The notes under the pieces: model-generated | Database searches by the model: none | What the model was told of the DNA's origin: nothing | The model's input: the letters and a program-made list of their open reading frames with translations, nothing else | Assembly (NCBI GenBank): GCA_023251915.1 | Contig: JAHEXW010000005.1 | Location: 23,947 to 87,946 of the forward strand | Length of the DNA stretch: 64,000 nucleotides | Direction of reading: 5' to 3' | Origin: Actinomycetes bacterium | GTDB taxonomy: Bacteria; Actinomycetota; JAHEXW01 | Shown: piece by piece, positions 1-64,000 of the stretch | Layout: the number at the start of each line of letters is the position of its first letter | Numbering within the stretch: position 1 is the stretch's first letter | Translations under genes and position numbers: made by a program

Positions 1-439
1 CATCTGGCATAACCGCCGGATCGATGTTCGCATTGACGCCCACCCCGACTAGAATATACTTGATCCCGTCACGGCCAGTTTTCATCTCCATCAAGATGCC
101 GGCCAGCTTCCGACCGTCAACCAATATGTCGTTCGGCCATTTAATCCCGGCCTCCAGTTCGGTAACGGAACGCAACGCCTCCGTCACGGCAACTGCCGCC
201 AGGAGGTTCAAGCCTGGCGCTTCCGCGGGCGAGATATTTGGGCGCAGGAGCAAGGAAAACCAAAGCCCTCCCGCGGGCGAAACCCAGGCCCGGTCAAGGC
301 GGCCCCGCCCGTCCGTCTGGACGGTGGCCGTCACGACAGTGCCTTCCGGGGCTCTCTGTTGAGCGAGCTGCCTGGCCCTGTCTTGCGTAGAGCCTAGACT
401 CTCGTAACGATCAATCTCCGGCCAATAGTTTGGCTTCAC
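1..439 (-). CDS. birA: Biotin--[acetyl-CoA-carboxylase] ligase BirA, partial (C-terminus outside window)
   Basis: Minus-strand reading VKPNYWPEIDRYESLGSTQDRARQL...GTVVTATVQTDGRGRLDRAWVSPAGGLWFSLLLRP...IKWPNDILVDGRKLAGILMEM: BirA/LplA-type motifs. Start GTG at 439 overlaps the dedA stop. Confidence 0.85.
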   Translation of the reverse strand, partial: MKPNYWPEIDRYESLGSTQDRARQLAQQRAPEGTVVTATVQTDGRGRLDRAWVSPAGGLWFSLLLRPNISPAEAPGLNLLAAVAVTEALRSVTELEAGIKWPNDILVDGRKLAGILMEMKTGRDGIKYILVGVGVNANIDPAVMPD

Positions 440-1055
440 GTTTCATGTCCCTTCGCCGCCTGACGTAGACAACACCGACGATACCGGCAACAAGAAGCGC
501 TAGTGCGGCGAGTCCCATGTTCCGCAGAATCTTCTCAACCAGCTTCCAGTTTCCGCCTAAGAAGTATCCCAGTAGTGAGATAACAATCGACCATAGCGCG
601 GCGCCGGCGACGTTGTAGGCGAAGAACTCTCTGTAGGGCATCTTCACCGAGCCGGCTGTTATCGCGCCCAGCGCGCGCAGGAACGCAGTGAACCGGGCGA
701 TAAATATTGTTTTACCCCCGTGCTGTTTGAAGTATTTCTCAACCGCCTGTAAGCGTTGCCTTTTTACAAAGAAGTATTTGCCATACTTGAGTAAGAAGCG
801 CCGCCCGCCCCGCCGGCCGATATAGTAACCGATATTGTCGCCAATCACCGCGCCGGTGAAGGCAAGCACGACAATCCAATAGATGTTCAAGCTGTGTTGG
901 GCCGCGTAGAAAGCCGCGATGATCAGAATAGTCTCGCCCGGAATTATTACGCCCAGCATCGCCGAATTTTCCAACATCACGCCCATAAAGACGAGCAGAT
1001 AACCGTAGTGCATGAAATACGGTTTTAGGATTTCGACGACTTTAGTAATGTCCAT
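411..1055 (-). CDS. DedA family membrane protein (SNARE-associated/VTT domain)
   Basis: 214-aa ORF; motifs ENSAMLGVIIPGETILIIAAFYA, FIARFTAFLRALGAITAG typical of DedA. Confidence 0.85.
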   Translation of the reverse strand: MDITKVVEILKPYFMHYGYLLVFMGVMLENSAMLGVIIPGETILIIAAFYAAQHSLNIYWIVVLAFTGAVIGDNIGYYIGRRGGRRFLLKYGKYFFVKRQRLQAVEKYFKQHGGKTIFIARFTAFLRALGAITAGSVKMPYREFFAYNVAGAALWSIVISLLGYFLGGNWKLVEKILRNMGLAALALLVAGIVGVVYVRRRRDMKREAKLLAGD

Positions 1056-1058
1056 TGG

Positions 1059-1898
1059 CTAGCTGACGATAAGGCTGAAATCGAACGCCGGCGCCGATTG
1101 AGTGATGGAACCAACCGAGATGAAATCAGGCCCGGCGGCGGCCTTAGCGGCCAGGTTCTCGAGGGTAACTCCGCCAGACACCTCGACTTCCGCCTGTCCG
1201 TCAATTAACGCTACGGCTGCGGCTATTGTCCGCTCGTCCATGTTGTCAAGCATGATGATATCGGCGCCGACCAGCAGCGCCTCCTCAACCTGCTCAAGGG
1301 TCTCTGTTTCAACCTCAATAGGAAGCGGTTCCTCCAGATTTTCGCGCACTAGCTCAACAGCGCGAGTGATACTGCCGGCCACGGCGATGTGATTGTCTTT
1401 AACCAGCACCGCATCGTACAAGCCAAACCTGTGATTCGTGCCTCCGCCGACCAAGACCGCGTATTTCTCTAGAGGGCGCAGGCCGGGTGTTGTCTTGCGT
1501 GTATCTTTTATGGCGGCGCCATGTTGTGCCGCCATTTGGACGTACTCTCTTGTCAGAGTCGCTATGCCCGACAGGTGAGCAATGAAATTCAAAGCGACCC
1601 GTTCGCACGATAAGATGCTGAGGAGATTGCCGCTTAACCGCACAATAATCTGATCAGGTTCGACCTCGTCGCCATCGTCAACCCGGCTGTCGAAGACCGT
1701 ATCGGGGTCCAGAGCATGGAAAACCGCTTCCCCGACAAACAAGCCCGCGACTACCCCGGATTGCTTGGCGACGATTACCGCCTCTCCCAGCAGGTTCTCA
1801 GGCATGATCGTCTGGCTCGTGATGTCCCCGGCCAGTCCAAGGTCTTCCGTCAGCGCTTCCGCCACGATTCGTTTTAGATAATCTTCAGCTTGACCCAC
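1059..1898 (-). CDS. nadC: Nicotinate-nucleotide pyrophosphorylase (carboxylating)
   Basis: EDLGLAGDITSQ, KDTRKTTPGLRPLEKYAVLVGGGTNHRFGLYDAVLVKDNH. GTG start (VGQAEDYLK) inferred; the ORF track extends upstream into nadB. Confidence 0.93.
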   Translation of the reverse strand: MGQAEDYLKRIVAEALTEDLGLAGDITSQTIMPENLLGEAVIVAKQSGVVAGLFVGEAVFHALDPDTVFDSRVDDGDEVEPDQIIVRLSGNLLSILSCERVALNFIAHLSGIATLTREYVQMAAQHGAAIKDTRKTTPGLRPLEKYAVLVGGGTNHRFGLYDAVLVKDNHIAVAGSITRAVELVRENLEEPLPIEVETETLEQVEEALLVGADIIMLDNMDERTIAAAVALIDGQAEVEVSGGVTLENLAAKAAAGPDFISVGSITQSAPAFDFSLIVS

Positions 1899-3496
1899 TC
1901 GTCTCCGCCCTCCTCGATTACGATATGCCGGCGCCATTTCTCGTCGTTTTCTTCCGGGAAGTCCTCCCGCCAATGCGACCCACGGCTTTCTTCGCGTGTC
2001 TTGGCCGCCATCGCGATAATATAACCTACGGTCAACATGTTCGACAACTCATAATCGTCCGCCCACGGACCACCTGGAAATGTATAGCCGGCTTTCGAGC
2101 GAATGAAAGCAAGAAGCGCGGTCAAACTGGCCGCCGAGCGCATCACTCCGGCCAACTCTTGCATTCGGTCCTTGAGATCGGCCATTACGGCCCGGCCCTC
2201 CGTGTGTGTACCGCCGTCGTCTGAGGTGATTGACTTCAGCGGCGGCACGCTGCGGCCGGTGTGCTTTTCTATGTAGGCGCGCGCATTCGTCGCTGCCCGG
2301 CGGCTGAAGACCAGACCCTCCAAGAGAGAGTTGCTGGCTAATCGATTGGCGCCATGCACCCCGGTGCAGGCGACTTCACCGCACGCGTATAATCCGTCAA
2401 TGCCGGTCCGGCCCTCTAGATCGACCTTAACGCCGCCGCTCATGTAATGGGCCGCCGGTGTGACTGGTATCAGATCCCGCGCCGGATCGATGCCGTTGGA
2501 TAGCAACTCGTCGTTGATTGCGGGGAATCGTTCCGCGAAATATGCTCCGCCTAGGTGGCGGCAATCTAAATAGACGTGATCCGCACCGGTCGCGCGCATT
2601 ACCTCGAATTCTCCGCGGACGACAACGTCGCGCGGCGCCAGTTCGGCCATTGGATGCCGATCAACCATGAATCTGACGCCATTCTTGTCCACCAGATATG
2701 CGCCTTCGCCGCGCACCGCTTCGCTGATCAAAAACCGCGGCGACACCGGAGTATGCAGCGCTGTCGGGTGGAACTGAACGAATTCAATATCTGTCAACAT
2801 TGCGCCCGCCCGGTAGGCCATGGCCAGTCCGTCGCCTGTCGAAATGGGCGGATTTGTCGTGACGGAATAGAGCTGGCCCATTCCGCCCGCGGCCAAAACG
2901 ACAACGGGGGCTAGAAACGCAGTCAACCTCCCGTTCAATACGGCCAAGACGCCGACGCTGCGTTTATCGTCGGTAATCACGTCAATCACGAAGACTCGCT
3001 CAAATATGGAGACACCGGACATACCACGGACTGTCGCGGCCAGGGTTGATTCGACTTCGCCGCCGGTCGTATCCTTGCTGTGAACGACGCGGGCACAAGA
3101 GTGTCCAGCTTCGCGCGTCAGACTCAGGCTGCCGCTCGGGCGGCAATCAAAAGCGGCCCCGATTTCTCGCAGCGTCGCAATTTCCGCCGGTCCCTCGGTG
3201 ACCAGGACGCGGACCGCCTCTTCGTCGCACAGGCCGCGGCCGGTTAAGATAGTGTCCTCAAAATGGCTTTCAGGACTGTCGCCCTCGCCCACAGCAGCCG
3301 CTATACCGCCCTGGGCATAGCGCGTCGCGGTAAGGGACAGTTCCGATTTGGTCAAAACGGCAACTTTGGCTGTTTTTCCTAAATGATAGGCTGTGGAAAT
3401 GCCGGCTACGCCGCTGCCGATAACGATGGCGTCAAAATCAAGTGAGGGCAGGTCGGTGAGGTCAAAATCGGTCAGATAACGGGGCGGTTTAATCAT
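1874..3496 (-). CDS. nadB: L-aspartate oxidase
   Basis: FAD motif IVIGSGVAGISTAYHL; TRYAQGGIAAA; EFVQFHPTAL; adjacent to nadC. Confidence 0.93.
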   Translation of the reverse strand: MIKPPRYLTDFDLTDLPSLDFDAIVIGSGVAGISTAYHLGKTAKVAVLTKSELSLTATRYAQGGIAAAVGEGDSPESHFEDTILTGRGLCDEEAVRVLVTEGPAEIATLREIGAAFDCRPSGSLSLTREAGHSCARVVHSKDTTGGEVESTLAATVRGMSGVSIFERVFVIDVITDDKRSVGVLAVLNGRLTAFLAPVVVLAAGGMGQLYSVTTNPPISTGDGLAMAYRAGAMLTDIEFVQFHPTALHTPVSPRFLISEAVRGEGAYLVDKNGVRFMVDRHPMAELAPRDVVVRGEFEVMRATGADHVYLDCRHLGGAYFAERFPAINDELLSNGIDPARDLIPVTPAAHYMSGGVKVDLEGRTGIDGLYACGEVACTGVHGANRLASNSLLEGLVFSRRAATNARAYIEKHTGRSVPPLKSITSDDGGTHTEGRAVMADLKDRMQELAGVMRSAASLTALLAFIRSKAGYTFPGGPWADDYELSNMLTVGYIIAMAAKTREESRGSHWREDFPEENDEKWRRHIVIEEGGDEWVKLKII

Positions 3497-3616
3497 GAAC
3501 CGAGTATATCACAGCCTGTTTGGTTCATAGTTCGTGGTTCATAGTTCGTGGTTTTTGGTTCAAGATCTGGGCTTTGTTGTTTCTATGAACTAACGACTAA
3601 TAACTATGAACTGGTT

Positions 3617-4000
3617 TTAGCAGTCGTCTTCGGGTGGTATCTTGTGCTCGACGTGCGTAATTGTGTTCGCTTCGTCGACAAAGACGACGGTTGGACGGGT
3701 TGTGGCAGCCTCCGCCGCCTCCAGCTGCGCGTAGGCAATGACGATCACAGTATCGCCCACGTGAATGAGGTGCGCGGCCGCGCCGTTTAAGCAAACGATA
3801 CCCGATCCTCGTTTACCAGCAATCGCGTAGGTCTCGAGCCGAGCGCCGTTGGTCACGTCAACCACGGCAACCTTTTCGTAAGGCAGGATGCCCGCCGCAT
3901 CCAAAAGATCGCGATCCAACGTGATGCTGCCTTGATAGTGCATGTCGGCTTCAGTCACCGTCAGCCGGTGTATTTTTGCCTTAAGCATGGTAAGAAACAC
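3617..4000 (-). CDS. panD: Aspartate 1-decarboxylase
   Basis: [40 protein letters not shown]...; next to panC. Confidence 0.94.
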
Positions 4001-4857
4001 TAGGTCTCCTCGATCTCGACAATAATGTTGTCAATCAATCTGGACGTCCCAAAGCGAGCCGCGACGGCCAGCAAGATTTCTCCGGTAAGTATAGACGGCG
4101 CTTCTTGCCCGGCGGCGTTTCGCGCTTCTACATATTCCAGCTTGGCCAGCGGCTCCGCCGTAATATGGTGCTCGACCATCGTAATTATCTTATCACGCGA
4201 GCGTTGACCCGATTCGATGGCGTCCCGGGCCACCCGCAAGGCCTGGTACAAGACAGGTGCGGCGGATCGTTCCGGCGGGCTGAGATAGGCGTTGCGGCTG
4301 CTTAAAGCCAGACCGTCCGGTTCACGCACAATCGGGCAGCCGACAATTTCTGGAACTAACGCCAGATCGCTCGCCATGCGTCGAATGACCGCCAGCTGCT
4401 GAGCGTCTTTCTGCCCGAAATATGCCCGAGCGGGCCGGACAAGGTTGAGCAGAATATCTACGACCGTTGTGACGCCGCGAAAATGGCCCGGTCGGGACGC
4501 GGCGCACATCCCTGACGTCTCGACCCCGACTACATCGATAAAGGTAGAGAATCCCGGCGGATATAATTCCGCCGTCAACGGCGCGAAGATGGCGTCAACG
4601 CCCGCCTCGGCCGCCAGCTCGGTGTCTCGCTCCAGGTCGCGCGGATAGGCCTCGAAATCTTCGCCCGGCGCGAACTGAGTCGGATTTACAAAAATACTCA
4701 TGACGACGATGTCGTTGTCGGCGCGCGCCGTCGCTACCAAGCTCAGATGACCCGCGTGTAAAGACCCCATTGTCGGCACCAACCCGATGGATTTACCGGC
4801 GCGGTGATACGGCGCCAAATACCTGTTTAGGTCTAAAACTGTTTCCAAAACTTTCAT
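4000..4857 (-). CDS. panC: Pantothenate synthetase
   Basis: [51 protein letters not shown]. Confidence 0.95.
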
Positions 4858-5405
4858 CGTGTCGTTCCGTCATTGCGGGAAGCCTGTCCTTTAGGCGACG
4901 AAGCAACCTCTCCCGACGCAACCTCCTTTGAAAACAGCCTTACCGAGTCAATGTCCACACCTTTAATGGCCCAGCGAACGGGTTCACCGGTAGGGAATAT
5001 CGCGTCCGCGGCCACCTCCAACAGCGGCACGAGCGCGAAAGCCCGCTGCCGCAGCCGTGGGTGCGGCACTTGCAGATCAGGCAGTCTGACCTCGACAATG
5101 TCGTAGAGAAGAATGTCGACGTCTATGACGCGCGGACCCTTGTCGGTTGTTTTGACCCGCCCCATCTCAAGCTCGATTCTCTGCGCCGCGGCCAATAGGT
5201 CCTCCGGCCGCAGGTCGGTCTCAGCGGCGGCGGCGGCGTTTACGAAATCAGGTTGGTCGAGAAAATCGACCGGCGCGGATTCATAAAGGGATGAGACTTG
5301 GGTGATCTTGAGGCCTGCGGACTCGTCTAACAGCCGAATCGCCTTCGCGATGTTAGCGGCCCGGTCTCCCAGATTGGAGCCCAAGCCAAAAATGACGCGT
5401 AACAT
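4854..5405 (-). CDS. folK: 2-amino-4-hydroxy-6-hydroxymethyldihydropteridine pyrophosphokinase with repeat-encoded C-terminal tail
   Basis: GLGSNLGDRAANI, DKGPRVIDVDILLYD, VPHPRLRQRAFALVPL. The last ~20 aa ([18 protein letters not shown]) are encoded by a GTCATTGCG-type repeat. Confidence 0.92.
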   Translation of the reverse strand: MLRVIFGLGSNLGDRAANIAKAIRLLDESAGLKITQVSSLYESAPVDFLDQPDFVNAAAAAETDLRPEDLLAAAQRIELEMGRVKTTDKGPRVIDVDILLYDIVEVRLPDLQVPHPRLRQRAFALVPLLEVAADAIFPTGEPVRWAIKGVDIDSVRLFSKEVASGEVASSPKGQASRNDGTTR

Positions 5406-5407
5406 GT

Positions 5408-6616
5408 TTAAGCCGTCCGGCCCGCGATCGCGTCCGCAACCTTTACGACCCGTCCCATTTCCTTGACGTCGTGGACACGAACGATGGCCGCTCCGTTCAA
5501 CACCGCCGCGGAAACTGCGGCGGCGGTACCCTCCAATCGCTGATCCACCTCGGTACCCAATATCTTGCCGATGAATGCCTTGCGGCTGGGACCCAGGAGA
5601 ACCGGATAGCCGAGCGCCGTCAATTCACGCAGGCGGCGGATGATTTCCAGGTTATGCTCGGCTGTTTTGCCGAAGCCGATACCCGGATCGATAATGATTT
5701 TGTCGGCGGTAATGCCGGCTGCCAGTGCGACGTCCGCTTGAGTACGCAGATAGTCGGATATCTCTCCCATAACGGACACATATTCAGGGTTCTTCTGCAT
5801 ATTGCGCGGCGTGCCTTTGATGTGCATCAGCACTACCGGAACACCGCGTTCAGCGACCAAATCCGCCATGGCTGGGTCGAATGAAAAACCGCTGACATCG
5901 TTGACCAAAGCTGCTCCGGCGTCCAAGGCTGCCCGCGCAATGTCCGCTTTGTACGTGTCGACTGAAATCGGTATGGTCAGCCTGCCCGCCAACGCCTCAA
6001 TAACGGGCAAAACCCTTTGTTTCTCTTCCTCGGCGGTTATCGCCGCGGCACCCGGACGGGTTGATTCGCCACCGATGTCGATAATGTCCGCGCCGTCGGC
6101 GGCAAGTCGCAGTGCCCGCTCAATGGCCGTAGTGGAATCGGCAAAGCGGCCGCCGTCGGAGAACGAGTCGGGTGTAACATTTAAGATCCCCATGACGCAT
6201 GTCCGACGGGACAGGGGCAGAGAGAAACCGTTCCAGACGATATCGGCCGGGGGACGTCCGAACGCCTCAAGAGCGCTGTCCAGCTCCTTGCCGACCTGCT
6301 TTAGTCCATACGGTTGCAGTCTAAGGTTCTCGACCAACGTCTTCAGCTGCCGAATTGTGCCCAGCAGAAGAACATCGGTTTCTTTTGACTGAGCCTCCTG
6401 GGCGTCCCACGGAATGGCCGCGTCTCCGCCTCGGGCCAGCATCTCTTGTTTGAGTATGTTGGCGGCCCGCCAATCGACACCGCTCAGCCGGACAACACGC
6501 ATGACCGCCTTGGGAGTCATTATGGCCGCGCCCGCCTTGTCAGACCGGATGGCCGCAATGGCCGCGGCCGCTTCAGATTGATCGGAGATAACTAGAACGC
6601 GCGGATTGAACGTCAT
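5408..6616 (-). CDS. folP: Dihydropteroate synthase with N-terminal extension
   Basis: MGILNVTPDSFSDGGRF, DIIDIGGESTRPGA, LGPSRKAFIG. Confidence 0.93.
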   Translation of the reverse strand: MTFNPRVLVISDQSEAAAAIAAIRSDKAGAAIMTPKAVMRVVRLSGVDWRAANILKQEMLARGGDAAIPWDAQEAQSKETDVLLLGTIRQLKTLVENLRLQPYGLKQVGKELDSALEAFGRPPADIVWNGFSLPLSRRTCVMGILNVTPDSFSDGGRFADSTTAIERALRLAADGADIIDIGGESTRPGAAAITAEEEKQRVLPVIEALAGRLTIPISVDTYKADIARAALDAGAALVNDVSGFSFDPAMADLVAERGVPVVLMHIKGTPRNMQKNPEYVSVMGEISDYLRTQADVALAAGITADKIIIDPGIGFGKTAEHNLEIIRRLRELTALGYPVLLGPSRKAFIGKILGTEVDQRLEGTAAAVSAAVLNGAAIVRVHDVKEMGRVVKVADAIAGRTA

Positions 6617-6617
6617 T

Positions 6618-7193
6618 CTACAGCTGCCTGGAAGATTTGTTGATAAGAGCCAGCACTTCCTGACGGCTGTTAAGTTTGGTTTTGAAGATGCCTCGGACCG
6701 CCGAAGTAACCGTCACTGAGCCCGGTTTGTTGATGCCGCGCATGCTCATGCAAAGATGCTCGGCTTCGATGACCACCATGACGCCGCGGGGGTTCAGGCA
6801 TGTCATCAGCGTATCTGCCACTTGAGTGGTCAGTCTCTCCTGGACCTGCAGACGCCGGCTGACAACGTCAACCACACGCGCCAGCTTACTGATACCGGTG
6901 ATCCGGCCGTCGGTCCCGGGTATGTAGGCGACATGCGCTTTGCCGACAAACGGCATGATGTGATGCTCACAGACGGAGTAGAACGGGATATCTTTGACCA
7001 AGACCATTTCTTCGTGGTTTTCGCCGAACGTCACTTTGAGAACGTCTTGCGGATCTTGACCGATGCCGCGGAAAATCTCCTCATACATAGCGGCTACGCG
7101 TTTCGGTGTGTCGCGTAGACCCTCGCGGCTCAAATCTTCTCCGACACCCTCCAAAAGCAGGCGAACGCCTTGCTCGATCTTAGCCTTATCCAT
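6618..7193 (-). CDS. folE: GTP cyclohydrolase I
   Basis: [45 protein letters not shown]. Confidence 0.95.
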
Positions 7194-7195
7194 GT

Positions 7196-9088
7196 CTAGT
7201 CCTTCGGTTTTGGCTTCTTGACCGGCGCCGGTTTGTATGACGGGGCCGACTTAAAGGGAGCGGCCGGCTCGTTCTCGCCGGCGTTACGCTTGCTGCTGTT
7301 GTGACCGAGCAGTTTGTCTAGCTCCTTGCCCTCGACCGTTTCGGACTCGATCAGCTTCTTGGCTATCTTGTCGAGTTTGGGCCGATTCTTGGTCATGATC
7401 TTCTTGGCTTCGTTGTAGGCGTCCTCGATTATGCGCCGTACTTCGGCGTCGATTTCTGACGCAACACGATCAGAGTAGTCCGGGGTGGCGGCGAAGTCGC
7501 GACCCAGAAAAACCTGGTCCTCTTTGTGACCCAGCGTCATAGGACCTAGCCGATCGCTCATCCCAAATTCGCATACCATCTGACGGGCGATTTTCGTTGC
7601 CCGCTCTAAATCATTTTGCGCTCCGGTCGTAACCTCGTTGAAAACCATCTCTTCCGCGACGCGGCCCGCCAAAAGTTGCGCCAGCTTGTTGTGCAGCTCG
7701 GTCTTGGCGACCAGGTATTTATCCTCTGTCGGCAAAGTGATCGTATAACCTAATGCTTGTCCGCGCGGAATAATGGAAATCTTATGGACTGGATCGGTGA
7801 ACGGCAGTTCGTCGGCTACCAAAGCGTGACCGGTTTCGTGATACGCAATGATCTCCTTCTCGCGATCGCTGATTAGCCTGGTCCGGCGCTCCGGTCCGGC
7901 GATGACGCGCTCTATGGCTTCCTGCAGTTCCGGCATGTCGATCTCTTTCTTGCCGTGCCGGGCTGCGAGCAGCGCCCCTTCGTTTAGAAGATTAGCGAGA
8001 TCAGCGCCCGTAAAACCGGGAGTCGACCGCGCCAGCACGCTGATTTCAATGTTCTTCGCCAACGGTTTATCTTTGGCGTGCACCTTAAGTATTGCCTCAC
8101 GGCCGCGAAGATCAGGGCGGTCGGTAACGATCTGCCGGTCGAATCGTCCCGGCCGGAGCAAGGCAGGATCTAAGATGTCCGGGCGATTCGTAGCGGCAAT
8201 CATAATTATGCCCAAACGCGGGTCGAAGCCGTCCATTTCGACCAGCAATTGATTCAAAGTCTGTTCACGTTCGTCGTGGCCGCCGCCCAGACCGGCCCCG
8301 CGCTGGCGTCCGACGGCGTCGATCTCGTCGACGAATATTATGGCCGGAGCGCTGGCTTTGGCCTGGTCGAACAGGTCGCGCACCCGGCTGGCGCCCACGC
8401 CGACAAACATCTCGACGAAGTCGGAACCGCTGATGTGAAAGAACGGTACGTTTGCCTCGCCGGCGACCGCTTTCGCGAGCAGGGTTTTGCCCGTGCCGGG
8501 CGGGCCATAGAGCAAAATGCCCTTCGGTATCTTGGCGCCCAGCGACTGAAATTTCTTAGGGTTGGCGAGGAACTCCTTGATTTCTTCCAGCTCTTCGACC
8601 GCTTCGTCCAAGCCGGCGACATCGGCAAATGTCGTCTGCGGCATATCTTTGTTAGTCTGCTTCGCCCGGCTCTTGCCGAACGACATGACCTTGTTGCCCC
8701 CCTGGACGTTCCTGATCATTAAGAAATACAGGATGACCATGAAGACGATGAAGATTATGACGATGGGCAGCAGCGAAAGCATATAAGTCACAAGCTCACT
8801 GGGTCTTTGGACTTCTGTCTTGACGCCGTACTTGATCAACAGATCAGCGACCGCATAGTTCTCAGGGTAGCTGACAGTGAACGTCTTTTTGTTCTTTAGC
8901 GTCCCGTCGACTTCGCGAACGCTGTCCAGCACGGTCGCGCTCACAACTTGCTTGGTTTGGACCGCCTTGATGAACTGATTCATGTTATAGGCAAGCGGTT
9001 TTTCAGTTTGGGGGCCGAAGGCCTGGAAAAGTATCACTACGGCTACGAGCACCGCGAACCAGATCAGCAGATTGGAATACTTACGCAT
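7196..9088 (-). CDS. ftsH: ATP-dependent zinc metalloprotease FtsH
   Basis: [25 protein letters not shown]. Start at [10 protein letters not shown] preceded by GGAGGTAAT. Confidence 0.96.
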
Positions 9089-9089
9089 A

Positions 9090-9671
9090 TTACCTCCGAG
9101 CTGCGGCTGTCCGTGACGCCGCGCCATTTTTTCCATTGTTATCGCGCACGACCCGCAGTCTCGCAATGTAAGGCAGATTGCGGAATTGCTGCGCGTAATC
9201 TAAACCATAGCCGACAACGAATTCGTTGGGAATGGCAAAACCGACGTACTTCGCATCCAGGTGAACCTTATCTGTTTCCGGCTTCCTGATTAGCGAACAT
9301 ATTTCCAAGCTCGCCGGATGACGAGCTCGCAGACTCTTGTGAAGGTAGTTCAATGTCAGTCCTGAGTCAATTATGTCTTCGACTATAATAACTTCTTTAC
9401 CAGTGATATCGGTGTCCAAATCCTTTAATATCCGCACGACACCGCATGATTTTGTACCCGACCCGTAGCTCGAGACTGCCATGAAATCAAACGACACGGG
9501 GACTGTAAGTTGGCGGCACAGGTCGGAGAGAAAGATAAAGGCGCCCTTTAGAATGCCTACAAGAACAACGGGTCGGCCGGCGTAGTCGCTGTTAATCTCG
9601 GCGGCCAGTTCGGCGACCCTCGCCTTAAGATCGTCTTCCGTTATCAGAATGTCAGAGATTTCCCCGCTCAA
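9090..9671 (-). CDS. hpt: Hypoxanthine phosphoribosyltransferase
   Basis: VLVGILKGAFIFLSDL, VIIVEDIIDSGLTLNYL; TTG start overlapping the tilS stop. Confidence 0.92.
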   Translation of the reverse strand: MSGEISDILITEDDLKARVAELAAEINSDYAGRPVVLVGILKGAFIFLSDLCRQLTVPVSFDFMAVSSYGSGTKSCGVVRILKDLDTDITGKEVIIVEDIIDSGLTLNYLHKSLRARHPASLEICSLIRKPETDKVHLDAKYVGFAIPNEFVVGYGLDYAQQFRNLPYIARLRVVRDNNGKNGAASRTAAARR

Positions 9672-11086
9672 CGGCTTCCTCTCACCAAACTCAGAACCAG
9701 GATTTTCTTTGTCTTATCGGTAACCTTGAAGTTTTCGTCGATGCAATGACCCGCCACCCAGGCGATGCGGCCATCGATCAAAACAACTGGCTCCCTGTCA
9801 CGCAGATCGCGAGTCGTCTTGTCATCTATGAACAAATCGCTGATCAATTTGTGCCCACGCATTCCCAGCGGTTGGATCCGGTCTCCTGGCAATTTCCGCC
9901 TGGCGACTATTGAGCCGGCCGTCAGACTCGCATCCAGCCAAGCGACGTCAGCGCCGGCTGTCTTGTCTAGCTCTTCTGCCGGCACAACCCGCGCATCGAT
10001 TGCAAACAGGCCTCCCGACAGCACAGTTAGACCCGGCACAGACAAAATGGTTTCCGAGCCAACCGGCGCGTCGAGCACCGGTTCCGGCGCAGAAACCTTA
10101 ATCACTATAGTATCATACTCCCGCGCCGCCGATAACCCGCCGGGCAGGTCAAGCGCCGCGCCGCTGTTGCCGTTCACGACCTTTGTCAGGATATCATCAA
10201 CGTGAGCGAAGCCTAGAGGTTGCGGCTCCCCGGCCGTCCGCAAGGCGGCTAAACGGATCAGCCGCCGCCGGATTGCTAGAGGTTGGGCGAGCAAGGCCGA
10301 GCGGTCTAGAGAAACGACGCCTTCGCCTGGAACAGCCGCGGACGCAAAACTGTCCTCCGCTAGGCCCTGCAGAAGAGTGGCGTCCTCGTTGATCGACTCC
10401 ATCTCCCGGCGCAGCTCGGCGCGAATATTGGGGTTATATTCTGCCTCCAAGAGCGGCAAAAGGCGAAGGCGGACCTTGTTGCGCGTCATATCCGGGATCG
10501 CGTTTGTCTCGTCATGCCGCGGCTCAAGGTTATGCTCCCGGCAGTAAGCCTCGACATCGCCCCTCGTGAGATTGATCAAGGGACGGATTATCAGACCCGC
10601 GATCGGCTGAATCGACCGCAAACCGTCCAGGCCCGCGCCGCGTAACAAGCGCATCAAGAATGTTTCGACGCAGTCATCCGCTGTGTGGCCGAGAGCGATC
10701 TTCGTCGCGCCTGTATCCTCCGCCACCTGCAGCATAAGCGAGCGGCGGACTCTGCGAGCGCCGTCTTCCGGGCTAACGCCATTGGCCTTGATAAAGGCGG
10801 GAACGTCAGCGGATAGAACTGTCGCGGGAACCCCCATGGCCCGCGCCGTCTGCGCAACAAACTCGGCATCGGCCGCCCCCGAGTCACCCCTCATTAGGTG
10901 GTTGAGATGAAAGACGTGGAGGGAAATGGGATAGTCAGAGGCGATCCCGGCCAGAATATATAAGAGGGCCAGCGAATCAGGACCGCCGGACACCGCAACC
11001 ATGACCTTATCTCCGGCAGACAGCATATTGTTGGACGCGATAGTGTCTCGGACCAGGTTACTAGGGTTATCTCTAGTATTCATCAT
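9668..11086 (-). CDS. tilS: tRNA(Ile)-lysidine synthase
   Basis: VAVSGGPDSLALLYIL PP-loop; LGHTADDCVETFLMRLLRGAGLDGL. Confidence 0.93.
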   Translation of the reverse strand: MMNTRDNPSNLVRDTIASNNMLSAGDKVMVAVSGGPDSLALLYILAGIASDYPISLHVFHLNHLMRGDSGAADAEFVAQTARAMGVPATVLSADVPAFIKANGVSPEDGARRVRRSLMLQVAEDTGATKIALGHTADDCVETFLMRLLRGAGLDGLRSIQPIAGLIIRPLINLTRGDVEAYCREHNLEPRHDETNAIPDMTRNKVRLRLLPLLEAEYNPNIRAELRREMESINEDATLLQGLAEDSFASAAVPGEGVVSLDRSALLAQPLAIRRRLIRLAALRTAGEPQPLGFAHVDDILTKVVNGNSGAALDLPGGLSAAREYDTIVIKVSAPEPVLDAPVGSETILSVPGLTVLSGGLFAIDARVVPAEELDKTAGADVAWLDASLTAGSIVARRKLPGDRIQPLGMRGHKLISDLFIDDKTTRDLRDREPVVLIDGRIAWVAGHCIDENFKVTDKTKKILVLSLVRGSR

Positions 11087-11188
11087 ACTGATGATTATAT
11101 CGTTGACACCCTATTGACCGTAGAGGATATTGAGGTTCATAGGATATTCATAATTGCCGAATGGTAATGTTAACGAAAGGAGTGTACC

Positions 11189-14100
11189 ATGCGCCGAAGC
11201 ACTATCCCCGTTTTGATCACCTTGGCTTTCTACGCACTCGCAATCATGCTGGTGAGCACCGGACGCGGTTTGGCCGCGCAAAACAACCGCGGTATGCAAG
11301 CGGCCCCCGATTCAGGCATGGCTGCCAAACAGAACGGCATGGGCGGCACCGGCACAGGTGTAGCCTATTCCTCGAACAAGACCGCCGGAGCCGGGGCGGC
11401 AGACCTGATGATGAAACGAACAACACCGGCCGAGCGGCAGGCTGCGGCGGATCGCGCGACAGCGATGCGGCTGCTGTTTCCGCCGAAGCTAAACGCCTCC
11501 GGCGTAATCGCCCAGATTCCATCGGTCGGAACGACTGACTATTTCGGCAACGTCCCGAACTATGCCAATAGTCCTCTGCCTACTGTTCTGACGACTGCGG
11601 CCACTACGATGGGTGTTGCGTCGATGTGGTCTTTGGGTCCCGCGAACTTCGACGCGACGCGCGCCAAGGCGACTTCAGGCGACTTTAACGGCGATGGCCT
11701 CCAAGACATCGCTTTCATTTACGACTATGGCAACGCCACCAGCCGCATCTGGATACTCGAGTCGAACGGCGCGACCTTCACGCCGATTATGGCCTGGTCG
11801 AGCGGACCAGGTAATTTCGACGCCACGCGAGCTCAGATAACAAGCGGTGATTTTGACAATAACGGACGCACAGACTTAGCGGTCTTATACAACTACGGCG
11901 GCTCGACAAGCCGGCTCTGGGTCTTCAAGTTCGTCGGCACGGCAACGACCATGACACCAACCCTCGGTTGGTACAGCGGCGTCGGTAACTTCGACGCGAG
12001 CCGGGTAACAATGACCAGCGGAACATTTGATATCGATAATCTGGCGGACGTGGCCATGTTGTACGACTACGGTAGTTCGACCTGCCGCCTGTGGACTTTC
12101 AATTCTAATGGCACGATATTCACGCCTCATATGGCCTGGTATAGCGGACTCGGCAATTTCAATGCCGCAATGGTCAAGATAACGAGCGGTGACTATGACG
12201 GCGGCGGGACCTCCGACGTCGCGATGTTGTACAACTATGGGGCCGCGACAAGCCGCCTTTGGACTTTCTTGTCTAGCGGCTTTACATTTACTCCTCACAT
12301 GGCTTGGTCCAGCGGACCGGGTAATTTTGACGCCACACGAGCCAAGATCACCAGTGGCGACTACAACGCCGACAATATATCCGACGTTGCGGCGCTCTAC
12401 GACTACGGGAGCGCGACCAGCCGTATATGGACTTTCTTGTCCAGCGGAACAGCCTTTACGCCCCACATTGCGTGGTTCAGCGGAGCGGGCATGTTTAACG
12501 CATCCCAAGCAACGTTGATAAACGGAAATATCAGCCTGTTCGGTTCGGCTATAATCCCTATTCTCTATGACTACGGCAACGCTACCAGCAACGTCTGGAA
12601 CTTCGGTGCCAACAACTCGATCACGACGGTGACCGCCGGTACGGGCATTAGGAAGTTCGTCGACAAACTGCCCGGCTTAACGCAAGCCGGCGCGAACAAT
12701 GTCCTGCAAACCAACGGAGTAGGCCAATATCTGCCGGTGGCGGTGCCTGATCAGGGTACGGCACTGGGCGGCGACTACTACGAAATAGCGGTCGTTCAAT
12801 ATATGGAAAAGCTCCACAGCGACCTGCCGGCCACGCGTCTGCGGGGTTACGTACAGTTGGTGACGCCGGTGAACACCAGCCTGCCGGGCCACCTCCATAC
12901 ACCGCTGTTCTATCCGGACGGCGTTACACCCATCATGTACACGCCCGTTCCCGCCGGACCGTCCGTGCAAGCGGTCGCGCTCGACCCACCCAGCTATCTG
13001 GGGCCGACCGTCGTCGCCAACCGCAATGTGCCGGTTCGGGTTAAGTTCTATAACCTTCTGCCCACCGGTGCCGGCGGCGACCTGTTCATTCCGGTCGATG
13101 AATCCGTCATGGGCGCCGGCATGGCACCAGGCGGCACCGAGACCTACAAGCAGAACAGGGCCGTCATCCACCTGCACGGGGGCGCCACTCCGTGGATAAG
13201 CGACGGAACGCCGAACCAGTGGATCACACCGGCGGGCGAAACGACGACTTATCCGCAGGGCGTGAGCGTTTACAACGTGCCTGATATGCCGGACCCGGGT
13301 CCCGGTAACGATCGGGATGGTGTAGAAACGATGTTCTACACGAATGACCAAAGCGCACGCCTGATGTTCTACCACGATCACTCATACGGAACGACGCGCT
13401 TGAATGTGTACGCCGGCGAAGCGGCCGGCTACATCCTGCGCGACGCGGAAGAAGCGGCTTTGGTCGGCGGCGGCACAATCGGCGCGACGCCGATCGCCGC
13501 AGGCACTGTCCCGGCCGATGAGATTCCTCTGATCATCCAGGACAAGAGCTTCGTGCCCGACAATACAACGCCGTTCACCAACACGGTCGGCACGTTCGCG
13601 TCACAGCTGGCCGCGCAAGACCCGACCTGGAATGTTACCGGATGGGGCGCGAAGGGAAGCCTCTGGTTCCCGCATGTTTACATGCCCAACCAGAATCCAG
13701 CCGACCTCACAGGAGGCGCCAACGCCATGGGACGCTGGGACTACGGTCCCTGGTTCTTCCCGCCGCTAACGACAGCGGCCGGCTTGATCAACGGTCCGGT
13801 TCCCAACCCGCTGTTCGGCACAACGCCGCTGGAGGCTTCTGTTAATCCCGGCACGCCGAATCCGTCATTGACGCCGGAGTCCTTCATGGATACACCGCTG
13901 GTCAATGGAACAGCGTATCCTTACGTCCAGGTCGGCAGGAAAGCCTATCGTTTCCGCATCCTGAACGCGTCCAACGATAGGATGCTTAATCTCCAACTGT
14001 ATTACGCCAAGTCAAACACGCCGGACAGCGTCGATGGCGCTGGAAATCCGACTTTGCAGACTAACTCGGGCGAAGTTCCGATGGTACCGGCGGTACCGCA

Positions 14101-16075
14101 TCCTGGTAACCCCAGCTGGCCGGCGACTTGGCCGACCGACGGCCGTGACGGCGGAGTGCCTAGCCCGACCGCCGTCGGTCCGAGCATGATTCAGATCGGC
14201 ACGGAAGGCGGACTCCTGCCCGCGCCGGTCGTTCTGCCGAACACGCCGGTCGGTTACGAATTCAACAGGCGGAACATCGTCGTCCTGAACGTGACCAACA
14301 AGACTCTGTTCCTGGGCCCGGCTGAACGTGCCGACGTCATAGTCGACTTCTCGAACGTGCCCGACGGGTCGAAGCTGATACTGTACAACGACTCCCCGGC
14401 TCCCGTGCCGGCGAGCGACCCGAGATACGACTATTACACAGGTAATCCTGATCTGACCTCGACCGGAGGCGCGCCTTCGACCCTCCCGGGTTATGGTCCG
14501 AATACCAGGACATTAATGCAGATCCAGGTGACATCGGCTCTGGGAACCGGTCCGGCGTTCAGTCTGCCGGCCTTGCAAGCGGCCTTGCCGTTGGCTTTTG
14601 CGGCGTCGCAACCGCCGGTAGTAGTGCCCGAGCCAACGTATCCGGCTCCTAATAACGGCGCCAGCAGCACGTACTCGAAGATCCAAGATACCCAACTGAC
14701 CTTCAGCCCGGTCGGCGCCTTGTCGCTCGGCACTGGAGCTGTCGGCAGCGTCGTGTTGTCCGCGGCGGGATCAGGTTATGCGACTGCGCCTCTTGTGACC
14801 TTCACGGGCACAGGCACGGGTGCCGGAGCTTTGGCCACGCTGTCTGTCACCAACATAGCGGTGACCAACGGCGGGTCTGGCTACACAACGGCTCCGACGG
14901 TCAATTTGACCGGCGGCGGGGGCGCCGGAGCGACCGCGACCGCCACTGTATCCGGCGGAGTTGTCACTGGTGTGACGATCACTAATAACGGCCTACGCTA
15001 CACCTCCATGCCGACCGTGTCGTTTACCGGCGGCGGGGGCACACTCGCGGCCGCTACGGCAACCGGCGGAGTTAGTGAGGTTCTCGTGACAAGCGGCGGC
15101 ACCGGGTTTACGACCGCGCCCAGCGTCGTCTTTACCGGAGCGAATACTACGCCTGCTGCGGCAACCTCGAATTTCGACATCACCATGAACATGCGTCCCA
15201 AGGCTATACAAGAGCTCTTTGAGCTCAACTATGGACGGATGAACGCGACGTTGGGTGTTGAGTTACCATTCACCAACTTCAACATCCAGACAACCATCCC
15301 GCTGGGTTATATCGACCCGCTGACTGAGGAAATCAACATGTCAGCGTCGCCCGGACCGGTCGTTCTGGGTGACGGAACCCAGATATGGAAGATCACCCAT
15401 AACGGGGTGGACACGCATGCGATTCACTTCCATCTGTATAATGTCCAGTTGATCAACCGGGTCGGTTGGGACGGCGCTATCGTGCCGCCTGACGCTAACG
15501 AGTTGGGCTGGAAAGAGACGGTGCGCATGCATCCGCTGCAAGACGCTATAGTGGCCTTGCGGCCGGTCACACCGACACTGCCCTGGACCATACCCAACAG
15601 CGTCCGCTTGATGGATCCGACCAAAGCGGCCGGCGAGGCTATGACGGTGACCAACCCGGTAGACGGCAATCCGCTGGCCGTCACCAACGACCTTACCGAT
15701 TTCGGTTGGGAATATGTCTGGCACTGTCACCTGTTGGGTCATGAGGAGAATGACATGATGCGGCCGGTCGCATACCGGACGGAGCCGCAGCCGAACACAT
15801 TGACGGCGGCTGCCGCTCTGCCAGGTGTGACGCTAAACTGGCTCAATCCGGCCGCCGGCTTGCCGCCGATACCAGCTGTCACACTGTATACGGTACAGAG
15901 AGCGACGGACGCGGCGTTCACTGTCGGGCTGACGACATTCACCACGCCGGCGCCGGCGATCACGTACACCGACGCGACAGCGGCCGCTCTGACCACCTAT
16001 TACTACCGCGTCAAAGCGAGCGGCGGCGGCAGCGACTCATCGTGGTCAAATACCACGATGATTACAACGCCTTAG
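11189..16075 (+). CDS. Giant exported multicopper oxidase with N-terminal FG-GAP/VCBS-type repeats and an internal GSGYTTAPTV repeat block
   Basis: Four Cu-ligand motifs: HLHGG, FYHDHSYG, HAIHFHLYNV, WHCHLLGHEENDMM. Six ~55-aa repeats (AWSSGPGNFDATRAKITSGDYN...DVAxLYDYGxATSRxWTF). N-terminal TM/signal. Confidence 0.88.
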   Translation: MRRSTIPVLITLAFYALAIMLVSTGRGLAAQNNRGMQAAPDSGMAAKQNGMGGTGTGVAYSSNKTAGAGAADLMMKRTTPAERQAAADRATAMRLLFPPKLNASGVIAQIPSVGTTDYFGNVPNYANSPLPTVLTTAATTMGVASMWSLGPANFDATRAKATSGDFNGDGLQDIAFIYDYGNATSRIWILESNGATFTPIMAWSSGPGNFDATRAQITSGDFDNNGRTDLAVLYNYGGSTSRLWVFKFVGTATTMTPTLGWYSGVGNFDASRVTMTSGTFDIDNLADVAMLYDYGSSTCRLWTFNSNGTIFTPHMAWYSGLGNFNAAMVKITSGDYDGGGTSDVAMLYNYGAATSRLWTFLSSGFTFTPHMAWSSGPGNFDATRAKITSGDYNADNISDVAALYDYGSATSRIWTFLSSGTAFTPHIAWFSGAGMFNASQATLINGNISLFGSAIIPILYDYGNATSNVWNFGANNSITTVTAGTGIRKFVDKLPGLTQAGANNVLQTNGVGQYLPVAVPDQGTALGGDYYEIAVVQYMEKLHSDLPATRLRGYVQLVTPVNTSLPGHLHTPLFYPDGVTPIMYTPVPAGPSVQAVALDPPSYLGPTVVANRNVPVRVKFYNLLPTGAGGDLFIPVDESVMGAGMAPGGTETYKQNRAVIHLHGGATPWISDGTPNQWITPAGETTTYPQGVSVYNVPDMPDPGPGNDRDGVETMFYTNDQSARLMFYHDHSYGTTRLNVYAGEAAGYILRDAEEAALVGGGTIGATPIAAGTVPADEIPLIIQDKSFVPDNTTPFTNTVGTFASQLAAQDPTWNVTGWGAKGSLWFPHVYMPNQNPADLTGGANAMGRWDYGPWFFPPLTTAAGLINGPVPNPLFGTTPLEASVNPGTPNPSLTPESFMDTPLVNGTAYPYVQVGRKAYRFRILNASNDRMLNLQLYYAKSNTPDSVDGAGNPTLQTNSGEVPMVPAVPHPGNPSWPATWPTDGRDGGVPSPTAVGPSMIQIGTEGGLLPAPVVLPNTPVGYEFNRRNIVVLNVTNKTLFLGPAERADVIVDFSNVPDGSKLILYNDSPAPVPASDPRYDYYTGNPDLTSTGGAPSTLPGYGPNTRTLMQIQVTSALGTGPAFSLPALQAALPLAFAASQPPVVVPEPTYPAPNNGASSTYSKIQDTQLTFSPVGALSLGTGAVGSVVLSAAGSGYATAPLVTFTGTGTGAGALATLSVTNIAVTNGGSGYTTAPTVNLTGGGGAGATATATVSGGVVTGVTITNNGLRYTSMPTVSFTGGGGTLAAATATGGVSEVLVTSGGTGFTTAPSVVFTGANTTPAAATSNFDITMNMRPKAIQELFELNYGRMNATLGVELPFTNFNIQTTIPLGYIDPLTEEINMSASPGPVVLGDGTQIWKITHNGVDTHAIHFHLYNVQLINRVGWDGAIVPPDANELGWKETVRMHPLQDAIVALRPVTPTLPWTIPNSVRLMDPTKAAGEAMTVTNPVDGNPLAVTNDLTDFGWEYVWHCHLLGHEENDMMRPVAYRTEPQPNTLTAAAALPGVTLNWLNPAAGLPPIPAVTLYTVQRATDAAFTVGLTTFTTPAPAITYTDATAAALTTYYYRVKASGGGSDSSWSNTTMITTP
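11626..12615 (+). repeat. Six tandem ~55-codon FG-GAP-like repeats within the multicopper oxidase
   Basis: Direct visual alignment of the translated repeats. Confidence 0.85.
14741..15160 (+). repeat. Four Gly-rich repeats (GSGYxTAPxVxFTGxG) inserted before the C-terminal cupredoxin domain
   Basis: GSGYATAPLVTFTG / GSGYTTAPTVNLTG / GLRYTSMPTVSFTG / GTGFTTAPSVVFTG. Confidence 0.75.
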
Positions 16076-16096
16076 GTAGCTGCGTAAGATGCAATC

Positions 16097-16127
16097 AACC
16101 CCGGGAGGCTCCTGGCCTCCCGGGGTT
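16097..16127 (+). terminator. Rho-independent terminator after the multicopper oxidase
   Basis: AACCCCGGGAGGCtcctGGCCTCCCGGGGTTTTC perfect hairpin plus U-tract. Confidence 0.85.
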
Positions 16128-16156
16128 TTCTTTACTCAGAAGAGAAAGAGCGCGCC

Positions 16157-16342
16157 ATGCGAAGACTTGCTATTCCAATAATCATCACAGTCTGTTTCTA
16201 CATCATTGCAGCATTATTGCTGACGACAGGCTATGGTCCTTTCAAACAAGAGAACGATGAAATAAAGGCGCGGGCGAACTCGGCCGTTAACGCTCTGCAG
16301 CAAATGAGTTCGGAGCCGGTGGGCGATAAAGACTCCCGTTAG
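16157..16342 (+). CDS. Small membrane-anchored protein, 61 aa, sharing its N-terminal leader with the multicopper oxidase
   Basis: MRRLAIPIIITVCFYIIAALLLTTGYG vs MRRSTIPVLITLAFYALAIMLVSTGRG; purine-rich RBS upstream. Confidence 0.55.
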   Translation: MRRLAIPIIITVCFYIIAALLLTTGYGPFKQENDEIKARANSAVNALQQMSSEPVGDKDSR

Positions 16343-16465
16343 GCAACGCTCCGGTAACTGAGAAACGCCCGTCCCTCTCCTAATTCCCCCACAAATATTC
16401 TTTACACAGTCGCTTGACTCTAACGTTACGTAAGGGTTTAGAATCTTTATCAGGAGGTTCTAAAC

Positions 16466-17215
16466 ATGAGATTGACGGTCAAGCAAGTCAAGGAAGCTAG
16501 CGGCCAAAGCGTCAGAACGCTGCACCACTACGACGCGATCGGCCTGTTGCGGCCCGACGAAATTAGTGCGGCCGGATATCGTCTGTATTCAGCTGACGAT
16601 CTGGAACGGCTCCAGCAGATAATGTTCTTCAAGGAGCTTGGTTTTAGCCTGGCCGACATCAAGGACATCCTGGACAGCCCGGGCTTCGACCGGCGGGGCG
16701 CCTTTCTAGAACACCTGGAGCTTCTGCGGCAAAAACAACACCGGCTGAACGGCCTGATTAAGTTAGTGGAACACAATTTAGAAGCATTGGACAAAGGAGA
16801 GAAAATGACTGAGGACAAGATGTTCGACGCGTTTGACGAAGCGACGATGGAGGAATACAAACAGGAAGCCAAGGAACGGTGGGGAAACACAGACGCTTAC
16901 AAGGAAAGCATGCGAAAGACGGCGACCTATAGTAAAGAAGATTGGACGCGCATCGCCGCGGCCGAGACAGACCGGCGGGAACGCATCGCCGCCTTGATGG
17001 ACAAGGATCCGGGCGACCCGGCCGTGCAAGCGATTATGGAAGAATTCTTCAAATCCATCTGCGAGCACTACTATTCCTGCACGCCGGAGATATTCAAGAA
17101 CCTGGGCGAGATGTACGTCGCGGATCCGCGCTTCGCGAAGAATTACGAAACCATCAAGCCTGGAATGGCGGACTTCATGCGCCAAGCGATGGCGATCTAC
17201 GCCGACAAGAAGTAA
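16466..17215 (+). CDS. MerR-family transcriptional regulator with TipAS-type effector domain
   Basis: N-terminal MerR HTH (VRTLHHYDAIGLLRPDEISAAGYRLYSADDLERLQQI) and C-terminal TipAS-like region (MEEYKQEAKERWGNTDAYKES...HYYSCTPEIFKNLGEMYVADPRFAKNYE). Confidence 0.85.
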   Translation: MRLTVKQVKEASGQSVRTLHHYDAIGLLRPDEISAAGYRLYSADDLERLQQIMFFKELGFSLADIKDILDSPGFDRRGAFLEHLELLRQKQHRLNGLIKLVEHNLEALDKGEKMTEDKMFDAFDEATMEEYKQEAKERWGNTDAYKESMRKTATYSKEDWTRIAAAETDRRERIAALMDKDPGDPAVQAIMEEFFKSICEHYYSCTPEIFKNLGEMYVADPRFAKNYETIKPGMADFMRQAMAIYADKK

Positions 17216-17250
17216 TGCCAAACATCTGATTTTGCGACCTGCTCAATGAA

Positions 17251-17291
17251 AGGGTCAGGCCCGGCGCGGGTATGCGACAGGGCCTGACCCT
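17251..17291 (+). terminator. Terminator-like hairpin after merR
   Basis: AGGGTCAGGCCC...GGGCCTGACCCT. Confidence 0.6.
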
Positions 17292-17373
17292 ATTAACGTA
17301 AGCGGCGACGAGCAAATATCCTCTGGGCTCGAATGTCGCGGCTTAAGCCGCAAGGTCGAGCTCTCCGGCAAAC

Positions 17374-17413
17374 AAAAAACCTAGATAAGCCATATGGTTT
17401 ATCTAGGTTTTTT
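17374..17413 (-). terminator. Rho-independent terminator distal to the tRNA-Gln-associated element
   Basis: AAAAAACCTAGATAAACCATATGGCTTATCTAGGTTTTTT on the minus strand. Confidence 0.75.
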
Positions 17414-17428
17414 GGCTGGGGCGGGAGG

Positions 17429-17574
17429 GCGTCGAACCGTCGGGCAGCCACCCAACAGTCTGCCCTCCTCAGAGGTGCAACCAAAGGTTTCCCCTCTGAT
17501 ATCTCCCCTTCCTTGGTCCCGTCTCAAGGTGAAGCCTCTCCCCCTTGAGAATCCCCCTCAGGTTCGACCCCTCG
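17429..17574 (-). ncRNA. tRNA-adjacent structured element, copy A
   Basis: Aligns to copy B at 19779-19925; same three hairpins with invariant loops, GGGAGAGGCTTC / GGAAACCTTTGGTTGC / ACWGTTGGGTGG; bounded by T-arm-like TCGAACC...GGTTCGA. Confidence 0.6.
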
Positions 17575-17586
17575 GGAACAAAGTAA

Positions 17587-17633
17587 AACGCCTGGACAGT
17601 CCATTGTTAGGTGTTATGAACTCTCTAGGCGTT
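17587..17633 (-). terminator. Terminator-like hairpin directly after tRNA-Gln
   Basis: AACGCCT...AGGCGTT inverted repeat. Confidence 0.5.
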
Positions 17634-17708
17634 TGGCTGGGGCGGGAGGGCTCGAACCTCCAATCTCCAGATCCAGAATCTGGCGCCTTACCGATTTGGC
17701 CACGCCCC
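17634..17708 (-). tRNA. tRNA-Gln(CTG)
   Basis: GGGGCGTGGCC...CCAGATTCTGGATCTGG...GGAGGTTCGAGCCCTCCCGCCCCAGCCA; anticodon CTG, encoded CCA. Confidence 0.93.
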
Positions 17709-17725
17709 AATAATTAAGACAAAAA

Positions 17726-19192
17726 CTATTTTAGCAGGTCTATCGCTCTCGTGACGCGAGCCACGACGCGGTCGCGGCCCAAGACCTCGACCATGTGGAA
17801 CAAGCTGGGTCCCTGCATCCGCCCGCTGACGCTGACCCGCAGCGGATGAAACGCTTGCGCCGCCTTAATCCCTCGTTCCTCGGCCTGGCCGCGCAGCAGT
17901 CCTTCGATGGACCCGGCGTCAAAAGGCTCAACGGCCGCGAGTTTATCTTTTAAGACGGCCAAGTACTCTGGCACGTGTTCTTGGGTCATGATCTTCTGCC
18001 AGGCCGCCTCGTCGTAGGCATAATCATCGGTGAAGAAGAACCGGGTCGCGTCCACGATGTCCGGCAGAAGCTTCAGGCGTTCCTGCTCCAGAGCCACCAC
18101 GGCTTCGGCATAAGCCATCTCGGCAGCCGACATGTCGTCAGCAATCAGACTCGCTTCAATCAGATAAGGCTTCACCAGTTCGAACAGCTCCGCCGGCGGG
18201 GTTTTGCGAATATACTCGCCGTTCATCCAGAGCAACTTCTCCGTGTCGAAGATGTTGGGGCTGCGCCCGACCCGTTCTAACGAAAATTCCGCAATCAACT
18301 CTTCATGGCTAAATATCTCCTGGGTCGAGCCGGGGCTCCAACCAAGCAAAGCGATATAATTGGCCACCGCATCCGGCAGATAACCCTGTTCCTTGTATTC
18401 CATGACCGAGGTGGCGCCATGCCGTTTGCTTAGGCGCGCCCCATCGGGTCCCAGCGTCATCGACATATGAGCAAATTTAGGCAGGGGCGCGAAGCCAAGC
18501 GCCTCGTACAGCAATATCTGTCGCGGAGTATTGGAAATATGGTCATCACCGCGGATGATATGGGTGATCTCCATGAGATAGTCGTCGACGACGGCAGCGA
18601 AGTTATAGGTTGGCATCCCGTCTGTCTTCATGATGACAAAGTCGTCCAGCAGGCCCGCCTGAAACTTGACCTCTCCTTTTACGATATCGTCAATCACAAT
18701 CTCGCCCGTCTCCGGCATAGCAAACCGCACAACGCAAGATTCTGAACCGGCTCGTTGTTCCGCTGCCTTCGCCGGTAGCTCGCGACATGATTTATCGTAT
18801 TTAGGCGGTTGCCCGGCTTTCTGCGCCGCCTCGCGTTTGGCAGACAGCTCGGCCGGCGTGCAAAAACAGCGGTAAGCTTTCCCGCTTGTTAGCAGTTGGG
18901 CGACATACTTGGAGTAGATATCCAGACGTTCGGTTTGAAAATACGGACCGTGGGCCCCGCCGATCTCGGGACCTTCGTCCCAATCAAGTTTTAGCCAGCG
19001 CATCCCGTCGATGATGTGACGCACGGCCTCGCTGGTGGAACGCTCGCGGTCTGTATCCTCAACCCGCAAGACCAATGAACCGCCTGCGTGGCGGGCAAAT
19101 AGGTAATTAAAAAGAGCCGTCCTGGCCCCGCCTATATGCAGGTGGCCGGTCGGGCTCGGCGCGAAACGCACGCGCGGCGCGGTGTTAGTCAT
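17726..19192 (-). CDS. gltX: Glutamyl-tRNA synthetase
   Basis: VRFAPSPTGHLHIGGARTALFN; KRHGATSV (KMSKS-type LSKRHG). Confidence 0.95.
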   Translation of the reverse strand: MTNTAPRVRFAPSPTGHLHIGGARTALFNYLFARHAGGSLVLRVEDTDRERSTSEAVRHIIDGMRWLKLDWDEGPEIGGAHGPYFQTERLDIYSKYVAQLLTSGKAYRCFCTPAELSAKREAAQKAGQPPKYDKSCRELPAKAAEQRAGSESCVVRFAMPETGEIVIDDIVKGEVKFQAGLLDDFVIMKTDGMPTYNFAAVVDDYLMEITHIIRGDDHISNTPRQILLYEALGFAPLPKFAHMSMTLGPDGARLSKRHGATSVMEYKEQGYLPDAVANYIALLGWSPGSTQEIFSHEELIAEFSLERVGRSPNIFDTEKLLWMNGEYIRKTPPAELFELVKPYLIEASLIADDMSAAEMAYAEAVVALEQERLKLLPDIVDATRFFFTDDYAYDEAAWQKIMTQEHVPEYLAVLKDKLAAVEPFDAGSIEGLLRGQAEERGIKAAQAFHPLRVSVSGRMQGPSLFHMVEVLGRDRVVARVTRAIDLLK

Positions 19193-19241
19193 TTGACACC
19201 CCTTTCCTTCACGGATTATAACACAGGTAGGAGGTTTTCTA

Positions 19242-19607
19242 ATGATGAGACACCGGTTCACACTATTGCTGGCCGGAACCGCGCTGATAGCCGCGGTGGC
19301 CGGCGGCGGCTGCGGGAATGGATCCAACCAAACGAAGACGACAAATTCAAAACCCGCGGTACGGCAAAACTACGCGGTGGCGATCAAGAATTTCGCTTTC
19401 CACCCAGCAAACCTGACGGTCGGAGCGAAGTCCAGGGTGACCTGGACAAACAACGACCAAGGGCCGCACACGATAGTAACAACGGTTTTTAACAGCGGCA
19501 TGTTGGGCCAAAGCGAGACCTATAGCTACACTTTCATTAAGCCAGGCACATACCGGTACCACTGCGCAATCCACCCCTACATGGAGGGCGTGATTGTTGT
19601 CAAGTGA
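19242..19607 (+). CDS. Cupredoxin/plastocyanin-like lipoprotein
   Basis: Cys-containing signal (GGGCGN); FAFHPANLTVGAKSRVTWTNNDQGPHTI...YRYHCAIHPYM gives the His/Cys/His/Met blue-copper ligand pattern. Confidence 0.85.
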   Translation: MMRHRFTLLLAGTALIAAVAGGGCGNGSNQTKTTNSKPAVRQNYAVAIKNFAFHPANLTVGAKSRVTWTNNDQGPHTIVTTVFNSGMLGQSETYSYTFIKPGTYRYHCAIHPYMEGVIVVK

Positions 19608-19639
19608 CGGAAAACCACGTAGAATAGACTTTTGTTCGT

Positions 19640-19716
19640 GGCGCATTCGTCTAGAGGCCTAGGACACCTGGTTCTCAGCCAGGAGATCAGGGGTTCGAAT
19701 CCCCTATGCGCTACCA
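19640..19716 (+). tRNA. tRNA-Glu(CTC)
   Basis: GGCGCATTCGTCTAGAGGCCTAGGACACCTGGTTCTCAGCCAGGAGATCAGGGGTTCGAATCCCCTATGCGCTACCA. Confidence 0.93.
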
Positions 19717-19771
19717 ATGACCCCGAGTGACATCAAATGTTTGGCCGATGTCAGTCGGGGTTATTTATTTA
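19694..19771 (+). repeat. 78-bp direct repeat, copy 1 (tRNA-Glu T-loop to CCA plus terminator)
   Basis: Identical to 19916-19993 except one base. Confidence 0.9.
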
Positions 19772-19778
19772 GGGCACA

Positions 19779-19925
19779 GGGGATTCGAACCGAGGGGGGC
19801 TTTCCAGCGGGGGGAGAGGCTTCCCCCGCTGTCTTCGTTAAGGAAGGGGGAACTCAAGGGGGAAACCTTTGGTTGCCCCTGTGAAACGGCCGGACAGTTG
19901 GGTGGCCGGCCGTTGTTCGATTCCC
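19779..19925 (+). ncRNA. tRNA-adjacent structured element, copy B
   Basis: Three hairpins (19805-19831, 19854-19884, 19886-19913) with loops shared with copy A and different but complementary stems. Confidence 0.6.
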
Positions 19926-19993
19926 CTATGCGCTACCAATGACCCCGAGTGACATCAAATGTTTGGCCGATGTCAGTCGGGGTTATTTATTTA
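19916..19993 (+). repeat. 78-bp direct repeat, copy 2
   Basis: TTCGATTCCCCTATGCGCTACCAATGACCCCGAGTGACATC...TTATTTATTTA duplicate of the tRNA-Glu 3' end. Confidence 0.9.
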
Positions 19994-20009
19994 AGGTCAA
20001 CACAATGCC

Positions 20010-22022
20010 CTAGAACAACCTCATAATCCGCAGAGCGATGCCGCCCAGCAATAACGCCAGGACAACCGTTGTGGTAATAATCAAGGCGGCCCGCTTCCAA
20101 CCGAGTTCCCGGCCGAGGACGGTGACGGCAGCCAAACAAGGAATGTAGATCACTGTGACAAGTCCATAAACGAACAGCTGGGTCTTGTCCATAAAGGTCA
20201 GCAAGTTATGGGCCGAATTACCATACTTGGCAACGGCAAAGGTCACCAAGAACTGCAGGGCCAGCTCTTTTCGAAGGACGGCGAAAATCAAGGCGACACC
20301 CGCAATCATCGGCAAGCCCAGCCAACCTTCCACCAATGGCTTCAGAGGCGCCGATAGGGGCCATATCCAACCCGTTTCATACAGGCCGCCAAGCACCAGG
20401 CTGCCCCCGATTACTACAGGCAAGGCGACATAGAAGAACTCCCTAAAGCGCCACCACGTCTTTTGCGCCATCGCCCTTAGCGACGGGCGCCGCAAACCGA
20501 ACATCTCCATAACCAGCCCGGACGGCTCCCCCGGCAGAACCTTATTAATCCCCAACCCCAGCAGCAGAATCAGCAACCCGCTGATTGCGAAGATGGCAAG
20601 GGCGTACCAGATGCCGGCGTAGCGCCCGACGCCGCCGATGACGACAGTGATCCGCGCGCTGCAAGGAACGAGGACGATCAGCAGGGAGGCGATCGTCTTC
20701 TCCCTCCTGGTCGTTAAGACGCGTGTACCGATTAAAGCCGGCACATTGCAGCCCATTCCCGCAATCATCGGAATGACCGCCCGGCCATGCAATCCGAGTT
20801 TGTGTAGCATGGTGTCGGTTAGAAAAGCGATAGAGTTTAAGTAGCCCGAATCTTCCAGGACGGCGAGCATGAAATAGAAGACCAAAACGTAAGGCACACC
20901 GATTGTTAAAGCTGCCTCTATACCGGCATCAAAACCCCACAGAAGGGTTCGGGCCAGCTCTCCCTGGCCAAGAAAACCATGTACGATAAACTTGATTGCC
21001 GGTGACGCTGTCACGGCCCACCCTTGCGACATTACCAAGCTTAGATAGTTGCCGACTACAAACAAGAATGTAAACAACAGCGCCAGAACCGCCAACATAA
21101 TTGGAATGCCGGTCAACGGCTTAATTGTTAGGCCCCATAGCCGCTGGCTAAGCGGTTCGTCCGGACGGGCCATGGCGGTCGCCGTCTCGGCGATGACCCC
21201 AGCCAAACCGAACCTCTCTCGGCTGATTCGCGTCCCGGCTGATTCGCCGTGCTGCGCGGCTATCTTGGCGGCCAGGCGATCGGCTTCCGCGCCTACCTCT
21301 GCCCCGCCAGCGGCATCGGCGACTTTGCCCTTAATGTCCTTATCGTCCTCCAACAACATAAGCGCCAGAGCGCGGGCCGGCAAACCGTACGGCACCGCGT
21401 CCATCTTGATAGCGACCGTGCTTGTCAGGGCCTCGATATCACTCTCGACGTCACGGCCGTAACTGATGCGGATAGGCTTAATTTTCCGCTCCCCTGTCGC
21501 CACGCCGACGGCAGCGGTAAACGCCTCTGAGACGCCGCGGCCCTCGGTTGCCACAGTCGGGATAACTGGAACACCTAAGAGAGAAGCCAAGCGATCAGCA
21601 TCGACCGTCATGCCCCGCCGGCCCGCCTCGTCAACCAGGTTAAGCATCACGACGAGCGGGATTTTGAAATCAATCAGCTGGAGCAACATGAAAAGATTTC
21701 TCTCGAGGTTCGTCGCGTCCAGCACGTAAATAACCGCGCCGGGCGGTTCTTCAAACAGAAAGCGGCGGGTAGCCATCTGGTCTTCTGCTGCTGCGCCGAA
21801 CGAATAAGCGCCGGGCAAATCGATAACCCCGACCTTGTGTCCCTGGAAACTGGTGGTGCCTAGACAAAAATCTACAGTAACCCCGGGATAGTTGGCGCAA
21901 ATAACCCCAACGCCCGTCAGTTGGTTAAAGATTGCCGACTTGCCGACATTGGGATTCCCGGCCAATGCGACAGTGAAGTCGACAGGCTCACTGAACCGCC
22001 GGCTGATCACGCCATCAATCAT
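20010..22022 (-). CDS. feoB: Ferrous iron transport GTPase FeoB
   Basis: VALAGNPNVGKSAIFNQLTG, VIDLPGAYSF; gate regions PMIAGMGCNVPAL. Confidence 0.94.
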   Translation of the reverse strand: MIDGVISRRFSEPVDFTVALAGNPNVGKSAIFNQLTGVGVICANYPGVTVDFCLGTTSFQGHKVGVIDLPGAYSFGAAAEDQMATRRFLFEEPPGAVIYVLDATNLERNLFMLLQLIDFKIPLVVMLNLVDEAGRRGMTVDADRLASLLGVPVIPTVATEGRGVSEAFTAAVGVATGERKIKPIRISYGRDVESDIEALTSTVAIKMDAVPYGLPARALALMLLEDDKDIKGKVADAAGGAEVGAEADRLAAKIAAQHGESAGTRISRERFGLAGVIAETATAMARPDEPLSQRLWGLTIKPLTGIPIMLAVLALLFTFLFVVGNYLSLVMSQGWAVTASPAIKFIVHGFLGQGELARTLLWGFDAGIEAALTIGVPYVLVFYFMLAVLEDSGYLNSIAFLTDTMLHKLGLHGRAVIPMIAGMGCNVPALIGTRVLTTRREKTIASLLIVLVPCSARITVVIGGVGRYAGIWYALAIFAISGLLILLLGLGINKVLPGEPSGLVMEMFGLRRPSLRAMAQKTWWRFREFFYVALPVVIGGSLVLGGLYETGWIWPLSAPLKPLVEGWLGLPMIAGVALIFAVLRKELALQFLVTFAVAKYGNSAHNLLTFMDKTQLFVYGLVTVIYIPCLAAVTVLGRELGWKRAALIITTTVVLALLLGGIALRIMRLF

Positions 22023-22037
22023 TCAACTCAACCCACT

Positions 22038-22706
22038 TTAAGACGCGGACGGCTTGACGAAAATGTGTTGTGCAACCTGACGGCCTAGGGCGTATTTGGC
22101 CCCGCGCGCTTTGACGATTATCGGCCCGCCAAACGGGGCAACTTCTTCAATCTCAACCATGACATCGGGCATCAAACCCAAGTTGGCCAGGTATTGCAGG
22201 AATTCGGGTTCCTCGTTGGTGATACGGGTTATGCGGCCTTTAGAACGAGCGCTCATCCCGACCAGCGGCTCAGCTGTATCGGCTGCCACGGTACCGTCCG
22301 CCTCCGGAATCGGGTTACCGTGCGGACATGTAGCCGGGTTCCCTAGCGCCTCGGAAAGCTTCCGCTCCACCTTATCGCTGATCACATGCTCGAATTTGCA
22401 AGCTTCGTCGTGCAATTCATCCCACGGCACATCCAGCATGTCGGCGAGGAATCGTTCGCTCAAACGGTGGCGTCGGACCAAAGCGGCCGCAGCCGTCCGG
22501 CCGCGTTCGGTAAGATAGACGCCTTTGTATGGGGTGTGTGTGACTAGCTTCTGCGCCGTCAGCCGCTTGACCATTTCCGTCACTGAGGCCGGTTTTAACT
22601 TTAGGTGTTCGGCAAGCGCCTTTGTCTGAACGGCGCGATTCTCCTCTTCCAGGTGGAAAAGCGCTTCCAGATATTCTTCGACGCCCGCTGTTATCTTGGT
22701 CTCCAT
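22038..22706 (-). CDS. DtxR/MntR-family metal-dependent regulator with FeoA/SH3-like C-terminus
   Basis: YLEALFHLEEENRAVQTKALAEHLKLKPASVTEMVKRL...ERFLADMLDVPWDELHDEACKFEHVISD; upstream of feoB. Confidence 0.9.
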   Translation of the reverse strand: METKITAGVEEYLEALFHLEEENRAVQTKALAEHLKLKPASVTEMVKRLTAQKLVTHTPYKGVYLTERGRTAAAALVRRHRLSERFLADMLDVPWDELHDEACKFEHVISDKVERKLSEALGNPATCPHGNPIPEADGTVAADTAEPLVGMSARSKGRITRITNEEPEFLQYLANLGLMPDVMVEIEEVAPFGGPIIVKARGAKYALGRQVAQHIFVKPSAS

Positions 22707-22741
22707 AGGTATACCTCACTATTGTTATTAGGTATACCTAA
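22706..22741. promoter_or_regulatory. Putative DtxR-type operators
   Basis: Perfect palindrome TTAGGTATACCTAA (22728-22741) and a partial copy TAGGTATACCTCAC at the dtxR-like start. Confidence 0.7.
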
Positions 22742-22766
22742 CTATACCATAATTGCTTCCCTGTTG

Positions 22767-24158
22767 TTATGTTTGGAGGTATGCCGCTGCGGCTGAGACC
22801 ATGACCCCATACTCGAGCACGTAGATAGGTATCATATATCTGATGTTCACTATCGGGTCGGCGAACAGCGCGAAGAATAGAGCGAAGACGCCGATGAATG
22901 TCAAGATGACGGCCGCAGCGCTGCCGCCGGGCAAGGCGCCCGGAATCCGGCGCAGAGCAGCAAATATTGCGATGATAATCAATAAACCTAGCAAAACCGC
23001 CGAATAGTTGCGATACAGCTTCGTCAACGCGGGGTGCCCCGCCGACATTCTTGACTCCACGTAATCGGTCGATTGATTCCGGATCGCGAAGTTCAGCGCC
23101 TCAGTCGCGGGCGCCAGCAAATTGCCCGTGAAGTCACCAACCGTGGACCAAACAATCTCCGGATAATAATGGCTCCAGGTCACCTCAGTGATCCTGTTCA
23201 TGGCTGCGGCACCGCCATGTTTGTGTCCCAAAATCTTGTCCAGCACTACCCTGTTATAATACGTCGGCCATCTATCGCTAGTTATCGCGTCTTCACGTGT
23301 GATGATTTTCTTAATATCCGCCGGCAGATACTTATAGGCCTTGGCCAGCCTCGGCCAAGTGACTCGGGCGTACAGGGAGACTGCCAGGCTAGGCTGCGTT
23401 CGCTGCGCCGCCGCGCCCCGCCCGTAGTTGTTGATTATCGTTGCCCCGGCGAAACCTACAGCTATCGCAACAATCAAGATAATTACTTTCGGGTGGAGGA
23501 CGATTCTATGCTTGAGAGCCGCGGCGACCGCGAAGTAGAGCGCCACCGCTCCCGCAACCGCCAGACCGATTAGCAGCCGTTCCGGCCGTGTAATGGCCAT
23601 CAGAGTATACGCGCCCATCACCGCGGCTCCGTACCCGTATCTAGCGCTGCCCTTGGCAAACAGGCCGACCAGGCTGGCGACAAAAATAATCGTGAACGAC
23701 AGAGCGAACGAATCAGACAGAACGGATAGGTTATAATGCGCCACCAAGGGCGTCGTGAAGACAAACAACGCCAGACCGATGTTTATAGCGACGCTCTGTC
23801 GCTTGGCAGTCTGATCGGTGCCTCTTCTCGAGACGGGGCGCAACATTGTGAACAAATATAACAAGGATAGGTAGCTCACGATCAGCTGACACAAATAGAC
23901 AATCGTCTGGTACGGTATCGGCAAGCGCGTTGACAACCACAGCGGTCCCCGCAAAAACAACGGATACAATATGGTCCTGAAGTTGTCCAACGCTAGGGTC
24001 TGCGCGAGGCGTAAATATTCCGGGGTATCACCGTATTGCGGAATGTGACCCAGATTTCTAAGAATCCAAAAACCGCCCAAAAGCACCTGGGCGGCGCCTA
24101 AGGCGATTATCAGATAAAGTAGCGCTCGCTTGGTGCGCGGCTTTAGAAACTGCTTCAA
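22767..24158 (-). CDS. Polytopic membrane protein (glycosyltransferase-like)
   Basis: 463 aa, multiple TM segments, AQTLALDNFRTILYPLFLRGP. Confidence 0.5.
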   Translation of the reverse strand: MKQFLKPRTKRALLYLIIALGAAQVLLGGFWILRNLGHIPQYGDTPEYLRLAQTLALDNFRTILYPLFLRGPLWLSTRLPIPYQTIVYLCQLIVSYLSLLYLFTMLRPVSRRGTDQTAKRQSVAINIGLALFVFTTPLVAHYNLSVLSDSFALSFTIIFVASLVGLFAKGSARYGYGAAVMGAYTLMAITRPERLLIGLAVAGAVALYFAVAAALKHRIVLHPKVIILIVAIAVGFAGATIINNYGRGAAAQRTQPSLAVSLYARVTWPRLAKAYKYLPADIKKIITREDAITSDRWPTYYNRVVLDKILGHKHGGAAAMNRITEVTWSHYYPEIVWSTVGDFTGNLLAPATEALNFAIRNQSTDYVESRMSAGHPALTKLYRNYSAVLLGLLIIIAIFAALRRIPGALPGGSAAAVILTFIGVFALFFALFADPIVNIRYMIPIYVLEYGVMVSAAAAYLQT

Positions 24159-24243
24159 GCTCTTTCTCCCCTATTCGCTTGAATTATAACAAAAGAAGGT
24201 CCCCCCGGATGTTCGTCCGAAAGGAACCTTCTTTTATACGCAT

Positions 24244-24320
<77 letters not shown>

Positions 24321-24382
24321 AGGTGAATTTAAAGTATACACCAGTCAGCCAGCTCGCGCCATATGTGACGAGAAGCGGTTAT

Positions 24383-24913
24383 CTAGATACCGAGTGAAAC
24401 GAGCGCCGTCTTTTCGCTGCCGATTTTGGCGCTGCGAAGTTCGACCTGTAACCCCTTTGCTCCAGCCGGCACCTCGAACACGGCTCTGGTTGTGGCCTTC
24501 TCACCAGGTTGCAAGTTGCCAAACCAGACATTTTTCAGCCGGGTCGTTTCCTTCTTGCAGCAGGACGCCGAAGCCTCCAGGTTCATTTCGTAGAGCTGCT
24601 GATCGGCGTCGTAAAGCTTGGCCATCTCACCGTCAAACGCAGTTTCCGTTGTTCCAACGTTTTCCACATCCATCTCAACAACGACGTATTTGCCGTCCTT
24701 GAGTTCGAACGTGTTCCCGGCGGCGCCAACAGCCTTAGAGGTCTCAGCACCAGTAACCGTGAACTTCAGGTTATCTACGTTCACTGCCTCGCCGACCTTA
24801 ACGACGGATCCGGTCGCTTTAGTCCCTGGGGAGCTGCAGCCGGCAACAATCAACATCAACATGCCCAAGCAAAGCGCGACTGCAAGGGATTTTCTTGCGG
24901 ACGAATTTCTCAC
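24383..24913 (-). CDS. Lipoprotein with DUF4352-like domain
   Basis: LIVAGCSSPG lipobox; KDGKYVVVEMDVENVGTTE... Confidence 0.7.
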   Translation of the reverse strand: MRNSSARKSLAVALCLGMLMLIVAGCSSPGTKATGSVVKVGEAVNVDNLKFTVTGAETSKAVGAAGNTFELKDGKYVVVEMDVENVGTTETAFDGEMAKLYDADQQLYEMNLEASASCCKKETTRLKNVWFGNLQPGEKATTRAVFEVPAGAKGLQVELRSAKIGSEKTALVSLGI

Positions 24914-25071
24914 TTGGTATCACCTCCTTGTGGATTTAATGCAATTTACCGCATATTTCGAGATAAGAGACATCACGTGAAATTATTCACACTCTGTAAC
25001 TATTATTCTATTCATTTCGGGGATGATTGTCAAGAAACCGTGAGCTCGGAACGCATTAACAAGCTTCCCAT

Positions 25072-25836
25072 CTATGGCTCGATGAGATTGAAAAACGCTG
25101 TCCTGGCTTGCTTCTCGCGCCACGGGGTATGACCGCACCGATCGAGACGGACAAACCGCCCGGCGGGCAAGGGCGCCACGGCAGCGGCGATTGCGCCAGC
25201 CGGGTGCGGATCGTAATCGCCGTGAATCGCCAAAACGGGAGGCTTCAGCCTGCTAAACGCGGTCAGCAGCTTTCCCGAGCGACGCAACGCGACAGCTTCC
25301 GGCCAGACCCCGGCAAACGTTTTGTAACTGTAGTCCACAGCCGATTCGGGGTCATCAACAGGGTCAAATGTGTCGGCTCGATTGATTATCTGGCCAAGGC
25401 GGCGAAACAGATTGTCTTTGTCACCGTCCGGTGCGGCCAAAAAGGCCGTTATATCCGCAACGCTATCGCGGTCTATCGCGGATAGACGCAACAGACGGGT
25501 CTCGTTGATTCCGGCTGCGTCTTTCTGATCCGGCGGTGGGCACCCGACCAGCACAAGTTGACCAAACTTCTGGGCACTCTGGGTCGCGTAGATGACCGCA
25601 AGCCAAGCTCCCCAGGAGTGGCCGATCAGGGTAACCGAACCGTCGCATTTGGCAAGCGTTCTGTCCAGTTCGGCTAACTGGTCGGCGATCGATAGACCGG
25701 CAAACAGCGGTTCTAAAACACCGCGTGATTTCCCCAGCTCGACCGCCACGGGCGCCATCTCGCCCGCCGCTCCCGGCCCGCCGTGTACGACAACAACATT
25801 GTATGGAGGTTCACCGTAGGATCTGATTTTTTCCAT
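25072..25836 (-). CDS. Alpha/beta hydrolase
   Basis: VVVHGGPGAAGEMAP, GHSWGAW, AIHGDYDPHP, DRCGHTPW. Confidence 0.85.
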   Translation of the reverse strand: MEKIRSYGEPPYNVVVVHGGPGAAGEMAPVAVELGKSRGVLEPLFAGLSIADQLAELDRTLAKCDGSVTLIGHSWGAWLAVIYATQSAQKFGQLVLVGCPPPDQKDAAGINETRLLRLSAIDRDSVADITAFLAAPDGDKDNLFRRLGQIINRADTFDPVDDPESAVDYSYKTFAGVWPEAVALRRSGKLLTAFSRLKPPVLAIHGDYDPHPAGAIAAAVAPLPAGRFVRLDRCGHTPWREKQARTAFFNLIEP

Positions 25837-25947
25837 GGGTTCAGACTAGGGATTAAGGCTTGGCGGGTCAAGCGGACGTCGCTGGAACGACCCCCACGAC
25901 CCAGAGGTTGCATTGATATCGAGCTTGCGGACCAAGAGCGGTATTGG

Positions 25948-26058
25948 GAGGTTGCTTCGTCGGCCAAAAACCGGCCTCCTCGCAATGACGCAATGCGTTA
26001 TATGTCGTACAGAATCGCTCTACGTCATTGCGAGCGAATGGAATGAGCGAAGCAACCT
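25948..26058. repeat. Head-to-head pair of GTCATTGCGAG-type palindromic repeats
   Basis: GAGGTTGCTTCGTCGGCC...CTCGCAATGACG ... ACGTCATTGCGAGCGAATGGAATGAGCGAAGCAACC. Confidence 0.75.
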
Positions 26059-26133
26059 ACGAGACTGGCGCAGGCCGGGAGTTCTCATCCTTCAATTCCA
26101 CTAAAAAAGGACCCACGAAGGGTCCATCTTTAG

Positions 26134-26208
26134 TGGAGCCGGCGGGGAGATTCGAACTCCCGGCCTGCGCATTACGAGTGCGCTGCTCTACCACTGAGCT
26201 ACACCGGC
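26134..26208 (-). tRNA. tRNA-Thr(CGT)
   Basis: GCCGGTGTAGCTCAGTGGTAGAGCAGCGCACTCGTAATGCGCAGGCCGGGAGTTCGAATCTCCCCGCCGGCTCCA. Confidence 0.93.
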
Positions 26209-26219
26209 ACGATTTCCAA

Positions 26220-27299
26220 TTATATCTTAGAAGAGGTTTCGCCGCTGTTTGCCGGTTTGGCCGTCTCCGATTTTTTGGGGTCGCGGCGCGGGCCGCGATT
26301 ACGGCGGCGAGGCGGACGATTGCCCGGCGCGCCATTCTTATCCCCGGCCGCCGGCTTGCCGCCAGGCTTGCCGGATTCGCCAGCATCCTTGGGTCGTGTC
26401 GCTCCGTCATTGCCGGCCTTGCCGGCAGGCAGGCGAGGAGGCCGGTTTTTGGCCGACGAAGCGACCTCACCCGCCGGCGTTTTCTTTATCGCGCTGCGAT
26501 CCACCGGACTGATATCGCTCAACAAAACCTGGATCTGCTTGTTTGTCTCTTCTAGCCCGACCAAGACGGCATCTTTGGGAGCGCAAAACCCGATGACCCG
26601 GCCGATACCCTCGGGCGTATTGACGTCGCGACCCATGTGAGGCGCGCGTTTGCGAAAATCGACATAGGCATCATTCTCATACTTCAGACAGCACATCAGA
26701 CGGCTGCAGACACCGCTGATCTTTATCGGATTCAACGGCAGATTCTGTTCCTTGGCCATCTTGATAGAAACGGGTTCGAAATCGGCCAAGAAAGTCCGGC
26801 AGCACAAATCGCGTCCGCACGGCCCCAGTCCGCCGATAGATTTTGCCTCATCCCGTACACCGATCTGTCTCATCTCGATGCGCGTCTTGAACTCGGCTGC
26901 CAAATCCTTGACGAGCTCGCGGAAGTCCACGCGACCTTCTGCGGTAAAATAAAATACTATTTTGCTGCCGTCAAATAAGCACTCCGTCTCGACAAGTTTC
27001 ATCGGCAGCGCGTGTTTGCGAATCTTATCGTGCCCGACTTTTGATGCCTGGCGCTCTCTGTTCTTATTAGCCTCGTCCTTGGCGATATCGTCAGGCGTCG
27101 CTAAACGGGTGACTTTCTTCAATGGCATAATGACCTCGTCGGCCGCCAGCTCTCTGGCCGTAGCGATCACCTCGCCGATCTCGGTTCCTCGGTTTGTCTC
27201 GACAACAATCTTATCTTCCGCTTCCGGGCGCAGACTACCCGGGTCAAAATAGTAGACCTTGCCTGCTTTCTTTAATACAACCCCAATGACAGTGGGCAT
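26220..27299 (-). CDS. PSP1-domain protein (YaaT-like)
   Basis: GKVYYFDPGS...TNRGTEIGEVI; GGLGPCGRDLCCRTFL; ISGVCSRLMCCLKYE. Confidence 0.88.
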   Translation of the reverse strand: MPTVIGVVLKKAGKVYYFDPGSLRPEAEDKIVVETNRGTEIGEVIATARELAADEVIMPLKKVTRLATPDDIAKDEANKNRERQASKVGHDKIRKHALPMKLVETECLFDGSKIVFYFTAEGRVDFRELVKDLAAEFKTRIEMRQIGVRDEAKSIGGLGPCGRDLCCRTFLADFEPVSIKMAKEQNLPLNPIKISGVCSRLMCCLKYENDAYVDFRKRAPHMGRDVNTPEGIGRVIGFCAPKDAVLVGLEETNKQIQVLLSDISPVDRSAIKKTPAGEVASSAKNRPPRLPAGKAGNDGATRPKDAGESGKPGGKPAAGDKNGAPGNRPPRRRNRGPRRDPKKSETAKPANSGETSSKI

Positions 27300-28324
27300 T
27301 ATCCCTCCAGGCGAGCCACCGTTGGCGGCATGCAGTTAATGGCCAGTAAGGCCTCTTCCAACACCAAATCCTTATTGGCGTTAGTACGCAACGCATCTCC
27401 GGCGCGCGCCAAAATATCCAGCGCGGCGGCCGCGTTAGCCGAACTTATCCGTTCCGCGGCAAGCGTCAGCTGTGACGCTCTATCTTTGTTTATCAATAGC
27501 GACTCGTTTCCTGTTTCTCTCAGTACGATCAGGTCGCGGTACCAGGAACCGAGGATCGCCAGGGCTTCGGCCTCAATTGAAGAGCCGTCGCCTTTGTCTT
27601 TCTCTTTAGCCAGCGGCAGCAAGGCATCCTTGGCCGCGAATACATCGATTATGCTTCCCTCGCTTATCTCCGCCGCGCGGTCCAAGATGATAGCTCGAAT
27701 GTCGCCGGCCGCTCCCCCGATTACCAGCCGTTTCGCCTTACCGACAGAACCGCCTGATAGCGCCGTCGCAATCTCGGCGGCGTCGTCCTCCGCTCCGGCT
27801 GCAAGCAAAACCGACTGAATAACACGAGGCGGCACCGCCCGAAATACGACTTCTTGACAGCGAGACCGAATGGTCGGGAGCAGACTATCAGCGCCCGCTG
27901 CCGTCAGAATAAACGCGGCATAGGCGGGCGGCTCTTCCAGGTTCTTCAGAAGCGCGTTGGCTGCCTCTACTGTCATCAGGTGCGCGTCCTCGATGATGTA
28001 CACCTTGCGCTTTCCTTCGAACGGTTTCAAGCCGATCGATTGTCCGATTTCACGAATTTGTTCGATCTTAAGGCTATTACCCGCCGGCTTGATGCTTTCG
28101 ACATCCGGATGAGCGCCATTCTTAATCTTCATACAGACAGCGCAGCTCCCACAACCGCCTTGCGCGCAGTTCAACGCAGCCGCAACACTCACGGCCGTGG
28201 TGCGTTTGCCAACTCCGTCCGGCCCGGTAAACAAATAGGCGTGGCTGGCAGTGCCGTGCTCTAAAATGTTTTCTAGGAAGGAAATAGCTTTTTCCTGGCC
28301 GACTATATCGTTGAAGATGTGCAC
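27299..28324 (-). CDS. holB: DNA polymerase III delta' subunit
   Basis: IVGQEKAISFLENIL..HAYLFTGPDGVGKRT; zinc Cys cluster; LLKNLEEPP. Confidence 0.92.
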   Translation of the reverse strand: MHIFNDIVGQEKAISFLENILEHGTASHAYLFTGPDGVGKRTTAVSVAAALNCAQGGCGSCAVCMKIKNGAHPDVESIKPAGNSLKIEQIREIGQSIGLKPFEGKRKVYIIEDAHLMTVEAANALLKNLEEPPAYAAFILTAAGADSLLPTIRSRCQEVVFRAVPPRVIQSVLLAAGAEDDAAEIATALSGGSVGKAKRLVIGGAAGDIRAIILDRAAEISEGSIIDVFAAKDALLPLAKEKDKGDGSSIEAEALAILGSWYRDLIVLRETGNESLLINKDRASQLTLAAERISSANAAAALDILARAGDALRTNANKDLVLEEALLAINCMPPTVARLEG

Positions 28325-28326
28325 GC

Positions 28327-28974
28327 TTAAATTATAGCATCAAGAAAGCTGTTCACGGCGGCAATAACCTGCATGTGGATTGCCTTTGCGGGTTGGGTCG
28401 CGTCAAGCACACGGAAACGCTCGGGGTAGAACTCGGCTAGCTCCCGGAAGCCTTCCCGGACGCGCCTGTGGAAATCGATGTCGGCAAGCTCGATCCGGTC
28501 CAAGTCGTCGGGGCTGAGACGCCCCAGGGCCTGCTCGACCGGCAAATCCAAAAGCAGCGTCAGGTCCGGCATCAGGCCGCCGCTGGCCCAGTCGGATATC
28601 CGTCTAGCCTCTGCCACCGGCAGACCGCGGCCGTACGCCTGATAGGCGATAGTGGAATCAACATACCGGTCGCAAATAATAATCTTGCCGTCCCCTAAAG
28701 ACGGCCGGAGAACTTCGGCAACGTGCTGGGCGCGGCTAGCAGCAAACAACAGCAGTTCACTCCGCGGATCCATGCCGGCAAATTCAGTCGAGAGCAATGT
28801 CTCGCGCAAGACGCGGCCGATTGCGGTCGCTCCCGGTTCGCGCGTGTGAACAACCCCGTAGCCTGTCTCAATTAGATGCTCATATAGCATTTTGGCCTGC
28901 GTGCTCTTGCCGCAGCCCTCGATGCCTTCAAATGTTATGAAGCCGCCGTCGGACTCGATGTCCATTTGGGCCAC
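28327..28974 (-). CDS. tmk: Thymidylate kinase
   Basis: FITFEGIEGCGKSTQAKML, TREPGATAIG, CDRYVDSTIAYQAYGRG. Confidence 0.94.
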   Translation of the reverse strand: MAQMDIESDGGFITFEGIEGCGKSTQAKMLYEHLIETGYGVVHTREPGATAIGRVLRETLLSTEFAGMDPRSELLLFAASRAQHVAEVLRPSLGDGKIIICDRYVDSTIAYQAYGRGLPVAEARRISDWASGGLMPDLTLLLDLPVEQALGRLSPDDLDRIELADIDFHRRVREGFRELAEFYPERFRVLDATQPAKAIHMQVIAAVNSFLDAII

Positions 28975-29525
28975 TCCTCTTCATATATGTCGCCGCCGTA
29001 AATATCGTCGGCGACGATTGCCGGAAAATCGTCCAGAACCAACCGGTAGATAGCTTCCGGACCTAACTCCGGATAGGCCGCCACCGTTGCTTCGCCAATA
29101 TGGCGCGCCAGGAGCGCGCCCACGCCGCCGACCGCAGCCAGGTAGACGGCGCCGCTGGCTTGCATCACGTTCCGCGTTTGGGCCGAGCGCCTCCCTTTAC
29201 CCATGAAAGCTTTGACCCCATGGCTGAGCATGTCAGGCACATACACGTCCATCCGTCGGCTCGTCGTTGGACCGGCCGCCCCTATGACGTGCCCGGGACG
29301 CGCCGGAGTCGGACCCATATAGAAGATAAGCTGGCCTTCGAGGGTGATTGGCGGCGTGCCAGCGCGTAGGTCGGCGCTGAGACGCTTGGCGGATGCGTCT
29401 CGCGTCGTATAGACGGTTCCGCTGATCCTGACTGCATCACCTGCCCGCAATTCCGCGATTGTCTCAGGGCTTAACGGCGTCGTTATGGATTTGGCGGTCT
29501 GTGGTCTGTTGTCTGTTGTCATCAT
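28935..29525 (-). CDS. Class I fumarate hydratase, C-terminal (beta) subunit
   Basis: LRAGDAVRISGTVYTTRDASAKRL...GPTPARPGHVIGAAGPTTSRRMD. Start inferred. Confidence 0.9.
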   Translation of the reverse strand: MMTTDNRPQTAKSITTPLSPETIAELRAGDAVRISGTVYTTRDASAKRLSADLRAGTPPITLEGQLIFYMGPTPARPGHVIGAAGPTTSRRMDVYVPDMLSHGVKAFMGKGRRSAQTRNVMQASGAVYLAAVGGVGALLARHIGEATVAAYPELGPEAIYRLVLDDFPAIVADDIYGGDIYEEEWPKWTSSPTAAS

Positions 29526-30376
29526 AGAGTCTCGCTGGCTCTTCTCAGGCAATAGCAGCTGATATCGACCGCGACCGGCAACGTCGCGATATGCGAAGGC
29601 CTTTCCAGAATGCGTACGCCTAGGCATGTGATACGGCCGCCCCACCCAGCGGGACCGACGCCAGTACCGTTGATTGCTGACTCCAGTTCTTCTTCCAGCG
29701 CGTCCAGTTTCTTGTTGGAGTTGGCGACATTCAGTGGCCGGAGCAATGCTTTTTTGGCCAGAAGACCGGCCGCGTCCAGGGTCCCTCCGATGCCAACGCC
29801 GATAATCAGGGGTGGGCATGGATTTGGACCGGCGGCTCGCACGGCCTCCATGACAAACTGCTTAATGCCGGCCACACCGGCCGCCGGCTGCAGAACCGTC
29901 GCCGCGCCGACGCTTTCGCTGCCGCCTCCCTTTATGAAAACAGTTATTTTCAACCTGTCCCCGGAAACGATTTCCGTGTGGAGCACAGCCGGGGTATTGT
30001 CGCCGGTATTGACGCGGTGTCCTGTCGGATCGGCAGCGACTGAGTTCCTTAGGTATCCAGCTGAGTAGCCCGCCTTGACGCCTTGATTGATCGCATCATT
30101 TAGGTTTTGGCCGGTAAGAATAACCGCCTGTCCGATTTCAACGAACACGACTGCGAGACCCGTGTCCTGGCATAAGGGGGTCGATTCGTCGGCCGCGATG
30201 CCGTTGTTGTCCAGCATCATCTGCAAGACTTCCCGCCCGCGCGATGATTCCTCGCGCTTCAGTGCTATTTCAAGAGCTTCGACCACATCGTCGGGTAGGG
30301 CAAAATTGGCCTCTTGGACCAGCTTGCTAACCGCTTGGGAAACTAAAGAAGTATCAAGCTCACGCGTCTTGGCCAT
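29522..30376 (-). CDS. Class I fumarate hydratase, N-terminal (alpha) subunit
   Basis: PLCQDTGLAVVFVEIGQ, GGGSESVGAATVL, IIGVGIGGTLDAAGLLAKKALLR. Confidence 0.92.
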   Translation of the reverse strand: MAKTRELDTSLVSQAVSKLVQEANFALPDDVVEALEIALKREESSRGREVLQMMLDNNGIAADESTPLCQDTGLAVVFVEIGQAVILTGQNLNDAINQGVKAGYSAGYLRNSVAADPTGHRVNTGDNTPAVLHTEIVSGDRLKITVFIKGGGSESVGAATVLQPAAGVAGIKQFVMEAVRAAGPNPCPPLIIGVGIGGTLDAAGLLAKKALLRPLNVANSNKKLDALEEELESAINGTGVGPAGWGGRITCLGVRILERPSHIATLPVAVDISCYCLRRASETL

Positions 30377-31292
30377 GCAGCGCCTCCACGGCGGTGCGCA
30401 CGTCGTCGGCTGCCTCTTGTAGGCCGGCAAGCTCGTCCGCTGTTAACGCGATCTCCTTAACGCCTTCCATTCCGTTCCGGCCAAAGACCGCCGGAACGCC
30501 TATGACCGCCCCATTAATACCATACTCGCCGGTCAGATAGATCGCCGCGGGCAGAACCTCTTTGGTATCCTGCAAGATAGCTTCGACCATCTTGGCGACC
30601 GCGGTGCCCGGTCCATAGTACGCGCTGCCGGTCTTTAGGTGAGATATGATTTCCGCCCCGCCTCGGCGCGTTCTGTCGGCCAGCTCGACCAGTTCTTCGC
30701 GGCTCAGCTTGTCGTTCAGCGGTTCGCCGGCGACCTTGGCCAGCTCAACCAGGGGAATCATTTTGTCACCATGCGCGCCAATCACCATGGCCTCAATGGC
30801 CGCGGGCTCAGCACCCGTTTTTTGCGAGATGAAGTAGACAAAACGGCCGGTGTCCAAGACGCCGCCCATACCGAATATCTTGCTCCTATCTTTGCCGCTG
30901 ACTCCGTAAGCCAGCATTGTCATATCGTCCAAGGGGTTGGTGACGATAATAATGATAGCGTCAGGCGCGTAGGCGTTGATCTGGGCAACCACCGAACGAA
31001 TAACCTCTGCGTTCTTTTTCAAAAGGTCCGTTCGGCTCATTCCCGGGCCGCGCGCGAATCCCGCCGTAACAACAACGATAGCGCTGCCGGAGACGGCGGA
31101 GAAGTCATCCGTTCCGGTTACGGTGACGCGACTGCCCTGGATGGCCATGGCCTGCATTTTGTCGATTGACTTGCCCTTGGCGATACCGCCGGCTATGTCT
31201 ATCAGCACCACGTCAGCCAGCTCCCGCTGCGCAATTATGTGCGCGGCGGTCGCTCCAACGTGGCCGGCGCCGATTATTGCTACTTTGTCCAT
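30360..31292 (-). CDS. mdh: Malate dehydrogenase
   Basis: VAIIGAGHVGATAAHIIA, TAGFARGPGMSRTDLL, GAHGDKMIPLV. Confidence 0.93.
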   Translation of the reverse strand: MDKVAIIGAGHVGATAAHIIAQRELADVVLIDIAGGIAKGKSIDKMQAMAIQGSRVTVTGTDDFSAVSGSAIVVVTAGFARGPGMSRTDLLKKNAEVIRSVVAQINAYAPDAIIIIVTNPLDDMTMLAYGVSGKDRSKIFGMGGVLDTGRFVYFISQKTGAEPAAIEAMVIGAHGDKMIPLVELAKVAGEPLNDKLSREELVELADRTRRGGAEIISHLKTGSAYYGPGTAVAKMVEAILQDTKEVLPAAIYLTGEYGINGAVIGVPAVFGRNGMEGVKEIALTADELAGLQEAADDVRTAVEALHGQDA

Positions 31293-31338
31293 AAAACCCC
31301 TTATTGATAGACCTGAGGGACTTGAACGACCCGGACGA

Positions 31339-33519
31339 CTACTTGCCTTTGACGTCCTTTGGTTTTGCCTTCTTGGCAGTCTTTCCAGTCTTTCGGGTCC
31401 CTCCGGTCTTACGAGTCGAGTTTTTGGTTTCTTCTGCCGCAGCCGCAGCTTTCTTCGCCTCGTAGCGAGCTTTGCTTTCGGCGTTGCTGGGGCATTCCCA
31501 GAAGTTGGGGCAGAATATTCTCGGTCCCTTGCCTTTCTGCGGCACCTTCATCTTCGGCGCGCCGCAATCCGGGCACGTCTCTCCGGCCGCCATGGCAATG
31601 CCGAATGGAGGCAGCGGATAAGCGGTCGTGCAATCGGGATAACCGCTGCAGCCGATGAATTTGCTGCCCGATTTCTTGGCTCGCCTGATCATTAGGTCCT
31701 TACCGCATTTAGGGCAAGGCCCGACAACATTGTCGGCCCGGATGCCGTCCCAAATTCGTTCCCTTATCTCATCGGCATTGGCGGCGATGCTATCTACCGT
31801 ATCGCCCAGAACGCCGCGCGAGTCTTCCACAACGGCCGCTCGCTTCATCTTGCCTTCGGCGATCAAGTCCATTTCATGTTCCAGCTCGGCCGTCATGACC
31901 GGCGTCGATATCGTGGCGGCAAAATCTTTGAGAGACCTGGCCACAGCCAGGCCAAGCTTGGTCGGGATAATCGGGTCACCGTAGACATACTGTCGGTCAT
32001 ACAGATTCTGAATAATCGAGTGGCGTGTAGCCTTGGTGCCTAAGCCAAGCTTTTCCATCTCTTGAATCAGGCCACCTTGGCCGTAGCGCTGGGGCGGCTG
32101 AGTTTCCTTAGACAGCAGCTGCTTATCGATCAATGGGAGGGTCTCTCCCTCCAGCAACTGCGGCAGGACCGCTTCTTTGCGGCGAGAATAAGGATAGACG
32201 TCAATCCATCCCGCGAAAACGGTACGCTCGCCTCGGGCGACGAAAGGTTGATCGCCGGCGTTGATGATGGCCTTGATGTTCTCAAACTTTGCCGTCGGCG
32301 ACAAGGTCGCGAAGAACCGGCGGACAACGAGCTCGTATATCTTCCAAGAGCGGTCGTCCAGAGCTGACCGAGCTGCGGCACCTGTTGGATAAATCGGCGG
32401 ATGGTCGGTGGCAAACTTCTTGCCCCGTGTCGGCGTCAAAGGACCGGACGCCAGTAGTCTGCCGGCCGGCTCAGCGAAAACGTCGCCGGTGAAAAGCTGG
32501 ACAATCTCGCGCAAATCCAAGGTGGGCGGATATACTGTGTTGTCGGTGCGAGGGTAACTTATGTAGCCGGCCATGTACAGACGTTCCGCCACATCCATCG
32601 CCCATTTAGCAGTAAACCCGATCGAAGAGGCGGCCGCCAGGAAAGATGTTGTATTAAACGGCGCCGGCGGCGCTATCTTACGCTCACGTTGAGCGACGGA
32701 AGCGACGACTCCCTCTTCGGGGACTGAGCTGAAGGCAGTTTCCGCAATGGCTTTGTCGTCAAACCGGTCCGCCTTGTGTTGCGCGTCAAACCGTGCCCCG
32801 TCCTTCTCGAAAGTGGCGGTTATCTGCCAGTATGGCACCGGCGTGAAGGCCATCCGCTCGAGCTCGCGATCCGCGATCAGAACCAAGGTCGGGCTCTGCA
32901 CCCGGCCGACGCTCAAGAAGTTCTTGCCCAAGCGCGTTGATGCCAGTGAAATGCCTCGGGTTAGTGTCGCCCCCCAGATCAGATCGATATCCTGGCGGGC
33001 TTCACCGGCCGACGCGATGTCGTAATAGGGGTCCTCTAGGTTCGCGAACGAATCCGCGACTTCTTTGTCCGTCAACGAGGAGAATCGGGCCCTCTTGACC
33101 TTGACGTTCGGGATTTTCTCTTTGATGACGTTGAGAGCGTCGACTCCGATCAGCTCCCCCTCGCGATCAAAGTCGGTGGCGATAATGACGTTGTCGACGT
33201 CTTTGATTTGTTTCTGCAGGGCGGCCATAACGTATTTGACAGTTGGGACCTTGACCAGGGAGGCTTTAACTAAGTCTTTGAGGTCGGTTTTTTCCCAGTT
33301 CTCATAGCCTTCCGGGAAATCCACTTTGAGGATATGTCCGCGCAGGCCGATAACGCGCACCTCTCCGTCTTTGTCCTTATATGTATAGACGGGAACGGTG
33401 CCGGTCGCTTTCTTGGCGCCTTTCTTGGCTGCCGGAGAATTACTTTTGGCCTTGCCGCCAGACAATATGTCGGCTATGCGGGACGCAACGTTATCTTTTT
33501 CGGTGACGATCAGTTTCAA
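31339..33519 (-). CDS. topA: DNA topoisomerase I with C-terminal zinc fingers
   Basis: TOPRIM; AGYISYPRTDNT; CPKCGKDLMIRRAKKSGSKFIGCSGYPDC. Confidence 0.94.
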   Translation of the reverse strand: MKLIVTEKDNVASRIADILSGGKAKSNSPAAKKGAKKATGTVPVYTYKDKDGEVRVIGLRGHILKVDFPEGYENWEKTDLKDLVKASLVKVPTVKYVMAALQKQIKDVDNVIIATDFDREGELIGVDALNVIKEKIPNVKVKRARFSSLTDKEVADSFANLEDPYYDIASAGEARQDIDLIWGATLTRGISLASTRLGKNFLSVGRVQSPTLVLIADRELERMAFTPVPYWQITATFEKDGARFDAQHKADRFDDKAIAETAFSSVPEEGVVASVAQRERKIAPPAPFNTTSFLAAASSIGFTAKWAMDVAERLYMAGYISYPRTDNTVYPPTLDLREIVQLFTGDVFAEPAGRLLASGPLTPTRGKKFATDHPPIYPTGAAARSALDDRSWKIYELVVRRFFATLSPTAKFENIKAIINAGDQPFVARGERTVFAGWIDVYPYSRRKEAVLPQLLEGETLPLIDKQLLSKETQPPQRYGQGGLIQEMEKLGLGTKATRHSIIQNLYDRQYVYGDPIIPTKLGLAVARSLKDFAATISTPVMTAELEHEMDLIAEGKMKRAAVVEDSRGVLGDTVDSIAANADEIRERIWDGIRADNVVGPCPKCGKDLMIRRAKKSGSKFIGCSGYPDCTTAYPLPPFGIAMAAGETCPDCGAPKMKVPQKGKGPRIFCPNFWECPSNAESKARYEAKKAAAAAEETKNSTRKTGGTRKTGKTAKKAKPKDVKGK

Positions 33520-33617
33520 AGGTTTAGGCTCCTTATCGGTTTTTCTTGCGCAAGCTCTCGTGTGCCGCGCTTAAGGGGTCGCGACGAGAAATACTATAGC
33601 ACACGGCGGCCTCAGCG

Positions 33618-34277
33618 CTACCCGGTAAGCTCCCGCACCTGCTTGACTACCCACTCGTCCCAAGCCTCCAGGCCTTCGCCGGAAGTGCAGGAGACAATGA
33701 ACATCTCAACGTCCGGATTCATCTCTCTAATCGTTTTCTGGAAACCTTCCATATCGAAGTTCGTCGAGCCGATCAGATCGATCTTGTTGATTACCAGCGC
33801 GTCGGCTTCGCTGAACATAAGAGGATACTTGTGCGGTTTGTCGTCGCCCTCCGTCACGGAAAGCAACATTACTTTCTTATGTTCACCCAGTTTGAACTCC
33901 GCCGGGCATACCAGATTGCCAACGTTTTCGATAATTAATAACCGAATGGACGCGAGGTCAACTTTATCCAAACCGTTGCGAATCATGTTCGCGTCCAGGT
34001 GGCAGGCCCCACCTGTGTTTATCTGTACGGCCGGTACACCAAAAGCCGCAACCCGATCGGCGTCCACCGACGAGGCGATGTCGCCGTCGATCACCGCCAG
34101 CGGGATGCCGGCGCGTTTCATAGCCTCCAACGTCTTGATCACCAGGGTTGTCTTGCCAGCCCCGGGCGAACTCATGAAATTCAAGACGGCGACGTTGTTT
34201 TCCTTGAATTTCGCGGCGTTGGCGGCAGCGATATTATCGTTGGTCTCGAGTATGTCTTTTAGAACTTTGACTTCCAC
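33618..34277 (-). CDS. hypB: Hydrogenase nickel incorporation GTPase
   Basis: VLNFMSSPGAGKTTLVIKTLE; NKIDLIGSTNFDM. Confidence 0.94.
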   Translation of the reverse strand: MEVKVLKDILETNDNIAAANAAKFKENNVAVLNFMSSPGAGKTTLVIKTLEAMKRAGIPLAVIDGDIASSVDADRVAAFGVPAVQINTGGACHLDANMIRNGLDKVDLASIRLLIIENVGNLVCPAEFKLGEHKKVMLLSVTEGDDKPHKYPLMFSEADALVINKIDLIGSTNFDMEGFQKTIREMNPDVEMFIVSCTSGEGLEAWDEWVVKQVRELTG

Positions 34278-34385
34278 TTTTGACCTCCGGTCAGATTACA
34301 AAGAGTACGAGGAGCACCAAGATGACTTGGCCGAAATCAATGGTTTTGTCGTCATTGTGCTCTTTGTGTTCCTTGTGCTCTTTCG

Positions 34386-34727
34386 CTAGTCTATGTCTAT
34401 ACTGTCGACGGCCAGTTCCCGGCCGGTAATGAGCTCGCCTAGAATATCCCCGCACGCGGGACATTTCATTATCATGTCCTCCGCGGCAAATTCGTGGCCG
34501 CAGGCCTGACAACGCGCCTTCGCCTCGATGAAATTGATGTTCAGCTTGGCGCCCTCGGCAATCGTATCCTTGGTCATGATCTCGAAATAGAATGCGACGC
34601 AATCAGGGACGACCTGGGAGAGTGATCCGACGGTGAGGTTAACCTCGTTTATTTTGCTCGCGCCGCTTTTCTCGGCTGAATCCAGAGCGATGTCCAAGAT
34701 GCCCTGGGTGATTGTCATTTCGTGCAT
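34386..34727 (-). CDS. hypA: Hydrogenase maturation protein HypA
   Basis: MHEMTITQGILDIAL; CQACGHEF..CPACG. Confidence 0.93.
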   Translation of the reverse strand: MHEMTITQGILDIALDSAEKSGASKINEVNLTVGSLSQVVPDCVAFYFEIMTKDTIAEGAKLNINFIEAKARCQACGHEFAAEDMIMKCPACGDILGELITGRELAVDSIDID

Positions 34728-34736
34728 TGCGCCTCT

Positions 34737-35240
34737 TTACTCTGACTCTTCAATCTCTTTCATTACCAGTTCGATCACTCGCGGAATCTGGGCGGCTATC
34801 GTTGGAGTCAACTCCAGGCCCCACTCGATCTCGGCCGGCTGGATGCCTATTATTATCGCTTCCGCCGGCATTCGCCCGGACAGCTCGGCCATCGTTAAGA
34901 CGTCAAACAACGTGACTTGATGCATTGACACCTTTGTCAGAACCTTTGTTTTGATGTCTTGTGCGGTGAACCTGAACAGAGTCCCGGCCGGCTCCCCGGC
35001 GTTGACAACGTCCAGCATGATTACTTTGTCGCGGCCTCCTATATAGTATAGAAGGTCTAGGCCAAGCGTGGCGCCGTCAACGATATCAACGTAAGAAGGA
35101 ATACCAAGTTCTTCGCGGCGAGCTTCCAGCTCCTCGACAACTTTGACGCCGAAGCCCTCGTCTTTCAGGATAGAATTGCCGACCCCGAGCACCAGAATCC
35201 GGTGCTCGGGGTCGACGTGTTGCTCCGTATTACTTGACAT
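34737..35240 (-). CDS. Hydrogenase maturation protease
   Basis: ILVLGVGNSILKDEGFGVKVVEEL. Confidence 0.92.
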   Translation of the reverse strand: MSSNTEQHVDPEHRILVLGVGNSILKDEGFGVKVVEELEARREELGIPSYVDIVDGATLGLDLLYYIGGRDKVIMLDVVNAGEPAGTLFRFTAQDIKTKVLTKVSMHQVTLFDVLTMAELSGRMPAEAIIIGIQPAEIEWGLELTPTIAAQIPRVIELVMKEIEESE

Positions 35241-35849
35241 CTACTCTTTTGATTCCTTAGGCACCATGCTCAATACCATGTACTTGAACTGGCCAAAGTC
35301 TTCAAAGAGAGACAGATAGACATGTACCGCGGTCAGCAGGATGAACACCCACATAATCGAGAAGTGCCATACCCGGACCATCTCCAATCCGCCGACAAGC
35401 GAAGTCAGCCACGTGAAGTAGCCGGCAAACGGCGTATAGAGCGCGAAACCTGTCATCGCCTGAAGGATGATCAGCGGAATAAACAGTACATAGGTCAACC
35501 GCTGGGGCGGATTGTAAATGCCCTGAACCTCTTTCGGCAGCTCTTTCTTCAGAAACAGGTAGTACCCGAGCGTACCGAACAGATTCCTCCAGACGATCAT
35601 GCCCAAACCGAAGTTCTTGTAGTCCCGGTTCTTGGACAGGAACGCCAATGAAACCCTGATGATGAGGTTAAAGACCACGACGTACATTGCTACGAAGTGG
35701 ACGAACCGCATCGTCGACATTGACCCCTTAAAGAAGGGATAGTGGATGAAGAACCCGGTAAACGCCAGCGCGATCATGCTGACTACGTGGATATAGTGAT
35801 ATATCCTCGCTTCGACCGGATGCTCGATATGCATTTCAGCCATCTTCAT
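35241..35849 (-). CDS. [NiFe]-hydrogenase cytochrome b subunit
   Basis: EARIYHYIHVVSMIALAFTGFFIHYP, VRVWHFSIMWVFILLTAVHVYLSL. Confidence 0.9.
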   Translation of the reverse strand: MKMAEMHIEHPVEARIYHYIHVVSMIALAFTGFFIHYPFFKGSMSTMRFVHFVAMYVVVFNLIIRVSLAFLSKNRDYKNFGLGMIVWRNLFGTLGYYLFLKKELPKEVQGIYNPPQRLTYVLFIPLIILQAMTGFALYTPFAGYFTWLTSLVGGLEMVRVWHFSIMWVFILLTAVHVYLSLFEDFGQFKYMVLSMVPKESKE

Positions 35850-35856
35850 CCCTCCT

Positions 35857-37410
35857 TTAGGTGACTTTGAATTTCAGGATCTCATTTGTTGTCGGCTCGA
35901 TGATATGCACCGAGCAGGCTAAGCACGGATCAAAGGAGCGGACTACCCGGACCACGTTGGTCGGGTTCGTCGGATCCGGCACCGGAGCGCCGACAATCGC
36001 CTCTTCGACCGGTCCCCGAACGCCCTTATCGTAGCGCGGGCCAAAGTTCCAGCCGGACGCGTTGACGATCTGGTAGTTCGTGACCTTGCCCTTGTCTATC
36101 GATACCCAGTGGCCGTTGGCGCTGCGCGGAGCATCGGTGATACCCATGCCTTCACGTGCGTCCATCGGCAGCGCTTTGTCGTCGCAGACTTCGCCGTTGA
36201 TGTTCTTGGCCAGTTGATCCAGCCAAACGCGAATCTGTCCGATAAGCATCTTGGTCTCGTAGGCGCGGGCCGCGTGACGCGCGACCGCACTTGGCCAGAC
36301 GCCGATCTTGCCGGCCAGCTCCATGAAGCCCGGATCCTGCTGCATCAACATACGTGCCAGCGGACCGCCTTCATGCGGCTTGCCGTCGTAACGCGGCGAC
36401 TTAATGAACGAATACGCGCCGCCGGCTTTCTTCGGATCAGGATCCGTTTTACCGACTGCCGGTTTCAAGCCGGACGCGCTCTTGTAGTAGCTGTACTTTA
36501 CATCCTCGGTGATCTTCGACGGATCCATGTCCTTAATGTTCTTCAGATCCAGATTCTCGATCGTGCCCGAGCGGAAGAAGCGGTTCTTGATGTCGCCGCT
36601 CTTCTTCTCGTCAAACGCGCCGTAACCAAGGAAGTTGCTGACACCGAGACCGACCTTCAGGTCGTGAATCGGCTTCAACGGGCCGGTGCCCAGCGCCACA
36701 ACGTCCGCCACGTACGTGTTCTCCAGCCAGTCGGCCAGCTGCTCGAAACGCCAGGTGAACTCGGCGATCCTCTCAACGGTCGGCCTGATGCCGACGCCGC
36801 CGACGACGACGTTCTGATAGAACGGCGCGCGGCCGCCCCACAGAGCGAGCATCTCGTGGCCCAGTTTCCGCATTTCCAGCGCTTGCAGGTAATGCGAAAC
36901 GGCTGTGGTAACGACTTCGGGATCCTTGATGACAAACGCGTCGGGCTCATACCGCGGTGTCAAAGGATAGGTGTCGTTGGCCTTTACCAGGCTAACGATC
37001 TTGTCCTTGACCTTAAGAAGCGCCGGGTCGTTACCCGCGTAGCTGGCCACCGCCATGATGTCGATGTAATCCAACGCCGCGAGGTGATAGAAGTGCAGCG
37101 GGTGATCCGCCAGCCAGTCCGAAGCGAAAATCAAGTTCCGGATGATCCGGCCGTTGTCCGGCACGGTAACGCCGAACGCGTCATCAACGGCAAATACGGA
37201 AGACATGCCGTGGATGGTGTTGCAGACACCGCAAACACGCTGCGTGATGCGGATCGCATCGCGCGGGTCTTTACCTTGAATCAACTGCTCGAAGCCGCGA
37301 TACATTGTGCCGCTGCTCCAAGCGTCTTTGACTACTCCGTTCTCCACCTCGACTTCGATTTTGAGGTGGCCCTCGATCCGTGTAACCGGATCAATTACTA
37401 CTTTTGCCAT
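35857..37410 (-). CDS. [NiFe]-hydrogenase large subunit, uptake type
   Basis: RICGVC-type (ITQRVCGVCNTIHGM) and C-terminal DPCLACSVH Ni-ligand motifs. Confidence 0.95.
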   Translation of the reverse strand: MAKVVIDPVTRIEGHLKIEVEVENGVVKDAWSSGTMYRGFEQLIQGKDPRDAIRITQRVCGVCNTIHGMSSVFAVDDAFGVTVPDNGRIIRNLIFASDWLADHPLHFYHLAALDYIDIMAVASYAGNDPALLKVKDKIVSLVKANDTYPLTPRYEPDAFVIKDPEVVTTAVSHYLQALEMRKLGHEMLALWGGRAPFYQNVVVGGVGIRPTVERIAEFTWRFEQLADWLENTYVADVVALGTGPLKPIHDLKVGLGVSNFLGYGAFDEKKSGDIKNRFFRSGTIENLDLKNIKDMDPSKITEDVKYSYYKSASGLKPAVGKTDPDPKKAGGAYSFIKSPRYDGKPHEGGPLARMLMQQDPGFMELAGKIGVWPSAVARHAARAYETKMLIGQIRVWLDQLAKNINGEVCDDKALPMDAREGMGITDAPRSANGHWVSIDKGKVTNYQIVNASGWNFGPRYDKGVRGPVEEAIVGAPVPDPTNPTNVVRVVRSFDPCLACSVHIIEPTTNEILKFKVT

Positions 37411-38549
37411 TACTTGTCACCTCCCTTTCCGCCAACCCTGCCGGTGGCGAAGTTTCCAACGAGGTGAGCACCCAGGCCGATGGCCACAGCGACACCAAGG
37501 ACCTTGGCGATGTTGTCGGCCGTAGTCTGGATTCCGAACAGATTAACCTCAGGTACTTTCTCGTACAACGGCGCCAGACCGGCATAGAACTCCGGCTGAG
37601 TACAACCGATGCAAATACCGTGCGCGCCGATAGGCCAGCTCGTCCGGCTGTTCCAACGGCGGATCGGGCAGTCCGAATAGGTGATCGGACCCTTGCAGCC
37701 CTTTTTGACCAGGCAATAATTCTGCGTGGCCGTGCCGCCTTCCGCCGGCGCGATAGCCGCGGGGTCTCCCCATGTTTCCAGGTACAGACCAGCTTCGAAC
37801 GCGGCGCGCCGCTCGCAGTTGTCGTGAATCGTCTGACCGTAGAACATCTTCGGACGACCGTAGTTGTCGACGTCCGGTGCTTTCTTGTTCATCAGATAAT
37901 AAACGACCGTACCGATCAGCCAGTCGGGATTCGGCGGGCAACCGGGTACGTTGACGACCGGCGTCGTGCCTTTGTAAGCGCCGCCCTTGGCCGTACCGTC
38001 AAACAACAGACCTTTGGCGCCCGTAACGGCTTGGTTCGCCCGCGGGATGCCGCCAAAGGCCGCACACGTGCCCATTGCGATTACGACAGCCGCACTATCC
38101 GCCGCCTCCGTAACCCATTTGTCGCACGTCATAGGCTTGCCGTTCTCCTCACCGAACGCGGCGAACAGACCATCTTCCTTGTCCGGCACGGCGCCTTCCC
38201 AGATGAGAACGTACTTACCTTTTTCGTTCTTGATGGTGTCCTTGATGACCTGAATAGCCTGGTCACCCGAGGCCGCCATAATGTTCGGCTGGTACCGGAA
38301 CGACAGGATGTCCAGCACGATCTCGGCGATTGACGGATGGTTCGAGTTCAACGCCGAAACGCTGCATCCGGTACAGTTCTGGCCCTGGAGCCACAATACC
38401 GGGGGTTTAGCGGCAGCGCCTTCGATGGCCTGCGCGATCTGTGGAACATAACTTTGCGATAATCCTAGGATGGTTGCGGTTGCTCCGCACACCTTCAGAA
38501 AATCGCGGCGACTAAGTCCTTTAAAGGATTCGCCCAACTTTCGTGACAC
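37410..38549 (-). CDS. [NiFe]-hydrogenase small subunit with Tat signal
   Basis: SRRDFLKVCG Tat motif; LQGQNCTGCSVSALN; C-terminal TM anchor. Confidence 0.95.
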   Translation of the reverse strand: MSRKLGESFKGLSRRDFLKVCGATATILGLSQSYVPQIAQAIEGAAAKPPVLWLQGQNCTGCSVSALNSNHPSIAEIVLDILSFRYQPNIMAASGDQAIQVIKDTIKNEKGKYVLIWEGAVPDKEDGLFAAFGEENGKPMTCDKWVTEAADSAAVVIAMGTCAAFGGIPRANQAVTGAKGLLFDGTAKGGAYKGTTPVVNVPGCPPNPDWLIGTVVYYLMNKKAPDVDNYGRPKMFYGQTIHDNCERRAAFEAGLYLETWGDPAAIAPAEGGTATQNYCLVKKGCKGPITYSDCPIRRWNSRTSWPIGAHGICIGCTQPEFYAGLAPLYEKVPEVNLFGIQTTADNIAKVLGVAVAIGLGAHLVGNFATGRVGGKGGDK

Positions 38550-38689
38550 CTCCTTAAGCTATAACGCTAGAAAGAGAAACTGGATAAGAGAACCTTCACC
38601 CCCTTTGCGAGCAGAATGTAACAGTAGTTACACTTAAAAGAATACACTGCACATGATTACCAATAATCTAGATTTAATGGGCTTGGATG

Positions 38690-39412
38690 TCAAGCCGTTT
38701 CTTCGCGCGGCTTGGGCGCAACTAGGCCGGCCAAAATGCAGCTCAATATGTAGAATGCCAGCATCGGAAGGGCCATCACCGCCATTGTAACAGGACTCCA
38801 GTCGGGCGTGATGATTGCCGAGATCAATAATATCAAGAGGATCGCGTAGCGCCAGCTGGACCTCAGTTTGGCGGGCGATAAGATGCCTAGACGCACCATG
38901 AGCAGGATGAATAAGGGCGTTTCAAAAGAGATGCCGAACCCGAGAAGAAACCAACCGGCGTAGGTCACGTAGGCGCTGATGCTGACACTGGCTTTCATTA
39001 GGGCGCCCGCTTGTGCCAACAGCCAAGTCGTGCTCACAGGCATGATATAGCGGTAGCCGAAAACGACGCCGCCGGCAAACAGGATGATCATGGAAACGAT
39101 AGTCGGGAAGATGATCTTCTTCTCTTTGGCTTTCATGCCGGGAGCCGCGAAGGCAAGAATCTCATACAGGATGACCGGTAATGCCAGCGACGCACCGGCA
39201 AAGAAGGCTACCTTAACCTTAACCATGAACGGTTCAAGCGGCGTCAGGTAGACAAACTGCATGTGGCCGGCCGGCACCATCATTATTCTCAGCAAAGGGA
39301 TAGCGAAGTAGAGGCAGATACCAAAGGTAACAGCGAGGACGGACGCTGATATTATGATGCGTTTCCGAAGCTCAGCGAGGTGGGCCAGAAACGCCATACG
39401 GCGGTCGACCAT
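38690..39412 (-). CDS. tatC: Sec-independent protein translocase TatC
   Basis: FLAHLAELRKRI..., YLTPLEPFMVKVKVAFFAG, FGISFETPLFI. Confidence 0.94.
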   Translation of the reverse strand: MVDRRMAFLAHLAELRKRIIISASVLAVTFGICLYFAIPLLRIMMVPAGHMQFVYLTPLEPFMVKVKVAFFAGASLALPVILYEILAFAAPGMKAKEKKIIFPTIVSMIILFAGGVVFGYRYIMPVSTTWLLAQAGALMKASVSISAYVTYAGWFLLGFGISFETPLFILLMVRLGILSPAKLRSSWRYAILLILLISAIITPDWSPVTMAVMALPMLAFYILSCILAGLVAPKPREETA

Positions 39413-39416
39413 GTTC

Positions 39417-39647
39417 TTAGGCGTCGTCTTTAGACTTTTCTTTAGTCGTTTCGTCCGCCTTGTCGGCCTCTTTCTTGGCGTCGGTTTCCTCTTCGCTGGA
39501 GGCCTTTCTCAAAGCCTTCACGCCCTGCCCGATAGACTTCGCGAGCTGCGGCAGCTTAGAGGGACCGAATATGATCAACACGATGACCAAGATGATTACT
39601 AGTTCGGGAATACCCAGACCAAACACTATACCCACCTCCCGGGACAC
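39417..39647 (-). CDS. tatA: Sec-independent protein translocase TatA/B-type
   Basis: FGLGIPELVIILVIVLIIFGPSKLPQLAKSIGQGVKALRKA. Confidence 0.93.
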   Translation of the reverse strand: MSREVGIVFGLGIPELVIILVIVLIIFGPSKLPQLAKSIGQGVKALRKASSEEETDAKKEADKADETTKEKSKDDA

Positions 39648-39745
39648 CTTGCGTCCCTGACATTTAGCAATCGCTCGAATACAAAATACTCTAATGCACG
39701 GCGTAAAAGATTGTCAAATATGTTACATACTTTTCGCGGCCCTCT

Positions 39746-40318
39746 TTACTTCGCGGCCGCCAGCTCCTGCCGTACATTGTCGGCCTGCGCGCCTGTCGGC
39801 TGAAGAGTCAAGAACCGCTCCCAGGCGAATTTCATGTTCGGAACATCGTTCTTGCTCTTGTAGATGACGCCGAGGTTGAACCAGGCCATCGCGTGATCAG
39901 GTTTGGCGCCGGTCACCTTCTTGAAAATCTCCAGCGCTTTGTCGTTTTGATTCAAGGCGTTGTAGGCGACCCCCATATCGGTCATGACGTCGTAGTTTGT
40001 CGGATCCAAGGCCAGAACCTTCTGGTAAGCGGCGATGGCGTTCTGATATTTGCCCGTATCGAAATAGGCATTGCCTAACCCGATCCAGCTGGCCTTGTCT
40101 TTGGGCGACTTGTCCAGCTTCGCCTTCAGCTGAATTATCTGCGCCTGCGCTTGTGTGTCCGCCGACGACCCTGTACTGCCCTTGAATATCGAACTAAAGA
40201 AACCCCCCAGATCTCCCGAGCGCAACGCCGGCATCAGGGTAAGGATGAAAGACAGCGCTACCACGACCGCGCCGATCTTGATCCACAAACCGGCTTTCTT
40301 TTTGTCTAACATGATCAT
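39746..40318 (-). CDS. TPR-repeat membrane-anchored protein
   Basis: WIGLGNAYFDTGKYQNAIAAYQKVLALDPTN... Confidence 0.85.
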   Translation of the reverse strand: MIMLDKKKAGLWIKIGAVVVALSFILTLMPALRSGDLGGFFSSIFKGSTGSSADTQAQAQIIQLKAKLDKSPKDKASWIGLGNAYFDTGKYQNAIAAYQKVLALDPTNYDVMTDMGVAYNALNQNDKALEIFKKVTGAKPDHAMAWFNLGVIYKSKNDVPNMKFAWERFLTLQPTGAQADNVRQELAAAK

Positions 40319-40431
40319 CTATGAAACCTCCTGGTTTGTGATTAGTTATTGGTTCTTGGTTCATCGTCAACATCAGTACAAGCGATAAACTACAAACCAA
40401 GGACTAATAACTATGAACTACGAACTATGAA

Positions 40432-41415
40432 CTAATTATACCTGTCGACGACAAATTCGCCGATGGCGGTCAGTTCACTCTTTAATGCTTTGCGGCTAAC
40501 GTGTTCAATTGACTCTAGCGCGCGCGACACATATTCACGCGCGTCAGACTTGGCTCTTTCAACTCCCCCGCAGGCGACGATAATGCCCAAGGCGCGCCGC
40601 ACCGCTTCCTCCGGCGCTTCCGGATCCTCAAGAATCGTTTTCAGTTCACCTGACGCGTCAGCCGCCAGGGCGTATATCGCGGGCAAAGTGACAGTCCCGT
40701 CCCGAACATCGGCCCCTACCGGTTTCCCTAGCTTGGCCTCGTCGGCGACGATATCCAAGACGTCGTCAAAAACCTGAAAAGCCAGCCCGAGGCACTCCCC
40801 GAATTGCTTGAGCGCCCGGGTATCCGTCTCTGTAGCGCCGCCGGCCACACCCCCCAGCTCGCAGCACGCCGCAAACAAAGAGGCCGTCTTATAGCAGACA
40901 CGCCTCGTGTAGTCCTCGATTGACAAAGCGGTGTCGCGCAAAGCCTGCTGCTGCATCGTCTCGCCGGCGCTGAGAAGTTCGGCGGCGACAGTCATGCCTG
41001 TCATGACGCGGGGCGCGGCTCTCCCGCACAACGCCGCGAAACTGGCGGCCAACAACATATTGCCGGTCGCCAGGGCAATCGGTTCACTCCACCGGCCGTT
41101 TACCGTCTCGCGACCGCGGCGTTCGGCCGCCCCGTCCAGGATGTCGTCATGGACGAGAGTAGCTGTATGCAACAACTCGGCGCAGACAGCCACCGGTTCG
41201 AGAGCATCATAATCATAGTCGCCGGCTTGACCCGAGATTAAGACCAGAGCCGGCCGCAAGCGCTTGCCCCCGGACTCGACGACATGCCGGGCCGGTTGCC
41301 CCAAATCACCCGGATAGGCGGCCATCATTGTCCCGAGGCTTGCTTCGACCGTCTTCAGGTCCCGGACTATCCTGGCCGGTACGGGGTACGTTTTCATCTC
41401 AGTCTCCGGCGCCAA
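40432..41415 (-). CDS. Polyprenyl diphosphate synthase (catalytic)
   Basis: ESGGKRLRPALVL, LVHDDILDGAAERRG, LAFQVFDDVLDI. Confidence 0.92.
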   Translation of the reverse strand: MAPETEMKTYPVPARIVRDLKTVEASLGTMMAAYPGDLGQPARHVVESGGKRLRPALVLISGQAGDYDYDALEPVAVCAELLHTATLVHDDILDGAAERRGRETVNGRWSEPIALATGNMLLAASFAALCGRAAPRVMTGMTVAAELLSAGETMQQQALRDTALSIEDYTRRVCYKTASLFAACCELGGVAGGATETDTRALKQFGECLGLAFQVFDDVLDIVADEAKLGKPVGADVRDGTVTLPAIYALAADASGELKTILEDPEAPEEAVRRALGIIVACGGVERAKSDAREYVSRALESIEHVSRKALKSELTAIGEFVVDRYN

Positions 41416-43135
41416 ACATCAACTTAATAATATGCGGAATGCGAAACTTGGTCAGCTGGCGCACGGACCATTCCAACTCCTGCTTGTCGGCGACCGTCGA
41501 TATGCTGGAGCGGTCGACTTCCTGCTTAAGCTCTTTGAGTTTCTGTTGCACAACCGCCTCGTCAGGCAGAACCATTATCTCGTCGACCCGCCGCATGATG
41601 TCCCGGGCTTGAACGATACGCTCCTCGGTGTCCCGCGCGGTCTTCTCGTCTACCGCCCCAACCTCTAGTTTCAACCTATTCAGTTCAAAGGCCGAATCGT
41701 AGGTCGCGTCGACGATCTGGTCGCGGTTCATCCATTTCGTTTCATAATTCATGATGTATTTCCAGCTGGGCTGGAGCAAAGCTTGACGATGCTCCTCTAG
41801 GGTTTTGGCCAGCAAGATATAGCCGTGTTTCTCCGGCTCGACAAACGCGCGGCTGCCCGGGTCCAGAAACGGCGCCAGCGGCGAGATAAACGGCAAGAGG
41901 CGCTTATCGTTGCCCAGTTGGGTATACAGCTTGCGGCAATAGTCGACAGTCGACATGGTCTTTTCATACGTCTGGCCGGGCATACCTACCATAAAATAGA
42001 GATCGAACCGTTCACACTTGTCGTGTTTTAGAGCCGCCGCCAGACAGGCCTCAAAATCCTCGTCCGAGTAGCCCTTCCCCACGAGCCTCCGCACTTCCTC
42101 GTCGTGGCTCTCGACCGACATCTCGTAGCTATAGTCGTCCAAATATTTGTCGACCATGTCAAAAACCTCAACCGGTGGCAAAACGTAGAACTCCAGAATA
42201 ATCTTGTTCTTGATTTTCATTTCGGAGATCCCGCGCAGAATCGTCTCGCCGTGCTCCCAGTCGTTCATAAGCAAGTCGCCTAGAACGAAAATAGGGCCGC
42301 GCGACAAATGGCTGATTGTCCGGACGTCTTTCAAAAATGCCTCCGGGCTGCGGAAAGCCATATTCCTACGGTTATAGGTATTCTCAAACGTGTAACGCGA
42401 GCCGCCGCAAAACACGCAATTCATAGTACAGCCGCGACCGACGAAAGCGGCCATGATGTTATATCTGGTCCAATCCATGAACGGGATGACCCCGGTAAAA
42501 TCGCGATACTTGAAGACGGATCGCACCATTTCGTTGTAACCGATGCTGTACTGGTCGATGTCCGCGGGGACATTAGTAAACGGATTGACGACCGCGCGAC
42601 CATCCTTCTTCCATACCAGGTTAGGAACGGCAGCTAGGTCGCCGCCTGTCTTAACAGCCTCCACCAGCTGCCGCATCGGTTCTTCGGTGGTGTCGCCGCG
42701 CATAACAAAATCGATTTCCGGCAGTTCGATCAGCTCGTCATAGAAATACGACGAAGAGAAGCCGCCGAAAACAACCGGTGTGTCAGGATGATATTTCTTC
42801 ACGATCTTGGCCAGCTCAACAGAACCGTGGCAGTGGGGCATCCAGTGTAGATCGATACCGAAAATGGCGGGACTCTTCAGCCCGGCAATATATTTCTCCG
42901 CGTCGAAATCGCGACTTTTAAGCATCTGGAGAGCGATATTGATAATGCGAACGTGCAAGCCATGTTTGCGCAAATAATGTGAGATGCTCGAAAAGCCGAC
43001 CGGGTACATCTCGAAAATCGGTGTCGACGGGACGAGATCACTGACCGGTCCATAAACGATGGACTTCTCCCTAAAATCATAGACGCTAGGCGCGTGGAGA
43101 AATATCAAGTCAGGATGGGTTAGGGAAAAGAACAC
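41399..43135 (-). CDS. B12-binding-domain radical SAM protein
   Basis: N-terminal B12-binding-like fold (PVVFGGFSSSYFYDEL); FVGRGCTMNCVFCGG CxxxCxxC cluster motif. Confidence 0.85.
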   Translation of the reverse strand: MFFSLTHPDLIFLHAPSVYDFREKSIVYGPVSDLVPSTPIFEMYPVGFSSISHYLRKHGLHVRIINIALQMLKSRDFDAEKYIAGLKSPAIFGIDLHWMPHCHGSVELAKIVKKYHPDTPVVFGGFSSSYFYDELIELPEIDFVMRGDTTEEPMRQLVEAVKTGGDLAAVPNLVWKKDGRAVVNPFTNVPADIDQYSIGYNEMVRSVFKYRDFTGVIPFMDWTRYNIMAAFVGRGCTMNCVFCGGSRYTFENTYNRRNMAFRSPEAFLKDVRTISHLSRGPIFVLGDLLMNDWEHGETILRGISEMKIKNKIILEFYVLPPVEVFDMVDKYLDDYSYEMSVESHDEEVRRLVGKGYSDEDFEACLAAALKHDKCERFDLYFMVGMPGQTYEKTMSTVDYCRKLYTQLGNDKRLLPFISPLAPFLDPGSRAFVEPEKHGYILLAKTLEEHRQALLQPSWKYIMNYETKWMNRDQIVDATYDSAFELNRLKLEVGAVDEKTARDTEERIVQARDIMRRVDEIMVLPDEAVVQQKLKELKQEVDRSSISTVADKQELEWSVRQLTKFRIPHIIKLMFGAGD

Positions 43136-43658
43136 TATTGACCTCCTCGATCAATGTCGCAGATGATATTTCCTCATAGTCGCCCTGCCCGGCCAACAGG
43201 CTTCCCAGGTGGGAGGCAGCCAGAGCGAGCGCGTCCCGAGGGGCGGCGTCGCCTGACGGGGCTTGGCAGTAGTTTTCGCTGGCTTCAGCCAATGCGTCGC
43301 ACAGGATACGAACCAGACGATCGTCCCCTAATGCGACCACCAACGCTAAGGCTTTCGCGTAGTATCGGTCGGCGGTTATCAAAGCCAAGTTGGCTGCGGG
43401 TTGACCGTAGGCGGGCGGCTCCGCCGGACAAAAGTGTTTTGTCAGACCGAGCTCAAGCAACTCCAGGGCAGTCGCCGTAGCGAGCAACGAGACGGCGGCA
43501 ACATTCCCGCCGTCGGCGGCGCGATAAAGCAGGATCGCTCGTTTGCAGCGGCCGGTCTCGAAACGCCGCAAGTCAGCCTCTGCCGAGTCAGACAGCGAGA
43601 CGATGTGCGCGGCGACCGCCGCCCGAACCGGTTCAACGTCGCAGTTAAAATAAGTCAA
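43110..43658 (-). CDS. Probable non-catalytic polyprenyl synthase-like subunit
   Basis: CKRAILLYRAADGGNVAAVSLLATATALELLELGLTKHF resembles the KRLRPALVL...AAELLHTATLVHDDI region of prenyl synthases but lacks DDxxD. Confidence 0.45.
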   Translation of the reverse strand: MTYFNCDVEPVRAAVAAHIVSLSDSAEADLRRFETGRCKRAILLYRAADGGNVAAVSLLATATALELLELGLTKHFCPAEPPAYGQPAANLALITADRYYAKALALVVALGDDRLVRILCDALAEASENYCQAPSGDAAPRDALALAASHLGSLLAGQGDYEEISSATLIEEVNSVLFPNPS

Positions 43659-43709
43659 AGTCTAGAACACTCCAGTGGTTAGGTATATCAGACCATTATA
43701 GGACATCAG

Positions 43710-44774
43710 TTAGGGTTTCGGCAGGAGTTCCAGCGAAACCGGCGCGCTGGTCCCGTGCTTGATCGGCGGCGGCTCGGTGTGGTCAAAGACCGCCAAACCA
43801 AACATATAGTATTCGGGCGTGCGGCTGGGTTTGAACGGTATGTCGTCCCGGTGACCGGTATCAAGTTTCCGCGACACCTCCAGATACCACCAGCCGTCTT
43901 TCCAAACGCCATGACCGAGAACGTCCGCGGCGCTGCCGGTAGGCGTCCCCGTAAAATAAATGAACGGCTCTTTGTCCCCGGCCTTAAACACCTTGAACGA
44001 CGTAATGTCCTCGACTTGCTCGCTGGTCGGATACGGCGTGTCCGCGACAGTCAGATTGTCGATCAATTTCTTTGTCGGCCGCGTCGGCGCGATGCGTTCA
44101 ACAGCGGTTTTGTAGCCGTTCTTAAGAAACCCCGGGTCACCCTGGTCGCGTTTGCGAGCCGCTTTCATGAGGGTGGGGTCGACGCTGTCATCGAGATAAC
44201 GGTCCTCGATGAAGCCGTAGACGTTTGTCACACCCGCCAGCCAGAACCAGAGATCGGTTTTTTCCTTGCGGCTGTTTGTCGCCATGTACCAGAGATTCTT
44301 ATCCGGGTTCTCGGTGTGACAGACAGAGCCGCAGCCCCGCAAAGAGAAATAGGCGACGGAGGCGTCTTTATTCCAAAGGATGGACAACTTGTCCTGTTCC
44401 AAACCATTCTTCCAGGTCTTGCCGTCATATTCCCAAACCTTCGAGATGTCGTTGGCGGTTGAGTCGCGCCACTTTAGCAAAAAATGGATATCTTGCGCGC
44501 CATACACGCTTTTCATATAGACATCCGGGCCTCCCGTAGTCGTAATTTTGGTAAACTTGCCGGTCGTCCAGGCCTTTTCCGTTATTTGGCCATCGGCTTT
44601 GATCTTCTCTTGGGTGTATTTCGCCGGCACGACGAGTTTTGTTTGCAGAGCGGGAGCCCTGGTACAGCCGGTTAAGGTAATGAATAACGCCGCCAGCAAA
44701 AGCGGAACAAGCGGATTGGGGCTGATTATGCGGCTGGATAAAGATCTGGGCGCCAGTCGTGATGATAGTCTCAT
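43710..44774 (-). CDS. EB_dh (ethylbenzene dehydrogenase gamma-like) lipoprotein 1, with CX3CH
   Basis: LTGCTR lipobox; KWRDSTANDISKVWEYDGKTWKNG...FWRC-type EB_dh layout; LDTGHRDDIPF C-terminal motif; CGSVCH. Confidence 0.75.
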   Translation of the reverse strand: MRLSSRLAPRSLSSRIISPNPLVPLLLAALFITLTGCTRAPALQTKLVVPAKYTQEKIKADGQITEKAWTTGKFTKITTTGGPDVYMKSVYGAQDIHFLLKWRDSTANDISKVWEYDGKTWKNGLEQDKLSILWNKDASVAYFSLRGCGSVCHTENPDKNLWYMATNSRKEKTDLWFWLAGVTNVYGFIEDRYLDDSVDPTLMKAARKRDQGDPGFLKNGYKTAVERIAPTRPTKKLIDNLTVADTPYPTSEQVEDITSFKVFKAGDKEPFIYFTGTPTGSAADVLGHGVWKDGWWYLEVSRKLDTGHRDDIPFKPSRTPEYYMFGLAVFDHTEPPPIKHGTSAPVSLELLPKP

Positions 44775-44884
44775 GAATTTAATTCTATCAGGTCAAATGC
44801 TTATCGCCAAGCTCGCCCGACCAAGCTCAGGCGCCCCGGCGTATAATGGTGCCAAGCCGCCCAAGAGATGGAAGGGGTTAGCGT

Positions 44885-45538
44885 ATGCCAAACAAGACCA
44901 AGACCGATATCATCGACAGATTTGAGCGTGTGGCCAGGATATACGGCGTGGTGACGCCGTTTATGTTTCGCACTTGGAATCGCATGGCCACAATGGCTCG
45001 TCTGCAGGCCGGTGATCGCGTCCTGGATGTGGCGGGCGGCACGGGCAACCTGGCGGCGCGCCTGGCCCGGCGTGACGTTGCTGTAACCCTGGTCGACCTG
45101 TCCCCGGCAATGTTGGAACGAGCCGCCCGGCGTTTGCGCGGCACGGGCGTCTCTATTCTGCCGGCTGACGCGACAAACCTGCCCTATCCCGACAACTCCT
45201 TCGATGTCAGCTTTATCTCGCTCGCGTTGCATGAGGTGCCCCTGCCGGAAGCGGAGGCCTTCTTGGGGGAAATGGCGCGCGTGACGCGCCGTACGATTGT
45301 AGCGGCTGACTTCGCGGTGCCTCGAACAAGACCGGGCACCTGGGCACTCAAGCAGACGATCGGGCGCGCCGAAGAACCAAGCTTCTTTGCTTTTCTGGAA
45401 GTCGGCCTAGCCGGATTGGCGCGCCGCGCCGGATTGGAGGTTACCGAAACCGCGCGTCCGTGGCTGGCCGGAACCGAGGTCGTGCGGGTTCAAATGGCTG
45501 AGCGCGGCCGTATGGCGACGGCTGCGGCGGAACAATAG
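44885..45538 (+). CDS. UbiE/MenG-like SAM-dependent methyltransferase
   Basis: VLDVAGGTGNLAARLARRDVAVTLVDLSPAMLERA; FDVSFISLALHEVP. Confidence 0.85.
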   Translation: MPNKTKTDIIDRFERVARIYGVVTPFMFRTWNRMATMARLQAGDRVLDVAGGTGNLAARLARRDVAVTLVDLSPAMLERAARRLRGTGVSILPADATNLPYPDNSFDVSFISLALHEVPLPEAEAFLGEMARVTRRTIVAADFAVPRTRPGTWALKQTIGRAEEPSFFAFLEVGLAGLARRAGLEVTETARPWLAGTEVVRVQMAERGRMATAAAEQ

Positions 45539-46461
45539 CCGCAGAAGTTACAATCATCATGGCGGCAGTCGCGCTCGCCGAACCCCTCCAAAAAGCCGTC
45601 CAGACGAGCGGCCTCCAGCGTAACGGCCTGCCTTACTTCTTCAAAACAAACGTCATCCGGCAAGCTTAGGATGTCCAACAGGTCGGCTGGCGAGGCTTCG
45701 GTGTCGTACGCACTCGCGGCTGCCGCGATCCGGGCCGTCTCCCCGGTCGGCGCGTAAACGACAAAATCAGCGTAGCCCCGTTCGGCGTAAAACGCCAGGT
45801 CCTCGGGCCTTATCCAGCGCGCCTTCAGGAGACTGGCGGGTTCCCGCTGCATTTTTTGAATGCATAATTCCGCGACCAGCAGAGGTTTTCCGCCCTGGTC
45901 GTCCCGGGTGTGGGAGCGCTCGTTGGCATGGGTTATTGCCAACGCGCAATCAAAGGTACAAGCTCGATTGACAACTAGACGGCAGGCACCCGGAGCAGCG
46001 CCGGTCAACGTTTTTAGCTGTTTGAAATCACGATTCATGTCACGCAGCCAGACATATTTCGCCCCCAGCTGGATAAACTCGCGCACCCGCTGGACGCTGT
46101 CGAACGCGACAGTATCGGAGATGACGACCGCCAGCGACGGATATTTGTCCTTAATCAGTTCCAGTAAGAAGAACGAAGAAACAATGACCTCGTCCACCTC
46201 CAGCGCTTCCAGCCGGTCTAACAATCGCCGCAGTCCCCGATTGCCTTCCCGGGTGAGCTCGCGATTGTCGAGACAAAGCTCGTCTAGAGCGTAGCCGAAC
46301 GCGAGACCGTCGGCTTTGGCGGCTCGGATATGCTCGGCCGCTGATTCCGTCAGCGTGCCCCCGGCCGGCCGGCCGAATATTCCCCGGCATGAAGTACCGG
46401 CCAGATGCGGTAAGAGCTCATCGTCCCAATTGGTTTCGACAAATAAACGTTTGATGGACAC
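45490..46461 (-). CDS. U32 peptidase-family protein (UbiU/UbiV-like), A
   Basis: VVNRACTFDCALAITHANERSH...; RWIRPEDLAFY; C-terminal DCRHDDCNFCGYC. Confidence 0.75.
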   Translation of the reverse strand: MSIKRLFVETNWDDELLPHLAGTSCRGIFGRPAGGTLTESAAEHIRAAKADGLAFGYALDELCLDNRELTREGNRGLRRLLDRLEALEVDEVIVSSFFLLELIKDKYPSLAVVISDTVAFDSVQRVREFIQLGAKYVWLRDMNRDFKQLKTLTGAAPGACRLVVNRACTFDCALAITHANERSHTRDDQGGKPLLVAELCIQKMQREPASLLKARWIRPEDLAFYAERGYADFVVYAPTGETARIAAAASAYDTEASPADLLDILSLPDDVCFEEVRQAVTLEAARLDGFLEGFGERDCRHDDCNFCGYCSAAAVAIRPRSAI

Positions 46462-46463
46462 CT

Positions 46464-47639
46464 CTAGAATATCTTCCCGTCCGTCAAGTTATGACGGATC
46501 TCGTCGTAAGCCTTCAGTTGTTCACGGACTACCGTGTCGTCAACCGTCATCACCCGGTCGGCGACGTCGCGGCAATAGCCGCATAGGTCACAATCCATCG
46601 CCGCGCAATCGATCTTTCGGAAATGCTCCAAGAAACCGTCGAGCGCTCGATTGTCGATGCTGATGGGGTCGACCGATTCCGACACCTTGGACGTTACACG
46701 ACTGAGTAGTTTCAACGGATTGGCCTGCCGCCAGTTTTTTACGAAGTATTTTAGCCGGTGCGGCGTCCCTAATTTGAGCGGAAAATCCCGCGGCGGAAAC
46801 ACCACGAGGTCTAGAAAGTCTCCCTCCCACCGGCGCGCGGCATAGGCTTTGGTGATTTCAATCAGACGGTCGGTCGGCATGTTGCGGTCCACCAGCTTAA
46901 AATGATCCAAGCCGATGTCCTCGTAGATCTTCAGGTCCTCCGGGCGGATCCACCGCGACCGGATCAATTCGACCGGATCAGCGAATTTCGTATTGGCGCA
47001 GGCGAATACGGCCGTATCGACAACGTAACCATTGTTCCGGTGGCCCGTCTGGGAGCTGTGGCTCATCGTGTTGCCGTGAGCATACTCAAAGGGACAGTTG
47101 AAAATGCAGGAGTTGTTGACGACCATCTGAATGTCGCAAGCCAGACCCTGCCGCAGTGACTCAAGGAGCCTGAAGTCCCGGTTGGCATCCTGGATAGTGA
47201 TTATGTCCGCCCCCAACGCCTCGAATTGTTTGGCTTTTTCCAACGAGCGGACCTGTTGGAAAGCGGACGTGGCGACGCGCAGGCGCGGGTATAGCTCTTT
47301 GGCCAGGCGAAGCAGCCAGACCGACGAAACTGTTATGATTTCGACACCCTGGTCGTTTATCCAATCCAGAAGTTCAATAACCGATTGGCGATACTCCGGA
47401 TTCTTCTCTTCACCCCCCAGGCAGGTCGCGTTGATGACATAGTTGAAGGCGATGCCGGCCGCCCGCGCTTGCTTGATGTGGGAAACGGCGCCGGCCCCAG
47501 ACACATGCGGCAGCCAATATGGGTAACGCGCCCCGCCGACAACGTCGCGCGCCAGCTTCCCGTAAACATCCGTGACCGGTAGACCCGCGACGCCCGTGAT
47601 CAATCTGCTATCCCAGCTGGTCGGTATGGACAAACGCAT
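46464..47639 (-). CDS. U32 peptidase-family protein (UbiU/UbiV-like), B
   Basis: VNNSCIFNCPFEYAHGNTMSH; RWIRPEDLKIYEDIGLDHFKLVDR; C-terminal DCAAMDCDLCGYC. Confidence 0.8.
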   Translation of the reverse strand: MRLSIPTSWDSRLITGVAGLPVTDVYGKLARDVVGGARYPYWLPHVSGAGAVSHIKQARAAGIAFNYVINATCLGGEEKNPEYRQSVIELLDWINDQGVEIITVSSVWLLRLAKELYPRLRVATSAFQQVRSLEKAKQFEALGADIITIQDANRDFRLLESLRQGLACDIQMVVNNSCIFNCPFEYAHGNTMSHSSQTGHRNNGYVVDTAVFACANTKFADPVELIRSRWIRPEDLKIYEDIGLDHFKLVDRNMPTDRLIEITKAYAARRWEGDFLDLVVFPPRDFPLKLGTPHRLKYFVKNWRQANPLKLLSRVTSKVSESVDPISIDNRALDGFLEHFRKIDCAAMDCDLCGYCRDVADRVMTVDDTVVREQLKAYDEIRHNLTDGKIF

Positions 47640-49030
47640 CAGCCTTCGACCTCCCGGCGGCGGTCAAGGCGGCGGACCAGATCACGCCCGTGTCTGACGT
47701 AGAGACGGAAGAATCTAAGTGAAACGGCGAAGTCACCCCAGAGGGCGATCGGTCCGCGCGGTTGCCAGCGCAGACTGCGCATGATAACCGAGGTCCCCGT
47801 GAAAGCGCGGCGCAACATCATGCCCGGGGCATGGATTTTTTTGATAAGGCCGGCGTACGACGTCTCAACATCGGCGTTTGTCTGCGTTAAGGGCGCGAAC
47901 GCGCTGTGGAAGAAATCGAACTTGCCCCAGTCGGTGTCGAGGTTCCGGCCCTCGCGCCGCAAGCGGCGCTCGAGCGGCGTCCCCGGCAACGGTGTCATCA
48001 TGAAGGCGTAGGGCATGACAAAGCCGCACTTCTTGATAAACGGCCAGACGATTTCCTCGATGTCCAGCCGGCTGTCGTCCGCGCCGACAATAATGGTCGC
48101 CGCGGTGGCGATCCCGAAGTGGTGAAAGCGTTTGACAGCGCGGCGATAGACGGCCACCTCCGTCTCTTGTGTCAGATCGCTCTTGGCCTTGGCGGTGGCA
48201 AATGAGCGGGCGTTCCATAACAGCGTGTGGCATCCGCTTCGAGCCAGGAGTTCCATCAGCTCGTCATCCTCAGTGACTTCGTTCGTCGCCTGACCAAGCC
48301 AACGCTTCTTCAACGGGATCATGGCGCGCAGCAGTTCCTTGGCATACACTGGGTCCGCCGCCAGATTATCGTCGGTCAGGAACATGAACCGTCCAGGCGG
48401 CATCGCCTCTATCTCGGCGATGACTTCGGGAATCGGTCTCAGACGGTAAGGCGCCTTATATTTTGTATTCAAGTAGCAGAAGTCGCAGGAGTTGGTGCAG
48501 CCGCGGGATATGCCGATGATGTCGGGGACAACATAGCGCTCCCGCTTGACGAGGTCCCAGCGAGGCAGCGGCAAACCGCTCAGGTCGGTCAGCGGCTCCC
48601 CGACATAGACCGGCTGCAGCGACCCGGTGCCGGCATCAGCCAGCACCGACGGCCAAACCGACTCGCCCTCTCCGATCACTATCGCATCGGCGTGCGCGGC
48701 GGCGTCATCCGCCGCCCCGGTCACGTGCGGACCCCCCATGACGACAAGGATGCCCCTGGTTCGGAATAAGCCGGCCAGTTCATAGGCTCGGGGCGCCGCC
48801 GCTGTCAGAACCGAGATGGCCACTAAGTCAGCCTCTAGGTTGGGATCGGCAGTTTCAACATACTCGTCGATTATTGAGACTTCGACGTCGGCCGGACACA
48901 ACGCGGCCAGAAGCATCGCGTTGAGCGGCGGCCACGCCGACATCGGACCGCCGCCCGGGGCCTTTAGCGGGCTCCCGAACCACGGCGAAGGAACATCAGC
49001 CGGCGCGGGGACTATGATCACTACCTTCAC
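47639..49030 (-). CDS. B12-binding-domain radical SAM protein
   Basis: GGPHVTGAADDAAAHADAIVIGEGE; GISRGCTNSCDFCY. Confidence 0.88.
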   Translation of the reverse strand: MKVVIIVPAPADVPSPWFGSPLKAPGGGPMSAWPPLNAMLLAALCPADVEVSIIDEYVETADPNLEADLVAISVLTAAAPRAYELAGLFRTRGILVVMGGPHVTGAADDAAAHADAIVIGEGESVWPSVLADAGTGSLQPVYVGEPLTDLSGLPLPRWDLVKRERYVVPDIIGISRGCTNSCDFCYLNTKYKAPYRLRPIPEVIAEIEAMPPGRFMFLTDDNLAADPVYAKELLRAMIPLKKRWLGQATNEVTEDDELMELLARSGCHTLLWNARSFATAKAKSDLTQETEVAVYRRAVKRFHHFGIATAATIIVGADDSRLDIEEIVWPFIKKCGFVMPYAFMMTPLPGTPLERRLRREGRNLDTDWGKFDFFHSAFAPLTQTNADVETSYAGLIKKIHAPGMMLRRAFTGTSVIMRSLRWQPRGPIALWGDFAVSLRFFRLYVRHGRDLVRRLDRRREVEG

Positions 49031-49879
49031 CTAGCCCACCAGCCTTACCACCGTGTAGAGCGAGACAAAGGACGACAAGAGAATCACGCGATCAGCCGCC
49101 TCTCGCAGGATGAACAAATAGACGGCCGCGGCCCCGGTCATAAGGAAAACAAGAACGTCCAACCCGCTGTGCAGAATCACGAGCGGCGCCAAGAAACACA
49201 GCGCCAGAAGTCCCGTCATTATCTTCTTGCCCCGTTCCCGCCCATAGACGGTAAAGACAGTTTTGATACCGGCGGCCTTGTCGCCCAAATAATCCTTCAA
49301 ATCCCGTACCATCTGACCGATCGAGAAGACCACCAGAATCACAACAGCGACCAGCTTGATCGATAAAGGCAGCGTCCAGGCAGGGCTGAAATCGAGAGCC
49401 GTGTAGCCAATCAAGAAAGCCAGGAGCGACCCTATGCCGACCACGAGAGAACTGCAAATGAAACGGCGTAGCCGCAGAGGCGGAGAGGAGTAGGACCACG
49501 CCAACAGCAGACCCAGAGGCACGAGGTAGCGTGTTCCTGTCCCGACGGCGAACGCCAGCGCGAATGTCAGCACGGCGAAGAACCAAGCCGCCCGCGTTGC
49601 CTCTGATCGGGTCATCAGGCTCGCCGCGATGGGGCGGCGCGGGTTCGAGATAAGATCGACCGGAACGTCATAGATGTCGTTGATCAAGGAAGCATACATA
49701 TAGAGGCAGGCTATGGCGACGCCGGCGCCGGCCAACCTCATGAAGCCCGGCCCACCGGGGGCGATGGCACGACCAGCCAGCAAAACGCCGGCCGTTCCCA
49801 TAATTAGAAAGTGAAACGTCTCCGGCCAGCGGACGGCGCGGAAAAGAGCTTTCAAAAAGCCCGAGTTAACGTAAGTCAC
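49031..49879 (-). CDS. UbiA-family prenyltransferase
   Basis: NDIYDVPVDLISNPRRPIA and DLKDYLGDKAAGIKT Asp-rich motifs; polytopic. Confidence 0.88.
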   Translation of the reverse strand: MTYVNSGFLKALFRAVRWPETFHFLIMGTAGVLLAGRAIAPGGPGFMRLAGAGVAIACLYMYASLINDIYDVPVDLISNPRRPIAASLMTRSEATRAAWFFAVLTFALAFAVGTGTRYLVPLGLLLAWSYSSPPLRLRRFICSSLVVGIGSLLAFLIGYTALDFSPAWTLPLSIKLVAVVILVVFSIGQMVRDLKDYLGDKAAGIKTVFTVYGRERGKKIMTGLLALCFLAPLVILHSGLDVLVFLMTGAAAVYLFILREAADRVILLSSFVSLYTVVRLVG

Positions 49880-50020
49880 GGCCGTGACCGTAACGCAAAG
49901 CGCGAATGCGATGTTAAGACTGGTTTAGGTGCCATGATTAGCCGAGTCTCTCCTTGGGAAGCTGTATATATAATTTTATCACACAGTCTTTGAGCCCCGG
50001 CCCACACAGCGTCATAACGC

Positions 50021-51484
50021 TTACAGGATCACAGGGGTCGTAAGCAAACCCGAGCCGTAGACGAACGCCGCCAGCGCCAGTAGCAGACCGATCGGTTGGA
50101 TAAATGCGACGCGACGTCCCGACCACGTAATCACGGCGGCCAGGCAGGCGCCCCCGATAACAGCGATCAAGATTGGCGTGATCCGGCTCATCAGAAGGGG
50201 CGATAAGAACGTCAGTAGAACCAGGGCGCCCGCCGCCTCAACCTTCCGGCGGTCCGTGTCGAAGGACCGGAGGGCCGGTCCAAAATACATTCCGGCCGCG
50301 ACGATCAAGGCGACCGCCGCCGCCCGCCCGATCTCAAGGAAATGCTCGGGAAGCAGCTGATACCGTGTTGCCACGGCGCCGAACAAGAACGCCAGGACGG
50401 CCCACGCAGTCGACAACGCCGCCTGCCCGTACACGCCGTTAGACCAACGAAGGGCCCACAGCCTGGTCGCTGCGGCAATCACTAACCAGGTCACAATGAT
50501 GGCGGTCCCGTAAAAACCGCTTATCAAATAGCTGACCGCCAGGGCCACCAGGGCCGCGCCCGCGACCCAATCCCAAAGCGGCCCGGTTCGCTTATCGCCG
50601 ATTCCTAGGCCGGCCCACCGTCCGGCCGCTAGGCACAAACCGACGGTGATAACACTCAAGGCCACATAAACGGGCCCGATCAAGGCTAGAATCACCGTCT
50701 GTCGGGCAAAGACCGCCCCCGCCGCGCAGAACAACACAACCAGGCCCAGCGGCAACACATCCAGGCCGCGTTTCAAGTCGGCGGCCAAGTTTCTGTTTTG
50801 GCGGTAAACCGCGAACGCGATCAACCCCAGACTGGGCGCGAGATAGAACAGGAGTAAGAAGCTCGCCTGATAAGTCCGGGCCGGCAACATTGGCGCGGCA
50901 TAGCTGGCCAGAGGCACCCAGACGCCGGGATACTGGGCAACCAGAACGATTCCGAGAAAGAAGAAGATGACCGAGGCGGCCAATGCCCTAGGCCATGATC
51001 TCGCCATCAACCCGACATACACAGAAACAGCGATAACATAGATAGCGACCTCAATGCGCATGCCGACGCCGACAGTCCCCGCGGTGAAGAATTCCGCCAC
51101 GGCTTTGAATATTTGCTGGTTGAACAGGTAGTCGTAAGGGAGACGCCGGCCGATGACGTAGTAGTCGAAAAGCGGCGGCAGGATCACGATCCAGATAAGG
51201 GCCATGGACGCGCGCAGGGTCTTGAGAGCCGGACGGTGCGCCAGGAAACTGACGATCAGAGCGCCACTTAGGAAACAAAAGATAAAGTAGGCGTTCCAGA
51301 AGTACCAAACCACTAAGAATATTCCGGGATGGAGAAGCGTCGTTTCAAAATATGACCTAATGAGCGCGACCACCATATAATAAGCGATAACGCCCGGCAG
51401 TGGCACCGGGAGGTCCTCCAGCCAGCGAAAGAACCTTGTCCCCTGCTTGAGAGCGGTTGCGAGCGGGCCCGGCGCGGCCATCAT
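50021..51484 (-). CDS. Polytopic membrane protein of unknown function
   Basis: ~487 aa, many TM segments; start MMAAPGPL inferred, overlapping the upstream radical SAM stop. Confidence 0.6.
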   Translation of the reverse strand: MMAAPGPLATALKQGTRFFRWLEDLPVPLPGVIAYYMVVALIRSYFETTLLHPGIFLVVWYFWNAYFIFCFLSGALIVSFLAHRPALKTLRASMALIWIVILPPLFDYYVIGRRLPYDYLFNQQIFKAVAEFFTAGTVGVGMRIEVAIYVIAVSVYVGLMARSWPRALAASVIFFFLGIVLVAQYPGVWVPLASYAAPMLPARTYQASFLLLFYLAPSLGLIAFAVYRQNRNLAADLKRGLDVLPLGLVVLFCAAGAVFARQTVILALIGPVYVALSVITVGLCLAAGRWAGLGIGDKRTGPLWDWVAGAALVALAVSYLISGFYGTAIIVTWLVIAAATRLWALRWSNGVYGQAALSTAWAVLAFLFGAVATRYQLLPEHFLEIGRAAAVALIVAAGMYFGPALRSFDTDRRKVEAAGALVLLTFLSPLLMSRITPILIAVIGGACLAAVITWSGRRVAFIQPIGLLLALAAFVYGSGLLTTPVIL

Positions 51485-52800
51485 TTTCCCACGATCGAGG
51501 AGTTTAGATCGGCAATCATATCGCGGGCACCCGCGGGAACCCAGGGCATATCCTTGGATCCGGGATCCCAGCCGCCCCATTCGTCCAGTGAGATCGGCGG
51601 CTTGAGTCCGCTCTTGAGCGCCAGATCATATAAGGGCGCGTGCGGGAACGGCAGATACAGGGACACCGAGGGCGCCACCGTGGTGCCCGCCTCCCGAGCG
51701 GTGTCAATCAGCTCCATCGCCGCGCGCACCTCTTCCTCAAAAGTCCATTTATATAGGCCGCTGGGCGGGAACCCGACAAGCACAGACAGCTTCAGAGTAA
51801 TCGCGTGGCGGCTCAGCGCGGCAGCGAGACCGGCGACATCGGGACGGAACTCGCCATAGGCGTCGGTCTGACTGCGGCTGATAGCGCCGCAGCGGGGCTC
51901 TAGGCCGACAAAAATGCTTTGCAGGCCACTATTGCGCAGCAGGTCCCAAAAGGGGTCATTGAAGCCTATGGCGTCCTCTAGGCGCGCCGTCGGCATTCCC
52001 CAGCGTAAGGCGGCCTGCCTGTTGATCAATCCTGCGGCAAAATCACGCGCCCGATCACCGTCGACGAAGAAATTGGCGTCATCAAACAACAACCCGTCAA
52101 TGCCGAAGTTATCGCGCAGCGCGATAGCCTCAGTCACCAGCCTGGCCGGCGCGTAGGCTCGCCAGGCGCCGCCGCTAACCAGACTTTGGGCGCACGACGG
52201 GCAGTTCTTCGGACAGCCCCGGCTAGACACATAGTTAATGGTGCGGGGCGCAATCTCATCGGCGAAAATGTAGTCGTCCATTTCCAGAAGGCTATAGTCT
52301 AACGGCGGATACTGGTTGATGTCTTTGCCGCGCGCGATGCCATTATTTATCATGCGGCCATCCGCCGCGAAAACTAGGCCCTCGATGCCCCTGTAAGACA
52401 TCTTCCCCGATAGACACTTGACCAATGCGAGGAAAGCGTCCTCGCCGCGTCCGGCGACGGCGAAATCAATCTCCGGCTGCCGGGCGACCTGTTCGGGAAA
52501 TATGGTCGGATGCCAACCACCCCACACGACTGGGGCGCCGCAATTCTCCTTAAACGCTCGAGTCGAGGCCAGCGCGATCTTGATTTGCGGGCCGGTCATG
52601 ACCGATACGCCGTAGCAAAGAATATCGCCGGACAAGGCCTGGAAGACAGCCGCGTGAGAGGCGGGGTCACGCGGCAAGATTATCACCCGGTAGCCCGCGG
52701 CGGTCAGCGGACCGGCTATCGCCAGCAGGGCCAGCGGCGCCCTGGTCGAGGGCTTGTCCAGCACCGGCGGAGGTGAATAGAGCAGGATAGTGTTCTTCAT
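51481..52800 (-). CDS. B12-binding-domain radical SAM protein
   Basis: VVWGGWHPTIFPEQVARQPEIDFAVAGRGEDAF; SSRGCPKNCPSC. Confidence 0.88.
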   Translation of the reverse strand: MKNTILLYSPPPVLDKPSTRAPLALLAIAGPLTAAGYRVIILPRDPASHAAVFQALSGDILCYGVSVMTGPQIKIALASTRAFKENCGAPVVWGGWHPTIFPEQVARQPEIDFAVAGRGEDAFLALVKCLSGKMSYRGIEGLVFAADGRMINNGIARGKDINQYPPLDYSLLEMDDYIFADEIAPRTINYVSSRGCPKNCPSCAQSLVSGGAWRAYAPARLVTEAIALRDNFGIDGLLFDDANFFVDGDRARDFAAGLINRQAALRWGMPTARLEDAIGFNDPFWDLLRNSGLQSIFVGLEPRCGAISRSQTDAYGEFRPDVAGLAAALSRHAITLKLSVLVGFPPSGLYKWTFEEEVRAAMELIDTAREAGTTVAPSVSLYLPFPHAPLYDLALKSGLKPPISLDEWGGWDPGSKDMPWVPAGARDMIADLNSSIVGK

Positions 52801-54042
52801 TTAGGGTTCTAAGATCAAAGTCACGGGGTCGCTGACGGTATGGCCATAACGGGTGTCATTGAAGAGAGCCACACCAAAGACATTCTCAGCCACCGCCTGG
52901 CCGCTCTGGGGCCGGAACTGGACGTCGTCATTGTGCGCGGTATTAAGCTTCCGCCCGAATTCCAGGGTATAGTGTCCATTTTTGTAGACCGCTTCGCCGT
53001 TAAGGTCAACTCGGCTTCCGGAAGGTCGGCCGGCGGGAAAGTCCATTTTGTTCTTCGACGTCGTTAGGTCGAAATACATTACCAGCGGCACTCTATCGCC
53101 GGCCTTGAAAATCGAGTAGTCGGTGATCGGTACCATGTCGCGCGCGTTCGGGAAGGGGTGCTTGCTGAGATCATAGCCCGGCTTTGGCATAAAGGCCGGC
53201 TTGAAACTGCCGGGCACCTCGTTCTCCTCTTCCTCCTCTTCTTCCTCGCCATGCATCCCGCCGGCAGCATTGGGGTTACGCGTCCACCACTGCTTAGTCC
53301 CCTGGTCGCCTCCGTCAAACAACATGGACAGCTCGAACCTTGTCTGCATCTCCGGGTGCGCCAGAGCTTCCCGTCCGGCGCTGAACAGGCCATCATCAAC
53401 AACGTGTTTTTCTGTCATAACGCCGGGCGCCCATTTCCAAGCATCCGCCTTGTCTTTATAGGCCGGCCAGATCTTGCCGCCCTGTTTGGCTGGCGCAAAG
53501 ACCGCCATCTCGTCGCGGCCTTCCGGTCCCTTGTGACAGATGGCCGCGCAGCCGGTTTTGTCGAACCCGTCGACGGAGCGATCGATATTCCAGATAAAGG
53601 AGATCTTATCGTCTTCATTTAGATTAGAATGCCATTTCTCTCCATCGTACTCCCAATACAACAAGCCGTTTTGGGGCGTCCAGTCTTTCCATGTCGCGAG
53701 GAAATAGATGCTGTCCGCCGTATATACGGTCTTGAGTGTCAATTCGGGGCCGCCTTTGGTACGGATGGTGGCCGCTGGAGCCTGGCGCCACACGGCGTCG
53801 TCGCCCTGCCCGTCCAGCTTTGGCGCCTTATCAACCTTAACTGCTTTTACTGTCAACTTAGTGGGCGCCTTAACGGCAGTTGTTTTGGTCGCGCAACCAG
53901 CTATAAAAAGGGTTGCAAGAAGTAATGTCACTATCGTAGTTTGCTTCGTCGCTCGCTGCCGCTCGCTTCTCGCAATGACGTACCGCGTTGCGTCATTGCG
54001 AGCGAATGAAGTGAGCGAAGCAACCTCCGGTTTGTTGATCAT
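52801..54042 (-). CDS. EB_dh-like lipoprotein 2, with CX3CH; 5' end overlaps palindromic repeats
   Basis: LFIAGCATK lipobox; GFDKTGCAAICHKG; LNTAHNDDVQFRP; acidic EEEEEEE tract. N-terminus uncertain. Confidence 0.75.
   Translation of the reverse strand: MINKPEVASLTSFARNDATRYVIARSERQRATKQTTIVTLLLATLFIAGCATKTTAVKAPTKLTVKAVKVDKAPKLDGQGDDAVWRQAPAATIRTKGGPELTLKTVYTADSIYFLATWKDWTPQNGLLYWEYDGEKWHSNLNEDDKISFIWNIDRSVDGFDKTGCAAICHKGPEGRDEMAVFAPAKQGGKIWPAYKDKADAWKWAPGVMTEKHVVDDGLFSAGREALAHPEMQTRFELSMLFDGGDQGTKQWWTRNPNAAGGMHGEEEEEEEENEVPGSFKPAFMPKPGYDLSKHPFPNARDMVPITDYSIFKAGDRVPLVMYFDLTTSKNKMDFPAGRPSGSRVDLNGEAVYKNGHYTLEFGRKLNTAHNDDVQFRPQSGQAVAENVFGVALFNDTRYGHTVSDPVTLILEP
53940..54029. repeat. Head-to-head pair of GTCATTGCGAG-type palindromic repeats
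   Basis: TTGCTTCGTCGCTCGC...CTCGCAATGACG TACCGCGTTG CGTCATTGCGAGCGAATGAAGTGAGCGAAGCAACCTCC. Confidence 0.8.
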
Positions 54043-55067
54043 CTTATCTCCAGACTTATCGGCCCCGAATAGGTGTGTTGGTCAATTGTTCTGTTAAATA
54101 GCGCGACGTCAAATACATAATAGCTTGTCTGTCCCGCCTTGTTGACAAATTTGATATCGTCCGCCGGGTGACCCGTGTTCAATTTGCGCTTAAACTCGAC
54201 TGTCCAATGTCCGTCTAGCCAGACACCCTTGGCCGCCAAGTCGTCACGGCTGCCGCCCCAGGGAGTGTCGAGTGGGTAGAATACGACAAAGGGAATCATA
54301 TCTCCCGCCTTAAATGCGGCGTAGTCGGTAATCTCCTCGACTTGGGTGATCTGCGGATAGGGAGTCGCCGTCGCCGTCAAGCCGGCGCGCAGGCGGTAGC
54401 GCGGCACGTTTTTGCCGGTAGCCGGATCCACGCGCTTGTTGAGCTCGAAGGGAGCCCTGGCGGTAAACGCGTCGTGGCGGCGTCGGATTACCGGTGCGAC
54501 CGCGGTGGGATTATTGGCGTATGCCTCGTCGATGCCGAAGAAGTAGTCGTTGCCTGCCCCCCTGACATTACTGATGCCGAGCGACATGTCCCAGATATCG
54601 CCGCGTTGCTTGGCGCCGCTCCACAATCCTTGGGCCGTGTCGGGTCCGACGATGTTCATCGTTGGCCGGCCGTTTATCGCATGACACAGAACCCTGCACC
54701 CGGTCTTGTTGAAACCGCTGATCGAGTCGTCGATGTCCCAGAATATGGCAACGGCGTCGTCAATAGGTCCTTGTGTCCAGGCAGCGCCATCGTATCGCCA
54801 AACCTCGTCCGTATTGTCGTCAGTCGGGTCGGCCCAGGTTAACAACATGTATATGTATTCGCCGGAAATCGCGGACTTTAGCGTCACGGCCGGTCCGCCT
54901 GTCGTCGGCACGGTGAGTTGCCGAGCTGAGGTCCAAACCTGATCCTCTGCACTCCCGTCAACGATTGGGGCCGGCCCGAACTCGGTTTTGAGGACACGAG
55001 CGGTCGGGGGTGCGGCGTCGTCGACCGCCTGGTCGGTCCGCCCGCAGCCGCAAAGCAGTGCGAACAA
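54039..55067 (-). CDS. EB_dh-like lipoprotein 3, with CX3CH (true start probably upstream)
   Basis: LLCGCG lipobox; GFNKTGCRVLCHA; RRHDAFTARAPFELNK; LNTGHPADDIKF. Confidence 0.75.
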   Translation of the reverse strand: MFALLCGCGRTDQAVDDAAPPTARVLKTEFGPAPIVDGSAEDQVWTSARQLTVPTTGGPAVTLKSAISGEYIYMLLTWADPTDDNTDEVWRYDGAAWTQGPIDDAVAIFWDIDDSISGFNKTGCRVLCHAINGRPTMNIVGPDTAQGLWSGAKQRGDIWDMSLGISNVRGAGNDYFFGIDEAYANNPTAVAPVIRRRHDAFTARAPFELNKRVDPATGKNVPRYRLRAGLTATATPYPQITQVEEITDYAAFKAGDMIPFVVFYPLDTPWGGSRDDLAAKGVWLDGHWTVEFKRKLNTGHPADDIKFVNKAGQTSYYVFDVALFNRTIDQHTYSGPISLEIR

Positions 55068-55199
55068 AGCCGCAATGATGATAATCTTACCGGTGTTTTT
55101 AACAGCTATAATCGGATAACCTTTCTCGCCCGGAGGTGTCTATATAAATTATAACTTATGCGGAGGTGAGCGGCTAAAGGCAGGGTGCGAACTAAGAGG

Positions 55200-56252
55200 T
55201 TAGATATTGGTGTGGCAATTGCCACAGACCCCTCGGTTGTCCCGCCTAAGCAAGGTGCTGTCAGTCGGTAAGCTTACCCTCTGGGTCGGGCTAAGGATAG
55301 CCGATCCGACCATGACCGTGTCGGTTCCATGCGAGCGGTGACAGGTAACACAGTTCATTTTGTTTCGGTCGGCTTCCGGAATACCTGGGTCGGTGACATG
55401 GGCTAGAGGCAGGTCGGTATGGAGGTTATAGCCCAGCCCGCTGGTCGCGTCGACTAAGTTGGTTATCTTTGTGTCCGCGTGATGCCGGTAGCGCACCAGA
55501 GCACCGTAGGCATCGCCCGCGTCATAGGGCGAGCTGTCTTTGGAAGTCAGGTACTTCGTATGGCAGCTAACACACCATTGGCTCATCCCGTCGCCATAGT
55601 TCATCGTGTAAACTTGCGTTCCGGGGAGGTCGGCGTTCCAGTCCTTGTCGGTATATGCCCGGTAGTCACGCGCCGGGTTGTCTTTAGTTGTCTGCGACGC
55701 GTCGTCCCAGGGTCCGTTCCACTTAACTTCGCGCGGATCGTTCTTGGCGATGCCGTTCGGCCAGACGCGCAGCAACCGATATTGATTGGGATAACCCTTG
55801 TCGGGGTGCGCGCTATGGCAAGACATGCACTTCAGGGTTATGGCCGCGCCAGGATCCTGATAGTCATTTACGCCCGGCGGGATCATCGGAGTATCCATGA
55901 CGTGGTGGCTGGTCGTAGTTGACGTGCCATTGACTTGCGCAAAACCGCCGCCGAGCAGAGGCATGGAGGGATCGCCCCAGGTGTTTTCGTTTTCGCCCGT
56001 GCTGACATACTGACCGTTCTTAACGTCGGTATCCGCGCCCAGGCCGCCCCAGTGGCAAGAATAGCAGAGCGACGTGCCGGTCGGATCCTTTATCAGGTTT
56101 CCGGCCGTCGCCGTGTGGACACGGTGGCAAGCAGCGCAAGCATCAGGGTGACCTGTAAATGACGCGTGCGGGTACCTGGCCAGGGCGTTGCCGCCCAAGG
56201 CCAGGTACATCGCTATTAAGATCATCCCTGATACCCACGCTCTGTTTCTCAT
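55200..56252 (-). CDS. Hexaheme cytochrome c (doubled CXXCH type), 1
   Basis: CAACH, CYSCH, CMSCH, CVSCH, CVTCH, CGNCH. Confidence 0.9.
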   Translation of the reverse strand: MRNRAWVSGMILIAMYLALGGNALARYPHASFTGHPDACAACHRVHTATAGNLIKDPTGTSLCYSCHWGGLGADTDVKNGQYVSTGENENTWGDPSMPLLGGGFAQVNGTSTTTSHHVMDTPMIPPGVNDYQDPGAAITLKCMSCHSAHPDKGYPNQYRLLRVWPNGIAKNDPREVKWNGPWDDASQTTKDNPARDYRAYTDKDWNADLPGTQVYTMNYGDGMSQWCVSCHTKYLTSKDSSPYDAGDAYGALVRYRHHADTKITNLVDATSGLGYNLHTDLPLAHVTDPGIPEADRNKMNCVTCHRSHGTDTVMVGSAILSPTQRVSLPTDSTLLRRDNRGVCGNCHTNI

Positions 56253-56324
56253 GATTCTCTCGCTTCTCTTTTGGATTTCTAGGCTATCCGTCAAGAAAGC
56301 GTTTTCTCCTTCGTGAATGACGTC

Positions 56325-57374
56325 TTACATGTTGTGACAGTTAACACACATGACTCGATCGTTCTGACGCAAAAGCAAGCTGTCCGTACCGCTCGGCAAG
56401 ACCGTTCCGCGAGTGGGCAGTACGGCTTCGCCCGACATGGTCGCATCCGTTCCATGCGCCCGGTGGCACGATAAGCACGTCAATAGATCGGTCGTGTAGT
56501 CCCGAGTCGCGCTGGCATCCACGTCCTCCAACGGCAGGTCTGTTACCAGGTCATACGTAATCGAGTTGGCCTGATCGGGATTACCGCTCTTTAGCGGTAC
56601 GCCTACGCCGTGACGGAAGCGCCCCTTCGGCGCGCTGGTGCCATAAGCGTCTCCGGCGTTGTAAAGATCGGTGCCGAATTCGCCGCCCCGCGTCATGTAT
56701 TTGGTATGACAGGAAACACACCAGTCCTCGATACCCGTCTTGTAGTTGTGGGTGAAGTACTGGGTTCCGGCCGTACCCGCCACGAAGTCGGTCTCCGTGT
56801 AGGCGCGGTTACCATCGGCCTGGTAGGCCGTTTGGGCGGCGCTGGTCCATGGACCGTTCCATTCGACGGCCCGGGCCGTGCTGACGTTGTTCGGCTTCAC
56901 GCGCAACAACCGGTACTGGTTCGGATAGGTCTTGTCCGGGTGCGGGCTATGACAATCGATGCAACGCAGCTTGACGGTTGCCCCGCTCGTCGATCCGGGC
57001 GGCGTCAGTGCCGTATCCAAAACGTGCATTGAGGTAGTCGGCGACGCTGCCTGAACCGTCGTGAAGCCGCCGCCCAACAATGTTCCGTTGCCGGTGCCCC
57101 AGGTGTGGTCAGGCTCGCCGTTCGACACGTACATGCCGGTCGCGACATCTGTATCCGCTCCGACTCCGCTCTTGTGGCAAGAGTCGCACATCGAGGAGCC
57201 GTTCGGATCGGCGATCAAGTTATTGCTGGTCGCCGTATGCATCCGGTGGCACGCCGCGCAGGCGTCCGGAGTCGCCGCAAACGATCCGTGCGGATACACA
57301 GCCAAAGCGGAGCCGCTCAGACCCAGGAAGCTGATGGCCATAACAATGGTCATTCCTAGTAATTTAGTCTTCAT
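56325..57374 (-). CDS. Hexaheme cytochrome c (doubled CXXCH type), 2
   Basis: CAACH, CDSCH, CIDCH, CVSCH, CLSCH, CVNCH. Confidence 0.9.
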   Translation of the reverse strand: MKTKLLGMTIVMAISFLGLSGSALAVYPHGSFAATPDACAACHRMHTATSNNLIADPNGSSMCDSCHKSGVGADTDVATGMYVSNGEPDHTWGTGNGTLLGGGFTTVQAASPTTSMHVLDTALTPPGSTSGATVKLRCIDCHSPHPDKTYPNQYRLLRVKPNNVSTARAVEWNGPWTSAAQTAYQADGNRAYTETDFVAGTAGTQYFTHNYKTGIEDWCVSCHTKYMTRGGEFGTDLYNAGDAYGTSAPKGRFRHGVGVPLKSGNPDQANSITYDLVTDLPLEDVDASATRDYTTDLLTCLSCHRAHGTDATMSGEAVLPTRGTVLPSGTDSLLLRQNDRVMCVNCHNM

Positions 57375-57453
57375 TGGTTTCACCACCTTTCGTGAAAAAC
57401 TTGTCAACCTTGATAATCCTCTTAATACCTTCATGGTCTTCTCCCTTCGTTAC

Positions 57454-58512
57454 CTAAGTCATGTTATGGCAGTCCCGGCACATGATCCGGTCATTCTGCC
57501 TCAATAGCATGCCATTGGTGGTTTGCGGCAAGGTGCCGCGCTTAGCCGCCGGCAAGACTGCCGCCCCATGCATCTGGGCGGCGCTGCCGTGCGCCTGGTG
57601 ACACGTCAAACAGGTAAGTGTATCGTCGTCCGTCCGGCCGTCGCCATTCAAGTCCTGCAACGGCAAATTTGTCGCCAGGTCGTAGGTAAGACCGTTGGCC
57701 GTGTCCGTCCTGCCGGTAATCGGCACGTCGATGGCGTGCCGGTATCGCTCCACCGTGCCGTACATATCGCCCGCGTCATAAATGTCTTTCCCAAAGGTGC
57801 CGCCGCGCGTCATGTATTTGGCATGGCACGCCGTGCACCAGGCGGCGATCCCGCTTTCATAGTTGCGGGTGTATTCCTGGATACCAGGGGCTGTACCGTA
57901 ATCGGTAACGCAGTAATTCTTGTCAAGTTCGTTGCTCGTGACCCGGATGTCGGTAGGCGAGTCGGCGACATTGCGCCGCAGCAACCGATAGTTCGGTCCT
58001 TCGTGCGGGGTGTGACAGCTGACACACGTCAGCACATAGGTGACGCCTGTGGTCGTCCCGTAAGGCTTTCCGGCGACGTCCAATTGATGGCTGCCGGTAA
58101 CCGCCGCACTGTTCCCCACCAGCGAGAACCCGCCGCCAACCAGCGTGCCACCGTCGGTGCCCCAGGAATGACCGGGGTGCCCCGCTTCGAAATAGGCGCC
58201 TTGCATAACACCCGTATCGGCGCCGGACCCGTTGGAATGGCAGGAAACGCAGGTCTGCGTAATCGATTGTTCGGGGAGGAGGCTGGCTGTGCTGCCGCCA
58301 TGTACCCGATGGCAGGACTTACACTTGTCGGTGCTGGAGGTGAAATGGCCGTGAGGGCTGTCATCGGCAGCAAAAACAGGAGAAGACAACATGATGACCA
58401 TGACTAATGCCATGGCCATAACCACTGCCGTATAAGCGAAAATCATCCGTCCCAGGCCGTAGCCGACGGATTTGATGCATTCAGTTTGCGTCAAATGCCT
58501 CTCTCCTGCCAT
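57454..58512 (-). CDS. Hexaheme cytochrome c (doubled CXXCH type), 3
   Basis: CKSCH, CVSCH, CVSCH, CTACH, CLTCH, CRDCH. Start uncertain. Confidence 0.9.
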   Translation of the reverse strand: MAGERHLTQTECIKSVGYGLGRMIFAYTAVVMAMALVMVIMLSSPVFAADDSPHGHFTSSTDKCKSCHRVHGGSTASLLPEQSITQTCVSCHSNGSGADTGVMQGAYFEAGHPGHSWGTDGGTLVGGGFSLVGNSAAVTGSHQLDVAGKPYGTTTGVTYVLTCVSCHTPHEGPNYRLLRRNVADSPTDIRVTSNELDKNYCVTDYGTAPGIQEYTRNYESGIAAWCTACHAKYMTRGGTFGKDIYDAGDMYGTVERYRHAIDVPITGRTDTANGLTYDLATNLPLQDLNGDGRTDDDTLTCLTCHQAHGSAAQMHGAAVLPAAKRGTLPQTTNGMLLRQNDRIMCRDCHNMT

Positions 58513-58697
58513 CTTCGCCCCATTCCAAGCTGCGCGTCCTTTAGCCTAGTCGCCGGACCCCAGTCTTAGTGCGGGTAGAAGACCTATTACTAGTATCGGC
58601 AGAACCGTTGTGTAAACTTAGTTCTTGAGAGCCGTTATTGCAGGTCAAGCAAGCCGATGCTTGCAGTAAATCTGGAGATTATTCTATCAAACCCAGG

Positions 58698-61112
58698 TCA
58701 CTCTGTAAATGACCGTAAGCTCATATTCCTAATGCCGGCAAACAGTATAGCTGCGATCAAATAGAACCCGGCGGCCGCGCCCAGAGTAATCCTGAATCCA
58801 TAGAAGAATGACAACAGAGCCGCGACGGCTCCGCCTAGAACAACAGCGACTCCGTTAATGCTCCACATCCAGGGTATGAGCTTTCCTGTAAAGGCGTTTG
58901 TCATCTTTAGCCCTATCGGAAACAGAAGACCCGCCAGCCAGCAGGGTCCGGCTAGGAGCAAAACAAGCAGAGGGGCGCGGCCGGCCGGACTAAGATATAT
59001 GAGGTCAACGAAAAGCCTGTTCAACAGGTAAGAGTAGACCAGCAAGAAGACAGTTACCGCGCCTCCGGCGCAGACGACCGCGAGACGGAAGCGTTCCGGC
59101 TTGAGCCTGGCTGTGACTAGGCTTCCTAGCCCGCCGAAGAGCAGGAACGAAGCTAGAACAAGAACCAGCGAATACGACGGATTTCCGATGAAAAGGAAAG
59201 CCCGCTGCAGCATGACCACTTGGAAGACGATGAAACCGAGGCCCAAGCTGACGAAATAACCGAGCAGTAGCAAGAGGTTCAGCGACTGCCGCGCCGCCCG
59301 AACCGCAGGAAATAGCGGCGGCAGGGCCAGCAGCAGAAGAACACCCGCCAACCCGGCGACACCCAGCCAGGCCAAGAACCGAATGGCTAGAAACCCGTCG
59401 GCTTCGCTCGTCCCGCCCGCATTGGTGGTCGGCAACGCTATCGCCCCCGGCAGAGTCACTGGCGCCGCCGCCTCGGACTTAGCCGGGCGAGCGGATAATA
59501 TTTGGACCAGTGACGTCTTGTCGGACAGAAATGGTTTGTCGTCAGTAATATGCGCTCCCATGACGGCGTCAGCCGGCAGGGTTGCCGGAAATTCGGCGCT
59601 GAAGTTAAGATGCGCCGCCTTCTTAGCAATCAGGCGCTCCTCTTGGCGGGAGAAACCCGCGGGCTTAAGTAGAACGACCGAATATCCATGACCGGACAGC
59701 AGAGCGACATGGTGCGCGGCGCTAATTCCCTTCCGCGCCAAGGCGGCTATGCCAACGCCGACAAACTCCCGTACCACCATGTCCTTATTGCTGACAGCCA
59801 GAATGCCGTTCAGGCCAAGATGGTTCAGGTAAGTGTCGTAAGCTTCCGTCGTGTGCAAATAGTTGTCGGGGTAGTAGTTCGAGTTAACGCTGCGGCCGCC
59901 AAAGCCGCCCGTGTTGGATAAGAAGATCAGATCATACAGGGTCTTCGATCCGGTCACAAAGTTTCTGGCCTCGCCGACATGCAAACGCACATTAGCACCG
60001 TCAAACGCCTTTGTCTTCAGCCGGTTGCGGGCGATGTCTATCATCAGCGGATTAACCTCGACCGCATCAATGGTCCGGCTTTCCGCCAACCTGGCCCGCG
60101 CCACGTCAACTCCGCCGCCCGCACCGATTATCAGAACGTCGGATCGAGGTTTCAAATAGTACGGGAAATAGAAGAGGTCAAACGTTAGATACTTCACGTC
60201 GGCAAGATTGGCGTAAACGATGGCGTTTGTCTTCAGCTTCCGGTCGTACACCAGGCTATACGCCTTGACACTCGGCTTGATGGCTTCGCCGAAAGACGCG
60301 CTCAGCCCTTTCGCCAGCGTGGTTGGGTCGACCCTAAAAACGTCAATCTGCGAGAAGGAGTTCGAGGCCGACACAACCGCCTTGCTATCTGTCCCGCCGG
60401 CGCGCAAAGCCGGCGCATAGCGACCCAATAACCCGACGGTTATTAGTGAGACAACGACCAGCGCCCCTATCAGTAAGGGCTTTAGACCGGATCGAGCAGC
60501 AAACAACGCCGCGGCGGTTAAAGCCACAGCGTAAATGATTACCACCGTCGTTTCGGTACCAAACAGGTTCATTAAAGGCACCACCGCCAAAGCCCCGGCG
60601 GCCGAGCCGGTCAAGTTCAGGGCATAGACTGAAGAGACCCGCTCGCCGTAATGGCTCAAAAAGGCCGCTATAAGCACACCGGCGACAAAATAGACGCCAA
60701 ATACCGCCAGTGAGAATTGGGTCATAGTAGCTGTCGAAACGCCGAAATAGGTGAGCTCGGTGCCCACGTTGTTGGCCGCGTATTCGACGCCGAGGCTGTT
60801 CACGGTGAGAAAAGGCAGCGGCAGGGAGACGGCGAACACCAGGGCGAGCGGGGCTAGCCAGAGGTTGAATCTCTGATTGAGACGCTTGAAAAGATAAAAG
60901 ACGGGGATGCCGCCGAGCCCTAGGCCCGAGATAGCCAGCGAAATAACAAGTAACTGATACTCGTATCCGAAAGATACGCGGGCCGTACGCGAATAGACGA
61001 TCTCAATCATCAACAAGGCCAGAGATAGGAGGAATAGGCCGGCGTAGGCGGCCGCTCTGCTCTGGCCCGTATTCACCTTGTCACTATCTTGGCGTGTCTT
61101 AGTCAAAAACAA
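58698..61112 (-). CDS. Polytopic membrane protein with spermidine-synthase-like Rossmann domain
   Basis: ~12 TM segments; VLIIGAGGGVDVARARLAESRTIDAVEVNPLMIDIA. Confidence 0.8.
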   Translation of the reverse strand: MFLTKTRQDSDKVNTGQSRAAAYAGLFLLSLALLMIEIVYSRTARVSFGYEYQLLVISLAISGLGLGGIPVFYLFKRLNQRFNLWLAPLALVFAVSLPLPFLTVNSLGVEYAANNVGTELTYFGVSTATMTQFSLAVFGVYFVAGVLIAAFLSHYGERVSSVYALNLTGSAAGALAVVPLMNLFGTETTVVIIYAVALTAAALFAARSGLKPLLIGALVVVSLITVGLLGRYAPALRAGGTDSKAVVSASNSFSQIDVFRVDPTTLAKGLSASFGEAIKPSVKAYSLVYDRKLKTNAIVYANLADVKYLTFDLFYFPYYLKPRSDVLIIGAGGGVDVARARLAESRTIDAVEVNPLMIDIARNRLKTKAFDGANVRLHVGEARNFVTGSKTLYDLIFLSNTGGFGGRSVNSNYYPDNYLHTTEAYDTYLNHLGLNGILAVSNKDMVVREFVGVGIAALARKGISAAHHVALLSGHGYSVVLLKPAGFSRQEERLIAKKAAHLNFSAEFPATLPADAVMGAHITDDKPFLSDKTSLVQILSARPAKSEAAAPVTLPGAIALPTTNAGGTSEADGFLAIRFLAWLGVAGLAGVLLLLALPPLFPAVRAARQSLNLLLLLGYFVSLGLGFIVFQVVMLQRAFLFIGNPSYSLVLVLASFLLFGGLGSLVTARLKPERFRLAVVCAGGAVTVFLLVYSYLLNRLFVDLIYLSPAGRAPLLVLLLAGPCWLAGLLFPIGLKMTNAFTGKLIPWMWSINGVAVVLGGAVAALLSFFYGFRITLGAAAGFYLIAAILFAGIRNMSLRSFTE

Positions 61113-62154
61113 GCTTCACCGGATCCGTCGGTTGATAGCGGCTGCCCGTCCGCCGCACTAAGAGGCTGAAATTGTATGCCCGGCCGCCTTTGGGCTGAAA
61201 AGAAATGTCGTCGTTATGCCCGGTATTCAGCGGCCGTCTCATCTCGACGGTCCAAATTCCGGTCCGCCAGGCCTCCGCTCCGTCAATGTCGTCCTTGCTG
61301 CCACCCCAGCGGGCCTGCCTGGTTCGATAAACGATGAACGGCTGCATCTCACCGGCCACCGGCACGTGGTCGCCGACCTCGATCACATCGGCGCTGACCG
61401 GGTAAGGGTCCGCCTGCAATGTCAGTCCTGGTTTTAGGATCCAGATCGGCCGGGTCCAATCGGCCGCCTTATTTAGAACCCAGGGGGCGGTGTCGGTAAA
61501 AGCGTCATGCTGGTTAACCAGCTTGATGTGCCAGTCTCCGTTCGACCAGCGGGCTTTGCCCGTCTTCAGAACCCAATCCTCAGCCTTACCGTACGGCAAC
61601 TGCAACCCGGTCGACCAGAAGTCGCCTTTTTGCGCTTTGAACCAGGCCGGCACGGTTGCCTGCTTGCCACCGTCTATCTCGATATCCCAAGGGTGCCTGT
61701 TCTCTTCCAAACCGCGGGTCAGGATGTCGAAGCCGCGTGCGTTGAAACCGCGGATGGAATCGTTGATATTCCAGATCAAGCAGAGAGAATCCTGCTGGCC
61801 TATTTGTTTCCATTTCTGGCCATCAAACCTCCACGGTCGATCGATATAGTCGTGCGTGCTGTCCGGATACGTGGCTTTGACATAGATGGACGTATTCGTG
61901 TAGAGAAACCTAAGGTTGATGGTTTCGTTCGTTTCTAGCAGCTTAACCCTTGTCTCAGGCGCCGTTTTCCAGACGGCGTCACTCTTGCCGTCGATATTTG
62001 GAGCGATCTTGGTGTAGACAGCCTTTACGGTCGGTGCGCTTGCCGCGGGGAGCTTTGGCGCTGCGTCGGACGCACACCCGCCCAGGCTTAGACAGAGGAT
62101 TATGAAAGTTACCGCGGCCGCGATCGGCCGGCCGGTGGTGATTTTTAGCCGCAT
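61099..62154 (-). CDS. EB_dh-like lipoprotein 4, no CX3CH
   Basis: SLGGCASD lipobox; DSIRGFNARGFDIL; NQHDAFTDTAPWVLNK; LNTGHNDDISFQ. Confidence 0.75.
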   Translation of the reverse strand: MRLKITTGRPIAAAVTFIILCLSLGGCASDAAPKLPAASAPTVKAVYTKIAPNIDGKSDAVWKTAPETRVKLLETNETINLRFLYTNTSIYVKATYPDSTHDYIDRPWRFDGQKWKQIGQQDSLCLIWNINDSIRGFNARGFDILTRGLEENRHPWDIEIDGGKQATVPAWFKAQKGDFWSTGLQLPYGKAEDWVLKTGKARWSNGDWHIKLVNQHDAFTDTAPWVLNKAADWTRPIWILKPGLTLQADPYPVSADVIEVGDHVPVAGEMQPFIVYRTRQARWGGSKDDIDGAEAWRTGIWTVEMRRPLNTGHNDDISFQPKGGRAYNFSLLVRRTGSRYQPTDPVKLVFD

Positions 62155-62186
62155 ATGTGAACTACGCGCCGTTCGCGTAACCTTCC

Positions 62187-63251
62187 TTATTCAAGATTGA
62201 GGGTAACCGGCGCGCTCAGGGCATAACCCTTAGCGTCATCCCGGACGACGACGACAAACGTGACTTTATGTCCCGGGATAAGTTTGATGTCGTCGGCATT
62301 GCCGGTATCTAAGCGCCGTGCGAACTCGACGTTCCACAAGCCGCCGCCGCTGATTCCCTTTGTGAGAATATCGTCCTTGCTGCCGCCCCACGCCGCGCCC
62401 GGAACGCCTATGGCGAATGGCGTCCTGTCGCCTGCTTTGAACGTATCGGCCGGTGTGATCTCAACAACGTCGCCGCGGAACGGATTCGGGGTCGTAGCAA
62501 ATGACAAGCCGTCTTTGAATCGATAAATGGGCTGGCCGTCGCCATTGTTGCTCTTTGTCGTATTGGCTATCCAAGGCCGGTCATTGATGTGTGCGTCATG
62601 CTGAACCGTGAGGGTCTTTGTCAGGCCGCCCAGCTTTGTCTCTTCGTTTAACTTAAAGATCATATCGTCTCCACGACCGTAGAGTTCGGGGATGCTTCAC
62701 CAGCCCCAGAAGTCGGCCTTGGATTTTGCCGCCGCGTCACCGGACGCCGCAAGCTGAAAATCAAAAACGTCGGCGCCCTCGACTAACGGGGTAGTCATGA
62801 CGCTCAGCCCGCGGTCATTGAACCCCGCAACCGAGTCGTCCATGTTCCAAACAAACGCCAGGGTGTCATCGTAACTGCCTTTCTTCCAGGTCGTGCCGTC
62901 ATAAACCCACGCCTTGTTCATCTTGACGGGCGTGGCGTCGGCATATTCCGCGGCCATATAGATGTTCTCGTTGTCGTAGACGGCCCGCAGAGTCACCTTC
63001 TTGGCCTCGACGCCTGCTTCCGCCTTAAGCGGTACGGTTACCGCTTGCGCATCGTTCCACGCCGCTTCGTTAGTCTTGCCGTCAATGGCAAATCGGCCGC
63101 TTGTCTTCACCGCCGATATTACCGTTCCCGACGTTTTGCCGACCGTCGCCGCTTTGCCCGCCGTCGCGCAGCCGGAAGCCACGGCCAGGAGAAATACCAG
63201 TGGGACGATTGTGTAAGATATCTTGGCGATAGCGCTGTATTGTTTTTTCAT
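62187..63251 (-). CDS. EB_dh-like lipoprotein 5; candidate selenoprotein with in-frame TGA at 62697-62699
   Basis: Two track ORFs (62697..63251 and 62187..62663) are one continuous frame: ...KADFWGW[TGA]SIPELYGRGDDMIF.... Aligns end to end with the next paralog, which has KADFWGWCGMPEFYGRGDDMIF. Confidence 0.65.
62669..62684 (-). promoter_or_regulatory. Candidate bacterial SECIS hairpin
   Basis: CUCUAC-GGUC-GUGGAG, loop beginning 18 nt after the UGA. Confidence 0.45.
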
Positions 63252-63254
63252 TCC

Positions 63255-64000
63255 CTACCCACCTTCTCCGATTCGTAGCGTCACCGGCGCGCTGAGCGCG
63301 TAGCCTTTAGCGTCATCTCGCAGGACCACGACAAAAGTCACCGTCTGTCCGGGAACGAGTTTGATATCGTCGGCATGACCGGTATCCAGAGCACGCGCGT
63401 ATTCAACATGCCAATCGCCCGCGGACCTGCGGCCTTTAGTTCTAATGTCATCCTTGCTGCCGCCCCAAGTGGCGCCCCTGATGCCGACCACGTACGGCGC
63501 CCGGTCTCCGGCTTTGAAGGAAGAGTAGTCGGTGATTGCTTCGACCTGGTCCTCATAGGGCCGCGGGGTGTTGTTGATGTCAAACCCCGCTTTATATTTA
63601 TACTTGGGAACAGGATTGCCGTTGACGGTGGCTTGGTTGCGGATCCACGGTGTGCTGTTGGTGTGCGCGTCATGGCGAACCGTCAGAGTTTTTGTTAAGC
63701 CGCCCAGTTTCGTTTGTTCGTCGAGCGAAAAAATCATGTCGTCGCCCCGACCATAGAATTCTGGCATCCCGCACCAGCCCCAAAAATCGGCTTTGGCGGC
63801 TGCTGTCGCGTTGTCGGAAGCGGTCAATTGAAAGTCAAAGACATCGAGCCCTTTGGTAAGCGGCTTGGTCATAACGTCTAGACCCCGGTCGTTGAATCCC
63901 GGGATTGAATCATTCATGTTCCATACGAACGCAAGAGTGTCATCGTAACTCCCCTTGCTCCAGGAGGCGCCGTCAAACGTCCAAGCCTCGCCCAATTTGA
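63255..64000 (-). CDS. EB_dh-like protein 6 (Cys version), 5' end outside window
   Basis: Tandem paralog of the preceding gene; frame stays open to the window edge. Confidence 0.8.
   Translation of the reverse strand, partial: KLGEAWTFDGASWSKGSYDDTLAFVWNMNDSIPGFNDRGLDVMTKPLTKGLDVFDFQLTASDNATAAAKADFWGWCGMPEFYGRGDDMIFSLDEQTKLGGLTKTLTVRHDAHTNSTPWIRNQATVNGNPVPKYKYKAGFDINNTPRPYEDQVEAITDYSSFKAGDRAPYVVGIRGATWGGSKDDIRTKGRRSAGDWHVEYARALDTGHADDIKLVPGQTVTFVVVLRDDAKGYALSAPVTLRIGEGG

What the first reader, a model, noticed from the sequence alone, without database searches (positions are those of the whole stretch)
19805..19913. Covariation between the two element copies supports RNA-level function
Loops are identical and stems differ but remain paired. 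HP1: TCTCAAGG/CCTTGAGA (A) vs CAGCGGG/CCCGCTG (B), around GGGAGAGGCTTC. HP2: TCAGAGG/CCTCTGA vs an imperfect TCAAGGG/CCCTGTGA, around GGAAACCTTTGGTTGC (itself an AACC/GGTT mini-hairpin). HP3: GGGCAG/CTGCCC vs ACGGCCGG/CCGGCCGT, around ACWGTTGGGTGG. Compensatory change with constant loops is the signature of a structured RNA rather than a simple DNA MITE.
Basis: seen in the sequence. Interest (0 to 1): 0.85.

Follow-up and report, generated by a model that had tools for sequence, protein, structure and literature searches.

The report
Folded RNA-like elements inserted behind tRNAs
The two repeats are members of an undescribed family of short, folded, non-coding mobile elements that insert at the T-arm of tRNA genes in many bacteria of one phylum, each carrying arms copied from the very tRNA it sits behind, so they look like a new kind of tRNA-targeting genetic parasite whose mobilising enzyme is unknown.

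Summary
Three hairpins with constant loops and changing but paired stems lie at 19805-19913 and again at 17442-17550 (minus strand). The finding is larger than described. The genome holds eight copies, each 20-80 nt behind a different tRNA gene. A covariance search found relatives in 19 of 399 genomes of the phylum. Of 52 copies compared, 39 lie directly behind a tRNA. The stems covary strongly: 96% paired against 74% when partners are dealt anew, and 93% against 50% with one copy per genome. G.T mispairs outnumber A.C by 49 to 10, so the tRNA-sense strand is the folded one. Each copy is flanked by a reverse complement of its own tRNA's T-arm on the left and a slightly altered second copy of that tRNA's 3' end on the right. 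Orthologous tRNAs of a sister species lack the insertion, so the element is mobile. Rfam has no match, a limited literature search found nothing, and tests did not tie it to REP/RAYT, IscB/HEARO, IS110 or reverse transcriptases. Best reading: a new non-autonomous, tRNA-targeting mobile element that acts as a folded RNA (single-stranded DNA not excluded). Its mobilising enzyme is unknown.

The parts
19640..19716 (+). tRNA-Glu (CTC), the intact target tRNA of copy B
   Evidence: ARAGORN; Rfam tRNA
19693..19774 (+). first copy of the 82-nt target duplication: tRNA T-loop, 3' acceptor, CCA and terminator
   Evidence: direct repeat D1, 98% identical, spacing 222
19778..19791 (+). LEFT arm of copy B: AGGGGATTCGAACC, exact reverse complement of the T-arm of tRNA-Glu
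   Evidence: (inverted repeat I6)
19792..19913 (+). core of copy B (GAGGGGG..HP1..AAGGAAGGGG..HP2..HP3)
   Evidence: R1 model match G000:C21:43738-43860
19805..19831 (+). HP1 of copy B (CAGCGGGGGGAG/AGG/CTTCCCCCGCTG)
19854..19884 (+). HP2 of copy B, with AACC/GGTT inner pairing
19886..19913 (+). HP3 of copy B (ACGGCCGG/CCGGCCGT around ACAGTTGGGTGG)
19915..19996 (+). RIGHT arm and second copy of the target duplication (altered tRNA-Glu 3' end, CCA, terminator)
   Evidence: direct repeat D1; junction table
17634..17709 (-). tRNA-Gln (CTG), target tRNA of copy A
   Evidence: ARAGORN
17560..17571 (-). LEFT arm of copy A: GGGGTCGAACCT, reverse complement of the tRNA-Gln T-arm with one change
17441..17559 (-). 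core of copy A with HP1 17522-17550, HP2 17469-17499, HP3 17442-17465
   Evidence: R1 match G000:C21:41385-41505
17411..17440 (-). RIGHT arm of copy A: GGTTCGAC + GCCCTCCCGCCCCAGCCA, second copy of the tRNA-Gln 3' end with one inserted base
   Evidence: direct repeat D2

Best explanation
It is a short (about 120-nt core) non-coding, non-autonomous mobile element that works as a folded nucleic acid of the tRNA-sense strand, most likely RNA, and targets the T-arm of tRNA genes. SHOWN: three covarying hairpins on the sense strand; insertion directly behind tRNAs of at least 25 anticodon types; a left arm that is the reverse complement of that tRNA's T-arm/variable loop and a right arm that is a slightly altered second copy of its 3' end; empty orthologous sites in a sister species; a duplicated target segment (tRNA 3' part plus trailer, about 20-200 nt) that leaves an intact tRNA upstream. 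PREDICTED by folding: the two arms pair and close the element into a cloverleaf-like structure. INFERRED: an enzyme supplied in trans nicks both strands at GAACC/GGTTC-like sites; one strand's 3' end is joined to the element's end beside the T-arm; the other strand's 3' end, further downstream, pairs through short homology with the tRNA-complementary arm, copies a few bases of the tRNA (for example native GAGAAACCC became GAGAACCCCCAACCAC at tRNA-His) and continues into the core. Repair then duplicates the segment. This resembles target-primed insertion of SINE-like elements, with the arms acting as the address.
For: Copies in own genome: 8, all 20-80 nt behind and co-oriented with different tRNAs (chance about 1e-23). 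Phylum: 19 of 399 genomes; 39 of 52 copies directly behind a tRNA; two more are behind tRNA-like 3' ends preceded by a group I intron. Own-tRNA match of the left arm: mean 11.8 nt vs 6.8 with tRNAs swapped, maximum 7.9 in 300 trials. Right copy: 35 of 39 hold at least 12 nt of their own tRNA's 3' end, mean 20.4 vs 7.9 swapped. Covariation. Sense strand: G.T 49, A.C 10. Arms closing three hairpins: minimum-energy and centroid fold of copy B. Empty orthologous sites in G001 at Gly-TCC, His and Arg-ACG with the same neighbouring tRNAs; the converse at Arg-TCT, where G000 keeps only a remnant. Templated left junctions at His, Gly-CCC of G001 and Ala-CGC. Extra base at many right junctions.
Against: No enzyme is linked to the element: no RVT_1, IscB (RRXRR) or IS110 hit in this genome, which is 92.6% complete. 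The RRXRR search rang in no control genome, so that negative is weak. Transcription was not observed. G.T pairs are also tolerated in single-stranded DNA. The fold of copy A closes less cleanly than that of copy B. The insertion steps are inferred from junction anatomy; the left arm is not native in copy B and its 5' boundary varies between copies. A few copies (L124, L128, L129, L157) are not behind a tRNA.
Confidence: 0.6

Rival explanations
1. A REP-like single-stranded DNA element mobilised by a Y1 (RAYT/HUH) transposase. The hairpins are DNA hairpins on the sense strand.
For: Y1_Tnp is found in 11 of 12 carrier genomes and 1 of 20 non-carriers (Fisher p = 1.1e-6). HUH enzymes read folded single strands, and G.T is tolerated in DNA. 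This genome has one such gene (L172:1039-1554).
Against: That gene is flanked by its own GTAG-type REPs (TGTAG..GCCGGTCTTTAAGACCGGC, GCCGACCTAAAGGTTGGC..CTACAT), not by this element. No element match flanks the four Y1 loci scanned. To my knowledge Y1 insertion makes no long target duplication. Carriers and non-carriers are related within clades, so the association may be phylogenetic. One carrier (G225) lacks Y1.
Confidence: 0.15
2. A host RNA kept for a function at tRNA genes, for example controlling tRNA processing or acting as a decoy for T-arm-recognising enzymes; the arms are maintained by selection.
For: Strong structural conservation; arms match the local tRNA; co-oriented behind tRNAs.
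Against: Presence is patchy between sister species and between tRNAs. Target duplications and decayed remnants occur (Arg-TCT in G000, Leu-TAG in G001). There is a tandem array without a tRNA (L129).
Confidence: 0.12
3. Left-over attachment sites of tRNA-integrating islands (tyrosine-recombinase elements) whose interior was deleted.
For: Integrases commonly use tRNA 3' ends and leave a repeated 3' end, as seen here.
Against: Remnants would not share a 120-nt covarying core across many genera, nor a left arm reverse-complementary to each different tRNA.
Confidence: 0.05
4. Guide-RNA scaffold of an RNA-guided nuclease or recombinase (IscB/HEARO omegaRNA or IS110 bridge RNA), with the arm as its guide against tRNA genes.
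For: Constant scaffold with a variable end that matches the neighbouring target perfectly, while the displaced right copy is often mismatched.
Against: No HEARO or other Rfam match even at E up to 10 or 5. No RRXRR hit in G000-G002, though that search rang in no control genome. No IS110 in G000 or G001.
Confidence: 0.08

Closest known systems
REP / REPIN elements and RAYT (Y1) transposases
   Same: short non-coding palindromic elements in several copies; one RAYT gene in this genome
   Different: no GTAG/CGTC tag with a single hairpin; three hairpins; tRNA-specific arms and target duplication; the RAYT here has its own REPs
MITEs
   Same: non-autonomous, short, duplicated target
   Different: no fixed terminal inverted repeats (the inverted arms come from the target); duplication long and of variable length; strand-specific covariation
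Eukaryotic SINEs / target-primed retroposons
   Same: short structured RNA-like element, variable target duplications, dependence on enzymes in trans (inferred)
   Different: no reverse transcriptase found in G000-G002; target is the T-arm of tRNA genes; arms copied from the target
HEARO / IscB omegaRNA and IS110 bridge RNA
   Same: structured RNA with a target-matching segment
   Different: no covariance-model match and no linked protein detected; matching segments lie outside the conserved core at both ends
tRNA-gene integrating islands (tyrosine integrases)
   Same: target is the tRNA 3' end, which is duplicated
   Different: only a folded core and no integrase gene; left arm inverted

Membership tests
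REP/REPIN with RAYT | flanks or is tagged like the cognate REP of the genome's RAYT gene | tested here: not met
   RAYT L172:1039-1554 is flanked by a different GTAG-type palindrome; no element match at four Y1 loci
REP/REPIN with RAYT | a Y1 transposase in the same genome | tested here: met
   11 of 12 carriers, 1 of 20 non-carriers; may be phylogenetic
HEARO / IscB omegaRNA | matches the RNA family model | tested here: not met
   no HEARO hit at E up to 10 in element loci L002, L004, L055, nor at E up to 5 in seven more loci
HEARO / IscB omegaRNA | IscB (RRXRR) gene present | tested here: inconclusive
   no hit in G000-G002, but no control genome rang either
IS110 with bridge RNA | DEDD IS110 transposase present in carriers | tested here: not met
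   absent in G000 and G001, present in 5 of 12 carriers
Target-primed retroelement (SINE-like) | reverse transcriptase available in the genome | tested here: not met
   no RVT_1 in G000-G002; in 4 of 10 other carriers; assemblies incomplete
Target-primed retroelement (SINE-like) | variable-length target-site duplication | tested here: met
   35 of 39 copies carry a second tRNA 3' end; 82-nt repeat in copy B
Mobile element in general | filled and empty orthologous sites | tested here: met
   Gly-TCC, His and Arg-ACG filled in G000 and empty in G001
Structured RNA | covariation beyond base composition and relatedness | tested here: met
Structured RNA | transcribed | not testable with these tools
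   no expression data
Known Rfam family | any gathering-score match | tested here: not met
   only tRNAs in the window

The most novel reading that the evidence does not exclude
A previously unknown class of mobile RNA: a cloverleaf-like RNA that re-programs its own end arms with sequence copied from each target tRNA gene, spreads among many tRNAs with different anticodons by a target-templated insertion reaction, and has relatives behind or inside tRNA genes of DPANN archaea.
Probability: 0.35. Interest if true: 0.93.

Novelty: categorically new. Interest (0 to 1): 0.84.

Why it matters
It appears to be a class of prokaryotic mobile element that is almost only a folded RNA-like core, whose end arms are rewritten to match each target tRNA gene. 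If the arms are the address, this is a new way to programme insertion at conserved, essential genes, and the mobilising enzyme would be a new site-directed insertion system. The G001/G000 filled and empty pairs make the insertion chemistry directly testable, and the family explains a set of otherwise puzzling repeats behind tRNAs.

Tried and rejected
Exact motif patterns in IMG/VR viral contigs: no hits. Blastn against phages: no match; against plasmids: only two 17% matches at E 0.5. Rfam at permissive thresholds: nothing relevant. IscB, RT and IS110 as mobilisers: no linked gene found. RAYT: statistically associated but with its own REPs. The motif AAGGAAGGGG..GGGGAAACC also turned up in unlinked loci of other phyla (L049, L052, L053, L054, L058) and beside a long ORF (L056); L051 lies inside a coding region and is probably chance. 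No proteins linking those loci to an element were found, so they are left open. The MAFFT alignment A3 mis-registered the stems, so covariation was measured with loop-anchored arms and reshuffled partners instead. The RNAalifold structure in model R1 pairs HP2 differently; it still served as a search model. Literature searches found no description.

Full report
OBSERVATION. The hairpins described at 19805-19913 and in the second copy on the minus strand (17442-17550) are present as quoted. The shared loop motif of HP2 occurs only in these two places in the window. Both copies fold better than 200 shuffles (z -4.8 and -3.2).

Copy B lies directly behind tRNA-Glu(CTC), copy A directly behind tRNA-Gln(CTG). 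Behind copy B stands an 82-nt repeat, 98% identical, of the T-loop, acceptor 3' strand, CCA and terminator of tRNA-Glu. The genome (G000, 1.42 Mb, 92.6% complete) holds eight full copies. They follow tRNA-Glu, Gln, Gly-CCC, Gly-TCC, His, Leu-TAG, Arg-ACG and Ala-CGC, all in the tRNA's orientation. By chance this has a probability of roughly 1e-23.

ARMS. The last bases before the core (GAGGGGG...) are the reverse complement of the T-arm and variable loop of the tRNA upstream: for example GAACCCGCGACAT for Gly-TCC, GAACCCCCAACCAC for His and GGGGATTCGAACCCCCGGCC for Ala. After HP3 the same tRNA resumes in its variable loop or T-arm and runs through CCA, often with one extra base, usually a pyrimidine, where the copy resumes (GGA-T-GGTTCG, GGTTCGA-C-GCCC). 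Over 39 copies with a tRNA, the longest match between left arm and own tRNA averages 11.8 nt, against 6.8 when tRNAs are swapped. The right side matches its own tRNA over 20.4 nt on average, against 7.9 when swapped. In the predicted fold of copy B the two arms pair and enclose the three hairpins.

DISTRIBUTION. A covariance model from ten copies (R1) found matches in 19 of 399 genomes of the phylum. The nearest named relative, G001, corresponds to the GenBank record 'Actinobacteria bacterium isolate GL140_3_metabat_86' (JANXYU01). Of 52 gathered copies 39 have a tRNA directly upstream. L120 and L121 follow tRNA-like 3' ends preceded by a group I intron. Short related motifs lie behind tRNA-Ala and tRNA-Pro in DPANN archaea and inside or beside interrupted tRNA genes there. 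Whether those are homologous is open: E-values are about 0.003-0.05 per genome.

STRUCTURE. Loop-anchored arms of 43 distinct HP1 and 40 distinct HP2 pairs are 96.2% and 87.7% paired, against 74.0% and 68.0% when 3' arms are dealt anew (2000 shuffles, sd 1.5%). Using one copy per genome and only the four variable outer pairs, HP1 is 93% paired against 50%. Among imperfect pairs G.T outnumbers A.C by 49 to 10 (p = 2.7e-7). This is expected if the tRNA-sense strand folds and not expected for duplex DNA. RNA is the natural reading; sense-strand single-stranded DNA is the alternative.

MOBILITY. Comparison with G001, tRNA by tRNA, gives filled and empty pairs at Gly-TCC, His and Arg-ACG with the same neighbouring tRNAs. 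The reverse holds at Arg-TCT, where G000 retains only GAACCTCCAACCGAGGGG. At His the empty site reads GGGTGAGAAACCCTTTAAT and the filled one GGGTGAGAACCCCCAACCAC-GAGGGGG. The native sequence continues up to GAGAA and then becomes a copy of the tRNA's complement before the core starts. At Gly-CCC of G001 the native end of the neighbouring gene supplies GGCAGGTCTCG, which continues as AACCCG, again the tRNA's complement. In Ala-CGC the copy was inserted beside an older inverted T-arm belonging to another element family. These junctions suggest that a 3' end downstream of the tRNA paired with tRNA sequence by short homology, was extended on it, and then continued into the core. That is an inference.

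ENZYME. None was found linked. RVT_1, RRXRR and IS110 gave no hit in G000; the RRXRR search also rang in no control genome, so it does not prove absence. Y1_Tnp is associated with carriers (11 of 12 against 1 of 20), but the one in G000 is flanked by its own GTAG-type REPs, and the association may follow clades. Phage and viral contig searches gave nothing, and plasmids only two spurious short matches.

CONCLUSION. The thing is a tRNA-targeting mobile element with a structured core and target-derived arms. I found no known family that fits; the failed membership tests are listed. How it moves is inferred, not shown.

Noticed in passing
L060, L065, L068, L073 (downstream of Val-CAC, Val-TAC, Ile, Leu-CAA in G000); L013 downstream of Ala-CGC: A second element family (GAGGAGCTTTTC...GAAAAGTCCGAGCA) also sits behind tRNAs, with an inverted T-arm, a hairpin and a direct T-arm copy on the left and the tRNA 3' end on the right.
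   Followed up: partly
L084, L092, L109, L115 (G001, G002): A third repeat family (TTCTTCGC or TCCTTCGC ... GCGAAGAA) starts directly after the CCA of several tRNAs.
   Followed up: no
window 26050-26135 (-), behind tRNA-Thr(CGT): A 17-nt inverted copy of the tRNA (GAACTCCCGGCCTGCGC) lies 49 nt behind the tRNA, followed by a GTCATTGCGAGGAGG-type repeat: possibly a decayed or different element.
   Followed up: partly
L129 (G145), about 1200-1760: Tandem array of four copies of the element away from any tRNA, joined by GGTTCGGACGCGAACC and lying inside an inverted repeat GGGTGTAACAAAAG/CTTTTGTTACACCC.
   Followed up: partly
L141 and L142 (DPANN archaea): Related GGGGAAACC..CCCC motifs lie inside an interrupted tRNA gene and next to a duplicated tRNA 5' end.
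   Followed up: partly
L049, L052, L053, L054, L056, L058: The motif AAGGAARGGGG...GGGGAAACCNTTGGTTTCCCC occurs in intergenic regions of unrelated phyla without a tRNA; in L056 it stands just before a long ORF.
   Followed up: partly
L172 905-1760 (G000 C15): A RAYT gene with its own GTAG-type REPs of this genome.
   Followed up: yes
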